Positions 1 through 56,713 of a stretch of DNA of 56,713 nucleotides are shown here, piece by piece; position 1 is the stretch's first letter, and each line of letters begins with the position of its first letter. A program made the translations under genes and the position numbers. The stretch comes from Spirogloea muscicola (lineage: Eukaryota; Streptophyta; Zygnematophyceae; Spirogloeales; Spirogloeaceae). The stretch is from NCBI GenBank assembly GCA_009602725.1, contig WELB01000001.1, forward strand, positions 2,189,046-2,245,758, in the 5' to 3' direction. The notes beneath the pieces were generated by a model, which saw nothing but the letters and a program-made list of their open reading frames with translations, did not search any database and was not told where the DNA came from.

Positions 1-9
1 AAGATGACA

Positions 10-330
10 TTAGTACCCACGGGTGAGCACAAACAAATCTGACAAGCTAACTTGGGGAGCTGGAGCGCCGCCACGAAAGCCGGAGGCCTGACTTAGAGCG
101 CGCCCTGCACGTTGATGAAGAGCCAATGCTTGCGAGCGCTGCAAACTAAGCGAGAGCCGCATTCTATAATATGCAACTAAGGCCTGCGGAATGCTGGAGT
201 GGCCCAAGCTGCCCCCCTGACTTCGACGACGCGCATCAACCAGCCGGGCCAGATGCTGGATCAGGGAGGACCATTTCACGCCGTAGCCTCCATAGATATC
301 CATGGCACACGGGTAAAGATGGTCCCCTCG
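10..330 (-). repeat. LINE ORF2 C-terminal tail, truncated copy
   Basis: Read on the minus strand this codes for a degenerate version of the tail found elsewhere in the window: motifs MDIYGGYGVKW, MRLSLSLQR, QRAGRALSQASGFRGGA and SDLFVLTRGY followed by a stop near position 10. The same order of motifs recurs at 9783-10046 (-), 39770-40030 (+) and in the reverse-transcriptase remnant at 51684-51805 (+). That identifies it as the 3' end of a non-LTR retrotransposon copy, with the 3' UTR lying outside the window. No intact upstream coding part is present, so this is a 5'-truncated dead copy. Confidence 0.7.
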
Positions 331-390
331 AGGATGATCATGGTAGTGCCGCTAAGACAAGAGATAGATAGCTCTTTCAAAGTGAAGGCA

Positions 391-1600
391 ATGGCTGTGA
401 GAGGCCAGTCCAAATGAACGCACAAGGGCTGCCTTTCACGCCCCCTTTGCACGAGCTTATTCCTTCTGCGCCTTGTCCATCTCTGAGGACTGGCCTTCTT
501 GAACTGGCCTTGTCACTCGTTTGTGAGCTGGCCCTCGCCCTAAGAGCAACTTTTCCTGTTTACCACCACTGCCTCGTCTCGGAAGAGCCTCTGCTTCGTA
601 GTAGTAGTCACCACTTGCGTAGTTGCGTTATCTTGCGCTTTCTGGCCCCTCCTGACCTTGTCCATTGCCGTTGGGCTGGCCTCTCACAGCAGAGGTTTCG
701 CATTTGGCGAGCCTTCTTCGTTCTGTGGGCTGGCCTTGCACAGCCACCGCCCTCGTGGACGACCATGGTTCTGCTGATACCTCTCGCTCCCGTTCTTCAT
801 CCTATCTTCTGCGCTCGCTTCTCACTCGCCTCCCCCCTCCAGAGATGGCGTGTGGAACAGCCACCTTTTGTTACCACTTGTCGGACGGGCGCCCTCCCCG
901 TCAATACCATGCAGTGAGCAAGATGTTAGCAAGCTGTGAGTCGGCATCCTGCCAGTAGGCCCAACTGCACGCCAAACGTTTCTTATGTCGTAGCACCTGC
1001 CCAGTCTTGGCAGGCCCCTGCTGCGTTTCCCGTGCTACAGCAAAAAGGCGACGATTGTCCAACCAGGGCTTGCTCGAAAACCGAAGAGAAAGAAGCAGCT
1101 ATAATGAAATAGAGAAGGAGAAAGACTTATCCAGTAGAGGGCGATGGCTGTGATTAGCCAGCCCAGAAAAAGAATGAAAAAATAGCCGTTTAAAATGGTA
1201 CGAGGGCTGGGAAAAGCCAGCCCATATAAAGGCGAACAAGGCGTAAGGAATTCCGACGTGATTGTGAATAATACAGGGTGCTAGGACGATGAGAACAGAG
1301 CGCTCTCCAACGAGTGAATCTGTGCATCAAGTGATAGAGGACCTGAGAAGTCGAGAAAGACATGCAAGGACACGTACTGACAAGTAAGGACATGCACTGA
1401 CGTAGGCGAGGGGGCGAGGGCTGCAAAAAGGTAAGCTCATCTCAAGGGGGCGAGGGCTGTGACAAGCCAGCCCGGAAGGAATGGCAAGTTCCGCAAGGGC
1501 CGGAGAGCGCTGCATAAGGTGCCAGAATGAGTCGACAGGACACTTCCAGTAGAGGGCGGTGGCTGTGAGAGGCCAGCCCTCAAACAAGTATGAACAAGAG
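391..1600. repeat. Cluster of dispersed hairpin modules
   Basis: This stretch holds at least seven diverged copies of the GGCTG...CAGCC hairpin: about 391-418, 655-700 and 725-756 (reverse form), 1136-1180, 1200-1230, 1445-1485 and 1545-1598. The clearest copies read GGCGGTGGCTGTGAGAGGCC plus AGCCC, followed by an A-rich AGAATGAA-like flank. The long open frames here lie inside repeat sequence and have no recognisable protein content. A short direct repeat of GTCTCCGGGTA lies at about 1677-1702. I see no gene in 331-1950. Confidence 0.6.
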
Positions 1601-1950
1601 TGCGAAGGGGCCAGAGGGAGCACACACAGAACCAAGTAGCCGCGAAGCAGTCAGTAGCCTCTGGTGAGCAGCCTCCGGGTAGTCTCCGGGTAGTCTCCGG
1701 GAGCGGACATTTCTGCCAAGTTGAGCTACGGGGGAGCCCGGAGTTGGAGGAGCAGCAGCCGCGGGGGGCCAGGAGTCCGCGGGCCGGTCGGCAACTGGCG
1801 GGGGCCCGGTCAGCGGCGCCAGGCTGGCCGCGCTGACTCCGCCGCCCGCGGCGGTTGGTACCTCCCCCGGGGGGGAGGTTCGCCAGGCCGGCCGGGGCCC
1901 CCGCCGGTGGGCCAGCCCGCGCCCAACCTCCGAGCCGGCCCCCCCACAAA

Positions 1951-2014
1951 AAGAAGAAAGTGCTCGCCCATTGAGAATAGGGGCTGGAACAACCAGCCCG
2001 AAAAAGAGTGAACA
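1951..2014 (+). repeat. Hairpin module, H1 type, upstream of the RING/VWA gene
   Basis: It has the flank GTGCTCGCCCATTGAGAATA, then GGGGCTGG-AACAA-CCAGCCC, then AAAAAGAGTGAACAG. The arms GGGCTGG and CCAGCCC pair perfectly. It ends about 195 bases before the chosen start codon of the RING/VWA gene at 2208. Near-identical copies lie at 9571, 22195, 28858, 39533 and 40108. Confidence 0.8.
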
Positions 2015-2207
2015 GAAAGGCCTTGCTCGCCTCCCGCCATGGCGGCCCCCTCGCAGCAGCAGCGGCGGCGGCGGCGGCGGCCGCCCTGACGACATGGCGC
2101 CCGGCTCCGCCTCCGCCGTCGTTCCAATCGTCAGCCGAGACGGCGTCGCCGCCGCCGCCGGCTCGGCGCCACTTCTGGGCGCCGCCCCGCGCTGGCGCGA
2201 CGGCGCC

Positions 2208-5200
2208 ATGAAGAGCTCCTGGAAGCGCCTGCGCCAGGCCGTGGCCTGCGGCGCCCAAGGCCCCGGCTCGCCCCTCCCCGCCGCCCGAGGCGACCCCTCC
2301 GGCGACCCCGTCCGCGACTGCGAGCCCTGCAAGACGCCCCGCCTGTCCTCGTCGGCAGCCGCCGCCGGCGCCGGCGTCGACTCCCGGGCCCTGGTGCCGG
2401 AAGCCGTGCAAGTCGGCGCTGAGAGCGACGACCACGGCATCGGCATGGGCGGCCGCAACACCTCCCAGCGGCAGCGTCCCGCTCAAGAGGGCTCTGGCGC
2501 CGAGACGGCTTCGACAATGGGAGGGACTGAGCAGCCAGGAGAGTTAGATGGCGAGGCGGCCAGCACGCGCGGGACGTCGACCAGGTCCCACAGCCGTCGC
2601 AACAGCCGCTCCAGCTCCACGTCTGCTGGTATTACTGCGCGGAGCCCCAAGGTGCGCTCATGGGTCATGCAGCACATGCAGTGTGCGGCCGCCCATTGGG
2701 CTGGACCGGCACGTTCAGCTTGTTTAGTGCAAGTCGCTCTCAGCGTTCAGGTGTGAGTCCTATGTCGTGTTGTCGACTTTCCCAGGTGCTTCATGTTTAA
2801 GTGCTGGGCACTTTAGGAGCGCATATTAACGACCTCCGCTGTCTCTCTCGACTCGTTTGACAGCGGGTGTGCTCCATCTGCCTGGAGACGCACAAGGCCG
2901 CCGGGCCAGGGCACGCGCTCTTTACGGCCGAGTGCGGCCACACCTTCCACTTCACCTGCATCACGTCCAACGTGAGGCACGGCAACACCTCCTGCCCGCT
3001 CTGCCGCACCACCTGGAAGGTGCTGCCCTGGATGGCTCCCCGCGCCAGTCAGGGCGTGCGTCCGAGCAGGGCCGAAGGCACTCCCACGCTGCCAAGGGCC
3101 CACTCAACTCAGCTGCGCCACTCCCGCGCCCAGGATCAGTCCTTCGTGTCCTTCAGTGAGGTATGCCAACGAGGCTCGTCAGGTCATGTGACAGCTCAAT
3201 TCTGCAGCCAGTTCCCGTCCTGTAGTAGACAATTGAGAGGCAACCTCTCATTAATGCCACCTGCTGCACTACAGATTCCGCTGGCGGGCATGGAGGATGC
3301 GAGAACAGAAGCAAGCTCTGCAAATGTGAGAAGTACAATCCTCCCACTTTATCAGCCCCTAAAGTTTGTGGAGTCTGATACTTCCACAGAAATTTACATC
3401 CACACGTCCCAGTGTACCAACGCATCGCGCCTGCGGTTCCTCCTGAAGTGGGCGTAAACATGCCAAAGCCAACAGTTACCTTGGACGTCAATTTGCACTT
3501 GCGACTTCCAGGCCAGCTGTCGGCGTTTCTCACTCGAGGTGCTTCTTTCTCGTAACACCACTGTTTGTGGATGCCTCTGGTCGGCGAACAGATGTTGGAT
3601 GTTACCGTTGTCGACGGCCGCTTCACCTCTGTGCACCGAGAGGAATTCCCTGGCGCGACTGTATTTGCATTCAACGATGACGACGAGCTGGTGCAACCGC
3701 AAGACCCAGCAGCTGCTGACTGCTCCAGAGATTCTGTGTCACATGTAGCGAGCAAGGGTTCAAGCCTGTTGCTGGCCTTGCAAGCTGAAGTGGACGTCGT
3801 GCCACGGGACGAGGCTCGGACATACTTCACAGTCCTGCTAAATATTCAGGCGCCAAAGTCGACTGTGTTGCAACTGCCGCCCCAGACCCCTCCTCCACAG
3901 CCGCAGCAGCTAGCTGCCGGGAGCCCCATGGATTACCAGGGCTCCATGAGTCTCTTGAGAGGGCCCTCTATGCAGATGCTCGACGCCTTTGAGAACGAGT
4001 CAGCTGACATGCTTGGTGCTGCATGTTCTCTTGACTTCAGCAAAATGCAGTCCTCCCCTGCCCCCGCCCCCACTACTTCGGACCCAATGGGAGCTGCACA
4101 CCAAACTGGGCTGGGCGTCTCAGAGAGGGTGACCATTGACTTGGTCACCGTTCTTGACATCAGCGGTAGCATGCTGGGTGAGAAGATGAAGTTCCTTAAG
4201 CAGGCAGTGGGCTTCCTTATGCAGGTTACTCAAACTGACAACCCTGGCATAGAAGCTTCTAATTTGGCACATGGTGCGGCTGTATTCAGAGGGCGAGCAC
4301 CTTCCCCTATGCAGCCTCCTTTACACATGGAGTACAGCCGACTCATATGACCAGCCATGCTGAACGATCTATGATGTGCAGATGCTTTCTCCAGGAGACC
4401 GTCTCTCCATTGTGGCCTTCTCGTCCACAGCCAGGCGAGTGCTAAGACTGAGGCGAATGGATGTGGATGGGAGAGCAGACGCTTGCGCTGCTATGGAGAA
4501 GCTGTATCCGCAAGGAGGAACCAACTTGACTGCGGGCTTGGAGAAAGCACTGATGATACTGAGGGACCGGAAGCACAGCAACACTGTGTCAAGCATCTTC
4601 CTCCTATCTGATGGCCATGACACCAGCTCACTCATCAAGCGTCGGTGGGTATAAGCCCCCCCTATCTCACCTGCCTAATAGTCGTCATATGCATGGCAAT
4701 CCCCTCCCTTGCACCTCCTCTCTACATCCCCCCTCCGTCCCCCATTGCAATTTGCAGTCCACTATTCACACAGCTCATCACCGACTGAGCTTGCAGAGAA
4801 GGAGCTCCACACTTTTCTGGCAAGGACACCGGAATTCTCAAGCAACTGAAGGACCTGCGGCAGGATGCTGTTGGGATGCATTCAACTGCCACCAAGGCCC
4901 ACATGTCGATCCACACTTTTGGGTTTGGGGCAGACCACGATTCAGGCACCCTGCATGCCGTAGCCGAGGTAGCAGGCGGCACATTTTCCTATGTGGAACA
5001 GGAGGAAGAGTTGCAGGATGCACTTGCGCAGACACTTGGAGGACTTCTGAGCCTTGCAGTGCAGGTAAATGAAGATTCTCCAGCCATAGATTTTACTTGT
5101 ACAGCATCACAGAGGCAGGAACACATAATACACACATTTGCCGCTTGTTTGTGTTTGCGCCCTCCCTCATGAGAAGGAGCTTTACGTTTGTAGGACGTGA

Positions 5201-6424
5201 AACTGTCGTTTGCTACGTCTACTACTCAAGGAATCAGGATCACAAATGTCCTAGCGGGCAGCTACAGTAGCAAAGTAAGGTCCGAAGGAAATGGAGGAGC
5301 CGTGTTCCTTGAAGACATGTACCGCGACGAGGAGAGGAACGTCCTTTTAGAGGTCTCCCTGCCCCAAGCAGCGGGAGTGCCGGGTACTGAGGCCTTGCTG
5401 ACGCTCCTCCGAGCACGGTGCTCGTATAAGGTTGCGCCGCTCTTCGAGGGCATCGAAGTGAGCACCAGTACTAAAGCACTTTGTGACCTGCCGCATACAG
5501 CTTCTCCTACTGAGCACAACAGCGACTTGTTTGATTGGTCAACTAAAAAGCATGTGTACATGCGGTCCTGTGGTTGCTCTGCAGAGGACGAAAACTGAGG
5601 AGCTGACAGTGCACGTGGCCGAGAGAGACTTGACGGCAGTGAGGTCGCAAGCCAAAGTGGGCATTGACCGGCAGCGCAATCGCATCTACGCAGTCTCGGC
5701 CATCCAGAGAACCCGCCTGCTGCTGGAGCTGGGCGACTTGCAGGCAGCCCAGCAGACCATCCAAGAGGCTCTGGACTTCCTAGAGGCGTCACAAGCGGCG
5801 GCATCAGCAGATGAGCTCACGCTGGGCCTCCAGGAGGAGCTGGCAGAAATCCTAAAGCGCATGTCTAATAAGGATCTCTCTCAGTACAGTGCTGGCAAAG
5901 CATATATGCTCTCAGTCCAAAGCTCCCACTGCTGGCAGCGGGCCACCACGCGTGGATCCTCTGGCCCCAATAGGTACAGCTGCAATCTGCCGCCGCCGCC
6001 TGCAGTTGGGCAGTGTAATGCATGTGAATCACATTGTATCCTCCTTACCAATGTCCAGGCTGCTTGACAAGCACAAGCTCAGCATGTTCGGCAGATACGA
6101 GAGTAGCAGATGCTTGATGGTAGACGGCAAGCAGATCGACTATTTCTCGAACTTGCCCTTTCGCTGCTGTTGTTTGAGGTGCTCCATCTATGCTCATTGA
6201 GTGTTTGCAGCAACGACTACCTGACGCCATCAATGGCAGGCATGGTCCTGCGCTCCCAAGCGAGCTCCAGGCAGCTGTCTTCTCAAGAAGCAGGAAGCTG
6301 CGAGCCTCCTCGCCCGCCTTTGCCATCGCCTGAGGAGCTCAGCGGCAGCACGAGCAGCCTGAGAGGGCCACGGCCGGCCCCTCTGATTTCCTTCAGCCGA
6401 AAGCCTATCGAAGCTGCCCCCTGA
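2208..6424 (+). CDS. RING-type E3 ligase with von Willebrand A domain (WAV3-type)
   Basis: Eight exons fit without breaking phase: 2208-2651, 2864-3160, 3592-4224, 4382-4644, 4797-5064, 5194-5430, 5585-5973, 6211-6424 (914 aa). Residues about 150-200 form a RING-H2-like finger (VCSICLE, CGHTFHFTC, CPLCRTTW). A short NDDDELV motif follows, then a VWA domain from about residue 425 with the MIDAS motif DISGSM and later FLLSDGHDT. The C-terminal part has the conserved IDRQRNR and SSHCWQRAT motifs seen after VWA in plant WAVY GROWTH 3 proteins. Those plant proteins are ubiquitin ligases acting in root gravitropism; the role in an alga is unknown. The start at 2208 (MKSSWKRLR) was chosen because it resembles the family N-terminus; an in-frame ATG at 2094 is an alternative. 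The intron 3161-3591 is open in frame as far as 3457, so a retained-intron short form is possible. Confidence 0.85.
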
Positions 6425-9160
6425 GTCAGCTCAAGTAGTAGCAGTGCCTTGAAATTTTGGGGTCAGCCTGCATTTGCAGCATCTAAGAGCAATCAAGTTG
6501 CACAGTTAGCTGCTTTGCGAGCAGGCAAGCTTTGCCAGCAGCAGTACCTAGTCATGACGAACCCAGGCACGTCCAGCTCCCAAGAAAGCGCCCTTAAGGT
6601 AGATAAGACTTCCCGGGGAGCCCCTAATAGTTGTTCGCATTCTCTCATAGACCAGGTCCTCGGGTATCATCTTCTGGTAGCACTTAGCAAGAGACTCTGC
6701 CAATGACTTTAGCTTATTCGAGCTCTCGTTCACTCCACCCAGGCCATGCGACACAAGACAGGAGCTTTACAAATAAGAAGGACAATCCGCTGCCGCTCAA
6801 ATTCTTCAGATTCTGGGAAGTCCAACGAATGATTTTAGAAGGGGCCAGCGCCCTCTTCTCTGACACTGATCCTCTATGAGCAGGAAGGTTGGATTACAAG
6901 TGTTGTTTGTCATCTAGGGCGCTAGAAGGACTTTGTAGACTGCATGCTTTTGCCAACTCGACAACAATGGGCAATTGTTGTCGAGTTGCTCGTTTTAGTC
7001 CCTTGGCCTGCATGAAGGCAACTTCCTTTCCAGTCCAGTACCTACATGGCTTAGCTGTCATTCCCTCAAGCCATGCTCCATTGCCCATCGAGCATGTAGT
7101 TGGGTGTAGTCGGGTCAATTGGCAGGTGCTCATGTAACTTGCATGGCGGCAACAGTCCACCTGACATTAAGGTGGGCGCCCACATGCTCTGAAGCGCCCA
7201 CATGCTCTGAATGCACTTTGCAGAATCGCAAGTGGAAATGCACTTCAAGATGGCCTTCTACTTTTCGAATGGGTATGTGCTAAGCTCTTCTGCATACCTT
7301 TGTCCGTCTGGGTGGACAGCAAAGCTGCCTAGCATGTCTTGAGATGCTGCACATTCTTTGTGCTTAATTCACATACTCTTGTGCTTAGCTTGACCCATCC
7401 TCAAGCCGCTTTATCCACTTCTTGCTTTCTTTGGCAAGATCATATATATAGTCAATGCAATGCAACTTCTTGGGCTTGGACCTATGAGTGCTGAGCCCCT
7501 GTGACGACTTCCAGGCAATCATGACAGCGCCCACTAATCCTGGGTGCTGTACTTTTTCTGCCTCCTGCAAAGTAGTAGGTCGTGAGGTCGTTTGTGAAGC
7601 ATCACTGGGCTAGTATCATGCCACACTCGCGATAATACATCATCCATTAGCCTTCCTCAGCCGAGAGCTTGATGAAGTATGGTATCATTGTGCAGAAGTG
7701 CTTGACAGCAAATTATGTCGGCTATTGTACACACCTTGGAGTACATGGCTTTAGCATGGACTTAAGTCGCCTCAGCAGGAAATTAGCACAGCAGCTCTGA
7801 TGAAGCGGTAAATTGTTTTCGCTGAAAGCCGACCTGCTACAATGGGACAACCATGATGACTCATTGTGGCTGGCCTTGTAACTCGTCATGAATTGGAGCA
7901 AGGCTAGCTGTTCGCATCTGCACAGCGGTATGAGGAGGCGTGGATGATGCATTATATTCACTCATGCAAGTTACTGACGTACTGAGGACGGTATGCTGGT
8001 AGTCATGCGGGGCTGCAGTGGAGTGGCCTGGTGCCGGGCAAGCTACCACTTGGCCAATACATAGCTAGTCAGCATCTTGACTTGGGTGGCGAAGGCACAG
8101 TCGTGTGCCGGCGTAAGACGTGGCAGTGGCCAAGGCTGAAGTACACTGTACAACGGGTACAGTACAACCAAGACTTACAGGTTACTTTATTACTGTGGTG
8201 GCCGGGCCAGACGGCATGCATGCTTGAGTACATACAAGCTTTGTGCCACTCGTCAGCACAATCAGGCCTCTTGAGCTGACCGCAAGAAGATAGCTCTTGT
8301 ATCACTAACCACAGGTAGAAGATTATGTTGCCATCTTTTGCGATGTAAGTAGGCTTTCCTTATATCAACAACTGCAATAGGGATCACAGGTTCGCTGATG
8401 GGAATATTGACAGGACGAAAAGTGGCCTCGGTGAGAATGCGTTACTCAGAGACCCCTCTCTTGACTTGAGCATCAGCCAGCAGTCTGTCAGGTGACGCGC
8501 ACACAGCAGTCCACGTCTTCCACTTTACTTGTACCTGCAGTCAAACAGGCTAAGTGTACTGCTCGATAATTCATCAGCTTACGCATAGGGGGCCAGAGGC
8601 TATACAAGTGATAAGCGTAAGGCTTACAAAAACACCCAGTTGTGGAGACATGGTAAGGCGCTATGGTCAATGCTATGCAGATGTTGGGGACTCCTACCTG
8701 GCACGCGCTGTGTCACTCCCGATGCTATGCTTGTGTGCGCTGATGCTCGCTGATGCTCACACGTCCCTCCAGCATCTGATAATCATCTGCAGAACACCAA
8801 TGGTTGATTCCTGCTTCAAGTTGCAGACTTGAAGCCTCCCCGGAGTAGTACTTTTAAGCCAAGGATTATGACGTGCAAGCAGCCTTTCTGTGACATCTTC
8901 CCACGTGCACAGCCGTCGTGCAACGTCTCTCACAACTTGCCCGGCTCGAAGCTTGTGCTGACTCGAAGAAGCTTGTCTAAGAGGGATGCATTAGCTGTCG
9001 ATGGCCAGCCCGAGAAGATTGACAAGTCTCAAAGGAGTCGACATGAGCAGAGTTATCAGAAAAGCAAGTGACCACTACACATGGACAAGGTCATGGGGGA
9101 GCCCTAACACGTATGTGCTAACAACTCAGCACAATATTACAATGGAGAGAAGAGGATTTT
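6425..9160. other. Gene-poor stretch; possible minus-strand exons 6548-7564
   Basis: I recognise no protein family here. Two minus-strand segments look like exons. One is about 7564-7391, after a good acceptor (TTTGCAG), and encodes a hydrophilic stretch containing HPGLVGAVMIAWKSSQGLS and IYDLAKESKKWIKRLEDG. The other is about 6745-6600 and contains NKLKSLAESLAKCYQKM. They might be the end of one unrecognised gene, but I cannot link them by splice phase, and no start or domain was found. The part from 7600 to 9160 shows only short unrelated frames. Base composition is lower in GC than in the genes. Confidence 0.3.
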
Positions 9161-9162
9161 CC

Positions 9163-9460
9163 AGAAAGAGGCGGTGGCTGTGAGAGGTGAAAGAAGAAGC
9201 AGCACTCCACAACGTAGGCAAGGGCTGTCATGCTGCTCGGGTGCTCAGGTGCTCCAAATGTCCTTCGATGTCGCTTCAAAATATTCATTAGGAATCTGCA
9301 CTGCACTTGCAGGCAGGCCGCGCTTTGGAGGCTGCTTCTGGTTTTCGCCGTGGCGACCCTTTTCCGGCTGCAAGCTACTCTATGTTGCAGCTTCTGATCA
9401 GGTGGTACTGAGCACCCATTTCTGGGCTGGCCTCTCACAGCCATTGCTGTAGATTGGAAG
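9163..9460. repeat. Hairpin half-module and reverse-form hairpin flanking a LINE-like fragment
   Basis: At 9163-9186 is the left half of an H2 module (AGGCGGTGGCTGTGAGAGG) whose right arm is lost. At 9416-9455 is a full reverse-form H2 module (GGGCTGGCCTCTCACAGCC, then ATTGCTGTAGATTGGAAGAG). The DNA between them reads in part like the LINE tail (GCAGGCCGCGCTTTGGAGGC, then a frame resembling RAALEAASG). It looks like a small copy bounded by oppositely oriented hairpin sequence. Confidence 0.45.
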
Positions 9461-9570
9461 AGCTATTCCTTGCGGAGAGCCACTTTCTAATCACGTCATA
9501 CACTCCCTTCCTTTTTGGAGAGCAAGAAGAAGAAGTGGCACTCCCAATGGGGGCAATGGAGCCACTTTCA

Positions 9571-9780
9571 GAAGAAAGTGCTCGCCCATTGAGGATAGGG
9601 GCTGGAAAAGCCAGCCCAAAAAGAATGAACGAAGTACGAGAAGGAAGAATGAGCTCGCCCATAGAAGAGAGCGAGCGCAGCACATTAACTGGTGGCTGGG
9701 AGAGGCCAGCCCAAAAGAATGGACAAAGTCTGAGGGAGCCTGAGTGCGAACGACTAGGACTAAGACATCAGCCAGGGAAC
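9571..9780 (+). repeat. H1 and H3 hairpin modules in tandem
   Basis: 9571-9630 is a well-preserved H1 module (CTCGCCCATTGAGGATA, GGGGCTGG-AAAAG-CCAGCCC, AAAAAGAATGAAC). 9686-9760 is an H3 module (TTAACTGGTGGCTGGGAGAG, GCCAGCCC, AAAAGAATGGACAAAGTCTG), followed by a segment AGCCTGAGTGCGAACGAC that recurs near 22678-22700. Both are in the orientation opposite to LINE transcription on the plus strand, in line with the minus-strand LINE tail that begins just beyond. Confidence 0.75.
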
Positions 9781-9782
9781 GC

Positions 9783-10505
9783 TCAGTAACCTCTAGACAG
9801 GAGATGCAGGTCCGAGAAGCTAGCTGGCGGAAAGACGTCGCCCCGACGGAAGCCGGAGGCCGCCGCCAAAGCTCGGCCTGCGCGCAAGTGAATCGCGAAG
9901 GCGAGGGACCGCTGCATCGAGACGGCCAAACGCACACGGAAAACCTGAGCGAGGGACCCGGCTACGTTGAAGCCGGGCTGCTCCGAGGCGGCGGGCCGCT
10001 GCACGCCGCGCCAGGCGGTGGAGCAAGTCAAGCCATTTGGAGCCAAAGGCTCCGTGCACGTCCACTGCCAGTGGAACGAACTCGTCGCCCACCGGGTGGT
10101 CCGAGTACTTCCGTTCCTTCTCGCCCGCTGCTTGGCCGACTAGCCCGCCTCCTCCGACGAGCGTTTTGCGCTGCAGGAAGCAAAGCTGTCAGTGGTGACG
10201 ACGTCTGCGATGAGCGGCCGAGGCCCCCCGCCGAGCGCGCTGGCGTCGGCGCGCCGGGTGTGGATGCGGCCATCCGCCCCAGCGGTCGGAGGCATGACGC
10301 TGGTGTTCTCGAGCGCCACCGCATGACCGGCCTCGACGAAGATGCCAAACATGGCATTTCGCAGCAGGTCGTGCGTTCCTGTCCGCTCCCCGCCCCATGC
10401 GCACCTAAGAAGAGAGGGGCTGGCAGAAGCCAGCCAAAAAAGACTGGACAAAATCCAAAGAGCTACAACAGGTGCCGGAAAGAAGGGAAACACACAGCTA
10501 GGCAT
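9783..10505 (-). repeat. LINE ORF2 C-terminal region, truncated copy
   Basis: The minus strand encodes, in several frames, the region after the reverse transcriptase: RNAMFGIFVEAGHAVALEN, TRRADASALGGGPRPLIADV, VVTTDSF, then EFVPLAVDVHGAFGSKW, FRVRLAVSMQRSLAF, LRAGRALAAASGFRRG and SFSDLHLLSRGY with a stop at 9783-9785. The RRAD...DVVTTDS segment matches the part of LINE ORF2 downstream of the polymerase in other remnants here (51590-51700). Frame changes show that the copy is dead. A hairpin (GGGGCTGGCAGAAGCCAGCC, about 10412-10432) sits at its 5' boundary. Confidence 0.7.
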
Positions 10506-10529
10506 CTAGACAACTAGACATGACGAAAC

Positions 10530-10640
10530 CACAGGAAGTACGAGAAGGGGGCCAGGGGAAGCGCTACGAAAAACAAGCACACAAAGAAACAAAGCAGCTA
10601 CGTATCAATCAGTAACCCCTGCTAAGGAAAAAAAAGAAAA
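10530..10640 (-). repeat. LINE 3' UTR fragment
   Basis: The plus strand carries AGAAGGGGGCCAGGGGAAGC, then GCTACGAAAAACAAGCACAC and CAGTAACCCCTGCTAAG. These are the reverse complement of the segment that follows the LLSRGY stop in the copies at 22122 (+) and 39671 (-). A purine-rich GGAAAAAAAAGAAAAAAAAG run ends it, abutting the foldback at 10644. Confidence 0.6.
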
Positions 10641-10643
10641 AAA

Positions 10644-10785
10644 AGCGCGGCCAGATTGACTGGTGGCTGGGAACGGCCAGCCCAAAGGAACGGACAAGGT
10701 CTGAGGGAGCCTGATTGCTAAGCTCTCAGACCTTGTCCATTCTTTTGGGCTGGCCTTTCCCAGCCACCAGCAATGGCCGCGCTTT
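10644..10785. repeat. Foldback element made of two H3 hairpin modules
   Basis: The left arm (about 10644-10705) reads GCGCGGCCAGATTGACTGGT, GGCTGGGAACGGCCAGCCC, AACGGACAAGGTCTGAG. The right arm (about 10725-10785) is its near-perfect reverse complement. About 20 bases separate the arms. Each arm also contains its own internal GGCTGG/CCAGCC stem, so the structure is a palindrome of hairpins. I see no coding capacity. Confidence 0.8.
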
Positions 10786-11068
10786 CTCTAAGCAGTAGCA
10801 GGTCAGAGACGCTAGGCTCCTGGAAGCGGTCCCCTGGCAAGAGCCAAAACCCTGAAAAACTAGCTCCGCCCGTAGTTTACCCCCCCCCCGCCACAGTCAC
10901 CTCCAAGCCTTGTCTCTGCCTCTCTCCCTCGCTCGCTCAATCTCGCTCCTCTCCCCTTCTCTGTGATCTTGCTGGCCCTGTCTTGTCCCGCCCGCTCTCC
11001 CCACCTCCCTCTCTTCCATACTTCTTGTCCTATGTTCTGCAAGGTCTCGCAGTCGCTCCCAAAGGAGC

Positions 11069-12862
11069 CATGGATTCAGCCCAGCGCAAGAAGCAGCGGA
11101 GGCAGCGGGTCGGCTGCACAGGCGATCGGTCAACATGCACAAAGGGTGCCTGATGAGTGCAACGCATGCAGCAGAGCCGCAGCCAGCTACTAGGAGGGAG
11201 CAGCATGCCGGCTTCGCGTGGAACCGGCAGTGAGTGTGATAGCTCTCCTGCTCGCTGTCCTGCTGATCAATGGCAGCTGCTCGGCTGCACTTCTGACTGG
11301 CATGCGCCTCGGCAGGCCAAGACAATGAGGGGATTGCTGCGGCGGTGGCAGGAGCCAGCGAGGGCATCGATCTGTCGCCGTCAGCGACCACAGCAGCATT
11401 TGACCCCGTGCTGCCGCTTCTGCGGCTGCCTGTGCCGGCGGGCCCCGGCGACGACCCCGACAAAGGGCCCTACATGCTGGCCTTCCGCGATGTTGACAGC
11501 TGGCGATGTGCATGGGCCCACTGCGAGCAGAAGATCGCACTTCAATGCGAGGTGAAGACCTTGCTTAAGCTTAAGCCCCTGACTTTAACGTCGTAGAATC
11601 AGGAAAGCATAGGTCTCACGCAAGTATTTATATGATCACTCATTGTCATTAGTGATAGTCGCTTCTTAGTGACCCCAGCTGCAAGGGGCCACTAAGGAAG
11701 GTGTCTGTCAGTGGTTCTTGACCAAGTTATTGAAGAGGTTGACGGCGATCACTATGGAGCACGCACATCACCCGCCGCAGGCTGGGACGCGCATGGGCTG
11801 CTCCCTGGCAGCCACTAGTCGCTGCCGCACGCCGTGGTGGCGAGCGGCGCTGCCGCGGCTCCTTGGCCGGGGTGCCGTCGATGCTGAGGACAAGGAGCGC
11901 GAGGCATGCGAGGAGGCTGAGATGCTGGCCTGCCTCGCCGACTCCCACTCCCGCTGCTCCAAGCACGCCAGGTGGGGCACAACTACCAGCATTAGCATCA
12001 ACCTCCACTTGCAAACCTGGAAGCTTAGTTTGCAACTCCAAACTTCTGTATCAAATTGCTAACTCTATGCTTGGGACCTTTAGACCTGACGCCTGGGTTT
12101 CGGCACCGCAAGGAGTTTAGTGAGCCGGCTGCCGCACCATGCAATTGAGCAGAGCATCACCTATCTGGCGGAGGTGCAGGGAAAGCTGCGATCTAGTGTT
12201 CTCCGACCTGCGAATTGCAGACAGTCTGGACCTCGTCAACCCCAAGTTCCTGGACAAGAGCCTGCAGCAAGCGCTTGCGCTCGGGCATGCTAAGACCCCA
12301 CGGAGGGTGGCCACCGGCGACAGCACCGTTGGCACAGCGGCAGCTGCCAGCCAGAGCTCTGGGGCAAAGCCCTCGCAGCAGGTGCTCAATTGCCCTCCCT
12401 CGTCTTAGCTGGGATTGTTTGACTGCACACCGCTAGCCCCAGCAACTGTGAAAGGTCGAAAAGAGTGATAGCGACTGTTTAGTGGTCAAGTCAAGCCTTC
12501 ACTGCAAGGGATGCAGTCAGGAGGTCAGGCAGACGCAGCGAACCATCACTGATGATCAGGCATACTTCCTGAGGCAGGCGCAGACGGCCGGCCTGCACAG
12601 TGGGTGGCACAGTCTCGACCAGAATATCTGGGAGGAGGGGGAGCTGCCGAGCGGGCGGGTGTCGAATATCAGAAGCAGCAGGCAACTGGCGCAGCGCGAC
12701 GCAGGCCCTAGTGTGTGGCACATGCCTGGGCGGGGCGATGCAGATTACGCTAGCGGCAGCTTAAGTGGTGGTGCCGACTTCGCTGAGCCCCACCAGGGCT
12801 GGGAAGGCGGCCTCATACGGCCCAAGGCTAGCCGCGCGAGGAGCACTGGCCCTGCCGCATAA
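11069..12862 (+). CDS. Unrecognised multi-exon protein (candidate)
   Basis: I do not recognise this gene. Several plus-strand segments look like exons: a lysine/arginine-rich start at 11069 (MDSAQRKKQRRQR) up to a donor at about 11145; 11330-11551, containing GPYMLAFRDVDSWRCAWAHC and ending at a GTGAAG donor; about 11870-11972, acidic (EDKEREACEEAEMLACLADS); about 12139-12380, containing SDLRIADSLDLVNPKFLDKS; and 12482-12862, containing ITDDQAYFLRQAQTAG and SLDQNIWEEGELP, ending in a stop. The helical, charged segments and the donor positions suggest one gene, but exon links and phases were not resolved, and two genes or a pseudogene are possible. The nearest recognisable neighbour on the 3' side is a LINE tail. 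Confidence 0.3.
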
Positions 12863-12959
12863 TGCCACATTCAGCGGCCACCAAATTTGCCTGCAAGTTG
12901 CTGACGGATCTGCTAAGTCTATAAAACGCTCCCAGCATTCCCAACCTTTCTTCCAATGC

Positions 12960-13205
12960 TCCCTGTCTCACACAGCGCACTTGCTGGCAGGCTGCACTAT
13001 GGCTGCTGCTTCTGGGTCTCGTCGGGGTGCCTCTTTTCCAGCTGCAAGTTACTCCCACTTGTTGCTGCTAACTCGGGGTTATCTAGTTCCCATCCGCTGT
13101 AGACTCTTGCATAGCTGTGTGGTCAAGGCGCCTTTCGGCCCTTTGGACCTTGTCCATTCTTTCTGGCCTGGCTATTCACAGCCCATGCCTTTTAGTAGAA
13201 GAGCT
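12960..13205 (+). repeat. LINE tail plus hairpin module
   Basis: The plus frame gives LLAGCTMAAASGSRRGASFP and SYSHLLLLTRGY, the conserved LINE C-terminus, here without a stop directly after GY. It is followed at 13137-13205 by a reverse-form module (TTTGGACCTTGTCCATTCTT, CTGGCCTGGCTATTCACAGC, GTAGAAGAGCTG). This copy keeps the tail-then-hairpin order seen at 21990-22256 and 52020-52150. Confidence 0.65.
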
Positions 13206-13685
13206 GTTGCTCTCAACTAGAAGAAGCCGGCCAGACAGATGGAAGGGCCTCCTACTGCCGCTGTCATGGCAGCTCCAGCAAGCTGCAGCCCAGCCAAGCT
13301 GGGTAGGAATGAGGCCGCACAGCGCTCCAGCAGCATGGTTCAAGTCATCCGCACAAATGTTGTGGTAAAGTGGTGTACTCATATATTAGCGACATTGCAA
13401 CATGCACGGAGCTTGACCGGGCGCGAAGCTCATCGTCGAATCAAAAGTAGCCAAAGAATGACAAAGAGCTCCTGGATCTGCCTAGCCTGCACACTGAAGT
13501 CCAATCAGCGGCAGATACATGTTTCGATACCTGCGCCATGCATGTGCAGCAGCGATGCTAGGATGAAAGATGCAGGCACGGCTGGCGCCAGAGGAGTAAG
13601 TCCTAGGGCGCCTAAGCCCGCAATGTAAGGCGAGAGCGAGCTGCACGACAGGGGATTGGGGCGGGGGGGAAGAGTGCGTGTCACG
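13206..13685. other. No gene seen
   Basis: There are short frames only. Around 13340 a segment CGCACAAATGTTGTGGTAAA resembles the LINE piece CAGCACAAATGTTGTGACTA at 51604, so part of this may be LINE debris. The rest is the presumed 3' flank of the LEA_2 gene. Confidence 0.4.
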
Positions 13686-14619
13686 TCAGCCCTTGTCGAT
13701 CTTGACTTTGCCCAGCTCCAGACTGACGCGGTTCTCCTGGTCCAGCACATTGAGCATCACAGGGTCGATGTCCAAGTCGCTATCCACGTAGATCTGCACA
13801 CGGCTTTCTCTTGCTGCCTCAACATGAGCTACCGCTGCCTCTGGTTTGGGGATGACACAGGTGCTGCGCTCGGGGCCCATGTGTAAACAATGGCTCGCTC
13901 GCATTCTGCCAGCAGAGGCGAGGAGTAAGGGATGAGGGCACCTTGAAGGTGTGGCGCAGGAAGAGGAGGCGGGCCTCGCCGGAGATGGTGACGAGGGAGT
14001 GGATGGTCATCTTGCGCGCGGCGACGTCGGAGAGCAGCGCCAGCATGTGGCTGCTGATCTCCAGGCCGTCCAGCTTGCACGGCAGCTCCATCACGTGCTC
14101 GCTGCGTGCGCCCTGCCCGCCCGACGGCACCTGCCCATAACAGCGCGCAGCGCACCATCAGTGCCGTGCCTGCCGGCCAGCACCTAGCCGCCGACCTGCC
14201 TGGTGGAATTCTGACAAGAGTGCCTCGAGCTCTGAGGCTTGAGTTGGGTTTATCATAATCATCAAAACCCAACTCAACACAAATCCTAAACTTCAGTGGC
14301 TCCGAGGTCCAGACCGGCGCACCTGGGCCTGGCCCAGGAGCTGGCCGCGGTAGAAGATGTCCATGGTGGTGTCGGCGTACGTGATGGGCACGACATTGCG
14401 GTTGACGACGCGGATGGCCAGCGTCAGCTCGACGTCCACGACGGCTAGGATGAGCGGCGAGTCGGTGCACCAGCGCATCGAGAAGCCGCGCAGCGCCACG
14501 TCCACGACCTCGAACAGCGGGTCGCGCGGCCGAGCGTACCACAGCCCCACCACCGCGCCGCCCGCCAGCGCCAGCAGCCCGCCCGCCTTCGCCGCCGTGC
14601 CGCTCTTCCGCGGCGGCAT
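13686..14619 (-). CDS. LEA_2-domain (late embryogenesis abundant group 2/NHL-like) protein
   Basis: Three exons in phase: 14619-14323, 14130-13942, 13793-13686 (197 aa). The N-terminus is MPPRKSGTAAKAGG followed by a hydrophobic stretch (LLALAGGAVVGLWYA), a likely membrane anchor or weak signal. Residues about 40-195 match the LEA_2 fold: VDVELTLAIRVVNRNVVPIT and DTTMDIFYRGQLLGQAQ on strands of the beta-sandwich, then VMELPCKLDGLEI and a C-terminal strand pair ending in LGKVKIDKG. LEA_2 proteins are folded, stress-linked lipid- or membrane-associated proteins; the function here is inferred from the domain only. The gene is divergent from the CZIB gene. A single N at 14645 lies 26 bases upstream of the start, in the GC-rich promoter. 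Confidence 0.8.
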
Positions 14620-14668
14620 CGCGCGCCGCCTGGCGCGACGCCCGNGCAGCTGTCACGATGCGCCGCCG

Positions 14669-14702
<34 letters not shown>

Positions 14703-15246
14703 GGGAAGGAGCGGGGGGGCCGTCTCGACCAGGGCTGCTTGCTGGTCGGGCAGCGACGGCGGGGCGGAGCGGCGCGAGTTCGAATCCGGCGCAGCTCACT
14801 GTGCTGGGCTGGGGCGAACACCATACTTTTTTGCCCCACAGGGCCCCCCCCCGGCTCACGACCGCCGCCGCAGTCCGCTATGGCTAGGCGAGCCCACCCG
14901 CCACGGCTCAACGTTCACGCGCTCATGGAAGGACGCCCCTTGGTCCACGCCGCCATGCGGACCTGAGCCAGTGCGGGTCACCCACACACTGCCCAGGAGC
15001 TTCACCGCGTCCTTTGTGCATGAATCCTGAGAGCCTCTCAAACCCGAGTCGTCAACCCCAAGATTAAGCCCCAACGAGGCCCAGAAGTGCAGATGGCTTA
15101 GCTAAACTAGCTCCTGCAGTCAGGGCGGCCACAGGACCAGCAAGCTGAGCTGAGGGGCCCCCACAGTCCCCCGGCTTCTCATTGGGGCACTCCTGTTTGC
15201 TTGTGGGCACACGCAACTGCTGCCGCCGCCGCCGTGCCGCTTCCCA
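14620..15246. promoter_or_regulatory. Divergent promoter region, LEA_2 / CZIB
   Basis: About 630 bases separate the two start codons, which point away from each other. The LEA_2 side is extremely GC-rich, with a (GCC)n run at about 14663-14695. No TATA-like or other defined box could be assigned. A GTTCGAATCC string at 14778 looks like a tRNA T-loop but has no cloverleaf around it. Confidence 0.5.
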
Positions 15247-16105
15247 ATGGTCCTCCTGCTGTTGCGTATTCGCGCGGAGCTGGATAACGTCACCGACTTG
15301 CAGCCAGAGGAGGACCATACTTTTCGCGTCAAGGTACGTGCAGCTGCCGCGCCCAACTTGGCTGCGGCTGGCCGGCTGCCCGGGCTTCCTTGGGCTGCGG
15401 GCTGCCGCTGATCGTGCTAGCCGGCGGTGGCTGCTGTGCGAGCGGCGGCGAAGGTGCGGTGCTCCAGCTGCAATGAGGAGAGCGACAAGGAGTCGATGCT
15501 GACGGCTGGTGAGGAGTACGGCACGCGGCTCAGCGCCAGTGCGCCTCGTCAGTCGCGTGCCGTTGGCGCCACAAATCTGATCCAAAAGGTCCACCCTCCA
15601 CCTGCAGCCGTTCTCCGCCGCCACTCTGTGTCCGTTAGGTAGGCTGACACTGATTCTGCCTGACGACCCAGTGCAAGTTCTGCGGAAGGACGGGCACCAT
15701 CTCGATCCTGGACGGTTGTGGCCGGCCACTTACGGCTGAGGATAGCGAGGCTGGGCGCTTCGCACCGGTGCTCGGTATGGACTGCCGTGGCATCCAGCCC
15801 GTGCATTTCATACCTGGTGATGGGTGGGTGGCCAAGGGAGCCGAGTCTGGTACCGCCTTTGCCAACATCGACCTCTCTGACGGCGACTGGTCAGGTGAGG
15901 AGATACTTCAGGCTCTTCTGGGTCCAACTAGTAATCAGGGCTTAGACTTAGCTTGACCTGTTATTGACTGAATGCAGGCGGTGCCAGGATCGTGTTCTGA
16001 TGCTGGTTGTCAGCGACCTTGTGCCTGGGAGCAGAGTACGACGAGAAGTCGCAGCTGCCCGTTGGCATCTCCAACGTGCAGCACGAGTTTGTTGCGAGCA
16101 AGTAG
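15247..16105 (+). CDS. CZIB: CXXC-motif zinc-binding protein (UPF0587/DUF866)
   Basis: Four exons in phase: 15247-15333, 15454-15588, 15672-15894, 16035-16105 (171 aa, close to the usual 160). The start MVLLLLRIRAELDNVTDLQP matches the family opening. Two CxxC pairs expected to bind one zinc are visible: RCSSCNEESDKES and CKFCGRTGTIS. The middle shows the conserved block MDCRGIQPVHFIPGDGW and ESGTAF, followed by DLSDGDWSEYDEK. The protein ends NVQHEFVASK. The family is conserved across eukaryotes, and its biochemical role is poorly defined. The start of exon 2 could instead be 15421, which adds 11 residues in the same phase. An AATAAA hexamer lies at 16542. Confidence 0.9.
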
Positions 16106-16942
16106 ACGGACTGCCTTCCTCGAGCGACAGCCTTTCCAGGCCCTGCTGACAGGGCAATCCCACGGACCTGTTGAGCAGCTGGGTGCCACAATATGTGTGG
16201 GATAGAGCTGGGCACAGTTGCCCCTTGTTGATGCAGGTGGTGTGCAGAAAGTGCGCCCCATGTGGTGTGTGGCCCAACGTTGCAGAAGGCAGGATGATGC
16301 ATGAGCACAGCAAGGAGCATAGCACCGCCACCAGCAATTGCTGACTGGCTCATAGGCAAGTGCTGCCAAGCAATCAGGTGCTGCAGCAGCTGATCACCAG
16401 AATCTCAGTTCAACTGCTGGCAGCCGCCCCTTGCCAGATTGCCAGCCATTTGTCGCTTTTAGAAGCCTCTGATGGTATGAAGCTGCAAATGAGCAGGCGG
16501 CCAGCACTTTGAATTACAGTGTCAACCCATCCTGGAGTATGAATAAATGTCGTCTCCAGGGGGCGTATAAAGACTACTTAATTTCTTTCTTTCTAGCCCA
16601 ATCGAGGAATGCCTGCTAGTGATTATTTGGTTGAGTCGATATCAGTTCCAATTGGTGCCAGGACACTGATTGCTGCATAGCCTTCTCTCAGAGTAATTTG
16701 AATGGTCTCGAGAATGTTGGGACCAGAGACTTGCAACATCAAACCTTCACTCAACAGTGGAAATATATGAGCTCTGCTTAAGCTGTGAGCCAAGCACCAA
16801 TCTCAACAATTGAAGCTTGCCAAACTGACTTCCACCTTGCCAGCACCGTCAATGCAAGCTCGCTCTTGGAGGTCGCAGAATCGCCATTGCGGCACAGTGG
16901 CAATTCTGCCACAATGCCACAACTCAGCGATTGTCTTGGCTC
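16106..16942. other. Convergent intergenic region
   Basis: This holds the 3' flanks of the CZIB gene (+) and the pyruvate kinase gene (-). There is an AATAAA at 16542-16547 in the sense of CZIB. I see no further exon or repeat module. Confidence 0.5.
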
Positions 16943-19900
16943 TCACGGAATTTTGCGAACTTGGATAGACTGAAGAAGGTCGATGTCGACCCCTTCTGCA
17001 ACGACGTCTGTTACTGCTACAACCAGGTCTCCTGACTTCATCATGCCTCGTGCCTACATAGAGCAGCATGCCATGAGTAAGTCCATGTATTTGCCTCACA
17101 TGGATCAGGAAGAGATGCATATCATCGTTACTTCGTACTTAAGAAGAAGTTACATCGTGGACCAGTAACATTGATTTGCAACCTTGCCTACATAAGTGGC
17201 ATGGCAATGGACAACTCCCGAAGCCATCAATGAAAGCAAGGGACGTACCTTCAGCAGCACAAAAGTGCGGCGCAGGTTCGCTTCCATGTCATCAGAGAAC
17301 TGGATTTCAAATGGTATGAGGCCCCAGTACAAGTTCAGACGTCGGCGCACCGTCTGTGACAACACATGTGCCAGGCACCAAGTCAAGTTCAATGCAGCCA
17401 ATGTAGGGCCACGTCAATCTTAGCCTGCCAAGCAACAACTGCCACCTTGACAAAGGAGCTAAGAGAGCTCCTCACACCTTGGAGTCAGTGAATGCAAAGA
17501 TTGGGCAGTCTGGTCGGTTCCGGGATAACAGCGAAGCCATGTAACCTCGTCGTGTGTACACAAAAATTGCATTCACACCCAGCTGGTTTGCTGCAGACGT
17601 TGACATTTGAGTGTCGAGTGTCAAATATGCTCGTATTGAAGATGCAGAGATGTTATGTGCAAACACAAGGTCCTGAAATGATTTTCACACAAGGTGTCCA
17701 TGTCTTCATTGTTATGAGAAGCGCACCCATCTGTGCAGCAGAGTTGCATATCTGTTCGGATATGCGCTCGGAGAGCTGTGACGAAAGCGACTCTAGGCGC
17801 ATGTTCTCGTGGTGCTTTTCATCTCTACACCACTTCTCAATCCTCAATGACACCGTCCGCAGTACTGCAAGGGCCTTGTCTGGGTACTGGCCCATGGCCG
17901 ACTCCCCAGAGAGCATGAGAGCATCCGCCCGTTGCCTAACTGCTTCAGAGATGTCCGCTACCTGTGCCCCAAAGAGAGTTCAGAGAGCCAGTGTAATTAG
18001 ATCAATCTGTCGGCACCTTCGGTATTTCCGAGGGAAAGAGGTACAATGATTTCAGTGCTGTATACAGTCAAATGCCTCCAAAAGTACGTTGGCAAAGTTT
18101 TTTGATACTGTACATAGCTATACACAGACATCAGATCATATGAAAGACAGGCTCAAGTACATCTGACAAAGCAACCCTTGCACTTGGCAATATATAGTTC
18201 CAACAATGACGGAGCCCAACACAATTTTGACTTTGATACTGTCTCTGGTAAAATCTCTAACCTCGGCACGTGTCGGTGTTGGGAATTCAATCATTGACTC
18301 AAGAAGCTGGGAAGCCACAATAACCGGCTTATTAAGCTGGCGGCAGATGCTGACAATCTCCTGCTGCACCGAGGGGACCTGCTCCAGGGGGATCTGTGCA
18401 CCCAAGTCTCCTCGAGCTACCATAGCGCCATCGGAGACAGAAATGATCTCCTCCAGGCACTTGAGGGAGTCACTGCTTTCGATCTTGGCAATGATACATA
18501 TAGGCCTGTGGAAGGCCATCGCTACAATGTCGCTCAAGTCCAGAGTAGGACAGTACTTGTGATTATGCAGGTAGCAGGCAACCAGTCCCGCCCGCCTACT
18601 GCAGCACTCTCATAATGCTGCTGAAGATCATGACACCTATGCCTATGTCCAAGGAGCTTTTTGTGAACTGCTCGTGCACCCTGCAAGTCTTCAGCAGCCC
18701 CAGAGTTGCAGGAGAAGCTGCCGGTGACTAACCTGGTAGGTGACCTTGCATCACAGTAGCTTCGGAGATGTTTGATGACATCCGGTGATCTCACGAAAGA
18801 AACAGCCAAGAAGTCGACCCCCTCACCAATGCCAAAGTCTATATCAATCCAGTCCTGCAAAGACAGGCCATCATGATGGAGCATTCCTCAGGATCGGTAG
18901 CCATGAGCATCGGTTTGCAGCACGGAATATTCTAATATTACTAGTATATTCAATTGGTATCATGGTCGTGGAAGATTACTAGACACGTGTGGGACATAGC
19001 TTCATTGAGCATGACTAGAAGCAGAGAGTGACAACATCAAGGTATAGGACCTTTGACGAGATAGTGGGTAGCATGGCGTTGCGCTCCCGAACAAGCCGGC
19101 CCTGCCTGAAGAAGGTCAAGTTGGCACGAGGGAGGAGCAGTCCTGGGTCCACGCAGCGGCAACGCACATCTGGACCAACTTTGCCAAGAACCTCAAACCG
19201 CACCATGCCTCCGTCTATCACAACCTCATCTCCCTCCCTCACATCTGTAGTCCAATGAGCCCTTCTCAGTCTTCAACGGAAGTGCGCTCTTCAAGCAGAG
19301 GCAGGAGCATTCAGAGACATGGAGCAGATCTGCTTTGAGCGTAGCAGTCTAGAAGGTCTGGTAGGTCTAGTATGGGTACACAATGCTCAGACAAGCAAAC
19401 TCTGCCTCACCATCGATGAACCCATCATAGTTGACTTGTATGTTGTGCTTTGGCAATGGAGTGCCTTGAGCGAATTTTCTTACTGTGAAAATCCATTCCT
19501 CGCCATCCTGCACACAATATGTGACGTCATTTGCATAGCCGCTGTGCATGTACTTCCTGACTATTCCAACAGCTAGCATCTGCGCTTGGAGCTCATTTTC
19601 TGTGTATCTTATGAGTACAATGAGCGGAACGGAAAGAGCCACTAATGGCCCACCAACAATCACTAGGAAGTGGGATCACGATATAGCGTGAGAACAACAT
19701 CCAAGTACAGCCCAAGAACAGCTGAGGCTACCTACAAGCAAGACCTGAGAAGACTATCAAAGTGGGGTTCAACATGCAGCAGCATAATTCAGTAAGATTC
19801 AGAGTACAATTGGCTGGAGTCTCCTTTACGCACCTCTGCCTTTTCAGATGGTGCGCCACCTAGATCGCCCATGTGAATTTCGCTACCCTCTGTATCCATC

Positions 19901-21352
19901 ATGATGGCAAGAGAATATCCCTTCTCCATGTTCAATTTCTTGACGTTCTGGTAAGAAATGCAGATGACAGATAGACCTGTTAATAAGGTCATATGCCTGG
20001 GAGATACTCACTATCCAGCTAAGCCAGCTGCGAAGATGGCATGGCAAAGTCCTCCATGGTCCCTTGTGTCTGCTCTTAGAGGCGGTGTACCTTCTTGTTG
20101 ACCAGGACCTTTTGGGACTGGCTGCACGCATAATTTTTGAGGTCCTTTAGCATAGTCTGCATGGCTTATCACCTAGACCCCCAGCATAATTGCTTGAGTG
20201 CGAGGCAGTTTGGTACCTGTATCACGTTGTGATGCCATTCATGGCTTCCATGACACATGTTCAGCCGTGCAACGTTCATGCCTCCAATGGCTAGGGCCTC
20301 CAGACTCTCAAAGGAGCGGCACGCAGGCCCAATTGTACAGATGAGCTTCGTCCTGCGCGTGCTCCTGAACCCATTCTCCTTCAGATCAGCCTCAGCTACT
20401 GAATCAACCTCGATCAGCGTGGAGGACATAGGCGCTCCATTGCTTTGACCTGTAAGCGAGCACCAAATGTTATCTGAGTGTCTGTGAAGCAAAATTCACG
20501 TCAGCGGCCACAGCCCATTGTGATCAGGAGCAGGTTGCTACCATTAGCTGTGGCCAGATCAGACTCCGACTACTTCATCAGGCTTCTAGCAGTCTAACCC
20601 ATCTCACAGCCTTCCACTTGACTGCGAGACCCCAATCTCCCCCCCTCTTCCCGCCCCGTCCCCCCCTCCCTTTCCCCTCCACCCTCTACCTTCATCCACG
20701 TGTTAGTACAGAGAAATTCTCCGCAAACGGGTCGGCTGCAATGCAGAAAGAGTACTGCCTTACCTTGCACTGTGCCTACAGGTACCCCATTGGCTTCCAT
20801 GCTTTCAATGAGCTCGTCTGGCAAGTCCTTCGTCTTCACGCCTATAGTCTGTGACGCCAGTGCATCTTCAGCCTGTGTCGTTGATTTCGCATCCGCAGCC
20901 GTGGCCACAGCTTCATCATCCACCTCTGCAGTAGCCATGCCGGCTGCTGCCGACTGGCTGGCCACGTCTGGGCCACTTCCACGAGGCTCCGGCCGCATCC
21001 TCCACTGCTTCCTCTGCCCAAGCGGAGCTCCCGCTTGGCTCCCGCTTGGGTGTCCGTGCTGTAGCCAGACAACAGCACCTTCGGCATGGTGAACAGTAGA
21101 GTAATGTGGCTGTACATACAAACGCTTGCAGATCGTCAGGGAAAGCCGTGCTCTAGCATTCGGAAGGAGGGGGATCCTCTAAAGCTGATGGCCGATTACC
21201 TGCGTCAGGCAGTCCAGGGCTCGGCAGCTCTGTGAGGGCCTCGGTGGCGACCGCACCACTTGCCCTTGCCTCGGCACCTCCGCGGACGGCCCGAGGGCGG
21301 GGGCGGCGACCGTCGCGAGGCCCGCGGCCAGGCGCATTGACGCAGCCGCCAT
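16943..21352 (-). CDS. PKP1: Plastid pyruvate kinase, PKp1 (alpha) type
   Basis: Twelve exons fit in phase: 21352-21200, 21109-20764, 20449-20217, 19947-19834, 19507-19411, 19244-19051, 18854-18745, 18505-18262, 17961-17727, 17590-17478, 17353-17249, 17053-16943 (684 aa). It catalyses phosphoenolpyruvate + ADP to pyruvate + ATP. The first exon ([18 protein letters not shown]) is rich in Ala/Arg/Ser without acidic residues, like a chloroplast transit peptide. Catalytic-domain motifs follow in order: [105 protein letters not shown] and [20 protein letters not shown] in place of the usual DTKGPE is typical of the plastid alpha-type subunit. The C-terminal domain ends IQVRKIP. A second subunit would normally be needed for activity; none is in this window. 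Confidence 0.92.
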
Positions 21353-21955
21353 GGCGGGCTTCTTGGGGGTTCAAGCTCGCCGGCGCGCACAGCAGGGGCT
21401 GCCTGAGCTACCTGCTACCCGAACGTACGCCTTGCTTGAACGGCAGTAACCAGGACCGGCGCAGCAGAGAGACGCAGCCGGTCTTGGGCGATCCACGAGA
21501 GCCCGGGAACGGCGGCGGCGGTCGCGACGCCGCGGCGGCGCAGGTGGCGGCGGCGGCGGCGGCCGGGGAAGAAGGCGCCGCGGCGCACAGAAATGAGAGG
21601 CCGATGGTAAAGGCCAGAGCTCGTGAGTGACAAGAACCAAGAAAGGCGTGAGAAGGACGGTGGGCATCTTCCTTCCACTTGAGGTGGCTTGCCTTTCCCG
21701 CCGTCGCAGGTCGTGGGGGGGGGGCGGCGGGTCGTGATGGGGACAGGCGCGGCCCCATCACAACGGCAGTGGTGCGTCGAGACTGGGGCTCCACCGAGCG
21801 GTCCACCGGGAACGGCGGGCTGGCGACGCGGGTGACTTGGGATTGGGGGTTTGGAGGCCGTCAGACGGTGTTATGGGAGGGACTCTAGCCTCGTCGCCGC
21901 ATCGTCGTGGCGGGGTCTCGTTGCGCTCTTGTTGTCATTTGGCCCCTTCGAACCC
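21353..21955. other. GC-rich upstream region of the pyruvate kinase gene
   Basis: This is a GC-rich stretch with runs of G (about 21714-21726) and GCG/GCC triplets. Long frames on both strands are compositional, and none has a recognisable domain. It presumably holds the pyruvate kinase promoter and 5' UTR. Confidence 0.4.
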
Positions 21956-21959
21956 CTTC

Positions 21960-22260
21960 GTCAATTCTTTTCGGGCTGGCTTTTCACACGCGCGCAGCAC
22001 CTGCGGGCCGGCAGAGCCCTCGCTGCTGCCTCTGGCTCTGGCCAGGAAGAAAGTGCTCGCCAGGGACCAACTTCCAGGAGCCTAGCGTCCCTGACCTGAG
22101 GCTGCTTAGCAGGGGTTACTGAGTGATCCGTTGCTGCTTTGTTTCTTTGTGTGCTTGTTTTTCTTAGCGCTTCCCCCGGCCCCCTTCTCGTCCTCTGTTC
22201 ATTCTTTTTTGGGCTGGCTTTTCCAGCCCCTATTCTCAATGGGCGAGCACTTTCTTTTTT
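21960..22260 (+). repeat. LINE tail, 3' UTR and H1 hairpin module, plus orientation
   Basis: A hairpin half (TTCTTTTCGGGCTGGCTTTT) is joined at about 21985 directly to the LINE tail (CTGCGGGCCGGCAGAGCCCT, read in frame as RAGRALAAASG). The tail ends VPDLRLLSRGY with a stop at 22120-22122. The 3' UTR follows: CTGCTTTGTTTCTTTGTGTG, then TAGCGCTTCCCCCGGCCCCC and a reverse-form H1 module at 22195-22256. This is the clearest view of the normal order: tail, stop, about 75 bases of UTR, hairpin. Confidence 0.75.
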
Positions 22261-22420
22261 CACAGCCCTTGCCCCCATTGAGAGAGCCACTTCTCCGGGC
22301 GGAGTTGCGGCGCAACTCCGCCCTGCGTCCAGGGTTTGTCCCAACATGTTCCGTGATTTTGCACCTTGCGGCCCTTTCGAACTTCACATTCTGTTTGGGC
22401 TGGCCTTTTATTTCTCCCTC

Positions 22421-22725
22421 AGACCTTGTCCATTTCTTTGGGCTGGCCGTTCCCAGCCACCAGTCAATCTGGCCGCGCTTCCTCTTTTATACGCTTCGCA
22501 TTGCTTTGGAAGAGCTGTTAATTCATTTGTTCACAGCCCTCGCCCGACTGCTTTTCGGAATTATTTTTAGCAAGCGCGGCCAGATTAACTGGTGGCTGGG
22601 AGAGGCCAGCCCAAATTCCAGCCCCTATTCTCAATGGGCGAGCACTTTCTCTTCCAGCCCGAAGGCATGGACAAGGTCTGAAGGAGCCGGAGTGCGAAGG
22701 ACGAAGACATCAGCCACGAGTTTGC
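22421..22725. repeat. Inverted pair of H3 modules and half H1 module
   Basis: 22421-22485 is a reverse-form H3 module (AGACCTTGTCCATTTCTTTG, GGCTGGCCGTTCCCAGCC, TCTGGCCGCGCTT). 22572-22615 is the same module in forward form (AAGCGCGGCCAGATTAACTG, GTGGCTGGGAGAGGCCAGCC). A spacer of about 85 bases separates them and contains a GGAAGAGCTGTTAATTC segment. At 22617-22652 half an H1 module follows (CCCCTATTCTCAATGGGCG) without its left arm, then ATGGACAAGGTCTGAAGGAG, which recurs at 9728 and 10692. Confidence 0.75.
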
Positions 22726-23522
22726 CAGTGCCCACTTGGCACGAGCTTCTCCGCCGCCGCTGCGAGACGAGGGAAACGGGGACCGCCCAGTTGCTCCACC
22801 CGCGGACCAATGGCGCCGCAGGTTGGCGTCGCCCTGGCCGCCCGTCCCAAGCCACGGGAGCGGAGCCTGACGGTTGCTGGGGGGCCGACGCTCGCAGGGC
22901 CCGGCGCCGCCACGTGTCACGCACCCCGAGCCCGCGGCAAGGGAGTCGGAGGCGAGGGACTCCGCCCGGCACGCGGGAACGAGGATGACGGAAGGCGGGA
23001 TGCCAGCAAGGCGGCCCAGACACACGTGGCAGCCAAGCTGGCGGCCGATCGGCCCCCCCGCGCCGGTTCGGAGCGCGCGAGGCTGGGCGTCGACGCCGGC
23101 GCACGGCGGCCCAGCGAGCCATGGCGGCCCCCCCCCCCTCCTTCCCTTCACCTCCCCTGGCTCCTCCCTCCTCCCTCTCTCCTCTGCCTCAGCAGCCGCT
23201 TTCTCTCTCGCAGCGCCGCCTCCTAACTGCCGCCGGCGTAGCTCCAGTACGGCGCCGTGGCCCCTGCAGCCGCAACTTGCCGCGCATGCGCCTGCCGGAA
23301 GGGCGCCGAAGCTCGCCGACCGCGCCCCACAGCACGTCCCCTAGTGTGGCCGGCGCCGCCGCTGCTGCCGCCGCTCCGTTCTGCTCCTCCACCTGCTGCC
23401 CGCTTGAGCAGGCCGGCCGCAGCTCCACCTCGGCCGTCTCTGATACGACTTCTTGCAGCTGCGCTGAGCCGAGGCGTGGGCCCGAGCCGCATGCTCATGC
23501 AGGCGCCGGTCTCTGCGGCAGC
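22726..23522. other. GC-rich region upstream of the proline-rich protein gene
   Basis: Long frames are open on both strands because of GC bias. None shows a family motif. It probably includes the promoter and 5' UTR of the gene at 23523; an upstream coding exon in the 23121-23520 frame cannot be excluded. Confidence 0.4.
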
Positions 23523-24168
23523 ATGAGGCCACGCCGGCGCGCTCTCGGCGGCGAGTCCCAGCATCAGCCGTCCACAATAGTGGCAAAGACGTTTCTGCTG
23601 TGCGTCGTCGCCAGCGCCCTCGTTGTGGCCAGAAGCCAACCGCCGCCGCTGCCTCCGCCGCCGCCGCCGCCACCGCCGCCACCGGCGGGCGGCTCGGGAC
23701 AGCCGGGCCAAGCCGGAGGCCCGTCGCAGGTCACGGTGCAGGTGCAGGTGAATGCGACCGGCGGCGGCGGNNNNNNNNNNNNNNNNNNNNNNNNNNNNNN
23801 NAAGCCCCCCACCGCCACCAGTGCCGCCGCCGCCATCGCCGCCGTCCCGGCAGTCGCCACCGCCGCCTCCACAGCGGCCCCCCCGCCGGCGGCCTCCTCC
23901 TGCGCCAGCGCCCGCCTCGCCGCCGCCCATCATCATCCCCTTCCCCCCGACGCTGCCGGCCTCGGGAGGTGCCACTACATCGCTCAGTGGTTCTGGGCGC
24001 GCCAAAAGCAGCTCAGCTGGGACCGTGGCGGCAGTGTCGTCTGTCCTCTCCGTGGGAGCAGCAGCCGCGCTCATAACCGCAATCGCACTGGCCATCCGGA
24101 GGAGGCTGAGGGAGCAGAGCCCCGCGCAAGAGGACAGTGACGAGCAGGCGTTGCATGCACAAGTATGA
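23523..24168 (+). CDS. Proline-rich single-pass membrane protein, interrupted by a sequence gap
   Basis: I do not recognise a family. The ATG at 23523 gives an Arg-rich start and a signal-peptide-like segment (TIVAKTFLLCVVASALVVA). Next come a polyproline tract, a Gly/Gln-rich segment and VTVQVQVNATGGG up to the 41-base gap (23771-23811). Beyond the gap the reading frame is different (a gap-size effect): PPPPVPPPPSPPSRQSPPPP, PIIIPFPPTLPASGG, a Ser/Thr-rich stretch, then a transmembrane helix (VAAVSSVLSVGAAAALITAI) with a basic stop-transfer (IRRRLREQ) and a short acidic tail ending HAQV-stop at 24168. This layout suggests an extracellular hydroxyproline-rich domain anchored by one helix, as in many algal cell-surface proteins. 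No intron is needed. Confidence 0.55.
23771..23811. other. Assembly gap (41 N)
   Basis: The gap lies inside the proline-rich coding sequence. The reading frame differs on its two sides, so the true length is not 41 modulo 3 or sequence is missing. Proline-codon repeats on both sides explain the assembly failure. Confidence 0.95.
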
Positions 24169-24797
24169 CCACCCTCCTTACCTGAAGCCACTGCCTGACT
24201 GTGATAGGAACATGAGATCCGCCCACCTTTAGATAATGTCGTACTTTTTTTGTTCTTAGATCGGTACAAGGTCTGGCGTCTTAGCACACAAGAAGCCGTA
24301 GGAGCCCTCGAAGTGTAGAGCTGCCTGTAGTAATTGACGTGATCATTGCGTGTCACCATAGCATGGATCGACACTTAAGAATGCCTTAAGATGGGCGTAT
24401 AGCAGCATCACTGCACCCACCCACAAGCTCATCTGAGCAGCAACCAAGGCGTCAGGCTTATTTACGTTCATGCTCGACATTGATTTCGATGCAAAGAGTG
24501 ACGCGAAGCTTACATGGGCCAAAACGCTCAGGCAGTGCCAATGACATCACAGTATGCCCAGACGACGAACCAGCCTTCAGCTGCTCTACCAAAGCATGCA
24601 CAATGAAGGCCTCTCTTACCTTCAAGAGAGGCAGTTCTGGCCCTTGTACAATGCAAGGGCGTCCTACTTATTGCGAGTCAGTCCAATAAGAGCCGCTACC
24701 ACTTGCATGCAGGTCTATGGGCACCGTCCAATGAAAATTTAGACGAGCGAACACCCCTGCAGGTGTAGGCAATTTGCCATCTAAATGCTGGTCAGCA
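24169..24797. other. Convergent intergenic region
   Basis: This lies between the stop of the proline-rich gene (+) and the stop of the acetyl-CoA acetyltransferase gene (-). I see no exon, RNA gene or repeat module. Confidence 0.5.
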
Positions 24798-28217
<3,420 letters not shown>

Positions 28218-28424
28218 CTTAGGTGAAATAGGCCTCCACGGCCCCGCCGCAGGTGTAGGCGGCGACGAGCCTGGGCGCTCCTCTCGTTACGTTGCCACCA
28301 AGGCTATCGCCATGGAGGCGCTGCTAGACCAGGCGCGGCTGGCCGGCCAGGCCGTACCGTCGCTGCAGGCCAGCCAGGGGCACACCTCGAGGTTGCAGCG
28401 CGACGTGCGGCGGCCGCGCCCGCC

Positions 28425-28471
28425 TGTTGCCGTTGCCGTTGCCGTTGCCGTTTCCGTTGCCGTTTCCGTTC
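28425..28471. repeat. Hexanucleotide tandem repeat (GTTGCC/GTTTCC)n
   Basis: About seven to eight uninterrupted units of GTTGCC with some GTTTCC variants. It lies within the divergent promoter region; any peptide it would encode (Val-Ala repeats) is not part of a supported gene. Confidence 0.85.
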
Positions 28472-28620
28472 ATGGCCGGCGGCGGCGGCGTCGGCGCGGG
28501 GTGCTGGGAGGCCCCCGGCGGCGAGCCGAGAGCGCCGCCTGAAGGCTCGAGGGAGGCCGACCGCCCGCCGCAGCGGCGGCGTCCTGAGCTGCCGCAGCAA
28601 GCTCTCGCGCAGTCCCTCGA

Positions 28621-28651
<31 letters not shown>

Positions 28652-28857
28652 AGGCGCAGCGATGGCGGCGGCGGCGCGGAAAGCGGCTGGATGCAGCTGG
28701 ACGTAGCTGCGACCAGGAGGGCGGGAAGCGAAGGTGCCGGGCTGGGTCCGAGGGGCGGGCAGGGCGTGGAAAGAGTGCGCCGCTGCCCGGGCGGGGCTTG
28801 TCGGAGCCAGCACGCCCGGACGGGAAGATTTTAGGAGCCTTACGGCCCTTTTGGACC

Positions 28858-28928
28858 CTCTGTTGATTCTTTTTTGGGCTGGCTTTCTCCAGCCCCCTAT
28901 CCTCAATGGGCGAGCACTTTCTTCTTTT
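28858..28928 (-). repeat. H1 hairpin module just upstream of the PPR start
   Basis: Reverse form: TTGATTCTTTTTTGGGCTGG, CTTTCTCCAGCCCCCTATCC, TCAATGGGCGAGCACTTTCT. It ends about 36 bases before the preferred ATG at 28964, so it would lie in the 5' UTR or core promoter. No LINE coding sequence is attached. Confidence 0.8.
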
Positions 28929-28963
28929 GTCCACTCCTTCCGGGCCGCGGGCAGCGCCTGGAA

Positions 28964-31632
28964 ATGCTCACGGCGGCGGGGGCGGGGGCGTTGCTCAGGT
29001 TCGAAGCCGGCACACTCGTCCCCGCCGCGGCGAAGGCTTGGCAAGGCAGTGCCCCCACCGGCGGCGGCGGTGGCGGCGGCGGCGGGCGCGGCACTGGCGA
29101 CGCTGCGGCCGCGGCGCTCTCGACGAGACTGGCGGCGGCAGGAGGCTGGCCTTCGGCGGCGGCTGCGAGAGCCTCCCGCCAGCGGCGGCGGTGGCGGTGG
29201 CGGCAGCGTCCGGTGCGATGGTGGNCCGGCAGCGGCCGCTACGCCGTCGGCATTGCCGCCGCCGCTCGACCACGCCGCTGTCGCCAGCAGGGGCTGCAGC
29301 GGCACCTTCTCCCGACGCCGGCATGGCGTCGCCGCGGCGGCAGCGGCTCACGAGAGCCGAGGTACGCCGGCGGCGGCCAAGCCGCTGATCGTCGGCAAGG
29401 TCACGCGGAAGGCGCTGGCGCTGCTAACGGAGCTCAAGACCCGCCCCCACAGTGAGGAGGAGCTCCGTGATGCGCTTGCCAGGTCCGCCACGAGCCTCGC
29501 TCGCTCAACGTAGCTCAGACTGGGTTACCACGCACCTTAACCTTAACCCTTAACCCTAACCCTAAATCGTATAATCCTAAACCTAGCTCGTGACTCTTGC
29601 AGTAGGCATTGCCCTTGCATTGTCGAATTAGACGCTTTCTGGACATTATTGAGGGTTCGTCGGTTGTCATAAGGCCCACATCAAGCAACGACTTACACTG
29701 CAATGCAGGTGGAGCAAGTCCATGCTACCGCGGCGGCGGGACATCATGAACGTCATCAAGGAGCTGGACCGCGCAGAGACGCGCACGCTCTGCTTCATGG
29801 TAAGGAGCACCGCTTCATCAAGCGCAGGTCCTGGTCTTCCAGAGCCACTGATGTTCCTTTTCACCACCACTATCCGACTTACACAGCCGCCCCTTCAATG
29901 TGCTCTCCTTCCAGGTCTCTGAGTGGGCGCTGAGATTTGAGAGTTACGAGGCGAATAAGCGAGACTACACGATGCTCCTGCAGCGCTATGGCCAACAGCG
30001 ACGGATTGCTGACTGCGAGCGGGTTTACCGGCAAATGCAAGAGGCCTCGTTCGAGCCCGACATGGTGTCTTGCACGATCATGATAGAGGCATATGGGCGC
30101 GCCAAGGAAGTCGACAAGGCGGCCGCCATGCTCACTGAGATCTCGCGCCTCGGTATGGCGCCCGATCACAAGGCATACTGTGCACTCATCATCGCCTTCG
30201 GCTCCGCCGCCCGGCCGGCAGATGCGGAGGGTGTGCTCCTGGTACGTCATGACCACGTGCCCTCGCTTGTCTTACAATGTTGAAGTTATCCACAAGATTC
30301 TTAAGAGGATGAAATGTGAACCCAATATATAGCCAAGGGCCTAAGTGTTTCCCAACTTTCAGTTCTCATGCATCCTCCTTGCAGGATATGGAGGACGCTG
30401 GCTGTCTTCCCAACCAGCACATATACAGCGCATTGATGACAGCATATGGGAGGCAGGGCCTGGCGGACGATGCGCAGCGCATCTTTGATCGCATGCAGTT
30501 TCGATCAAAGCTCCTGCCTGACGCTAAGTGCTATACCTCGCTGCTCGATGCGTATGGGCGCGCTGGCGAGCCAGAGAAAGCGCGCACTGTATTCCAGGTG
30601 TGTCCCTCCACCGAGTCTGTCCACTTCACAGTCCTGAGTATAGTCATGTCGCATGAGCTGCAACTTAGAACGCTTCAGGTGCAAGTGAGGGTCAGCGGAC
30701 CGGCCAAACTCTCTGTCTAATGTACATAATTGCTGGCAATCATAATCATTGGTATACGCAGAACATGCGGAAGGTGGGGTATGTGCCAGATGATGTGGCC
30801 CTGTCGCTGATGGTGGAAGCCTACGCACACAAAGGCATGTGCCGGGAGGCCGTGGCGGCTGTTCTGGAGGTGGAACAGCTTGGGCAAAGGCCCGGCGTGG
30901 AGACCATGACAGCTCTAATTGGGTAGGCAGCCCTGTCCTGCTATTTACTTATCATGTTGCTCTCTGCTGCATTACCACCGCTGTAGAGGATCGTGATAAG
31001 CTTGCAGTTACCGCTCCCTTGCCACTAGCTGGTTGCAGCACGTAATCAGCGTCAATGCAAGGCGTTCACATATTTCTGGTTGCGTGCAGCTTGTTTGGCA
31101 AGCAGAAGCTCCTTGCTGAGGCTGAGGAGGTTTTCCATGAAATGAAGCAGGCAAGCCCTGTGGCTCGGACACAAGCCCAGACCGTCTGAGACAATTTGCA
31201 TGCTCTATGCAGCTGCAGTTTCACGGCAAGACTTGTCAGCATGAAGGGTCTTCAGTACGTGAGAGTCTGGCTTATTGTACATTTGCAACTTGATTGCAGA
31301 CGGGGCTTGACCCCACAAGGAGGACGTACACGCAAATGTATGCTGCTTATGCAGCGGCGGGACAGGCAAGCAAGGCGCAGGTGGTGCTGGAGGAGATGCG
31401 GTTGACTGGATGGACTCCTGACGAGTACAGCTACTCGAGGATGGTGCAAGCCCTCTTAGATGGGGGCTGCAACTCTGAGGCCCTGGCGCTCCACCAAAGT
31501 GTGGTTGACCTCGGGCTTCAGCTGCAGGAAGACCTAGAGCAGAGGATCATTAGCATTAGTGAGCTCCAAGCTTCAAGACAGTCGTCCGCAGGCCAAGGGC
31601 TTGTCATGAGTACCGTCAATGCAGAGGGTTAG
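28964..31632 (+). CDS. Pentatricopeptide repeat protein, P class, probably organellar
   Basis: Exons that fit in phase: first exon ending 29482, then 29709-29799, 29915-30241, 30385-30597, 30762-30922, 31090-31150, 31300-31632. The repeats carry PPR signatures: TIMIEAYGRAKEVDKAAAML, YCALIIAFGSAARPADAEGV, YSALMTAYGRQGLADDAQRI, YTSLLDAYGRAGEPEKARTV, LSLMVEAYAHKGMCREAV and YTQMYAAYAAAGQASKAQVV. There is no E or DYW extension, so RNA binding or stability rather than C-to-U editing is expected. The N-terminal region is GC-rich. ATG 28964 (MLTAAGAGALLRFEAG) looks like a targeting peptide but is in another frame than the exon end (KVTRKALALLTELKTRPHS); the single N at 29225 lies between, so a base-count error there is likely. 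The intron after 31150 uses a GC donor (AG-GCAAGC). Confidence 0.8.
29536..29566 (+). repeat. Short telomere-like array in the first PPR intron
   Basis: Units of CCTTAA, CCCTTAA and CCCTAA in a row, then CCCTAAA, inside the intron 29483-29708. It resembles a degenerate plant-type telomere repeat (CCCTAAA)n. Confidence 0.75.
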
Positions 31633-33011
31633 AATTCCCAGTTGCTGCCTGAGTCTCTCCAAGAAGTCTAATTGCACGTCCCGCATGTCCTTGCATGCAA
31701 GATGGCCGCAGGTGGTGGCAACAGCAGCAGCGAGACGGATGAGCATGTGGGGGCGGGTCCAGTATGAGCAAGCAAAGGGGGTTCTGAAAAGGGTGAGGCA
31801 GAAGGATGAAGGATGGGGAGGAGTGGGGGAGGTGGGGGAAAGGTTGACAGAAGTAACTGGAGCTTTGGGACATTCCTGCAAGCGAAGAAAAGATGGGAAC
31901 AGACTTGCGGACGCGATGGTGCTTTTGAGGATCTCGCGGGATGCAAGTAGTCAGGCAAAGCTTGCTGTCTGTCTGCCGTGTCCTGTGCCATAGGGCAGTC
32001 AGGATGTTTAAACTTGTATTCTTGATTGCTCAGGCAATCATGGCCAGGCTATGGGACATGTTAGGGAAAAGCTGACAACCACGACCAAGCTACTGGGATG
32101 TTAAGTCGACAAGCATGTGCAGCTCACATGAGGGGCAGGGGGGGGTGCAGATAACCAGCTGGCGCAGATAACCAGCTTGACCACCGTGATCGACTTTTGA
32201 AGCATTGGCTGTCCGTGCCACACCCTGATGGGCCTCGCGCATGAGCAGTCCTTGAGGTAACAGGTTCTTTATTGCAGCTGCGCAAGATTGAGCAATGTGC
32301 TGTATTTACACCATTGGTGGTCTGGCATGGCCAATGGCTATCTGGGGGCAGCCGTAGTCCAAGCAAGCTCTCGTCCTGCCTCCCATAGTACATGCACTGT
32401 TAGAGCGAATCCTGCCTCATGAGGTGCTGCTTGTCTGGTGTGAGAGGCCACTAGTGTTGCATCTTGGCCTTCTTGGGTAACAAAGGCAATTGCCAATAAC
32501 GGACTCCAACATCTGACGGCCTTTAGGGGTGGCTAGTTTGCAGCCATTTCCTTCAGAATGATATGCTGTTGTGTCTTCTGGTCGTCTGAGTGAAGAACTT
32601 CCCTGGGCATGTAGGCCTGTCGATTGTCATCTCGAGCAAGCGGCAATGGGGTAAAAGTGATGCGCTCTAGCAAGATGCGCACATGCAGACCGGCGGTCGC
32701 ACTACAACGTGCCCTCCTTAGCCTTGCCCTCAGATAAGAGCACAAGCGGCCGGCGACAGAGAAGGCTGCGAGGACCGCAGCGGCGACCGAAGCTCCGGAG
32801 TCAGCAGCCCCGCTGCCGGGGGCCCTATCGTCCATCCGCGACGGTCTCCAGAGCCAGACCCACAGCACCTGCAGGCCGTCAGGCTAGACGCTGTGCGCTT
32901 CGAGCTAAGTTGGGGCAGGTTTAGGGTTTAAAAGTCAGGCGGCCCGCGGAGGGTGCTGGCGCAGCTGTGCGGGGGTGAGGAGAAGGCTGGTGGTGCAGCG
33001 TGAGAGGGAGG
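31633..33011. other. Mostly empty region with one small minus-strand ORF
   Basis: After the PPR stop I see no recognised gene. A minus-strand frame 32835-32533 could encode 100 aa starting MDDRAPGSGAADSG, with a hydrophobic-basic segment (VAAAVLAAFSVAGRLCSYLR); it sits in a GC-rich patch like other first exons here and may be the first exon of an unidentified gene. A 15-base direct repeat (GCAGATAACCAGCTT-like) lies at about 32146-32177. Confidence 0.3.
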
Positions 33012-33320
33012 CCAAGTCAAGCCAACACACTGTTCCGGCAAAAGCTAGTGCAAATGTTGGGTTACATAAACCGAAGCGCTATGCCTCGAGGCAACATTTG
33101 AATGCACGCTGAAGGGGGAGGTCAGTACCCACGAGTGAGTACGTACGAGTCCTACACAGGAAGAAGTGAGCTCTTCTGCAAAAGTGAGAGAGGGAGGGAG
33201 AAGGCGCGCTTTTGCGCATGCATGAAAGGGTGGGCAAAATCAAGTCAACACATTGTTGAAGCAAAGCTAGTGCAAAGTGGGGCTACATCAAAGCGAAGCC
33301 CTATGCTATGGTAAGGTAAC
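33012..33320 (+). repeat. Two diverged copies of a second hairpin repeat (AGTGCAAAG...AGCCCTATGC)
   Basis: At about 33012-33090 and 33243-33320 the same sequence occurs in two states: ACACTGTT, AAAGCTAGTGCAAA, GGGGCTACATCAAAGCGAAG, CCCTATGCTA. A third copy lies at 52405-52470. GGGCT and AGCCC could pair across CACATAAA-like loops. The second copy runs directly into the minus-strand LINE-tail fragment at 33330. Confidence 0.65.
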
Positions 33321-33329
33321 GGTGTGACG

Positions 33330-33680
33330 TTCTTACCAAAGGGTGAGCACATACAAAGTCGACAAGCTAATTGGGGAGCCGCAGCGCCGCCACGGAAGCC
33401 GGTGGCCTGACTAAGGGCGCGCCAAGCACGCTGATAGCCAGCCAGAGATTGCACGTGGGGAGTCCGGAGCACAGCCACGGAAGACCAGAGGCCCTGACTG
33501 GGGATCTGGGGGCGAGAGCGGGCCTCCTCGAGGCTGCCCGGCAGGGCCGCGTGGCCATGCACGAGGCGCGGCCCGTGACGTGCTTGATCAGGGGGACTCA
33601 GTTCTGCATGCACGCAGTAGAAAGTGCTCGCCCATAGAGGATAGGGGCTAAAAAAGCAAGCCCAAAAAAGAATGAACAGA
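33330..33680 (-). repeat. LINE-tail fragment and degenerate H1 module
   Basis: The minus strand of 33330-33440 encodes RALSQATGFRGGAAAPQL, matching the copy at 10-130. At 33617-33680 lies a decayed H1 module (AAAGTGCTCGCCCATAGAGG, GGGGCTA-AAAAA-GCAAGCCC, AAAAAAGAATGAACAG), whose stem has a mismatch in both arms. Confidence 0.65.
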
Positions 33681-34369
33681 CTACGAGACAGTCCGGCTTG
33701 CACGCAGTAGAGCCTTCCGCCCGCTCGCGTGCCCTCCGCCGCACGCGTCCCGCACACTCATCGGCGTGCCCGCATTACAACCTTCCATTGGCTCAGCGTC
33801 GCGCAAGTCTCGCCCTCCCCCGTGCCCGCCTCGCGCGCTCGGTCGCTCTGCCCCGCTGCCCCCATCGCCGTCTCAGCCGCTCTCAGGCGCTCTCCGCCAT
33901 CCGGGCCTCGTCGCCTTTTGCCCAGCCTGCGGCTCCGCAGAGTGTACATGCAGAGGATACATACATCAGAGGGAATACGTAGTTGATTCCTCCCTTTCCC
34001 TCTGTGTGCACTCGGCTGGCGTTCACGGAAGCCCTCTGGGTTATTCTGATCACGTGTATCATGCTGTATGCCACTGGCGGCAGCGTGATGAGCGGAATTC
34101 GCGTGGCACTATCAGCAGCCGCGCTCTCGCTTTTCGTAGAAAAATGGGCTGCTGAGATCATAAGGGCGGCTGTAACAGCCAGCCAGGTGCATACAGAGCG
34201 CTTTCATGACTGAACTTATTCTTCTGTCATCCCGTCGCTCGTCGCCCGATCCCCGCGGCTCCATCGGATCGGTCGTGCGGGAACGGGCGGCGCCCCGGCG
34301 CCGCCGCCGTCGCCCGCCCGCCGAGGCCCCGCGCCGCCATCATCGCCGCAAAAGCGCGCGAACTCGTGC
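33681..34369. other. Region upstream of the homeodomain-B3 gene
   Basis: No confident gene is seen. A plus-strand frame 33983-34213 (76 aa) includes a hydrophobic segment (ALWVILITCIMLYATGG), which could be a short membrane peptide or chance. From 34230 the DNA becomes very GC-rich, as at other first exons. Confidence 0.3.
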
Positions 34370-37300
34370 ATGCCCTGCAAGCTCCCAGCCCGTGGGGGAG
34401 GCAGCCNCCCTGCCCGGGGCTCGGCCTCCGACTGGCGGCGGCCGCCTTGGGCGGCCCTCCGCCCGCTCGGCCGTGCGCCGCAGCAGCCGTCGTCCCCCCC
34501 GAGGATGAAGATTTCCATGCAGCACTATGTGAGTTGATACCCAGGTCGCAGCCCAAGCTCCTGCTCGGCTGCTGCTGCACCGGGGCAAGCCTCTTGATCA
34601 CTGCGCAGCGCTGCGCCGCTTAGCGTCGTCGAGCATGCCGTGCCTGCAGGAGAGGCTGCGGAAGTTGGCGGAGAAGGTCAACTGGGACGGGACGGGGGTC
34701 GAGGTGCTGCCGCAGACCAGGGAGGTCTGCTCGGAGGTGAACATGCAGATGAAGCAGGTCAAGAAGTGGATTGCGAACCACAGGCCCAAGGTACGGGAAC
34801 GACCGCCGCTAGACTGGCACATGCGAATCTTGGCATGGTACAAGACAACGTTGAAGGGATGGCTTGACGGTCAATTGCACACTGCTTGTGTTTAAGCAGC
34901 ATGAATATCTACTAGCAGCTGATTGTCAGCATTGGAGCAACTTCTAGCGAAGATGATCTGTGAATTGTGGCAGTAGCAAGCGTACAAGTGCAGCTGGGCT
35001 GCTCTGCATGTGTGGCAAGATCACACAGGGATTGTGTGCAGGAAGACCCCATCAGCTCAACCTCAGACTCGCGCCCTCGATGATCTCGCGGCACCGGGCA
35101 TTGCAGAGCGAGGACAGTTGCTGTGGTGGGTCCAGGCCATCCTCCGCTTCTGGGCCAGCCCCGCCGAAGTTCGATGCCCGGAGCAGCGGCAAGGCAGCAC
35201 GGAACGAGACCCTGGAGGAGCTCCGGGCGAGGCTGGGCATGCGCCCCGGGGCGAAGCCAGACCTGAGCCTGGCCTTGGCCACGAGCCCCAGGAGCGTGCT
35301 CGAGCACCAGAGCTCGGTGGAACTGGAGGAGCCTGAGCTCGAGTCCTGCATCGACGAGGCGAGCCTGGACAACACATCGCCGCCAGGGCTCCCACCCTGG
35401 CCCTCGAGCTTGTTCCAGCTCGACTGCTCCGACTTCTCGATTGGCCTGCTGGCGGACGTGCCCGACACACCGACAGACCCCGACCCAGATCCAGATCCAG
35501 ACCCAGATTGCTCGGAGTCGGAAGCGTTGCCCCTGCCCGACGGCCTCACCATGCCAGACCTGGCTTCGTGGCTCCCGGCGCCCTTGCCTGCTCATAGCGG
35601 CCCAGACCTTGAGGCCAACGGCAACCTGAGCCAGTGGGGCGACTTGTATCGATGGCTCCCCCCGGCCTATGGGCCCTACAGCTGGCACGCGCCGTCAGCC
35701 TGCGGCAGCTGGAGCTGCCCGGCCCCTCATATTCAGAGACTGGGACTGACGCCCACTACGTCAGGGACAGGCTTCAGAGGCATGGGGCCTAAGGTCAGCA
35801 CAACTTCCTTCTTGGCTACTGACCTTGCAATGTCAGCAGAGTCAGTGTGTGCTAAGTATGGATTTCATCATCAGACACTGACTAGTGTTATCCATGTCGT
35901 GCAAGCAGAGCCAAATTGAGGCGGTCTTGTTCGAGAAGCTGCTGAGCCAAAGCGACACCAACCACCTCGGTCGCATCATACTTCCAAAGGTCTGTTACCT
36001 GAAGCAATAATCAAGCCAGCAATGATGAAGCTATATGCTGTGTTCTTGCTTTGAACATGACTGGCCAATCCAGACAATGGACGAACAAATAGTATTAGCT
36101 CAAAGGCATGTTATACAAGAGTCTGGCCGGCCACAACGAGCATGCATCTGCATGAGTGCCGTCCTCGGCGTTGACATTTGCAATTGGATTTGCTACGTTG
36201 CCGCATAGAAGTGGAAGGCAGCTCGTGTCAAGTTCAAACTTTGACATTTTAAAGCAGCATATGAACAACTTGATCCCATCCGCTTCCCAAGTTGCCCAGT
36301 GCAGGGTGCTGCTGAGCAATTTCTGCCCCACTGTGAAGACAAGGAGGGGCTGCACCTGATAGTTGAAGACAGTTGTGGTGGTCAGTGGTGTTTCCGTTAC
36401 AGGTATGTCCTACTGAAAACGAGGTCACAAGAGTAATCTCCAAGCATATAGCCCCTTATAGCATCCTACATTTGATGAACTTGCTGATCGACAAGAATTA
36501 CGCTAGCACTGAGAGTATGCAATCAGACGTGATGCCAAGGGCCGAGGAAGTTGGTTGCTGACAAAAGCTTAATCAAGCATGCCGGTTGCAACACAGGTAT
36601 TGGCCGAATAACAAGAGCAAGATGTATGTGCTGGAACAAGCAGGTCTCCTGCCTTCGCCAACCAAGCATGCAGCTGCTTTTAGATCTTATCAAGCACTAA
36701 ACTTGCTGAAAGTGAAGCCCAGTAATAGTGCAATGCATTTTCCTGCAGTGACGTAGTTTGGTGTCATTTTCTCGAGTAGAAAGCACTAGAGTTGCCACAT
36801 AGATTTCACGGTCCGAAAAGCCCTGGTTAACACAATCTGGTTGACAAAATGTGCTGTTTCACAATATCAACAACTTTTCTCGCTTGCAAATAGGTGACTA
36901 CATCAAAGCTCATGGACTGGAACGAGGGGACATTGTTGAGTTTTGCCGGTCTACCCATGGGCACTTGGTACTTCATCTGGCCTAGTGCATTCATATGCCG
37001 TCCTGTATGTACAATAATATAGATATCTTGAAGGCCATGGAAGAGATTAGCAACATAAGGACTCTTCTCGCCGTCGGTCATAGCTAAGCGTGACACTCTT
37101 CGGTCATGTGCAGGGGAGTGAAGCATTTGGCAATGGAAGCAGGGCCGCCTGACTTTTTGCTGTAGAAGGCAAGTTGCTTGAACACCGGCGATGATGTTTA
37201 CATACACTAATGCAGGTGCTCCAGGAAAAGAAAGGCGACCACAAGGAGTTCACGAAAGCGCCCTCAAGAGGACAACCTCTGTCAACGACAAAGCAAGCCT

Positions 37301-38575
37301 CGGGGTACGGACTGAAGAGGAAGGCACCTCCAACAGCGTCCAGTGTCCCGCTGGACCACCATCTCGAGGACAGGGCTTTCCAGGCGTGGCTGGACAGCGG
37401 CTCTCGCAGGTTGCCAGGAGCTTTGTCTGCGCTGTCTGCCAGCAAGAGCACCAGCCACGCCGACTTTGGAAGCTCGGCACTGCTGCCCGGGCACCACTGT
37501 GCACGGCAGTACAGCGGCAACTGCAAGCTGGATCAGCTGTTCCAAGATTCGCCAGACGCCCCGCGCTGCTCTCTGGAAATGGGCCAGGGCTCCTTCACAA
37601 TCAACATGGCAATGGAGCAAGACACTGCAGCTGAGGCGTTCCTGGACGGGTACCAGCTTGCGTGCGACCTGGACAAGCGGAGCACGTCGCCAGTCAAGGC
37701 CGACCTGATGGAACTTGATTGGGAGGTCGATCAGAAGCAGGTCGTCAAGCAGGAGCACATGCAGGCTGCTGGGGTCCTCTCCGACTTAGCCTGCAAGCAT
37801 GCCGAGGACGACGAAGAGGACCTCGTCGCCGAGCTGGTCCAGGAACCTCTCACATCACACAACGGACTGTCAGGTCTGGACGATCACTTGCTTTTAGGGG
37901 TTCACGTATCATCTGTTGCACAGACGGCATGGACTATATAAGAGATGGTAGGCTCTAGCTGATGTTCAATGCACCTCCTTGCCATTCAGAACGCAAGATG
38001 CGGACACAGGATCTCATATCCTTGCAGGCAAGGTAACAGCAACCGCTGCCTGTAGCACGAGGACAGAGTGCTTGCTGTCAGGTTACCTGAAATTCCACGA
38101 GATGAGCAAGTCCTGCGTTTTCTGCCCACATGCAGATCTCCCGACGTGGCTGCCGCTGGTACCACTGGATATATGCACTTCGCCGCCGTGCCCGCTAATG
38201 CAGCAGGATGAGGTGCCACTGAGGGCCAAGGAGCTGGTGCTGCCCAGCACGGAGGCGTGCTTGGAGATGCTCGGCATCTCGGCAGAGGGGGCTCCGACAG
38301 GTCAGCTGGACAGGCCTCCTGCGGAGGCAGACGAGATGACATCCGTGAGTGGTGATGTGTCGCCGGCAGCCGGCATGGCTGCTGTCCCGCAGGCGCCAGC
38401 GGAGGTCAACAACGTAGCTAGGGATGACAGGGAGGGGGGTGCTGGCGCCGCTGCCATGCTGTCGGAGGCAGGTCTGCCAACGGACATGAAGGAGGTGGTG
38501 CTACTGAGCGAGGTGCATCGAGCGCTGGAGGCAGCAAGCGACTTGGAGGAGGCCTGCAACGCTGGCTTAGACTGA
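34370..38575 (+). CDS. Transcription factor with ZF-HD-like homeodomain and LAV-type B3 domain
   Basis: Nine exons keep phase: 34370-34528, 34650-34790, 35029-35793, 35909-35989, 36305-36402, 36597-36643, 36894-36967, 37216-37873, 38136-38575 (820 aa). Residues about 44-100 are homeodomain-like: RMKISMQHYERLRKLAEKVN, TREVCSEVNMQMKQVKKW, then WIANHRPK (W93, N96, R98). Spacing and residues resemble the plant ZF-HD homeodomain (KFT...AEKLGW...FC.EVGV...VWMHN). No upstream ZF-HD zinc finger is visible. An acidic, proline-rich linker follows, with a run of DP dipeptides near residue 248. Residues about 356-460 are a B3 DNA-binding domain of the ABI3/FUS3 (LAV) type: VLFEKLLSQSDTNHLGRIIL, KEGLHLIVEDSCGGQWCFRY, RYWPNNKSKMYVLEQAGDYI and KAHGLERGDIVEFC. 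The C-terminal half is acidic and low in complexity, perhaps an activation region. The start and the acceptor of exon 3 are the least certain parts; an ATG at 35008 could start a separate B3 gene. Confidence 0.75.
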
Positions 38576-39345
38576 CCGCATCGCGGCCACCTGAGCAATG
38601 AAGCAAGCTGCAGATGACAAGCTGAGGGGCCCAGCCGCCATGCTTAGTCGAAGCAGCCAGCTGAGCACACCAATGCCCTCACAATCTGCAGCAGAGCGAA
38701 GTAGCTTCGACAGGCACTCACCACGGTCGTGCCTTCGGCAATCAGGCTGTGCATATCTTCCAGCTCGATGGACATTAGTGCCTCCATTGGTCATGGAAGC
38801 TGGAATAAGAAGACGGGCTTGAAGGACCCATGGCCAGGCAGACCGCAGTAGACAATTGCTGGCAGTAGCAACTTGCCTGCATCTCGAGACTACTTTAATT
38901 GTCAGCAATAACATATCTGTACCATGTCTAACAGAGTCAAGCATGAAAGAAGACGATGTGACAACTCTTGAAAACGACAAACTTATATTTGAGACTAAGC
39001 TCAGCATTTGGCATTGGCCCCGCGTTTGGAACCGGGCCCAACTTCTTTTGGTTGATTCCATGATTTCATCTCATTCTTGGATGGCAGCCTGGTCTTGGGC
39101 TTGCAGTTGGCACTGCTATTGTCTCGGGTACCGGCGTTTCTATGGTTGGCTGGCGGATCGGTCATACAAGCCACGAAGCACGGAGCAGCAAAATAAACAA
39201 CATAAAGTCAAGCTAAGGGCAGCAAACGGGGCCATGCTTGCTTTGGCTTTCCTGAACAGAGTGTTTGTTTCATGCGGCCTCCTTTGCTTCATGCACACCG
39301 AGCGCCGTTTCTTTCTCCCTTTGGCAAGAGCTGCTTCTTTCCCTG
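38576..39345. other. No gene seen
   Basis: This is the 3' flank of the homeodomain-B3 gene. A long plus-strand frame (38856-39677) crosses it but runs on through an H1 hairpin and LINE UTR sequence, so I treat it as chance. Confidence 0.45.
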
Positions 39346-39349
39346 TTGA

Positions 39350-40173
39350 GCAGCCGGAGGTCAGAGAAACTAGTTCCTGGCTTCGGGTCCCTGTCTATAG
39401 CCAGAGGTTGCAGCCACGGCGCGATCAGGACGCAGATCACGCGCGTATGCCTTCGGACCGCTGCGGCAAAGCAGACGGGAAGGGTACTGCGGCAACACCA
39501 ACTGCCACATGCGACGCAGCTGGGCTGGAACAAGAAGGAGAAAGTGCTCGCCCATTGAGAATAGGGGCTGGAAAAGCCAGCCCAAAAAAGAATGAACAGA
39601 GGACGAGAAGGGGGCCAGGGAAGCGCTACAAAAAACAAGCAAACAGAGAAATAAAGCAGCTACAAATCACTCAGTAACCTCTGCTAAGCAGCCGCAGGTC
39701 GGAGATGCTGGGCTCGTGGAAGTGGGTCCCCTGGCCCACAGAGCCAGAGGCAGCAGCAAGGGCTCTGGCAGTGGCTGGTTGGATCTCCTCCAGCGGCTTG
39801 CCCGGGAGGCCATCGAGCGGCGGCAGGGTTCGCCAGGCTTCAATGCTGCCGGCTCCCTCTCGCAGGTCTTTCGGATGAGGCTGGCGGTCTCGCTGCAGCG
39901 CTGTTTGGCTCATGCGGTCCACGCGCGGGCTGGCCGTGCTATGGCTGCTGCTCCCGGGTCTCGGCAAAGTGCCGCTTCTCCTGCTCCGAGTTACTCTGAT
40001 CTGCTGTTGCTCACACGTGGGTACTGAGCAGCCATCTGCATCTCCCTCTGCACCATCTTGCACTTTGTAGTGTAGTCCTTTTTCAGCACCTCTTTCTTTG
40101 GCTTTGAACATTGTCCATTCTTTTTGGGTTGGCTTTGCCAGCCCCTCTTCTCAATGGGCGAGCACCTTCTTCT
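39350..40173. repeat. Inverted LINE-tail composite bounded by H1 hairpin modules
   Basis: Order on the plus strand: a minus-oriented tail end (SFSDLRLLNR, about 39350-39400); an H1 module (39533-39600); a minus-oriented 3' UTR and tail ending LLSRGY (39601-39775); then at about 39775 a switch to a plus-oriented tail (WLDLLQRLAREAIERRQG, AGSLSQVFRMRLAVSLQR, HARAGRAMAAAPGSRQ, SYSDLLLLTRGY, stop at 40025-40027); a plus-oriented UTR; and a reverse-form H1 module (40108-40173). Two tails are therefore joined 5' to 5', and the whole is a large imperfect foldback with hairpins at both ends. Confidence 0.75.
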
Positions 40174-40373
40174 GGAACTCCCGCCGCCTGTCTCGGCTCG
40201 CCAACTGAACGACCTACGAGGCCTGGAAAAGGCGAAGCTTGCGCCCGACACGCGGCAGCAGAGACGGCCCCCGCGAAACGGCCGGGCATATTCCCCTGGC
40301 GCCACGTCACAGCTCCCTCTCTCTCCGGCCAGCCGCCCCTTTGCCGCCGTCTCCGCCCGCCGCCGTCGCCGCC

Positions 40374-42885
40374 ATGGCGTGCCGCGACGGCGACGGCGCC
40401 GCCAGCCCTCCGCTCGCGGCCGCTGCCGCCNNNNNNNNNNNNNNNNNNNNNNNNNNNNNNNNNNNNNNNNNNNNNNNNNNNNNNNNNNNNNNNNNNNNNN
40501 NNNNNNNNNNNNNNNNNNNNNNNNNNNNNNNNNNNNNNNNNNNNNNNNNNNNNNNNNNNNNNNNNNNNNNNNNNNNNNNNNNNNNNNNNNNNNNNNNNNN
40601 NNNNNNNNNNNNNNNNNNNNNNNNNNNNNNNNNNNNNNNNNNNNNNNNNNNNNNNNNNNNNNNNNNNNNNNNNNNNNNNNNNNNNNNNNNNNNNNNNNNN
40701 NNNNNNNNNNNNNNNNNNNNNNNNNNNNNNNNNNNNNNNNNNNNNNNNNNNNNNNNNNNNNNNNNNNNNNNNNNNNNNNNNNNNNNNNNNNNNNNNNNNN
40801 NNNNNNNNNNNNNNNNNNNNNNNNNNNNNNNNNNNNNNNNNNNNNNNNNNNNNNNNNNNNNNNNNNNNNNNNNNNNNNNNNNNNNNNNNNNNNNNNNNNN
40901 NNNNNNNNNNNNNNNNNNNNNNNNNNNNNNNNNNNNNNNNNNNNNNNNNNNNNNNNNNNNNNNNNNNNNNNNNNNNNNNNNNNNNNNNNNNNNNNNNNNN
41001 NNNNNNNNNNNNNNNNNNNNNNNNNNNNNCCGGGACTTCCGGTGGTTCCTGCAGAGGAGCTATGTCCTCAAGAAGTCCCTGTGTGGAATTCTAGAAGGTA
41101 TATGCCTGTCCTCTGAAGCTATATCTTCAGAAACTTCCTGTATGGGAACTGGAGAAGGCACAATTAGGACGCTAGGGTACACAGTGGGAGCTGCCGTGCT
41201 TCCAGGGTGCTGTCAGTATCTGCATGTACTTAACTCGCCAGGACTGCAGCATGTTGAACTTAGCAGTAAGTACTGTAGTCGTTCCCTTTTGTACAAAAGA
41301 GGGTGGGTTGTTATGCTTTGGCAAGTTGCTATGCCAGTCTATCAGGCCATGTCAGTCTAGCATGTATGCCCTTTAGTATGTGACTCGGTTCCAAATGACA
41401 GGAAATATATGGTCAACCCTAATCTTAAGATCCCTAAATGAGAACCCCTGGAGGGGGGGGAGGGGGGGTTGGGGGGGGGTGATGAGGTGGGGTGGGGGGG
41501 ACCTAGCTAGCTGCTCTTGGCTAAGTCCTAATGGCGAAGTTGCTTTGCAGAAAGCAGTGTGCTGAATGGAGGTTGTTTAGTAGCTTCTTGCTAACTCAGT
41601 ACTATCTGACTGGGTGCAGAGTGTGATGAAACCGTCGACTTTTTCTTCTATGACACCTCTCCCTTTGTTAGCGAATATCACCACAAGAACTATAAAGAAC
41701 ATATGATGGACTGGAGGGGTTTAAAGAGCGACAACTGGACGGCTCAGCTTAATGCACAAGTGGAGGTAGGAATTCACATTGCCATCTTTGGAGAGTTATT
41801 CCGAGATACTGCTCCTTGTTGACATTGTTGGGTTGATTTATCTTGAGTCTCAATTGTCCATGTCAGGTGAGCTGGACCCTTAGAAAGTGCAGCCAAGCAT
41901 TAAAGATCCAACAGTTAGAAGCAAGGCATGCAGTTTGTTAACTAACACAGTCATGTGTTAGTGCTTGCATCCAATAGCGACAAGGCTGAACATGCAATTT
42001 GCTTACTTGTGAAGTCAACGCTGCATGGTGTGAGACAAAGCTGTTCTCGTTTGTCTTAGCAGGAGCTAAGAGAGGCGCTTAACCAGTCCAGAGGCAGATT
42101 CAAGATAGTTATTGGTCACCATCCTATTTTCAGCTACGGCCACCATGGTGACACTGAAGAGCTAGTTGACCAGATCTCACCTTTATTGGAGGTGCATGCC
42201 CCGCTGTTCAGCGCATGCTGGCATGCCTGCGTCATATTATGTCACTCATGCGGTTTCACAGAAAGCTGGAACTGTTGAGGCAAATATATCTCCATTTTGT
42301 CGCCAGGATAAGGGGATTTCCAAGTAGAAGCTGCGAATCTGCACATGCACTCCTCTCCACCTCCGTTTTAAATTGTTCCTTCTCACCTTCTGTGAACTTT
42401 GCAGGAGTACAAGGTAGATCTGTACATGAATGGCCATGATCACGACTTGCAACATGTGAAGAAACCAGACAGGTGTACAGGATGCACCATCTTGATGATT
42501 CGCTGACACACCCATGTGTGTCTTTTTAGTGCTTGAAGTATTGCCTGCAGTTGAAGCTCTTCTGAGCATGGAATGAGATCGTTGTTGTCAATATAGCTGA
42601 GCTCAAAGTTATGCCGCTATTTTGAGCAGGTACACTCATTTCATCAACTGCGGAGGTGGATCCAAAGCTTGGCACCATGGTGACCCTCGCCTGCCAGACG
42701 ATCAATACCCCAAAGATCTCAAGTACTTCTACAACGGCCAGGGTTTTGCATCCCTACTAGTGACCAGGGAGGAGCTGCGTCTCCACTTTCACACGCTTGA
42801 GGATGACACAGCATACAGTTTACGCCTCGATAGCGACAGGAGGACAGACATGAGGAGAGGCAGCCATGGACTTCTATTGGCCTAG
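40374..42885 (+). CDS. Purple acid phosphatase (metallophosphoesterase), first part in a gap
   Basis: The start is probably ATG 40374 (MACRDGDGAASPPLAAAAA), which runs into the 599-base gap 40431-41029. Visible exons, all in phase: up to 41097 from the gap edge, 41620-41765, 42063-42191, 42405-42472, 42630-42885. Motifs: RDFRWFLQRSYVLKK, DETVDFFFYDTSPFV, FKIVIGHHPIFSYGHHG (metal-binding His block), YMNGHDHDLQHV (last metal-ligand block) and NCGGGSKAWHHGDPR, then FYNGQGFASL. These match low-molecular-weight (TRAP/ACP5-like) purple acid phosphatases, which use a dinuclear iron centre to hydrolyse phosphomonoesters. The first metal ligands (the GDWG, GDNFY and GNHD blocks) must lie in the gap, so activity cannot be judged. 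The C-terminus runs about 25 residues past the last conserved strand. The intron 41098-41619 holds a strong G-run. Confidence 0.88.
40431..41029. other. Assembly gap (599 N)
   Basis: The gap starts inside the GC-rich first exon of the phosphatase gene and ends inside a later exon. It hides an unknown number of exons carrying the N-terminal half of the catalytic domain. Confidence 0.95.
41452..41500 (+). repeat. G-run with G-quadruplex potential in a phosphatase intron
   Basis: It has at least five runs of four or more G (lengths about 8, 7, 9, 4 and 7) with loops of one to about nine bases, on the transcribed gene's coding strand, between 41098 and 41619. Confidence 0.8.
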
Positions 42886-44299
42886 TCTGACAGGCATCCA
42901 GGCTGTCTATCTACAAGCTCCAATAGGTACATTTAAAGTTAAGCAGTCACCAATAGCAGTCAAGGCTAGTTGCATTCATGTCATGTTTGCTCCTAAGGGG
43001 AAGGAGGCAGAAGAGGCCAGCCCAACAGCAAGAATAGAGTTTGGCGAGCAGCACCAATAGCAGAAGTTGTCTGATGTAGCATCATCCACAGATACTGCAA
43101 ATGACTCTTAGCTTGTAGACTCGCAGGGAGTGTCTGACAACGCCCACCAATCCCACCTCCCATCCTCTCTAGGGTCCAGTTTTCTCCACATTCTTTGCAA
43201 TTATTTATTGCCTGGGCTTGGGAGCTGCGCTCTCACATTATCAATCATTCTTAGCCTGGGCCTGGGAGCTGTGCTCTCACATTAACAGTCATTTCACGCA
43301 CTTCGGCTGGCCTCCATATCCACTCTACAAATTGGTGAGAGCTTGCTAACTGTCTCGCAAACATATGACTACCTTTTTGTGAATATCAGCTAATGATTTG
43401 TCTTTAGGACAATAAGGAAAAGCCTGAAGCTCTTGTCCCCCTTGTTGTGATATATGCCCACGTGTTCTATGTCTACATCTAGACCCATGGGTTTCGGAAA
43501 TAGGTGTGAAATATTCTCCATAACATTGTGTGCTTTCACACAAGCTGTTGCTTTACATATGGTGTCGATCCTCCAATTCGATGGTAGAATCTTGAGAGCT
43601 CATAGATAGTTGTCACTCAGGAAGCATGTACTGAACTTTGTGCCTCAGAAGCACCTCCTACTGTATCTCTCAAAGCTGTCTATAGTGGCCAATGCATGCA
43701 CTCTGTATGCTACATCAATCATGGTCTAATTGTGACAGTTTTCACGCCTTCTGCTCTCACCTCTGCTCTAGTTTCGTTTGTCGGCAATGTGATGTACCTC
43801 ACATATCATTGTTCTGAATTGGCTTATGACGTGGTTTGGCACCCGACACTATATGGCATGACAGCTGCTTCTCAGTACCTGGGCATGGAGAGCTGGATAT
43901 CATATTGATGGGCAGAGGACAAACGAGAACGAGCCTCGTTGAAGCTCGTGTCTGTGTGCAGATCAGCTTCACTGGACGGATTCTAGCACCAGCTGCACCC
44001 ACAAATTGCCTGCCTGAAGGAGCAAACAGCTAGGCATACCAAGACTTGACAAAAGCTGCCCACAAAGCAATGACAAGGCTGCCTGTGGCACAAAGTGATG
44101 CAAAACCCGCAAGCAAGCCCAACAGGGCTTAGCCTCCAAGTCAAGCCTCAGGACCCCTAACGTAGTCAGGAGTGGTCAGACCCAAGACAGCCAAAGACCA
44201 CACGTGTTACCTACTAGCGCAACATGCAGCAAGTCTGCAGGGTATAAATAATCACTGCGAAGGAATTCTCCAGCATTAATTATTGCTGTTTAAATAAAA
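42886..44299. other. Convergent intergenic region
   Basis: This separates the stops of the phosphatase gene (+) and the histidyl-tRNA synthetase gene (-). Two partial copies of CCTGGGCTTGGGAGCTG / CCTGGGCCTGGGAGCTG, each followed by GCTCTCACATTA, lie at about 43210-43282, a local direct duplication. Nothing else was recognised. Confidence 0.5.
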
Positions 44300-47200
44300 T
44301 CATAGCTCCCTATTTGGTCGAGAAGTTCGCAAGTGATCCTGCAAAACTGCGACCAAAGAATCCACTGCTATGCTACTTTCTGTCCTTTGAATCAAGTCTT
44401 TGATTTTCACTTCCCCCTTGTCTAATTCGTCAGACCCAAACAGCACCATCCATGGGATGCCCTGCCATCAAAAGAACAGTGCTTTCATTACCTTCAATTT
44501 GTTTTGATGCTAAAAAACCTTTCAAGTTACGCTGCAGGGAAGCATATTACATGCAAGTTGGCACGTAAGACATGCCAAGTCGAAGCTACGCTCACACAAC
44601 TTTGTCTGTCTATACCTATCTGTAGCTTCTTGTTGAGATCGAAGTGCAAGGCACAAAATACCGACATTAAGATTGAGTACTCTTTGCAGGACATGGCATA
44701 GGCACACATAAGCTAATCATTTGTGGCTGACCTGCTTATTAGCAAACTCGAGCTGCTTCTGCAGGTTGGGCGATGCTGCAAACACAAACTCTGCCTTAAT
44801 TCCTGCTGCCCAGAGCTTCGTACACAACTCCATACGTTTCCGAAGAAGGTCAGGCCCAATGCTGGCAATCAGTACCTCTGTCTGAGTACTCCGTATCAAC
44901 TGCAACCAAAGCGATATCATGTCTTTCAGCGAGCATAACACGTCAGCTGTATATCATGTTGGGGTCAAAGTCCTGAGTTCCGCAGCACAAGCATTGAGGC
45001 ATCAGGCAGCAGAGGGGCTGAGCTACTTTTGCTGCAATTCGGGCCACAACTACATTTCCATAGCGTCATCTACTAAGATCACAACCATCTTCAGTTGTTC
45101 GAAGTAAGTAAACCATAGTAATCAGAGGACATGGACATCTCCTGATGTAATTGTTGCCATTGCTGTTAAGCTCACTACCTCGCTTCGTTGACACTCAAGA
45201 TCCTCCATGATAGAGAACACTCGCTCAATGCCAAGTGAGACACCCACAGCAGGAACCTGTACCCAGATGCCCAAGCACTTGCTCAGAATTGCTGGGGCTA
45301 TGTGTATCAAGATAGCTCATAACACGGAAGAGGCAATGCATACTACATCTAGCAAGCATGACAAACAAACAGGCAAGACATGCTCCTACAGAGGAGCAGT
45401 ACAAGATTTAGCGGACGGACATACCTGCTTCCCGCAAAACATGCCGACCAGATTGTCATATCTCCCTCCAGCTGCAATTGATCCTACCTGCTCCATGGGA
45501 TATGATTTATGTAGCCAACCAGCATTCCGGCAACAAACATAGCACCTGGTGTTGGCTAAAGATAGGCACACAAATATCAAGCTGGCGGACTGTCATGGTG
45601 AAGCTCGTCCCAAGCTGTATACCTGTGATTCGCCTTTGAAGACAGCCTCGTATATGACTCCAGTGTAATAGTCAAGCCCTCGAGCCAAGCTCAGGTCAAA
45701 GACAATGCGGCCCAGGCATTGAAAGGATTGCAGGTAGCCGAAAAGCAAGAAGAGGTCCTCCAGAGCTGCCAGCGACTCTTTGTGGCCGGCAAATGGCCCG
45801 TCAGGAGACCTGAGCTCCTGCAGAAGCGAGAGTGGCTCGCCCCGCTTGGAGACAAAGGTCCCTATCCTGTCAGCGACATCTACTGGCAGGCCCTTCTCAT
45901 TCACCTGCCAGACCAAGTCGTGAACAAACACCTCAATGGATGTCCCTCTTATCCTTCCACAAGCATGACAGCGGAATGCCGTCTCTTTGCACACTTGGAT
46001 TACTCGGCATGCATGACAACTTGTAGATCTGGCTCTGATTATGGGACTATTACAGGCATGTTGCGAAAAGCCCCACTAGCCTATTGCACCCACTGCTCTC
46101 TTGTCAACCCTCTTTGCACTCGAGCACCGAGGGGCAATGGCATCAGACCATCTCAGCTCGAACATCTTCCCAGGACTCCTTGTCAAGCTTGTCAATAGCT
46201 GAGCAGATGGCGCGGAATCTGGTAGGTGGAACACCGCAAATGTCCAGCATGCCGTCCAGCAATCGTCTGTGGTTCAGCTTTATCTGGAGCACTCTTGATC
46301 AGACAATGCTTGCTTCGTAAGCATCAAGCTTGTAGAAGAGCAAACAAGTACGCATGCCGGCATAGCCATGGCAATGGAGGACACAACTTCCTTGCAGGAA
46401 AGCAACGCAGACCATCGGGCTCAGGGCTGACCTCAAACTCCCCGATACTGAGCTCCTCCAGGATCTCCGTGATGACTTTGAGGATTTCAGCATCAGGTAC
46501 CATGGGGATGTAGGTGCCTGCAATGTCAAAGTCGCACTGGTAGAATTCACGGTATCTACCCTGGTTCATCTGAGGATTATCTCGTCTGTACACCTGCAAA
46601 TTTGTGGCACACAATGAGCAGGTAAGAGAATATTAGTGTGATGGTTAAAAGAGGCTGGGTTACTGCTGGTTACATCTGTTGACATGCAATGAGGGTGCCA
46701 GTGAGGCTCACTCGAGCAATGTGGTACCGCTTGATGTTCCCCACACTGTGCATCGCCAAGTACCTCGCAAAGGGTACTGTCAGGTCGTAGCGTAGGGACA
46801 GAATCTCTCCTCCCTGAGAAGAAATTGATTGGCACGCAAGAGAGACATTCGACATCAACAGGTGCAGGCTTTGCAGTGTCTGCTCTGCAACAGCACTTGA
46901 CTACTGCCTGGAAGCGGCACTGAAGAGCTGCAACGTTCATGCTCGCTGGCATGGAAAATCATCTGGACCTGATCTGCGAGGTCATAGATGAGCTTGGAGT
47001 CCTCGCCGTACTTGCCCATGAGGGTTTCCCGCAGCTCGAACACGGGGGTGTCCAGCGCCACGCCCCCGTGACGCTTGAATACAGCCGTAATGATAACAAA
47101 GGCCTTCTCGCGGATTGCCATCTGGTCCGGCAAGAAATCTCTAGTGCCCTGTATACAAGGAAGAGGCAGTATTACAATGAGCAGTGCTGAGCTTGCAGCA

Positions 47201-49247
47201 AGGCGCATGATGATATAGGCTTTTCTAAGTACAAATGCTGGGCACACATCTCCTCTCCAGTGCATGTGTGACAGACCTTGGGAATCTTGGGCACGCGCCG
47301 GGCCTCATTGCTTTCCAGCGCCGCCTGCAGGGCCACTAGATGCTCCTGCATGCTCTCGCTCTTCGCGTCCAAGGCTCCATCAAGCGCCTCCACCTGTGCG
47401 GTCAGGCCCGAGCCGCGGACACCTTGGAGCACGCCTTCGAGGTACTGCCGCACCAGGGCCGTGCCCTTGCCAAGCAGTCCGCTACCCCCACCTCCAGTGG
47501 TGTTGCCGCCCTTGCCCTTCTTTCCGCTGCCCTCCTTTCCCCGCCCTACACCGCCGCCCTTCCGCTGCTCGCCAGCCCCAACCTCGGCCCGTGGTGCAGT
47601 GTCCGAAGCATCCTTGCCAGCAGATCGTGCTGCGGTGCTGGCCTCCCGGCTCTTCAGGAGCTGGAGGCTGGCAACGGCCTCCAATGCAGAAAGCTCTCGC
47701 GCCAGGTCCAAGCAGGCAACACACTTGCGCGCGGCGAGCACCGCCGGCAGGCCACCGCCGTCGACGAGGTCGGCCGCCGAGATGGCTGAAGACACCTCAT
47801 CAGCCGCCGACTGAATGGCTGCCACAGTCTCTGAGGCAATGCCCAGGGCGCCAGAGAGCTCCGCTGCCGAGAGCTCGCCTCCAGGCTGCGCCTGGTACAA
47901 GTACAGAAGGTGCCGGCACTGGCGGCCATCACCTCCAGCGCAAAAGCTCCAGCACACTGACAAATGGCCTGATGTGTGAACACTAGCAACTCCAGGTCCT
48001 GCACCCATCGCTGCGGCCTCACCTCGTGCCGCGACAGGACCTCGATGACTTTGGACGTGCGGCGCACGCTGCTGGAGGCCAGGGGCACGAGCGAGCGAAG
48101 GAGGCCGGTGACGTGCGTCGCCACCAGCGGGCAGGGGATGAAGGTGCTGCCCAGCTTGCCATTCGAGGCAGCATCAGCGGCATCGGTTGCCCCGCTGAGC
48201 TCGGCCTTGACGCTGCCAGCAACCGACTTCAAAGCCTCCCGTACTGCACTTCAGAAAAATGCGCGGCAGGTCGTATGAGGCCACTGGAGATCTGTATGTC
48301 ACGCTCGCCAGAGCCCCGACGTACCTGCTGCAGCTATGATGGATGCAGCCCCATGAAGCCTTTCGCAGCATGCACATCAACCAGCCTACATTGGGGGACA
48401 ACCAAGACACGCCTTCTGCAGAGGCATGACAACTGTGCAAGCCGTGGAGCGCGTGCACACCTAGGCCGTGGCACTGGGGGAGGGCATTGATGGCGGCGAG
48501 GCTGACGCCGTCCTTGCGAGGGTTGACGAGCTTGGAGCCGGCCAGGAGAGCGCGGAGCTCCGAGGCGGCCTCGGCCTGTGACTTGTGCACCGGGCCCTCA
48601 GCGCCGCCGCCGAGGTCGAGAGCAGCCGTGTAGGCCTGCAGAGCCTCGCAGGACAGCGCCGCAACGCCGTCCGCCGCACGCAGCAGCACTCGCGCGTCGT
48701 GGACCGCCAGCGCCGCCACGCCGGCGCTGGCGGCGGCGGTCTCAAGCAGAGCGCGGTGCTCGGCCGCCGTGACGCCGGAGGGCGCCGCGGCCAGGATCGC
48801 TGCCAGCGCTGCTAGCACGGCCAAGTCCCCGTCGGCAGCCGGCAGAGTCGGCGGCGGCGGCCCGCCGGAGGCGCCGAGAAGGGCGGCGAGGCCGTTGACC
48901 AACGCCGGGCGGACTCCGCGCCCGGGACCGCCCCGGAGCAGCGCAGCCAGCACCGCCGTCGCGACAGCACGCGCCTGCTCTGGCGGCAGCGCTGGCTGCG
49001 CCGGCGGCCCGTCGTGGCCGTCCTCGACGCCGCCGCCGTCGCCGTCGATGTCGAGCTTGGCAAAGCCGCCACCATCCTCGCCAGCCGTGCCGACGCTGCG
49101 CGCCAGCCTCGCGAGCGCGGCGGCGTCGGGCACGGCGGCGTGGCCCAGCACGGCGACGGCGAACACGTCCTCCAGCGCCAAGGCCCCGACGCCCACGGCC
49201 ACGGCGGGGGCGCGGCCGGCGCCGCCGCCGGCGTCCGCAGCGGCCAT
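44300..49247 (-). CDS. Histidyl-tRNA synthetase with plant-type N-terminal extension
   Basis: Exons in phase: 49247-48461, 48243-48023, 47891-47277, 47148-46969, 46813-46712, 46593-46432, 46283-46149, 45904-45623, 45487-45425, 45256-45179, 44899-44732, 44461-44300 (about 984 aa). An extra exon about 47999-47932 is possible. Residues from about 535 form the class II catalytic core: [55 protein letters not shown], motif 2 VYRRDNP...[15 protein letters not shown], the HisA motif [15 protein letters not shown] and the HisB motif [13 protein letters not shown]. The anticodon-binding domain ends the protein ([16 protein letters not shown]). The first 530 residues match the long Ala/Leu-rich extension of plant cytosolic HisRS, related to the aromatic-lyase fold ([27 protein letters not shown]). 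A Lys/Gly-rich linker ([13 protein letters not shown]) precedes the core. Confidence 0.9.
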
Positions 49248-49298
49248 GGTTGTCTCCGGCAGCTGTCTCTTTGTAACCAATATATGGAATATCAACTT

Positions 49299-49350
49299 TC
49301 CAGCAGAGGGCGATGGCAGTGAGTGGCCAGCCCAGAAATATGGCGAATGA
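49299..49350 (+). repeat. H2 hairpin module at the HisRS promoter
   Basis: CCAGCAGAGGGCGATGGCAG, TGAGTGGCCAGCCC, AGAAATATGGCGAATGAAC. It lies 52-103 bases upstream of the HisRS start codon, probably in its 5' UTR or core promoter. It is free-standing, with no LINE coding sequence next to it. Confidence 0.75.
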
Positions 49351-49839
49351 ACAAAGCTCGAGATAAACTGGACAAATATGCGCTTTCCCAGAGCTCTCCC
49401 GGGTAGAAGAAACACTTTATCACGATCGGAAGGGCCAGGAGCCCCTGGAATGACGGCGACACCGCCACAGTCCCGTGGGCTTTTCCGCGGCCCCTCGTCC
49501 CCAAACCCTAGGTCGAGGCCGCCGCGACTCCTCCAAAACCCCGGGCCGCCGCCGGGCGTCGCCGCCCCCCGCCATTGCCCGCCTCTCGACGCCCGAGCCG
49601 GCTCCTCCGCTGCCACTCCCGCCGCTGCTGCCGCCTCCGCCACACCAATCGCACCATCTGCATCGCCACCACCACTAGTGCCGCTTTCTCAACCAACTCC
49701 CCCACTGCCGGCCATGCCATTGCCCCCATCGCTGCGTTCGCCGCCGCCGCCGTCGCTACCGCCTCCACCTTCGGGACCGCCAGCTCCGCCGCCTTCGTCT
49801 CCACACCGCTCGCCAAAGCCCGCTGCCGTGTAAACACTG

Positions 49840-52050
49840 TCAGCGGCCCTGCAAAAGTGGGCGGACCAGGCAGGCCAGTTCCTTCCGCGCCATCCCCGCC
49901 TAGGCCTCGTCACTGGCAGTGGCTCGCCGACCTCGACCTGGCAGCGGTCCACAGACAGGCGGCCCTTCCGCTCCTCCGCCATGTTCCCCGCTGGGTGCGC
50001 CCGCACCTTCGTCGAGCCCGCCGCCCCGTGATGCAGCGAATTGTGGCGGACCACCGCGACGAAGCGTCGTGGAAGCTGTTCCTCCGTCCTCCGGCTGCTG
50101 AGTCCTTCCAGCCCCCGGCTGCTGGGGCGCAACTACAAAGGCCGCAGTCAGGAGCCAACAGCCCCTCCTGGAGCGTGTCTTTCGGTCGGAGAGCGGGAGG
50201 TGGGAGGAGCTCCTGGCACGGCACGACGCTGCAGTTGCCACATCGGCAGCCAACCACAGTGCCACACGGGCGGCGCCAGACAGGGTCCGGAGCTCTCGGC
50301 TTTGGCCATGCAGGCGAGCTCTCCAGGGCGGTGCAGGCTTTGGACGACTCGGTGCTGGCGCCCACGAATGAGGATACGAGGGAGGCTCTTGAGACCCTCC
50401 ACCCCCCGGCACGCTCTCCCCTGCCCCTGTGGAGGTTGGACACTGACGCCCTCCGCAAGGCTCTGCAGAGCAACCGCTGCGCAGCTGCCGGGGGGTGGAG
50501 GGTCTCATGGGTGGAGTGAGTCACGGGCCTCCCTCGTCTCCTCATTCGTAGGCGCCAGCGCCGAGTCGTCCAAAGCCTGCACCGCCCTGGCGAGCTCCCC
50601 TGCCAAAGCGGAGAGCTCGGCGGACGCTGGCTGCCCTGTCTGGCGCTGCCTGTGCGTCTACGGTTGGCTGCGGCCACTGCAACGTCATGGCGTGCCAGAA
50701 GTTCCTTCCACCTCCCGCTCTCGAACAGAAAGAAGAAAGTCAGGTTTGTTGGCCCTGACTGCGGCCCTCTTGAGTTGCTGGTCGGGGAAAAGAAAGAAAA
50801 GCTTCAACGACGACTCGGCGGTGGTCCGCCACAATCCGCTGCATCACATGCTCACCGAGCACCTGGGGAGGGGAATATGGCTGACTTTTGGGCGCTGCAG
50901 CAGGTGTGTCAGCACCTTGTCGGGATAATGTTCCGGCCACCATCCGAGACGTCCTCAGCACCAGTACGTTGCTCGCCCTTGACAAGGTGAACGGATGGAT
51001 TTGGCCAATCGCCATTGAGGAAGTGCTCTACCGCCTGGTGGGGCGCATCCTGTGGCAGCAGCACGCTGGGCAGGCCCATGCTCACCTAGCGCTTGACCAG
51101 TACGGAGCAGGCCTGCAGAGCGGCTGCGTGTGGTCGTGCACATCAGTTCGGGCCACCCTTGACCTGCACCCAGGGTGGACGGTCCTCGCGGTGGATGTCC
51201 CAAGTGCGTACAACAGCGTGGCTCGGGACGTCATCGCCGAGGAGCTGAGGGAGGCCTTCCTCAGCCTCCTGCCCTTCTTCCGGCTTGGCTACGGTCAGCC
51301 GAGCGGCTTGCCGTGGAGAACAAGAATCGGTGTGGTGGAGATCCGTCAGTCTGCCACAGGCACACGGCAAGGGGATGCACTGGCGGGCCTTTTTACGCGC
51401 TGGCTCACACCCGCGCGCTGTCGTGGTTTTCAGCACTTTCCGCCCCTTCGGACCTTGTCTATTTATTTCGGGCTGGCTGTACACAGCGCTCGCCCCATTT
51501 GGACTAACTTGCTCTCAATCCGACAACTGGGAGCTGACACTCTTCTCCACACGCGACGCGCCCTCCTCGTCGGCATCACGCGCGGAGGTAAGAGGGGTCC
51601 CTGCATCAGCACAAATGTTGTGACTACTGACTCCGTCGACTCCGCCAACCCCACCAAATTGGCTGCAGAGGCAGGGCACACAGTTGGCAAGGTTGCGGGC
51701 GGTAGACAGCGGAAGTATGCGGATCACCCTGCCAGATATGATTTTGTGGCGCTGGCGGTGGACGTGCACGGGGCCTTTGGCAATCGGTGGCTGGCCGTCC
51801 TGTAGCGCTTTGTACGGCGGGCCATCAATCGTGGTCAGGGACAGCATGGTGAGCTGCCCGGCTTCATCGTTGCCGGTCGCTTGCTCAAGTGTTCTGATTG
51901 TCGCTCTCTGTCTCATTTCATCGTATCGAGGCTCATGCATGCAATTGCTGGCAGGCCGCATGTTAGCTGCTGTTTTGATGGGTGGTTTATTTCCAGCTGC
52001 AAATGACACCGACTTGCGGCTGCTGACTAGGGGTTGGGCCCCGACTTGTT
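49840..52050 (+). mobile_element. Decayed non-LTR retrotransposon (LINE) with reverse-transcriptase remnant
   Basis: 49900-50520 encodes the region before the polymerase (VMQRIVADHRDEASWKLFL, GELSRAVQALDDSVLAPTNE). 50520-50900 repeats it in the opposite orientation. From about 50940 the plus strand encodes reverse-transcriptase motifs: VLSTSTLLALDKVNG, YRLVGRILWQQHAGQA, LDQYGAGLQSG, the catalytic-A-like AVDVPSAYNSVARDV and the B-motif-like TGTRQGDALAGLF. The [YF]ADD box is missing; in its place a reverse-form hairpin module (51441-51505) interrupts the frame. Then come VVTTDSVDSANPTK, RKYADHPARYDFVALAVDVH, a frame change, and NDTDLRLLTRGW near 52000-52035. The element cannot encode an active enzyme. 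It defines the full order of the tail fragments scattered through the window. Confidence 0.8.
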
Positions 52051-52094
52051 GTAGCCACTTGCATAGCTGTGCTTTGTTTGCTCTTTTCGGTCTA

Positions 52095-52250
52095 AACCTT
52101 GTCCATTCTTTGTGAGCTGGCTTTTCACAGCCCTAGGCCCCTTTGGAAGAGCCACTTGCTTGCTTCCAAACGCCCCGTGAACGTCAACTGCCAACGACCA
52201 CAGTCTCGGACTTGCAGGCTGGTCCGCATATTGAGCTCCTGACCTCAATA
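52095..52250. repeat. Hairpin module and minus-strand LINE fragment
   Basis: 52095-52152 is a reverse-form module (CCTTGTCCATTCTTTGTGAG, CTGGCTTTTCACAGCCC, CCCCTTTGGAAGAGCC), in the correct place after the LINE tail. It is joined to a minus-strand piece (52150-52248) that encodes YADQPASPRLWSLAVDVHGA and FGSKQVAL, a tail fragment in the opposite orientation. Confidence 0.7.
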
Positions 52251-52384
52251 GAAGGCACCCTGCGTCAATTTCGCTGCGGCCGTTGCAGGGCGAATCGTGG
52301 TTCCTGACTTCTGCGGCTGCTGAAAAGGGCAGAAGGCCTGTCCAAGGACGGACGCTGTGTACGTGATAGGTCTCTGCCCAAACA

Positions 52385-52960
52385 AGGCGGCGCCAATTTA
52401 AGAATTACACTGTTCAGGGTTTAGTGCAAAGAATGGGGCTACACAAAGCGAAGCCCTATGCTAAGTGCAGCTGAGGTAACAGTGCAAGAGCTGGATGAAG
52501 TGGGCCACGCGCCCGCGTTGCGCATGACAGGAGGCCAAAGCGAACTCACAGATCATGCTGACGGCAGAGGGCATGCAATCAAGGGGCTTCAGGCACTGAC
52601 AAGCGAGCACATACAAGTATGACAGACTGAGTCTCCGAGCCTCGGTTTCTGTCTGTTGTGCTGCTCGTCCCCTTCTTAGTCCCGTCCGTCTGAGACCTTC
52701 AACCGGCAACTGCTGTCGACCACAACCTCGTCCTGTTGGCCTATGAAGGCGGGATCACGGTCGCCTGAGACTGCTGATTAAGAATACCAATCTGCACATT
52801 GTCAATAAGTTATGCCGTTTGGCTGGCTTCCACAGCCACTGCCTCCTTCAATTGAGCTTTGTGCGCTGGCATTACACGTTACTGACATTTGGGGCCAGTG
52901 GCTTGACCTCCTCGACCTCCTCCAGCGGCTTGCAAAGCCACTGCCTTGAATTTCAAGAGT
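52385..52960 (+). repeat. Second-family hairpin copy, H2 module and LINE fragment
   Basis: 52405-52470 is the third copy of the AGTGCAAAG / GGGGCTACA / AGCCCTATGC repeat. 52805-52850 is a reverse-form H2 module (TTTGGCTGGCTTCCACAGCC, ACTGCCTCCTTC). 52885-52945 reads in frame IWGQWLDLLDLLQRLAKPLP, matching the DVHGAFG-KWLDLLQRLAR part of the LINE tail. 52961-53280 shows only a fragment like a hairpin (GACCTGGGGCAGCC, about 53057) and the presumed promoter of the next gene. Confidence 0.55.
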
Positions 52961-53280
52961 TGTTCCTTATTTCAGAGCTGATATGCCCTACAGCATTTTC
53001 CCCCTCCAGGAGCTTCTCTACCTTCTCCTGAGACGTTGTACTTTCTCTTGGCTGACCTGGGGCAGCCACCGTTCCCTTAAGAGTGCGCTTCTTCGCAGTC
53101 ACCTGCCTCTTCCATTCCGCCTCTTAGGCACATCAGAGCGAGGTGCTGCGACACAGCTACAAGCTGTCGGTGGCTGCATTCTGCGTCAGCCAGGTCTTGA
53201 AGCTGCAAGGTCATCCAAGGGGGGTGCCAGCGCAGGTCCTGCCTGCGACCAGCGGAAGGCTGCGGCAGTCCCGCAGCTGG

Positions 53281-54249
53281 ATGCACATGGCGACGAGACT
53301 GCTGTGGCCGCTGTTTGCCAGATGGCGCCTGGCCAGCAGCAGCTCCGCCTGGCCAGCGCCGCCGCCGCAGGTGACGGCCGTGACTGTAAGGCACGGTGGC
53401 AAGGTGAGGGCCCGCTCGCTATGGCCAATGTGGCAGCCGCCGCAAAAGTCGCTTCAAATTGTCACCACCACCACTGCACCCAGCAGGGCAGGCCTCCCGT
53501 TTGCTGCGGCACGTGGCTTAGCGCCGCTCCGCCGCAAACTCAGGTGGGCGCAGGCACTGGAGGTTGAGTACTCCGGCGGCACCACCGACACGTTCTGTGC
53601 GGAGCTCCTCCGTGTGGAGAGCCCCGCCGCAGACAGTTGCGGCCTGAGAAGTGCGGCTGCAGCACCTGGCATATGGCGGGTGTGGCGGCTGCACCCACTG
53701 CACAGTTCTGCTTTTCATACTAGCAGAGGAAATGCCACATCTCGTCCTCAGTCCGACCTGCTGCTACTGGCCTGTATGCAGGTTGTGGCAGGTCGGCGGC
53801 ATGTAAGCATACTCAACGTGGAGCCGGTGGGCCACTACGCTATACGGTGAGCATGCCACAGCTGCCACAGGCAGCGCCATGGAGCATATTCTCTGCACCT
53901 TTCTATGAACCCCACATGTACAATCCGCCCCAACCCACACTGTTCCCAAGGGCCACCTACCCAGGTTGCTGGCAGTCGCTCATTGATGCATGCCAGCTCC
54001 TGCCAAGGGACTGTTCTTGAGAATGTTCTTCGGTGATGGGCTTCCTGGGACAAATGGAGCGCACATTGACTTGCGGATGGTGGGACATGTGTCTGCATGA
54101 CCAGGATCCTTTTTGATGACCTGCACAGCACCGGCATCTACAGCTGGGGCTTTCTGCATGAGCTCGGGCGCAGCAAATTTGCACGGATGCGCGCTTACAT
54201 CCACGCTCTCCGTGAGCGGCGTCTCAGCCGCAATCCTGCTAGACAATGA
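53281..54249 (+). CDS. DUF971 (GBBH-like N-terminal domain) protein, probably mitochondrial
   Basis: Three exons in phase: 53281-53679, 53782-53846, 54105-54249 (202 aa). The start MHMATRLLWPLFARWRLASS is rich in Arg, Leu and Ser with no acidic residue, as in mitochondrial presequences; a second ATG lies two codons on. From about residue 85 the DUF971 domain is clear: LEVEYSGGTTDTFCAELLRV and ESPAAD, then AGRRHVSILNVEPVGHYAIR, ILFDDLHSTGIYSWGFLHEL and FARMRAYIHALRERRLSRNP. In animals this domain forms the N-terminus of gamma-butyrobetaine and trimethyllysine hydroxylases; in plants and bacteria it stands alone, as here, with no assigned reaction. No dioxygenase domain follows. The end of exon 1 (tgg cgg before GTGTGG) is the least certain junction. 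Confidence 0.82.
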
Positions 54250-54805
54250 CGTGGACACATACCAAAACGACAGACATGGAGCTACATGCACGGAACCTCA
54301 GAGCTTGCCTGCTTCAGTAGCACAGCACCAGGGCCCGACATACAGCATACACAAGCCTCGTCAAACATGCACACTGGCACTTGGACCTCAGCCTGTTCAA
54401 GCACAGGGCTGCATATTCACACGGCAGGCTTGCACAGGCCACCTCAAGAGTTGCTGAGTGCTTTGAGAGTAGCTGAATGCTTTGAGAGCAAACACAAAAG
54501 AAGCCTCGGCTTGTACAAGGAGTATGCGACTGTCAAGCCTGCATGCCAAGGCCTGCAGCTTACGACACAGCCGTAAACTGAAGACTGCTGCAGCAGCTCA
54601 CTTGTGCATTGAGCACACACTCAATGACAGCATTGCTGTCCTGCTGTCCTGCGGCTTACCGGGATGGTCGGGCCCTTGCTTCAGCATGGCGCCAATTGCC
54701 AAGAGCTTAAGGTTTTTGTTCCCAATGCTACTCGATTGCACTTAGTAACCAGTGCCCTCGAAAAGCCCTCACTCTTAGAACCACTACTTGAAGTCGCCAT
54801 TGCTG
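54250..54805. other. Convergent intergenic region
   Basis: This is the 3' flank between the DUF971 gene (+) and the CCHC gene (-). A short direct repeat (GAGTAGCTGAATGCTTTGAG against GAGTGCTTTGAG) lies at 54453-54488. Nothing else was recognised. Confidence 0.5.
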
Positions 54806-55893
<1,088 letters not shown>

Positions 55894-55987
55894 TTGGGTT
55901 GTCTCATAGCTCGACCTAGACTGCTAGCACATCACGTGTCACACCACCACAGCACTGTAGACGTCCAGGGGGCTGAGCCATGCGGTC
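55894..55987. promoter_or_regulatory. Short divergent promoter, CCHC / TPR-like genes
   Basis: Only 94 bases separate the two proposed start codons on opposite strands. It must contain both 5' UTRs unless the true starts lie further in. No box could be assigned. Confidence 0.4.
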
Positions 55988-56713
55988 ATGGTTTCCTGCT
56001 CCATCTGGGAGCCTGGCCAAGACCGAAACGGCACGGTTCGGGAGACGAGGGCGGACCTGGTAGCTGTCGTAGGCATTGTCGGCGTCGGCCCCCCCGCCCT
56101 TCTGCGCCTTGGCCGGCGCGTCGGCCAAGGCGGCCGCGGCGGCGCCGGCGCCGGCGCCGGCGGAGCCGACGACGACGACGGCGACGCTAGTGCCGGCGGC
56201 GGCTTCTGGGAGGGCCAGGAGGGCCGCGAGAAGCTGAGCGAGATCGAGGAGCTCAAGGAGCTCATGGCAGAGGCTGACGCACTGCGGCAGCGCGACGAGG
56301 CAGGCGCCGGCGATGCCGCCGCGGCGTCCGGCGCACACGCCGAGTCTGAGGAGGAGAAGGCGGCCCGCTTCCGAGAGCAGCTGGCGCAGGTGAGCCCCGC
56401 AAGCCTGTGCTGTGCAGGCCGCCCTAATCCTAGCTCCCTGAAACCTAACCCTAGACCCTAAACCCTAAACTCCTCAAACCCTAAACCCCAACCCCTACCG
56501 TAAACCCTAAACCCTTAACCCGTGCTGCGGTGATCTGGGGCGCCCACGTTGGTCACCCGCCCTGATTGCGGCGGAGTGCGCAGAAAGCCAAGGAGCAAGC
56601 GGAGCGGCGCAGGGAGGCGGAGACGCTCTTCCGCTTCGGGCAGAAGGCGTACGAGCGCGGCATGTACGACAAGTCCGTCGACATCCTCGAGGCCGCGCTC
56701 GGCAACGTCCCGC
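55988..56713 (+). CDS. TPR-like protein, 5' part only
   Basis: Exon 1 is 55988-56389 and exon 2 begins at 56584 and runs off the window; the phase is kept. Exon 1 starts with a hydrophobic, weakly basic region (VAVVGIVGVGPPALLRLGRR), a Gly/Ala/Asp-rich stretch, then a helical, charged segment (REKLSEIEELKELMAEADAL, EEEKAARFREQLAQ). Exon 2 reads AKEQAERRREAETLFRFGQK and AYERGMYDKSVDILEAALGN, which has the A/G-Y...G.Y..A...L..AL pattern of a tetratricopeptide repeat, as in several plastid TPR proteins. Identity beyond that is open, and the ATG at 55988 is a guess. Confidence 0.55.
56440..56521 (+). repeat. Interstitial telomere-like array in an intron
   Basis: About ten imperfect units of CCCTAAA, AACCCTAA and CCCCTA fill much of the intron 56390-56583 of the TPR-like gene. 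The unit is the plant-type telomere repeat. Confidence 0.85.

What the first reader, a model, noticed from the sequence alone, without database searches (positions are those of the whole stretch)
34370..38575. A homeodomain fused to an ABI3/FUS3-type B3 domain
Seen: exons 1-2 encode a homeodomain-like block (KISMQHYERLRKL, TREVCSEVNMQMKQ, VKKWIANHR) and exons 4-8 encode a complete LAV-type B3 domain, joined in phase through a 255-residue acidic linker. Known: ZF-HD homeodomains normally follow a zinc-finger dimerisation domain, and LAV B3 proteins carry other N-terminal domains (acidic/B1/B2, PHD-like or CW). I know of no described protein with both. Inference: a composite transcription factor with two DNA-binding modules, either a lineage-specific fusion or an ancestral architecture later split. 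No zinc finger precedes the homeodomain, so dimerisation would differ from ZF-HD factors.
Basis: partly seen in the sequence, partly recalled or inferred. Interest (0 to 1): 0.8.

Follow-up and report, generated by a model that had tools for sequence, protein, structure and literature searches.

The report
Algal homeodomain–B3 fusion transcription factor
A gene in what looks like a close algal relative of land plants appears to encode one protein with two different DNA-binding domains, a homeodomain and an ABI3/FUS3-type B3 domain, and a second diverged copy of the gene elsewhere in the genome keeps the same arrangement.

Summary
Window 34370-38575 (+) carries nine exons with GT-AG introns that encode a divergent homeodomain, an acidic linker, an AFL/VAL-type B3 domain and an acidic tail (794 aa). 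The main evidence is a second copy in a collinear segment of the same genome (contig C85). Both copies keep all nine exons in frame, with Ka/Ks 0.12-0.13 in exons 1-3 and no amino-acid change in B3 exons 4-7. The conserved in-phase acceptor is at 35106, so the linker is 229 residues, not 255. The homeodomain misses Pfam's cut-offs and the ZF-HD model's cut-off, but matches that model at E 4.7e-6. B3 groups with FUS3/LEC2 rather than VAL (support about 91, ten sequences). Gene families in threes suggest a zygnematophyte, perhaps Spirogloea (inferred). No paper describing this domain pair turned up in the searches named. No transcript was available, so two adjacent genes are not excluded.

The parts
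34370..34528 (+). Exon 1: N-terminal segment (ATG at 34370 or, in better context, ATG at 34505) ending MKISMQHY, the start of the homeodomain; the part before 34505 may be 5' UTR
   Evidence: donor GTGAGT conserved in C85 copy; base 34407 is N
34650..34790 (+). Exon 2: rest of the homeodomain (ERLRKLAEKVNW...VCSEVNMQMKQVKKWIANHRPK)
   Evidence: TIGR01565 E 4.7e-6 for the joined segment; exon 2 alone 24.2 bits, E 0.005 in the genome scan; Ka/Ks 0.12
34791..35106 (+).
   Evidence: 269 of 308 compared bases identical, 15 gap columns, 13 of 39 substitutions at third positions
35107..35793 (+). Exon 3 (corrected start): 229-residue acidic, Pro/Ser-rich linker
   Evidence: acceptor TTGCAG|AGC identical and phase 0 in both copies; Ka/Ks 0.12; 25 of 35 substitutions at third positions, one 3-nt gap
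35909..35989 (+). Exon 4: start of B3 domain (SQIEAVLFEKLLSQSDTNHLGRIILPK)
   Evidence: Ka 0
36305..36402 (+). Exon 5: B3 domain
   Evidence: Ka 0
36597..36643 (+). Exon 6: B3 domain (YWPNNKSKMYVLEQAG)
   Evidence: Ka 0
36894..36967 (+). Exon 7: B3 domain (GDYIKAHGLERGDIVEFCR)
   Evidence: Ka 0
37216..37873 (+). Exon 8: end of B3, KRK basic patch, acidic tail
   Evidence: Ka/Ks 0.29
38136..38575 (+). Exon 9: C-terminal tail and stop codon
   Evidence: acceptor at 38135 conserved in both copies; Ka/Ks 0.45

Best explanation
One gene encodes one nuclear transcription factor: an N-terminal divergent (ZF-HD-like) homeodomain, a 229-residue acidic linker, an AFL-type B3 domain and an acidic tail. 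Shown here: the open spliced frame, the two domains by sequence, and conservation of the whole arrangement in a second diverged copy. Inferred: the B3 domain reads RY-type sites (CATGCA) with modest affinity, because it has the R-R-P beta4 triad that in ABI3 goes with attenuated binding and a multi-domain architecture. The homeodomain adds a second contact, to DNA or to a partner protein, so that only sites offering both are bound well. The acidic linker and tail recruit the transcription machinery. The gene is probably the AFL-side B3 gene of a zygnematophyte alga.
For: All nine exons are in frame with GT-AG introns in both copies; Ka/Ks 0.13 (exon 1), 0.12 (exon 2), 0.12 (exon 3), no nonsynonymous change in exons 4-7, 0.21 over 777 codons. 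Substitutions fall at third codon positions in 32 of 44 cases in exon 1 from 34504, exon 2 and exon 3, against 13 of 39 in intron 2, Fisher p 4e-4; adding the 5 substitutions of the possible UTR part of exon 1 gives 35 of 49. The second copy lies in a collinear segment, so a mis-assembly or retrocopy is unlikely. TIGR01565 E 4.7e-6. In a genome scan at E up to 1 that model gave 4 matches from 4 scored candidates: two strong ZF-HD homeodomains and the two fusion loci. hhalign to ZF-HD: 53 columns, probability 72.7; to HD-ZIP-like: 22 columns, 55.1; to WOX-like: 0.2. B3 groups with FUS3/LEC2 against VAL plus RAV/NGA, SH-aLRT 91.1, UFBoot 91. Beta4 triad mapped and PMC8136769 (passages).
Against: No transcript spans intron 2. 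An in-frame ATG at 35080 and a 34-codon read-through of exon 2 to a TAA are open in both copies; the read-through has no indel and Ka/Ks about 0.49 on 10 differences. The homeodomain is below Pfam and TIGR cut-offs, and TIGR01565 also gave a sub-cut-off match in 1 of 14 bacterial control genomes, so weak matches to it can be chance. By recalled homeodomain numbering it keeps W48, N51 and R53 but has Ala at 50 and Pro at 54, which may weaken DNA reading. Pairwise scores against other homeodomains of the genome are as good as against its ZF-HD (C273 z 6.5, C209 z 5.1, ZF-HD C31 z 4.2; C31 z 3.8). The exon 2 structure prediction did not show a clear homeodomain.
Confidence: 0.75

Rival explanations
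1. Two adjacent genes: a small homeodomain-only protein ending in the read-through of exon 2 (TAA at 34893-34895), and a B3 gene whose protein starts at ATG 35080.
For: The 34-codon read-through and ATG 35080 are open in both copies.
Against: The read-through looks closer to non-coding than the exons do (3.5 synonymous and 6.5 nonsynonymous differences, Ka/Ks about 0.49; 3 of 10 substitutions at third positions). Codons 35080-35106 carry 1 synonymous and 3 nonsynonymous differences. These are small numbers. ATG 35080 has a weak context (T at -3). A phase-0 donor and acceptor are kept in both copies.
Confidence: 0.13
2. The N-terminal block is a homeodomain by descent but no longer binds DNA; it serves protein interaction, and the B3 domain does the DNA reading alone. 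(Compatible with one fused gene, so not exclusive of the best explanation.)
For: Low profile scores; Pro at position 54 and Ala at 50 by recalled numbering; the homeodomain match ends at the exon border.
Against: Exon 2 is conserved (2 nonsynonymous differences in 47 codons) and the recognition-helix residues W, N and R are retained.
Confidence: 0.35
3. Both outcomes occur: alternative splicing or start sites give a fusion protein and a B3-only or homeodomain-only isoform. (Not exclusive of the best explanation.)
For: Open alternatives in both copies.
Against: Little sign of coding constraint in the intron 2 segments.
Confidence: 0.15

Closest known systems
AFL B3 factors of land plants (ABI3/VP1, FUS3, LEC2)
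   Same: B3 domain of the same type (FUS3 E 2.7e-27; grouping), ABI3-like R-R-P beta4 triad, acidic region and a long N-terminal part before B3
   Different: Has an N-terminal homeodomain; that block does not resemble ABI3's B1 domain (recalled sequence, 636 of 2000 shuffles as good); long tail after B3; SKMY where FUS3, LEC2 and VAL1 have SRMY
VAL/HSI2 B3 repressors
   Same: Related B3 domain (VAL1 E 1.3e-24)
   Different: B3 groups away from VAL1; the genome has three separate VAL-like loci on C234, C256 and C168
ZF-HD (PLINC) homeodomain factors
   Same: Homeodomain matches TIGR01565 over nearly its whole length
   Different: No zinc-finger dimerisation domain found; score far below the family cut-off; B3 domain attached
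RAV/TEM and ARF proteins
   Same: Known precedents of B3 joined to another domain (AP2 in RAV, Tudor-like and PB1 in ARF; passages of PMC11685440)
   Different: Different partner domain and a different B3 subfamily

Membership tests
B3 superfamily | B3 domain above Pfam gathering score | tested here: met
   44.2 bits against 30.1
AFL (ABI3/FUS3/LEC2) B3 | B3 groups with FUS3/LEC2 rather than VAL | tested here: met
   SH-aLRT 91.1, UFBoot 91 on 10 sequences of about 100 residues (90.2/90 with a recalled ABI3); small sample, moderate support
AFL (ABI3/FUS3/LEC2) B3 | ABI3-type B1 domain N-terminal to B3 (FUS3 and LEC2 have reduced architectures: PMC8136769 passages) | tested here: inconclusive
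   only the homeodomain block was compared with a recalled B1 (z 0.38: no resemblance); the rest of the linker and B2 were not tested
AFL (ABI3/FUS3/LEC2) B3 | binding to RY element CATGCA | not testable with these tools
   no assay
VAL/HSI2 | N-terminal Cys-rich block and CW domain (features recalled) | tested here: not met
   Pfam up to E 10 finds only B3 in the 820-aa reader model, which contains all 794 residues of the corrected one
ZF-HD (PLINC) | ZF-HD dimer zinc finger before the homeodomain | tested here: not met
   none in the model; in the genome PF04770 gave 3 matches up to E 1, none over cut-off, best E 0.147; exon-by-exon search with N runs, so absence in the genome is not proven
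ZF-HD (PLINC) | homeodomain of the ZF-HD class | tested here: inconclusive
   TIGR01565 E 4.7e-6 but 26.4 bits against cut-off 57.45; hhalign best to ZF-HD; pairwise z not highest to ZF-HD
homeodomain superfamily | Pfam Homeodomain or Homeobox_KN above gathering score | tested here: not met
   13.9 against 22.9 and 16.8 against 24 bits; note that the genome's two strong ZF-HD homeodomains (C31, C207) are also absent from the PF00046 list and the PF05920 list
homeodomain superfamily | three-helix fold with W48, N51, R53 | tested here: inconclusive
   residues present (numbering recalled); exon 2 model from a single sequence, mean pLDDT 75.9, helices 2-9 and 21-44 only

The most novel reading that the evidence does not exclude
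This is the zygnematophyte sister of the land-plant AFL regulators (ABI3/FUS3/LEC2). AFL factors then predate land plants, and the ancestral AFL protein had its own homeodomain, so site choice was built in by a second DNA-binding domain before land plants replaced it with bZIP partners recruited through their own N-terminal domains.
Probability: 0.18. Interest if true: 0.8.

Novelty: new variant of a known kind. Interest (0 to 1): 0.6.

Why it matters
RAV and ARF are B3 factors that combine B3 with other domains (PMC11685440, passages). A conserved homeodomain-B3 pair would be another such event, with two DNA-binding modules in one protein. If its B3 is the algal counterpart of AFL, it bears on how the regulators of seed maturation and desiccation arose, since a 2017 survey reported no AFL sequences in chlorophytes and charophytes (PMC5379062, passage; its table lists one charophyte species).

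Tried and rejected
Homeodomain block as a relative of ABI3's B1 domain: rejected (z 0.38, 636 of 2000 shuffles as good; NCBIfam gave the B1 piece no homeodomain hit). Third copy of the gene: not found by DNA search; two flanking segments match only C1 and C85 at length, with short partial matches on other contigs (5, 1). RY motifs as a sign of autoregulation: 4 in the 1 kb upstream against 90 in 56.7 kb; CATGCATG 6 in the window, expected 2.38, 4 of 100 shuffles as many; not pursued. Structure of exon 2 alone: model too poor, no fold search made. Zinc finger beside the ZF-HD homeodomains on C31 and C207: no PF04770 match there in the genome scan; C31 is preceded by an N run of 4.7 kb. Papers on the domain pair: listings (titles, abstract starts); passages only of PMC11712027, PMC11685440, PMC9915684, PMC11547041, PMC12385726, PMC5379062, PMC8136769 and PMC12185132. 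None of what I saw describes a homeodomain with B3, but most subscription papers are not held, and the Spirogloea genome paper was not held.
Full report
What is there. The gene lies on the + strand of the window. Pfam up to E 10 finds B3 in it (E 1.9e-11, residues 363-453) and nothing else. The closest solved structures to the B3 domain are FUS3 (E 2.7e-27), VAL1 (1.3e-24) and LEC2 (3.2e-22). The homeodomain segment alone gives sub-threshold Pfam hits (Homeobox_KN 0.0063, DUF919 0.017, Homeodomain 0.049) and weak PDB hits (NANOG 0.14, ZF-HD 1wh5 0.46; a designed repeat protein at 2.7e-5 rests on repeated short matches). Against NCBIfam its one hit is TIGR01565 homeo_ZF_HD, E 4.7e-6, positions 7-57 of 58, 26.4 bits against a curated cut-off of 57.45; the second copy gives 1.3e-5, and in the whole corrected protein the hit is E 0.00037.

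The second copy. A search of the genome (153 Mb, 471 contigs) with the homeodomain gave four matches at two loci: the window and contig C85. The C85 locus is collinear with the gene, window 34400-39642. Its surroundings match window 23305-28446 and 41554-48715 in the same order, reversed, at 83-89% identity; the window stretch before the gene faces an N run in C85 (searches list N runs; the comparison is). It is therefore a duplicated chromosome segment, not a retrocopy or a mis-join. A DNA search with the gene found only these two loci.

What the copy shows. All introns are GT-AG in both copies. Exon 3 cannot start at 35029: in C85 the same acceptor runs straight into TGA, and a 1-nt deletion follows. 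The stretch 35029-35106 has 65 of 77 bases identical plus a gap. The acceptor TTGCAG at 35106 is identical in both copies and in phase 0 with exon 2. With this start both copies read through (window 794 aa; the C85 copy's first residues fall in an N run). Ka/Ks is 0.13, 0.12 and 0.12 for exons 1-3; exons 4-7 have no nonsynonymous change; exons 8 and 9 give 0.29 and 0.45; overall 0.21 over 777 codons, Ks 0.16. Most of exon 1 (31 codons, 2 synonymous and 2 nonsynonymous differences, and a 6-nt in-frame insertion in C85) could be 5' UTR; its last eight codons changed only at third positions, 3 of 3. Substitutions fall at third positions in 32 of 44 cases in exon 1 from 34504, exon 2 and exon 3, against 13 of 39 in intron 2, Fisher p 4e-4. 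The 5 substitutions of the earlier part of exon 1 were left out of that test; with them it is 35 of 49.

Against one gene. ATG 35080 is in frame in both copies, and exon 2 can be read on for 34 codons to a TAA in both, without an indel. The read-through has 3.5 synonymous and 6.5 nonsynonymous differences (Ka/Ks about 0.49), codons 35080-35106 have 1 and 3. That is less constraint than in exons 1-3, but the numbers are small and only transcripts can exclude these readings.

Which homeodomain. TIGR01565 scanned over the genome at E up to 1 gave 4 matches (4 of 4 candidates scored): two strong ZF-HD homeodomains (C31, C207; 66 bits) and the two fusion loci (24.2 and 22.8 bits, E 0.005 and 0.014 from exon 2). 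The same scan gave a sub-cut-off match in 1 of 14 bacterial control genomes. None of these four loci is among the 14 PF00046 matches or the 17 PF05920 matches, so Pfam's models also miss the genome's own ZF-HD homeodomains. hhalign favours ZF-HD (probability 72.7, 53 columns) over four HD-ZIP-like sequences (55.1, 22 columns) and three WOX-like ones (0.2) (class names of these are mine); the two control sets used 7 of the 15 loci fetched. Simple pairwise scores do not favour ZF-HD: of 16 homeodomain pieces tested, C273 (z 6.5), C209 (5.1), C111 (4.4) and C12 (4.2) score as well as ZF-HD C31 (4.2), and seven others score under 2. Against 1wh5 and a NANOG segment, both picked as PDB hits, z is 8.9 and 10.3. 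So homeodomain descent is well supported; the ZF-HD class is likely but not settled. No ZF-HD dimer domain passes its cut-off in the genome (best E 0.147).

Which B3. In a tree of 10 sequences the window B3 falls on the FUS3/LEC2 side, against VAL plus RAV/NGA (SH-aLRT 91.1, UFBoot 91; 90.2/90 with a recalled ABI3). A genome search with the B3 domain gave 22 matches: 10 in the two fusion loci, 6 in C234, C256 and C168, and 6 weaker ones on C136, C80, C49, C107, C133 and C208. The second group joins VAL1 in the tree and has, about 2.4 kb upstream, a CANGKC...CNACGY block that I recognise from memory as VAL-type (the genes were not modelled). Of the third group I translated C136 and C107, which look RAV-like. 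[quoted passage not shown] The window B3 reads RYRYWP where LEC2 has KYKFWS, that is the R-R-P triad that PMC8136769 (passages) links with attenuated binding in ABI3. It has SKMY where FUS3, LEC2 and VAL1 have SRMY.

Organism. Several families occur on three contigs each, for example the VAL-like loci at 86.7-89.7% identity over their main blocks and B3 hits C136/C49/C80 (grouping mine). PLINC is reported from the common ancestor of Klebsormidiales and Phragmoplastophyta on (PMC11712027, passage). A whole-genome triplication is reported for Spirogloea muscicola (PMC11547041, passage), a zygnematophyte. The identification is my inference.

Mechanism. The B3 domain most likely reads RY elements with modest affinity. 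The homeodomain supplies a second contact, to DNA or to a partner. The linker (19 D, 14 E, 4 K, 10 R in 229 residues) and the tail probably activate transcription. Only the architecture and its conservation are shown; the rest is inferred from the families.

Verdict. Real, corrected in one exon border, and an unusual domain pairing. It is a new variant of known transcription-factor kinds rather than a new kind.

Noticed in passing
L007 (C85 copy), intron 3, reverse-complement positions about 3093-3203: An insertion of about 111 nt that repeats the intron end and much of exon 4 in a broken form: a local partial exon duplication absent from the window copy.
   Followed up: partly
window 1982, 9600, 22206, 33646, 39566, 40121: A dispersed short element GGCTGGNNNNGCCAGCCCAAAAA: 6 sites with up to 3 mismatches against 0.06 expected; similar translated strings recur in other loci of the genome.
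   Followed up: partly
window 23305-48715: Matches C85:333881-359400 in reverse order at 83-90% identity in several pieces; no third copy found although other families occur in threes.
   Followed up: partly
L008 and L009 (C31, C207): Two canonical ZF-HD homeodomains with no ZF-HD dimer match on their contigs in the genome scan; C31 is preceded by a long N run.
   Followed up: partly
L010, L011, L012 (C234, C256, C168): Three VAL-like B3 loci with a CANGKC...CNACGY block about 2.4 kb upstream of the B3 exon, 86.7-89.7% identical in their main blocks.
   Followed up: partly
window 34791-34895: Read-through of exon 2 is open to TAA in both copies and has no indels; a possible retained-intron isoform.
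   Followed up: partly
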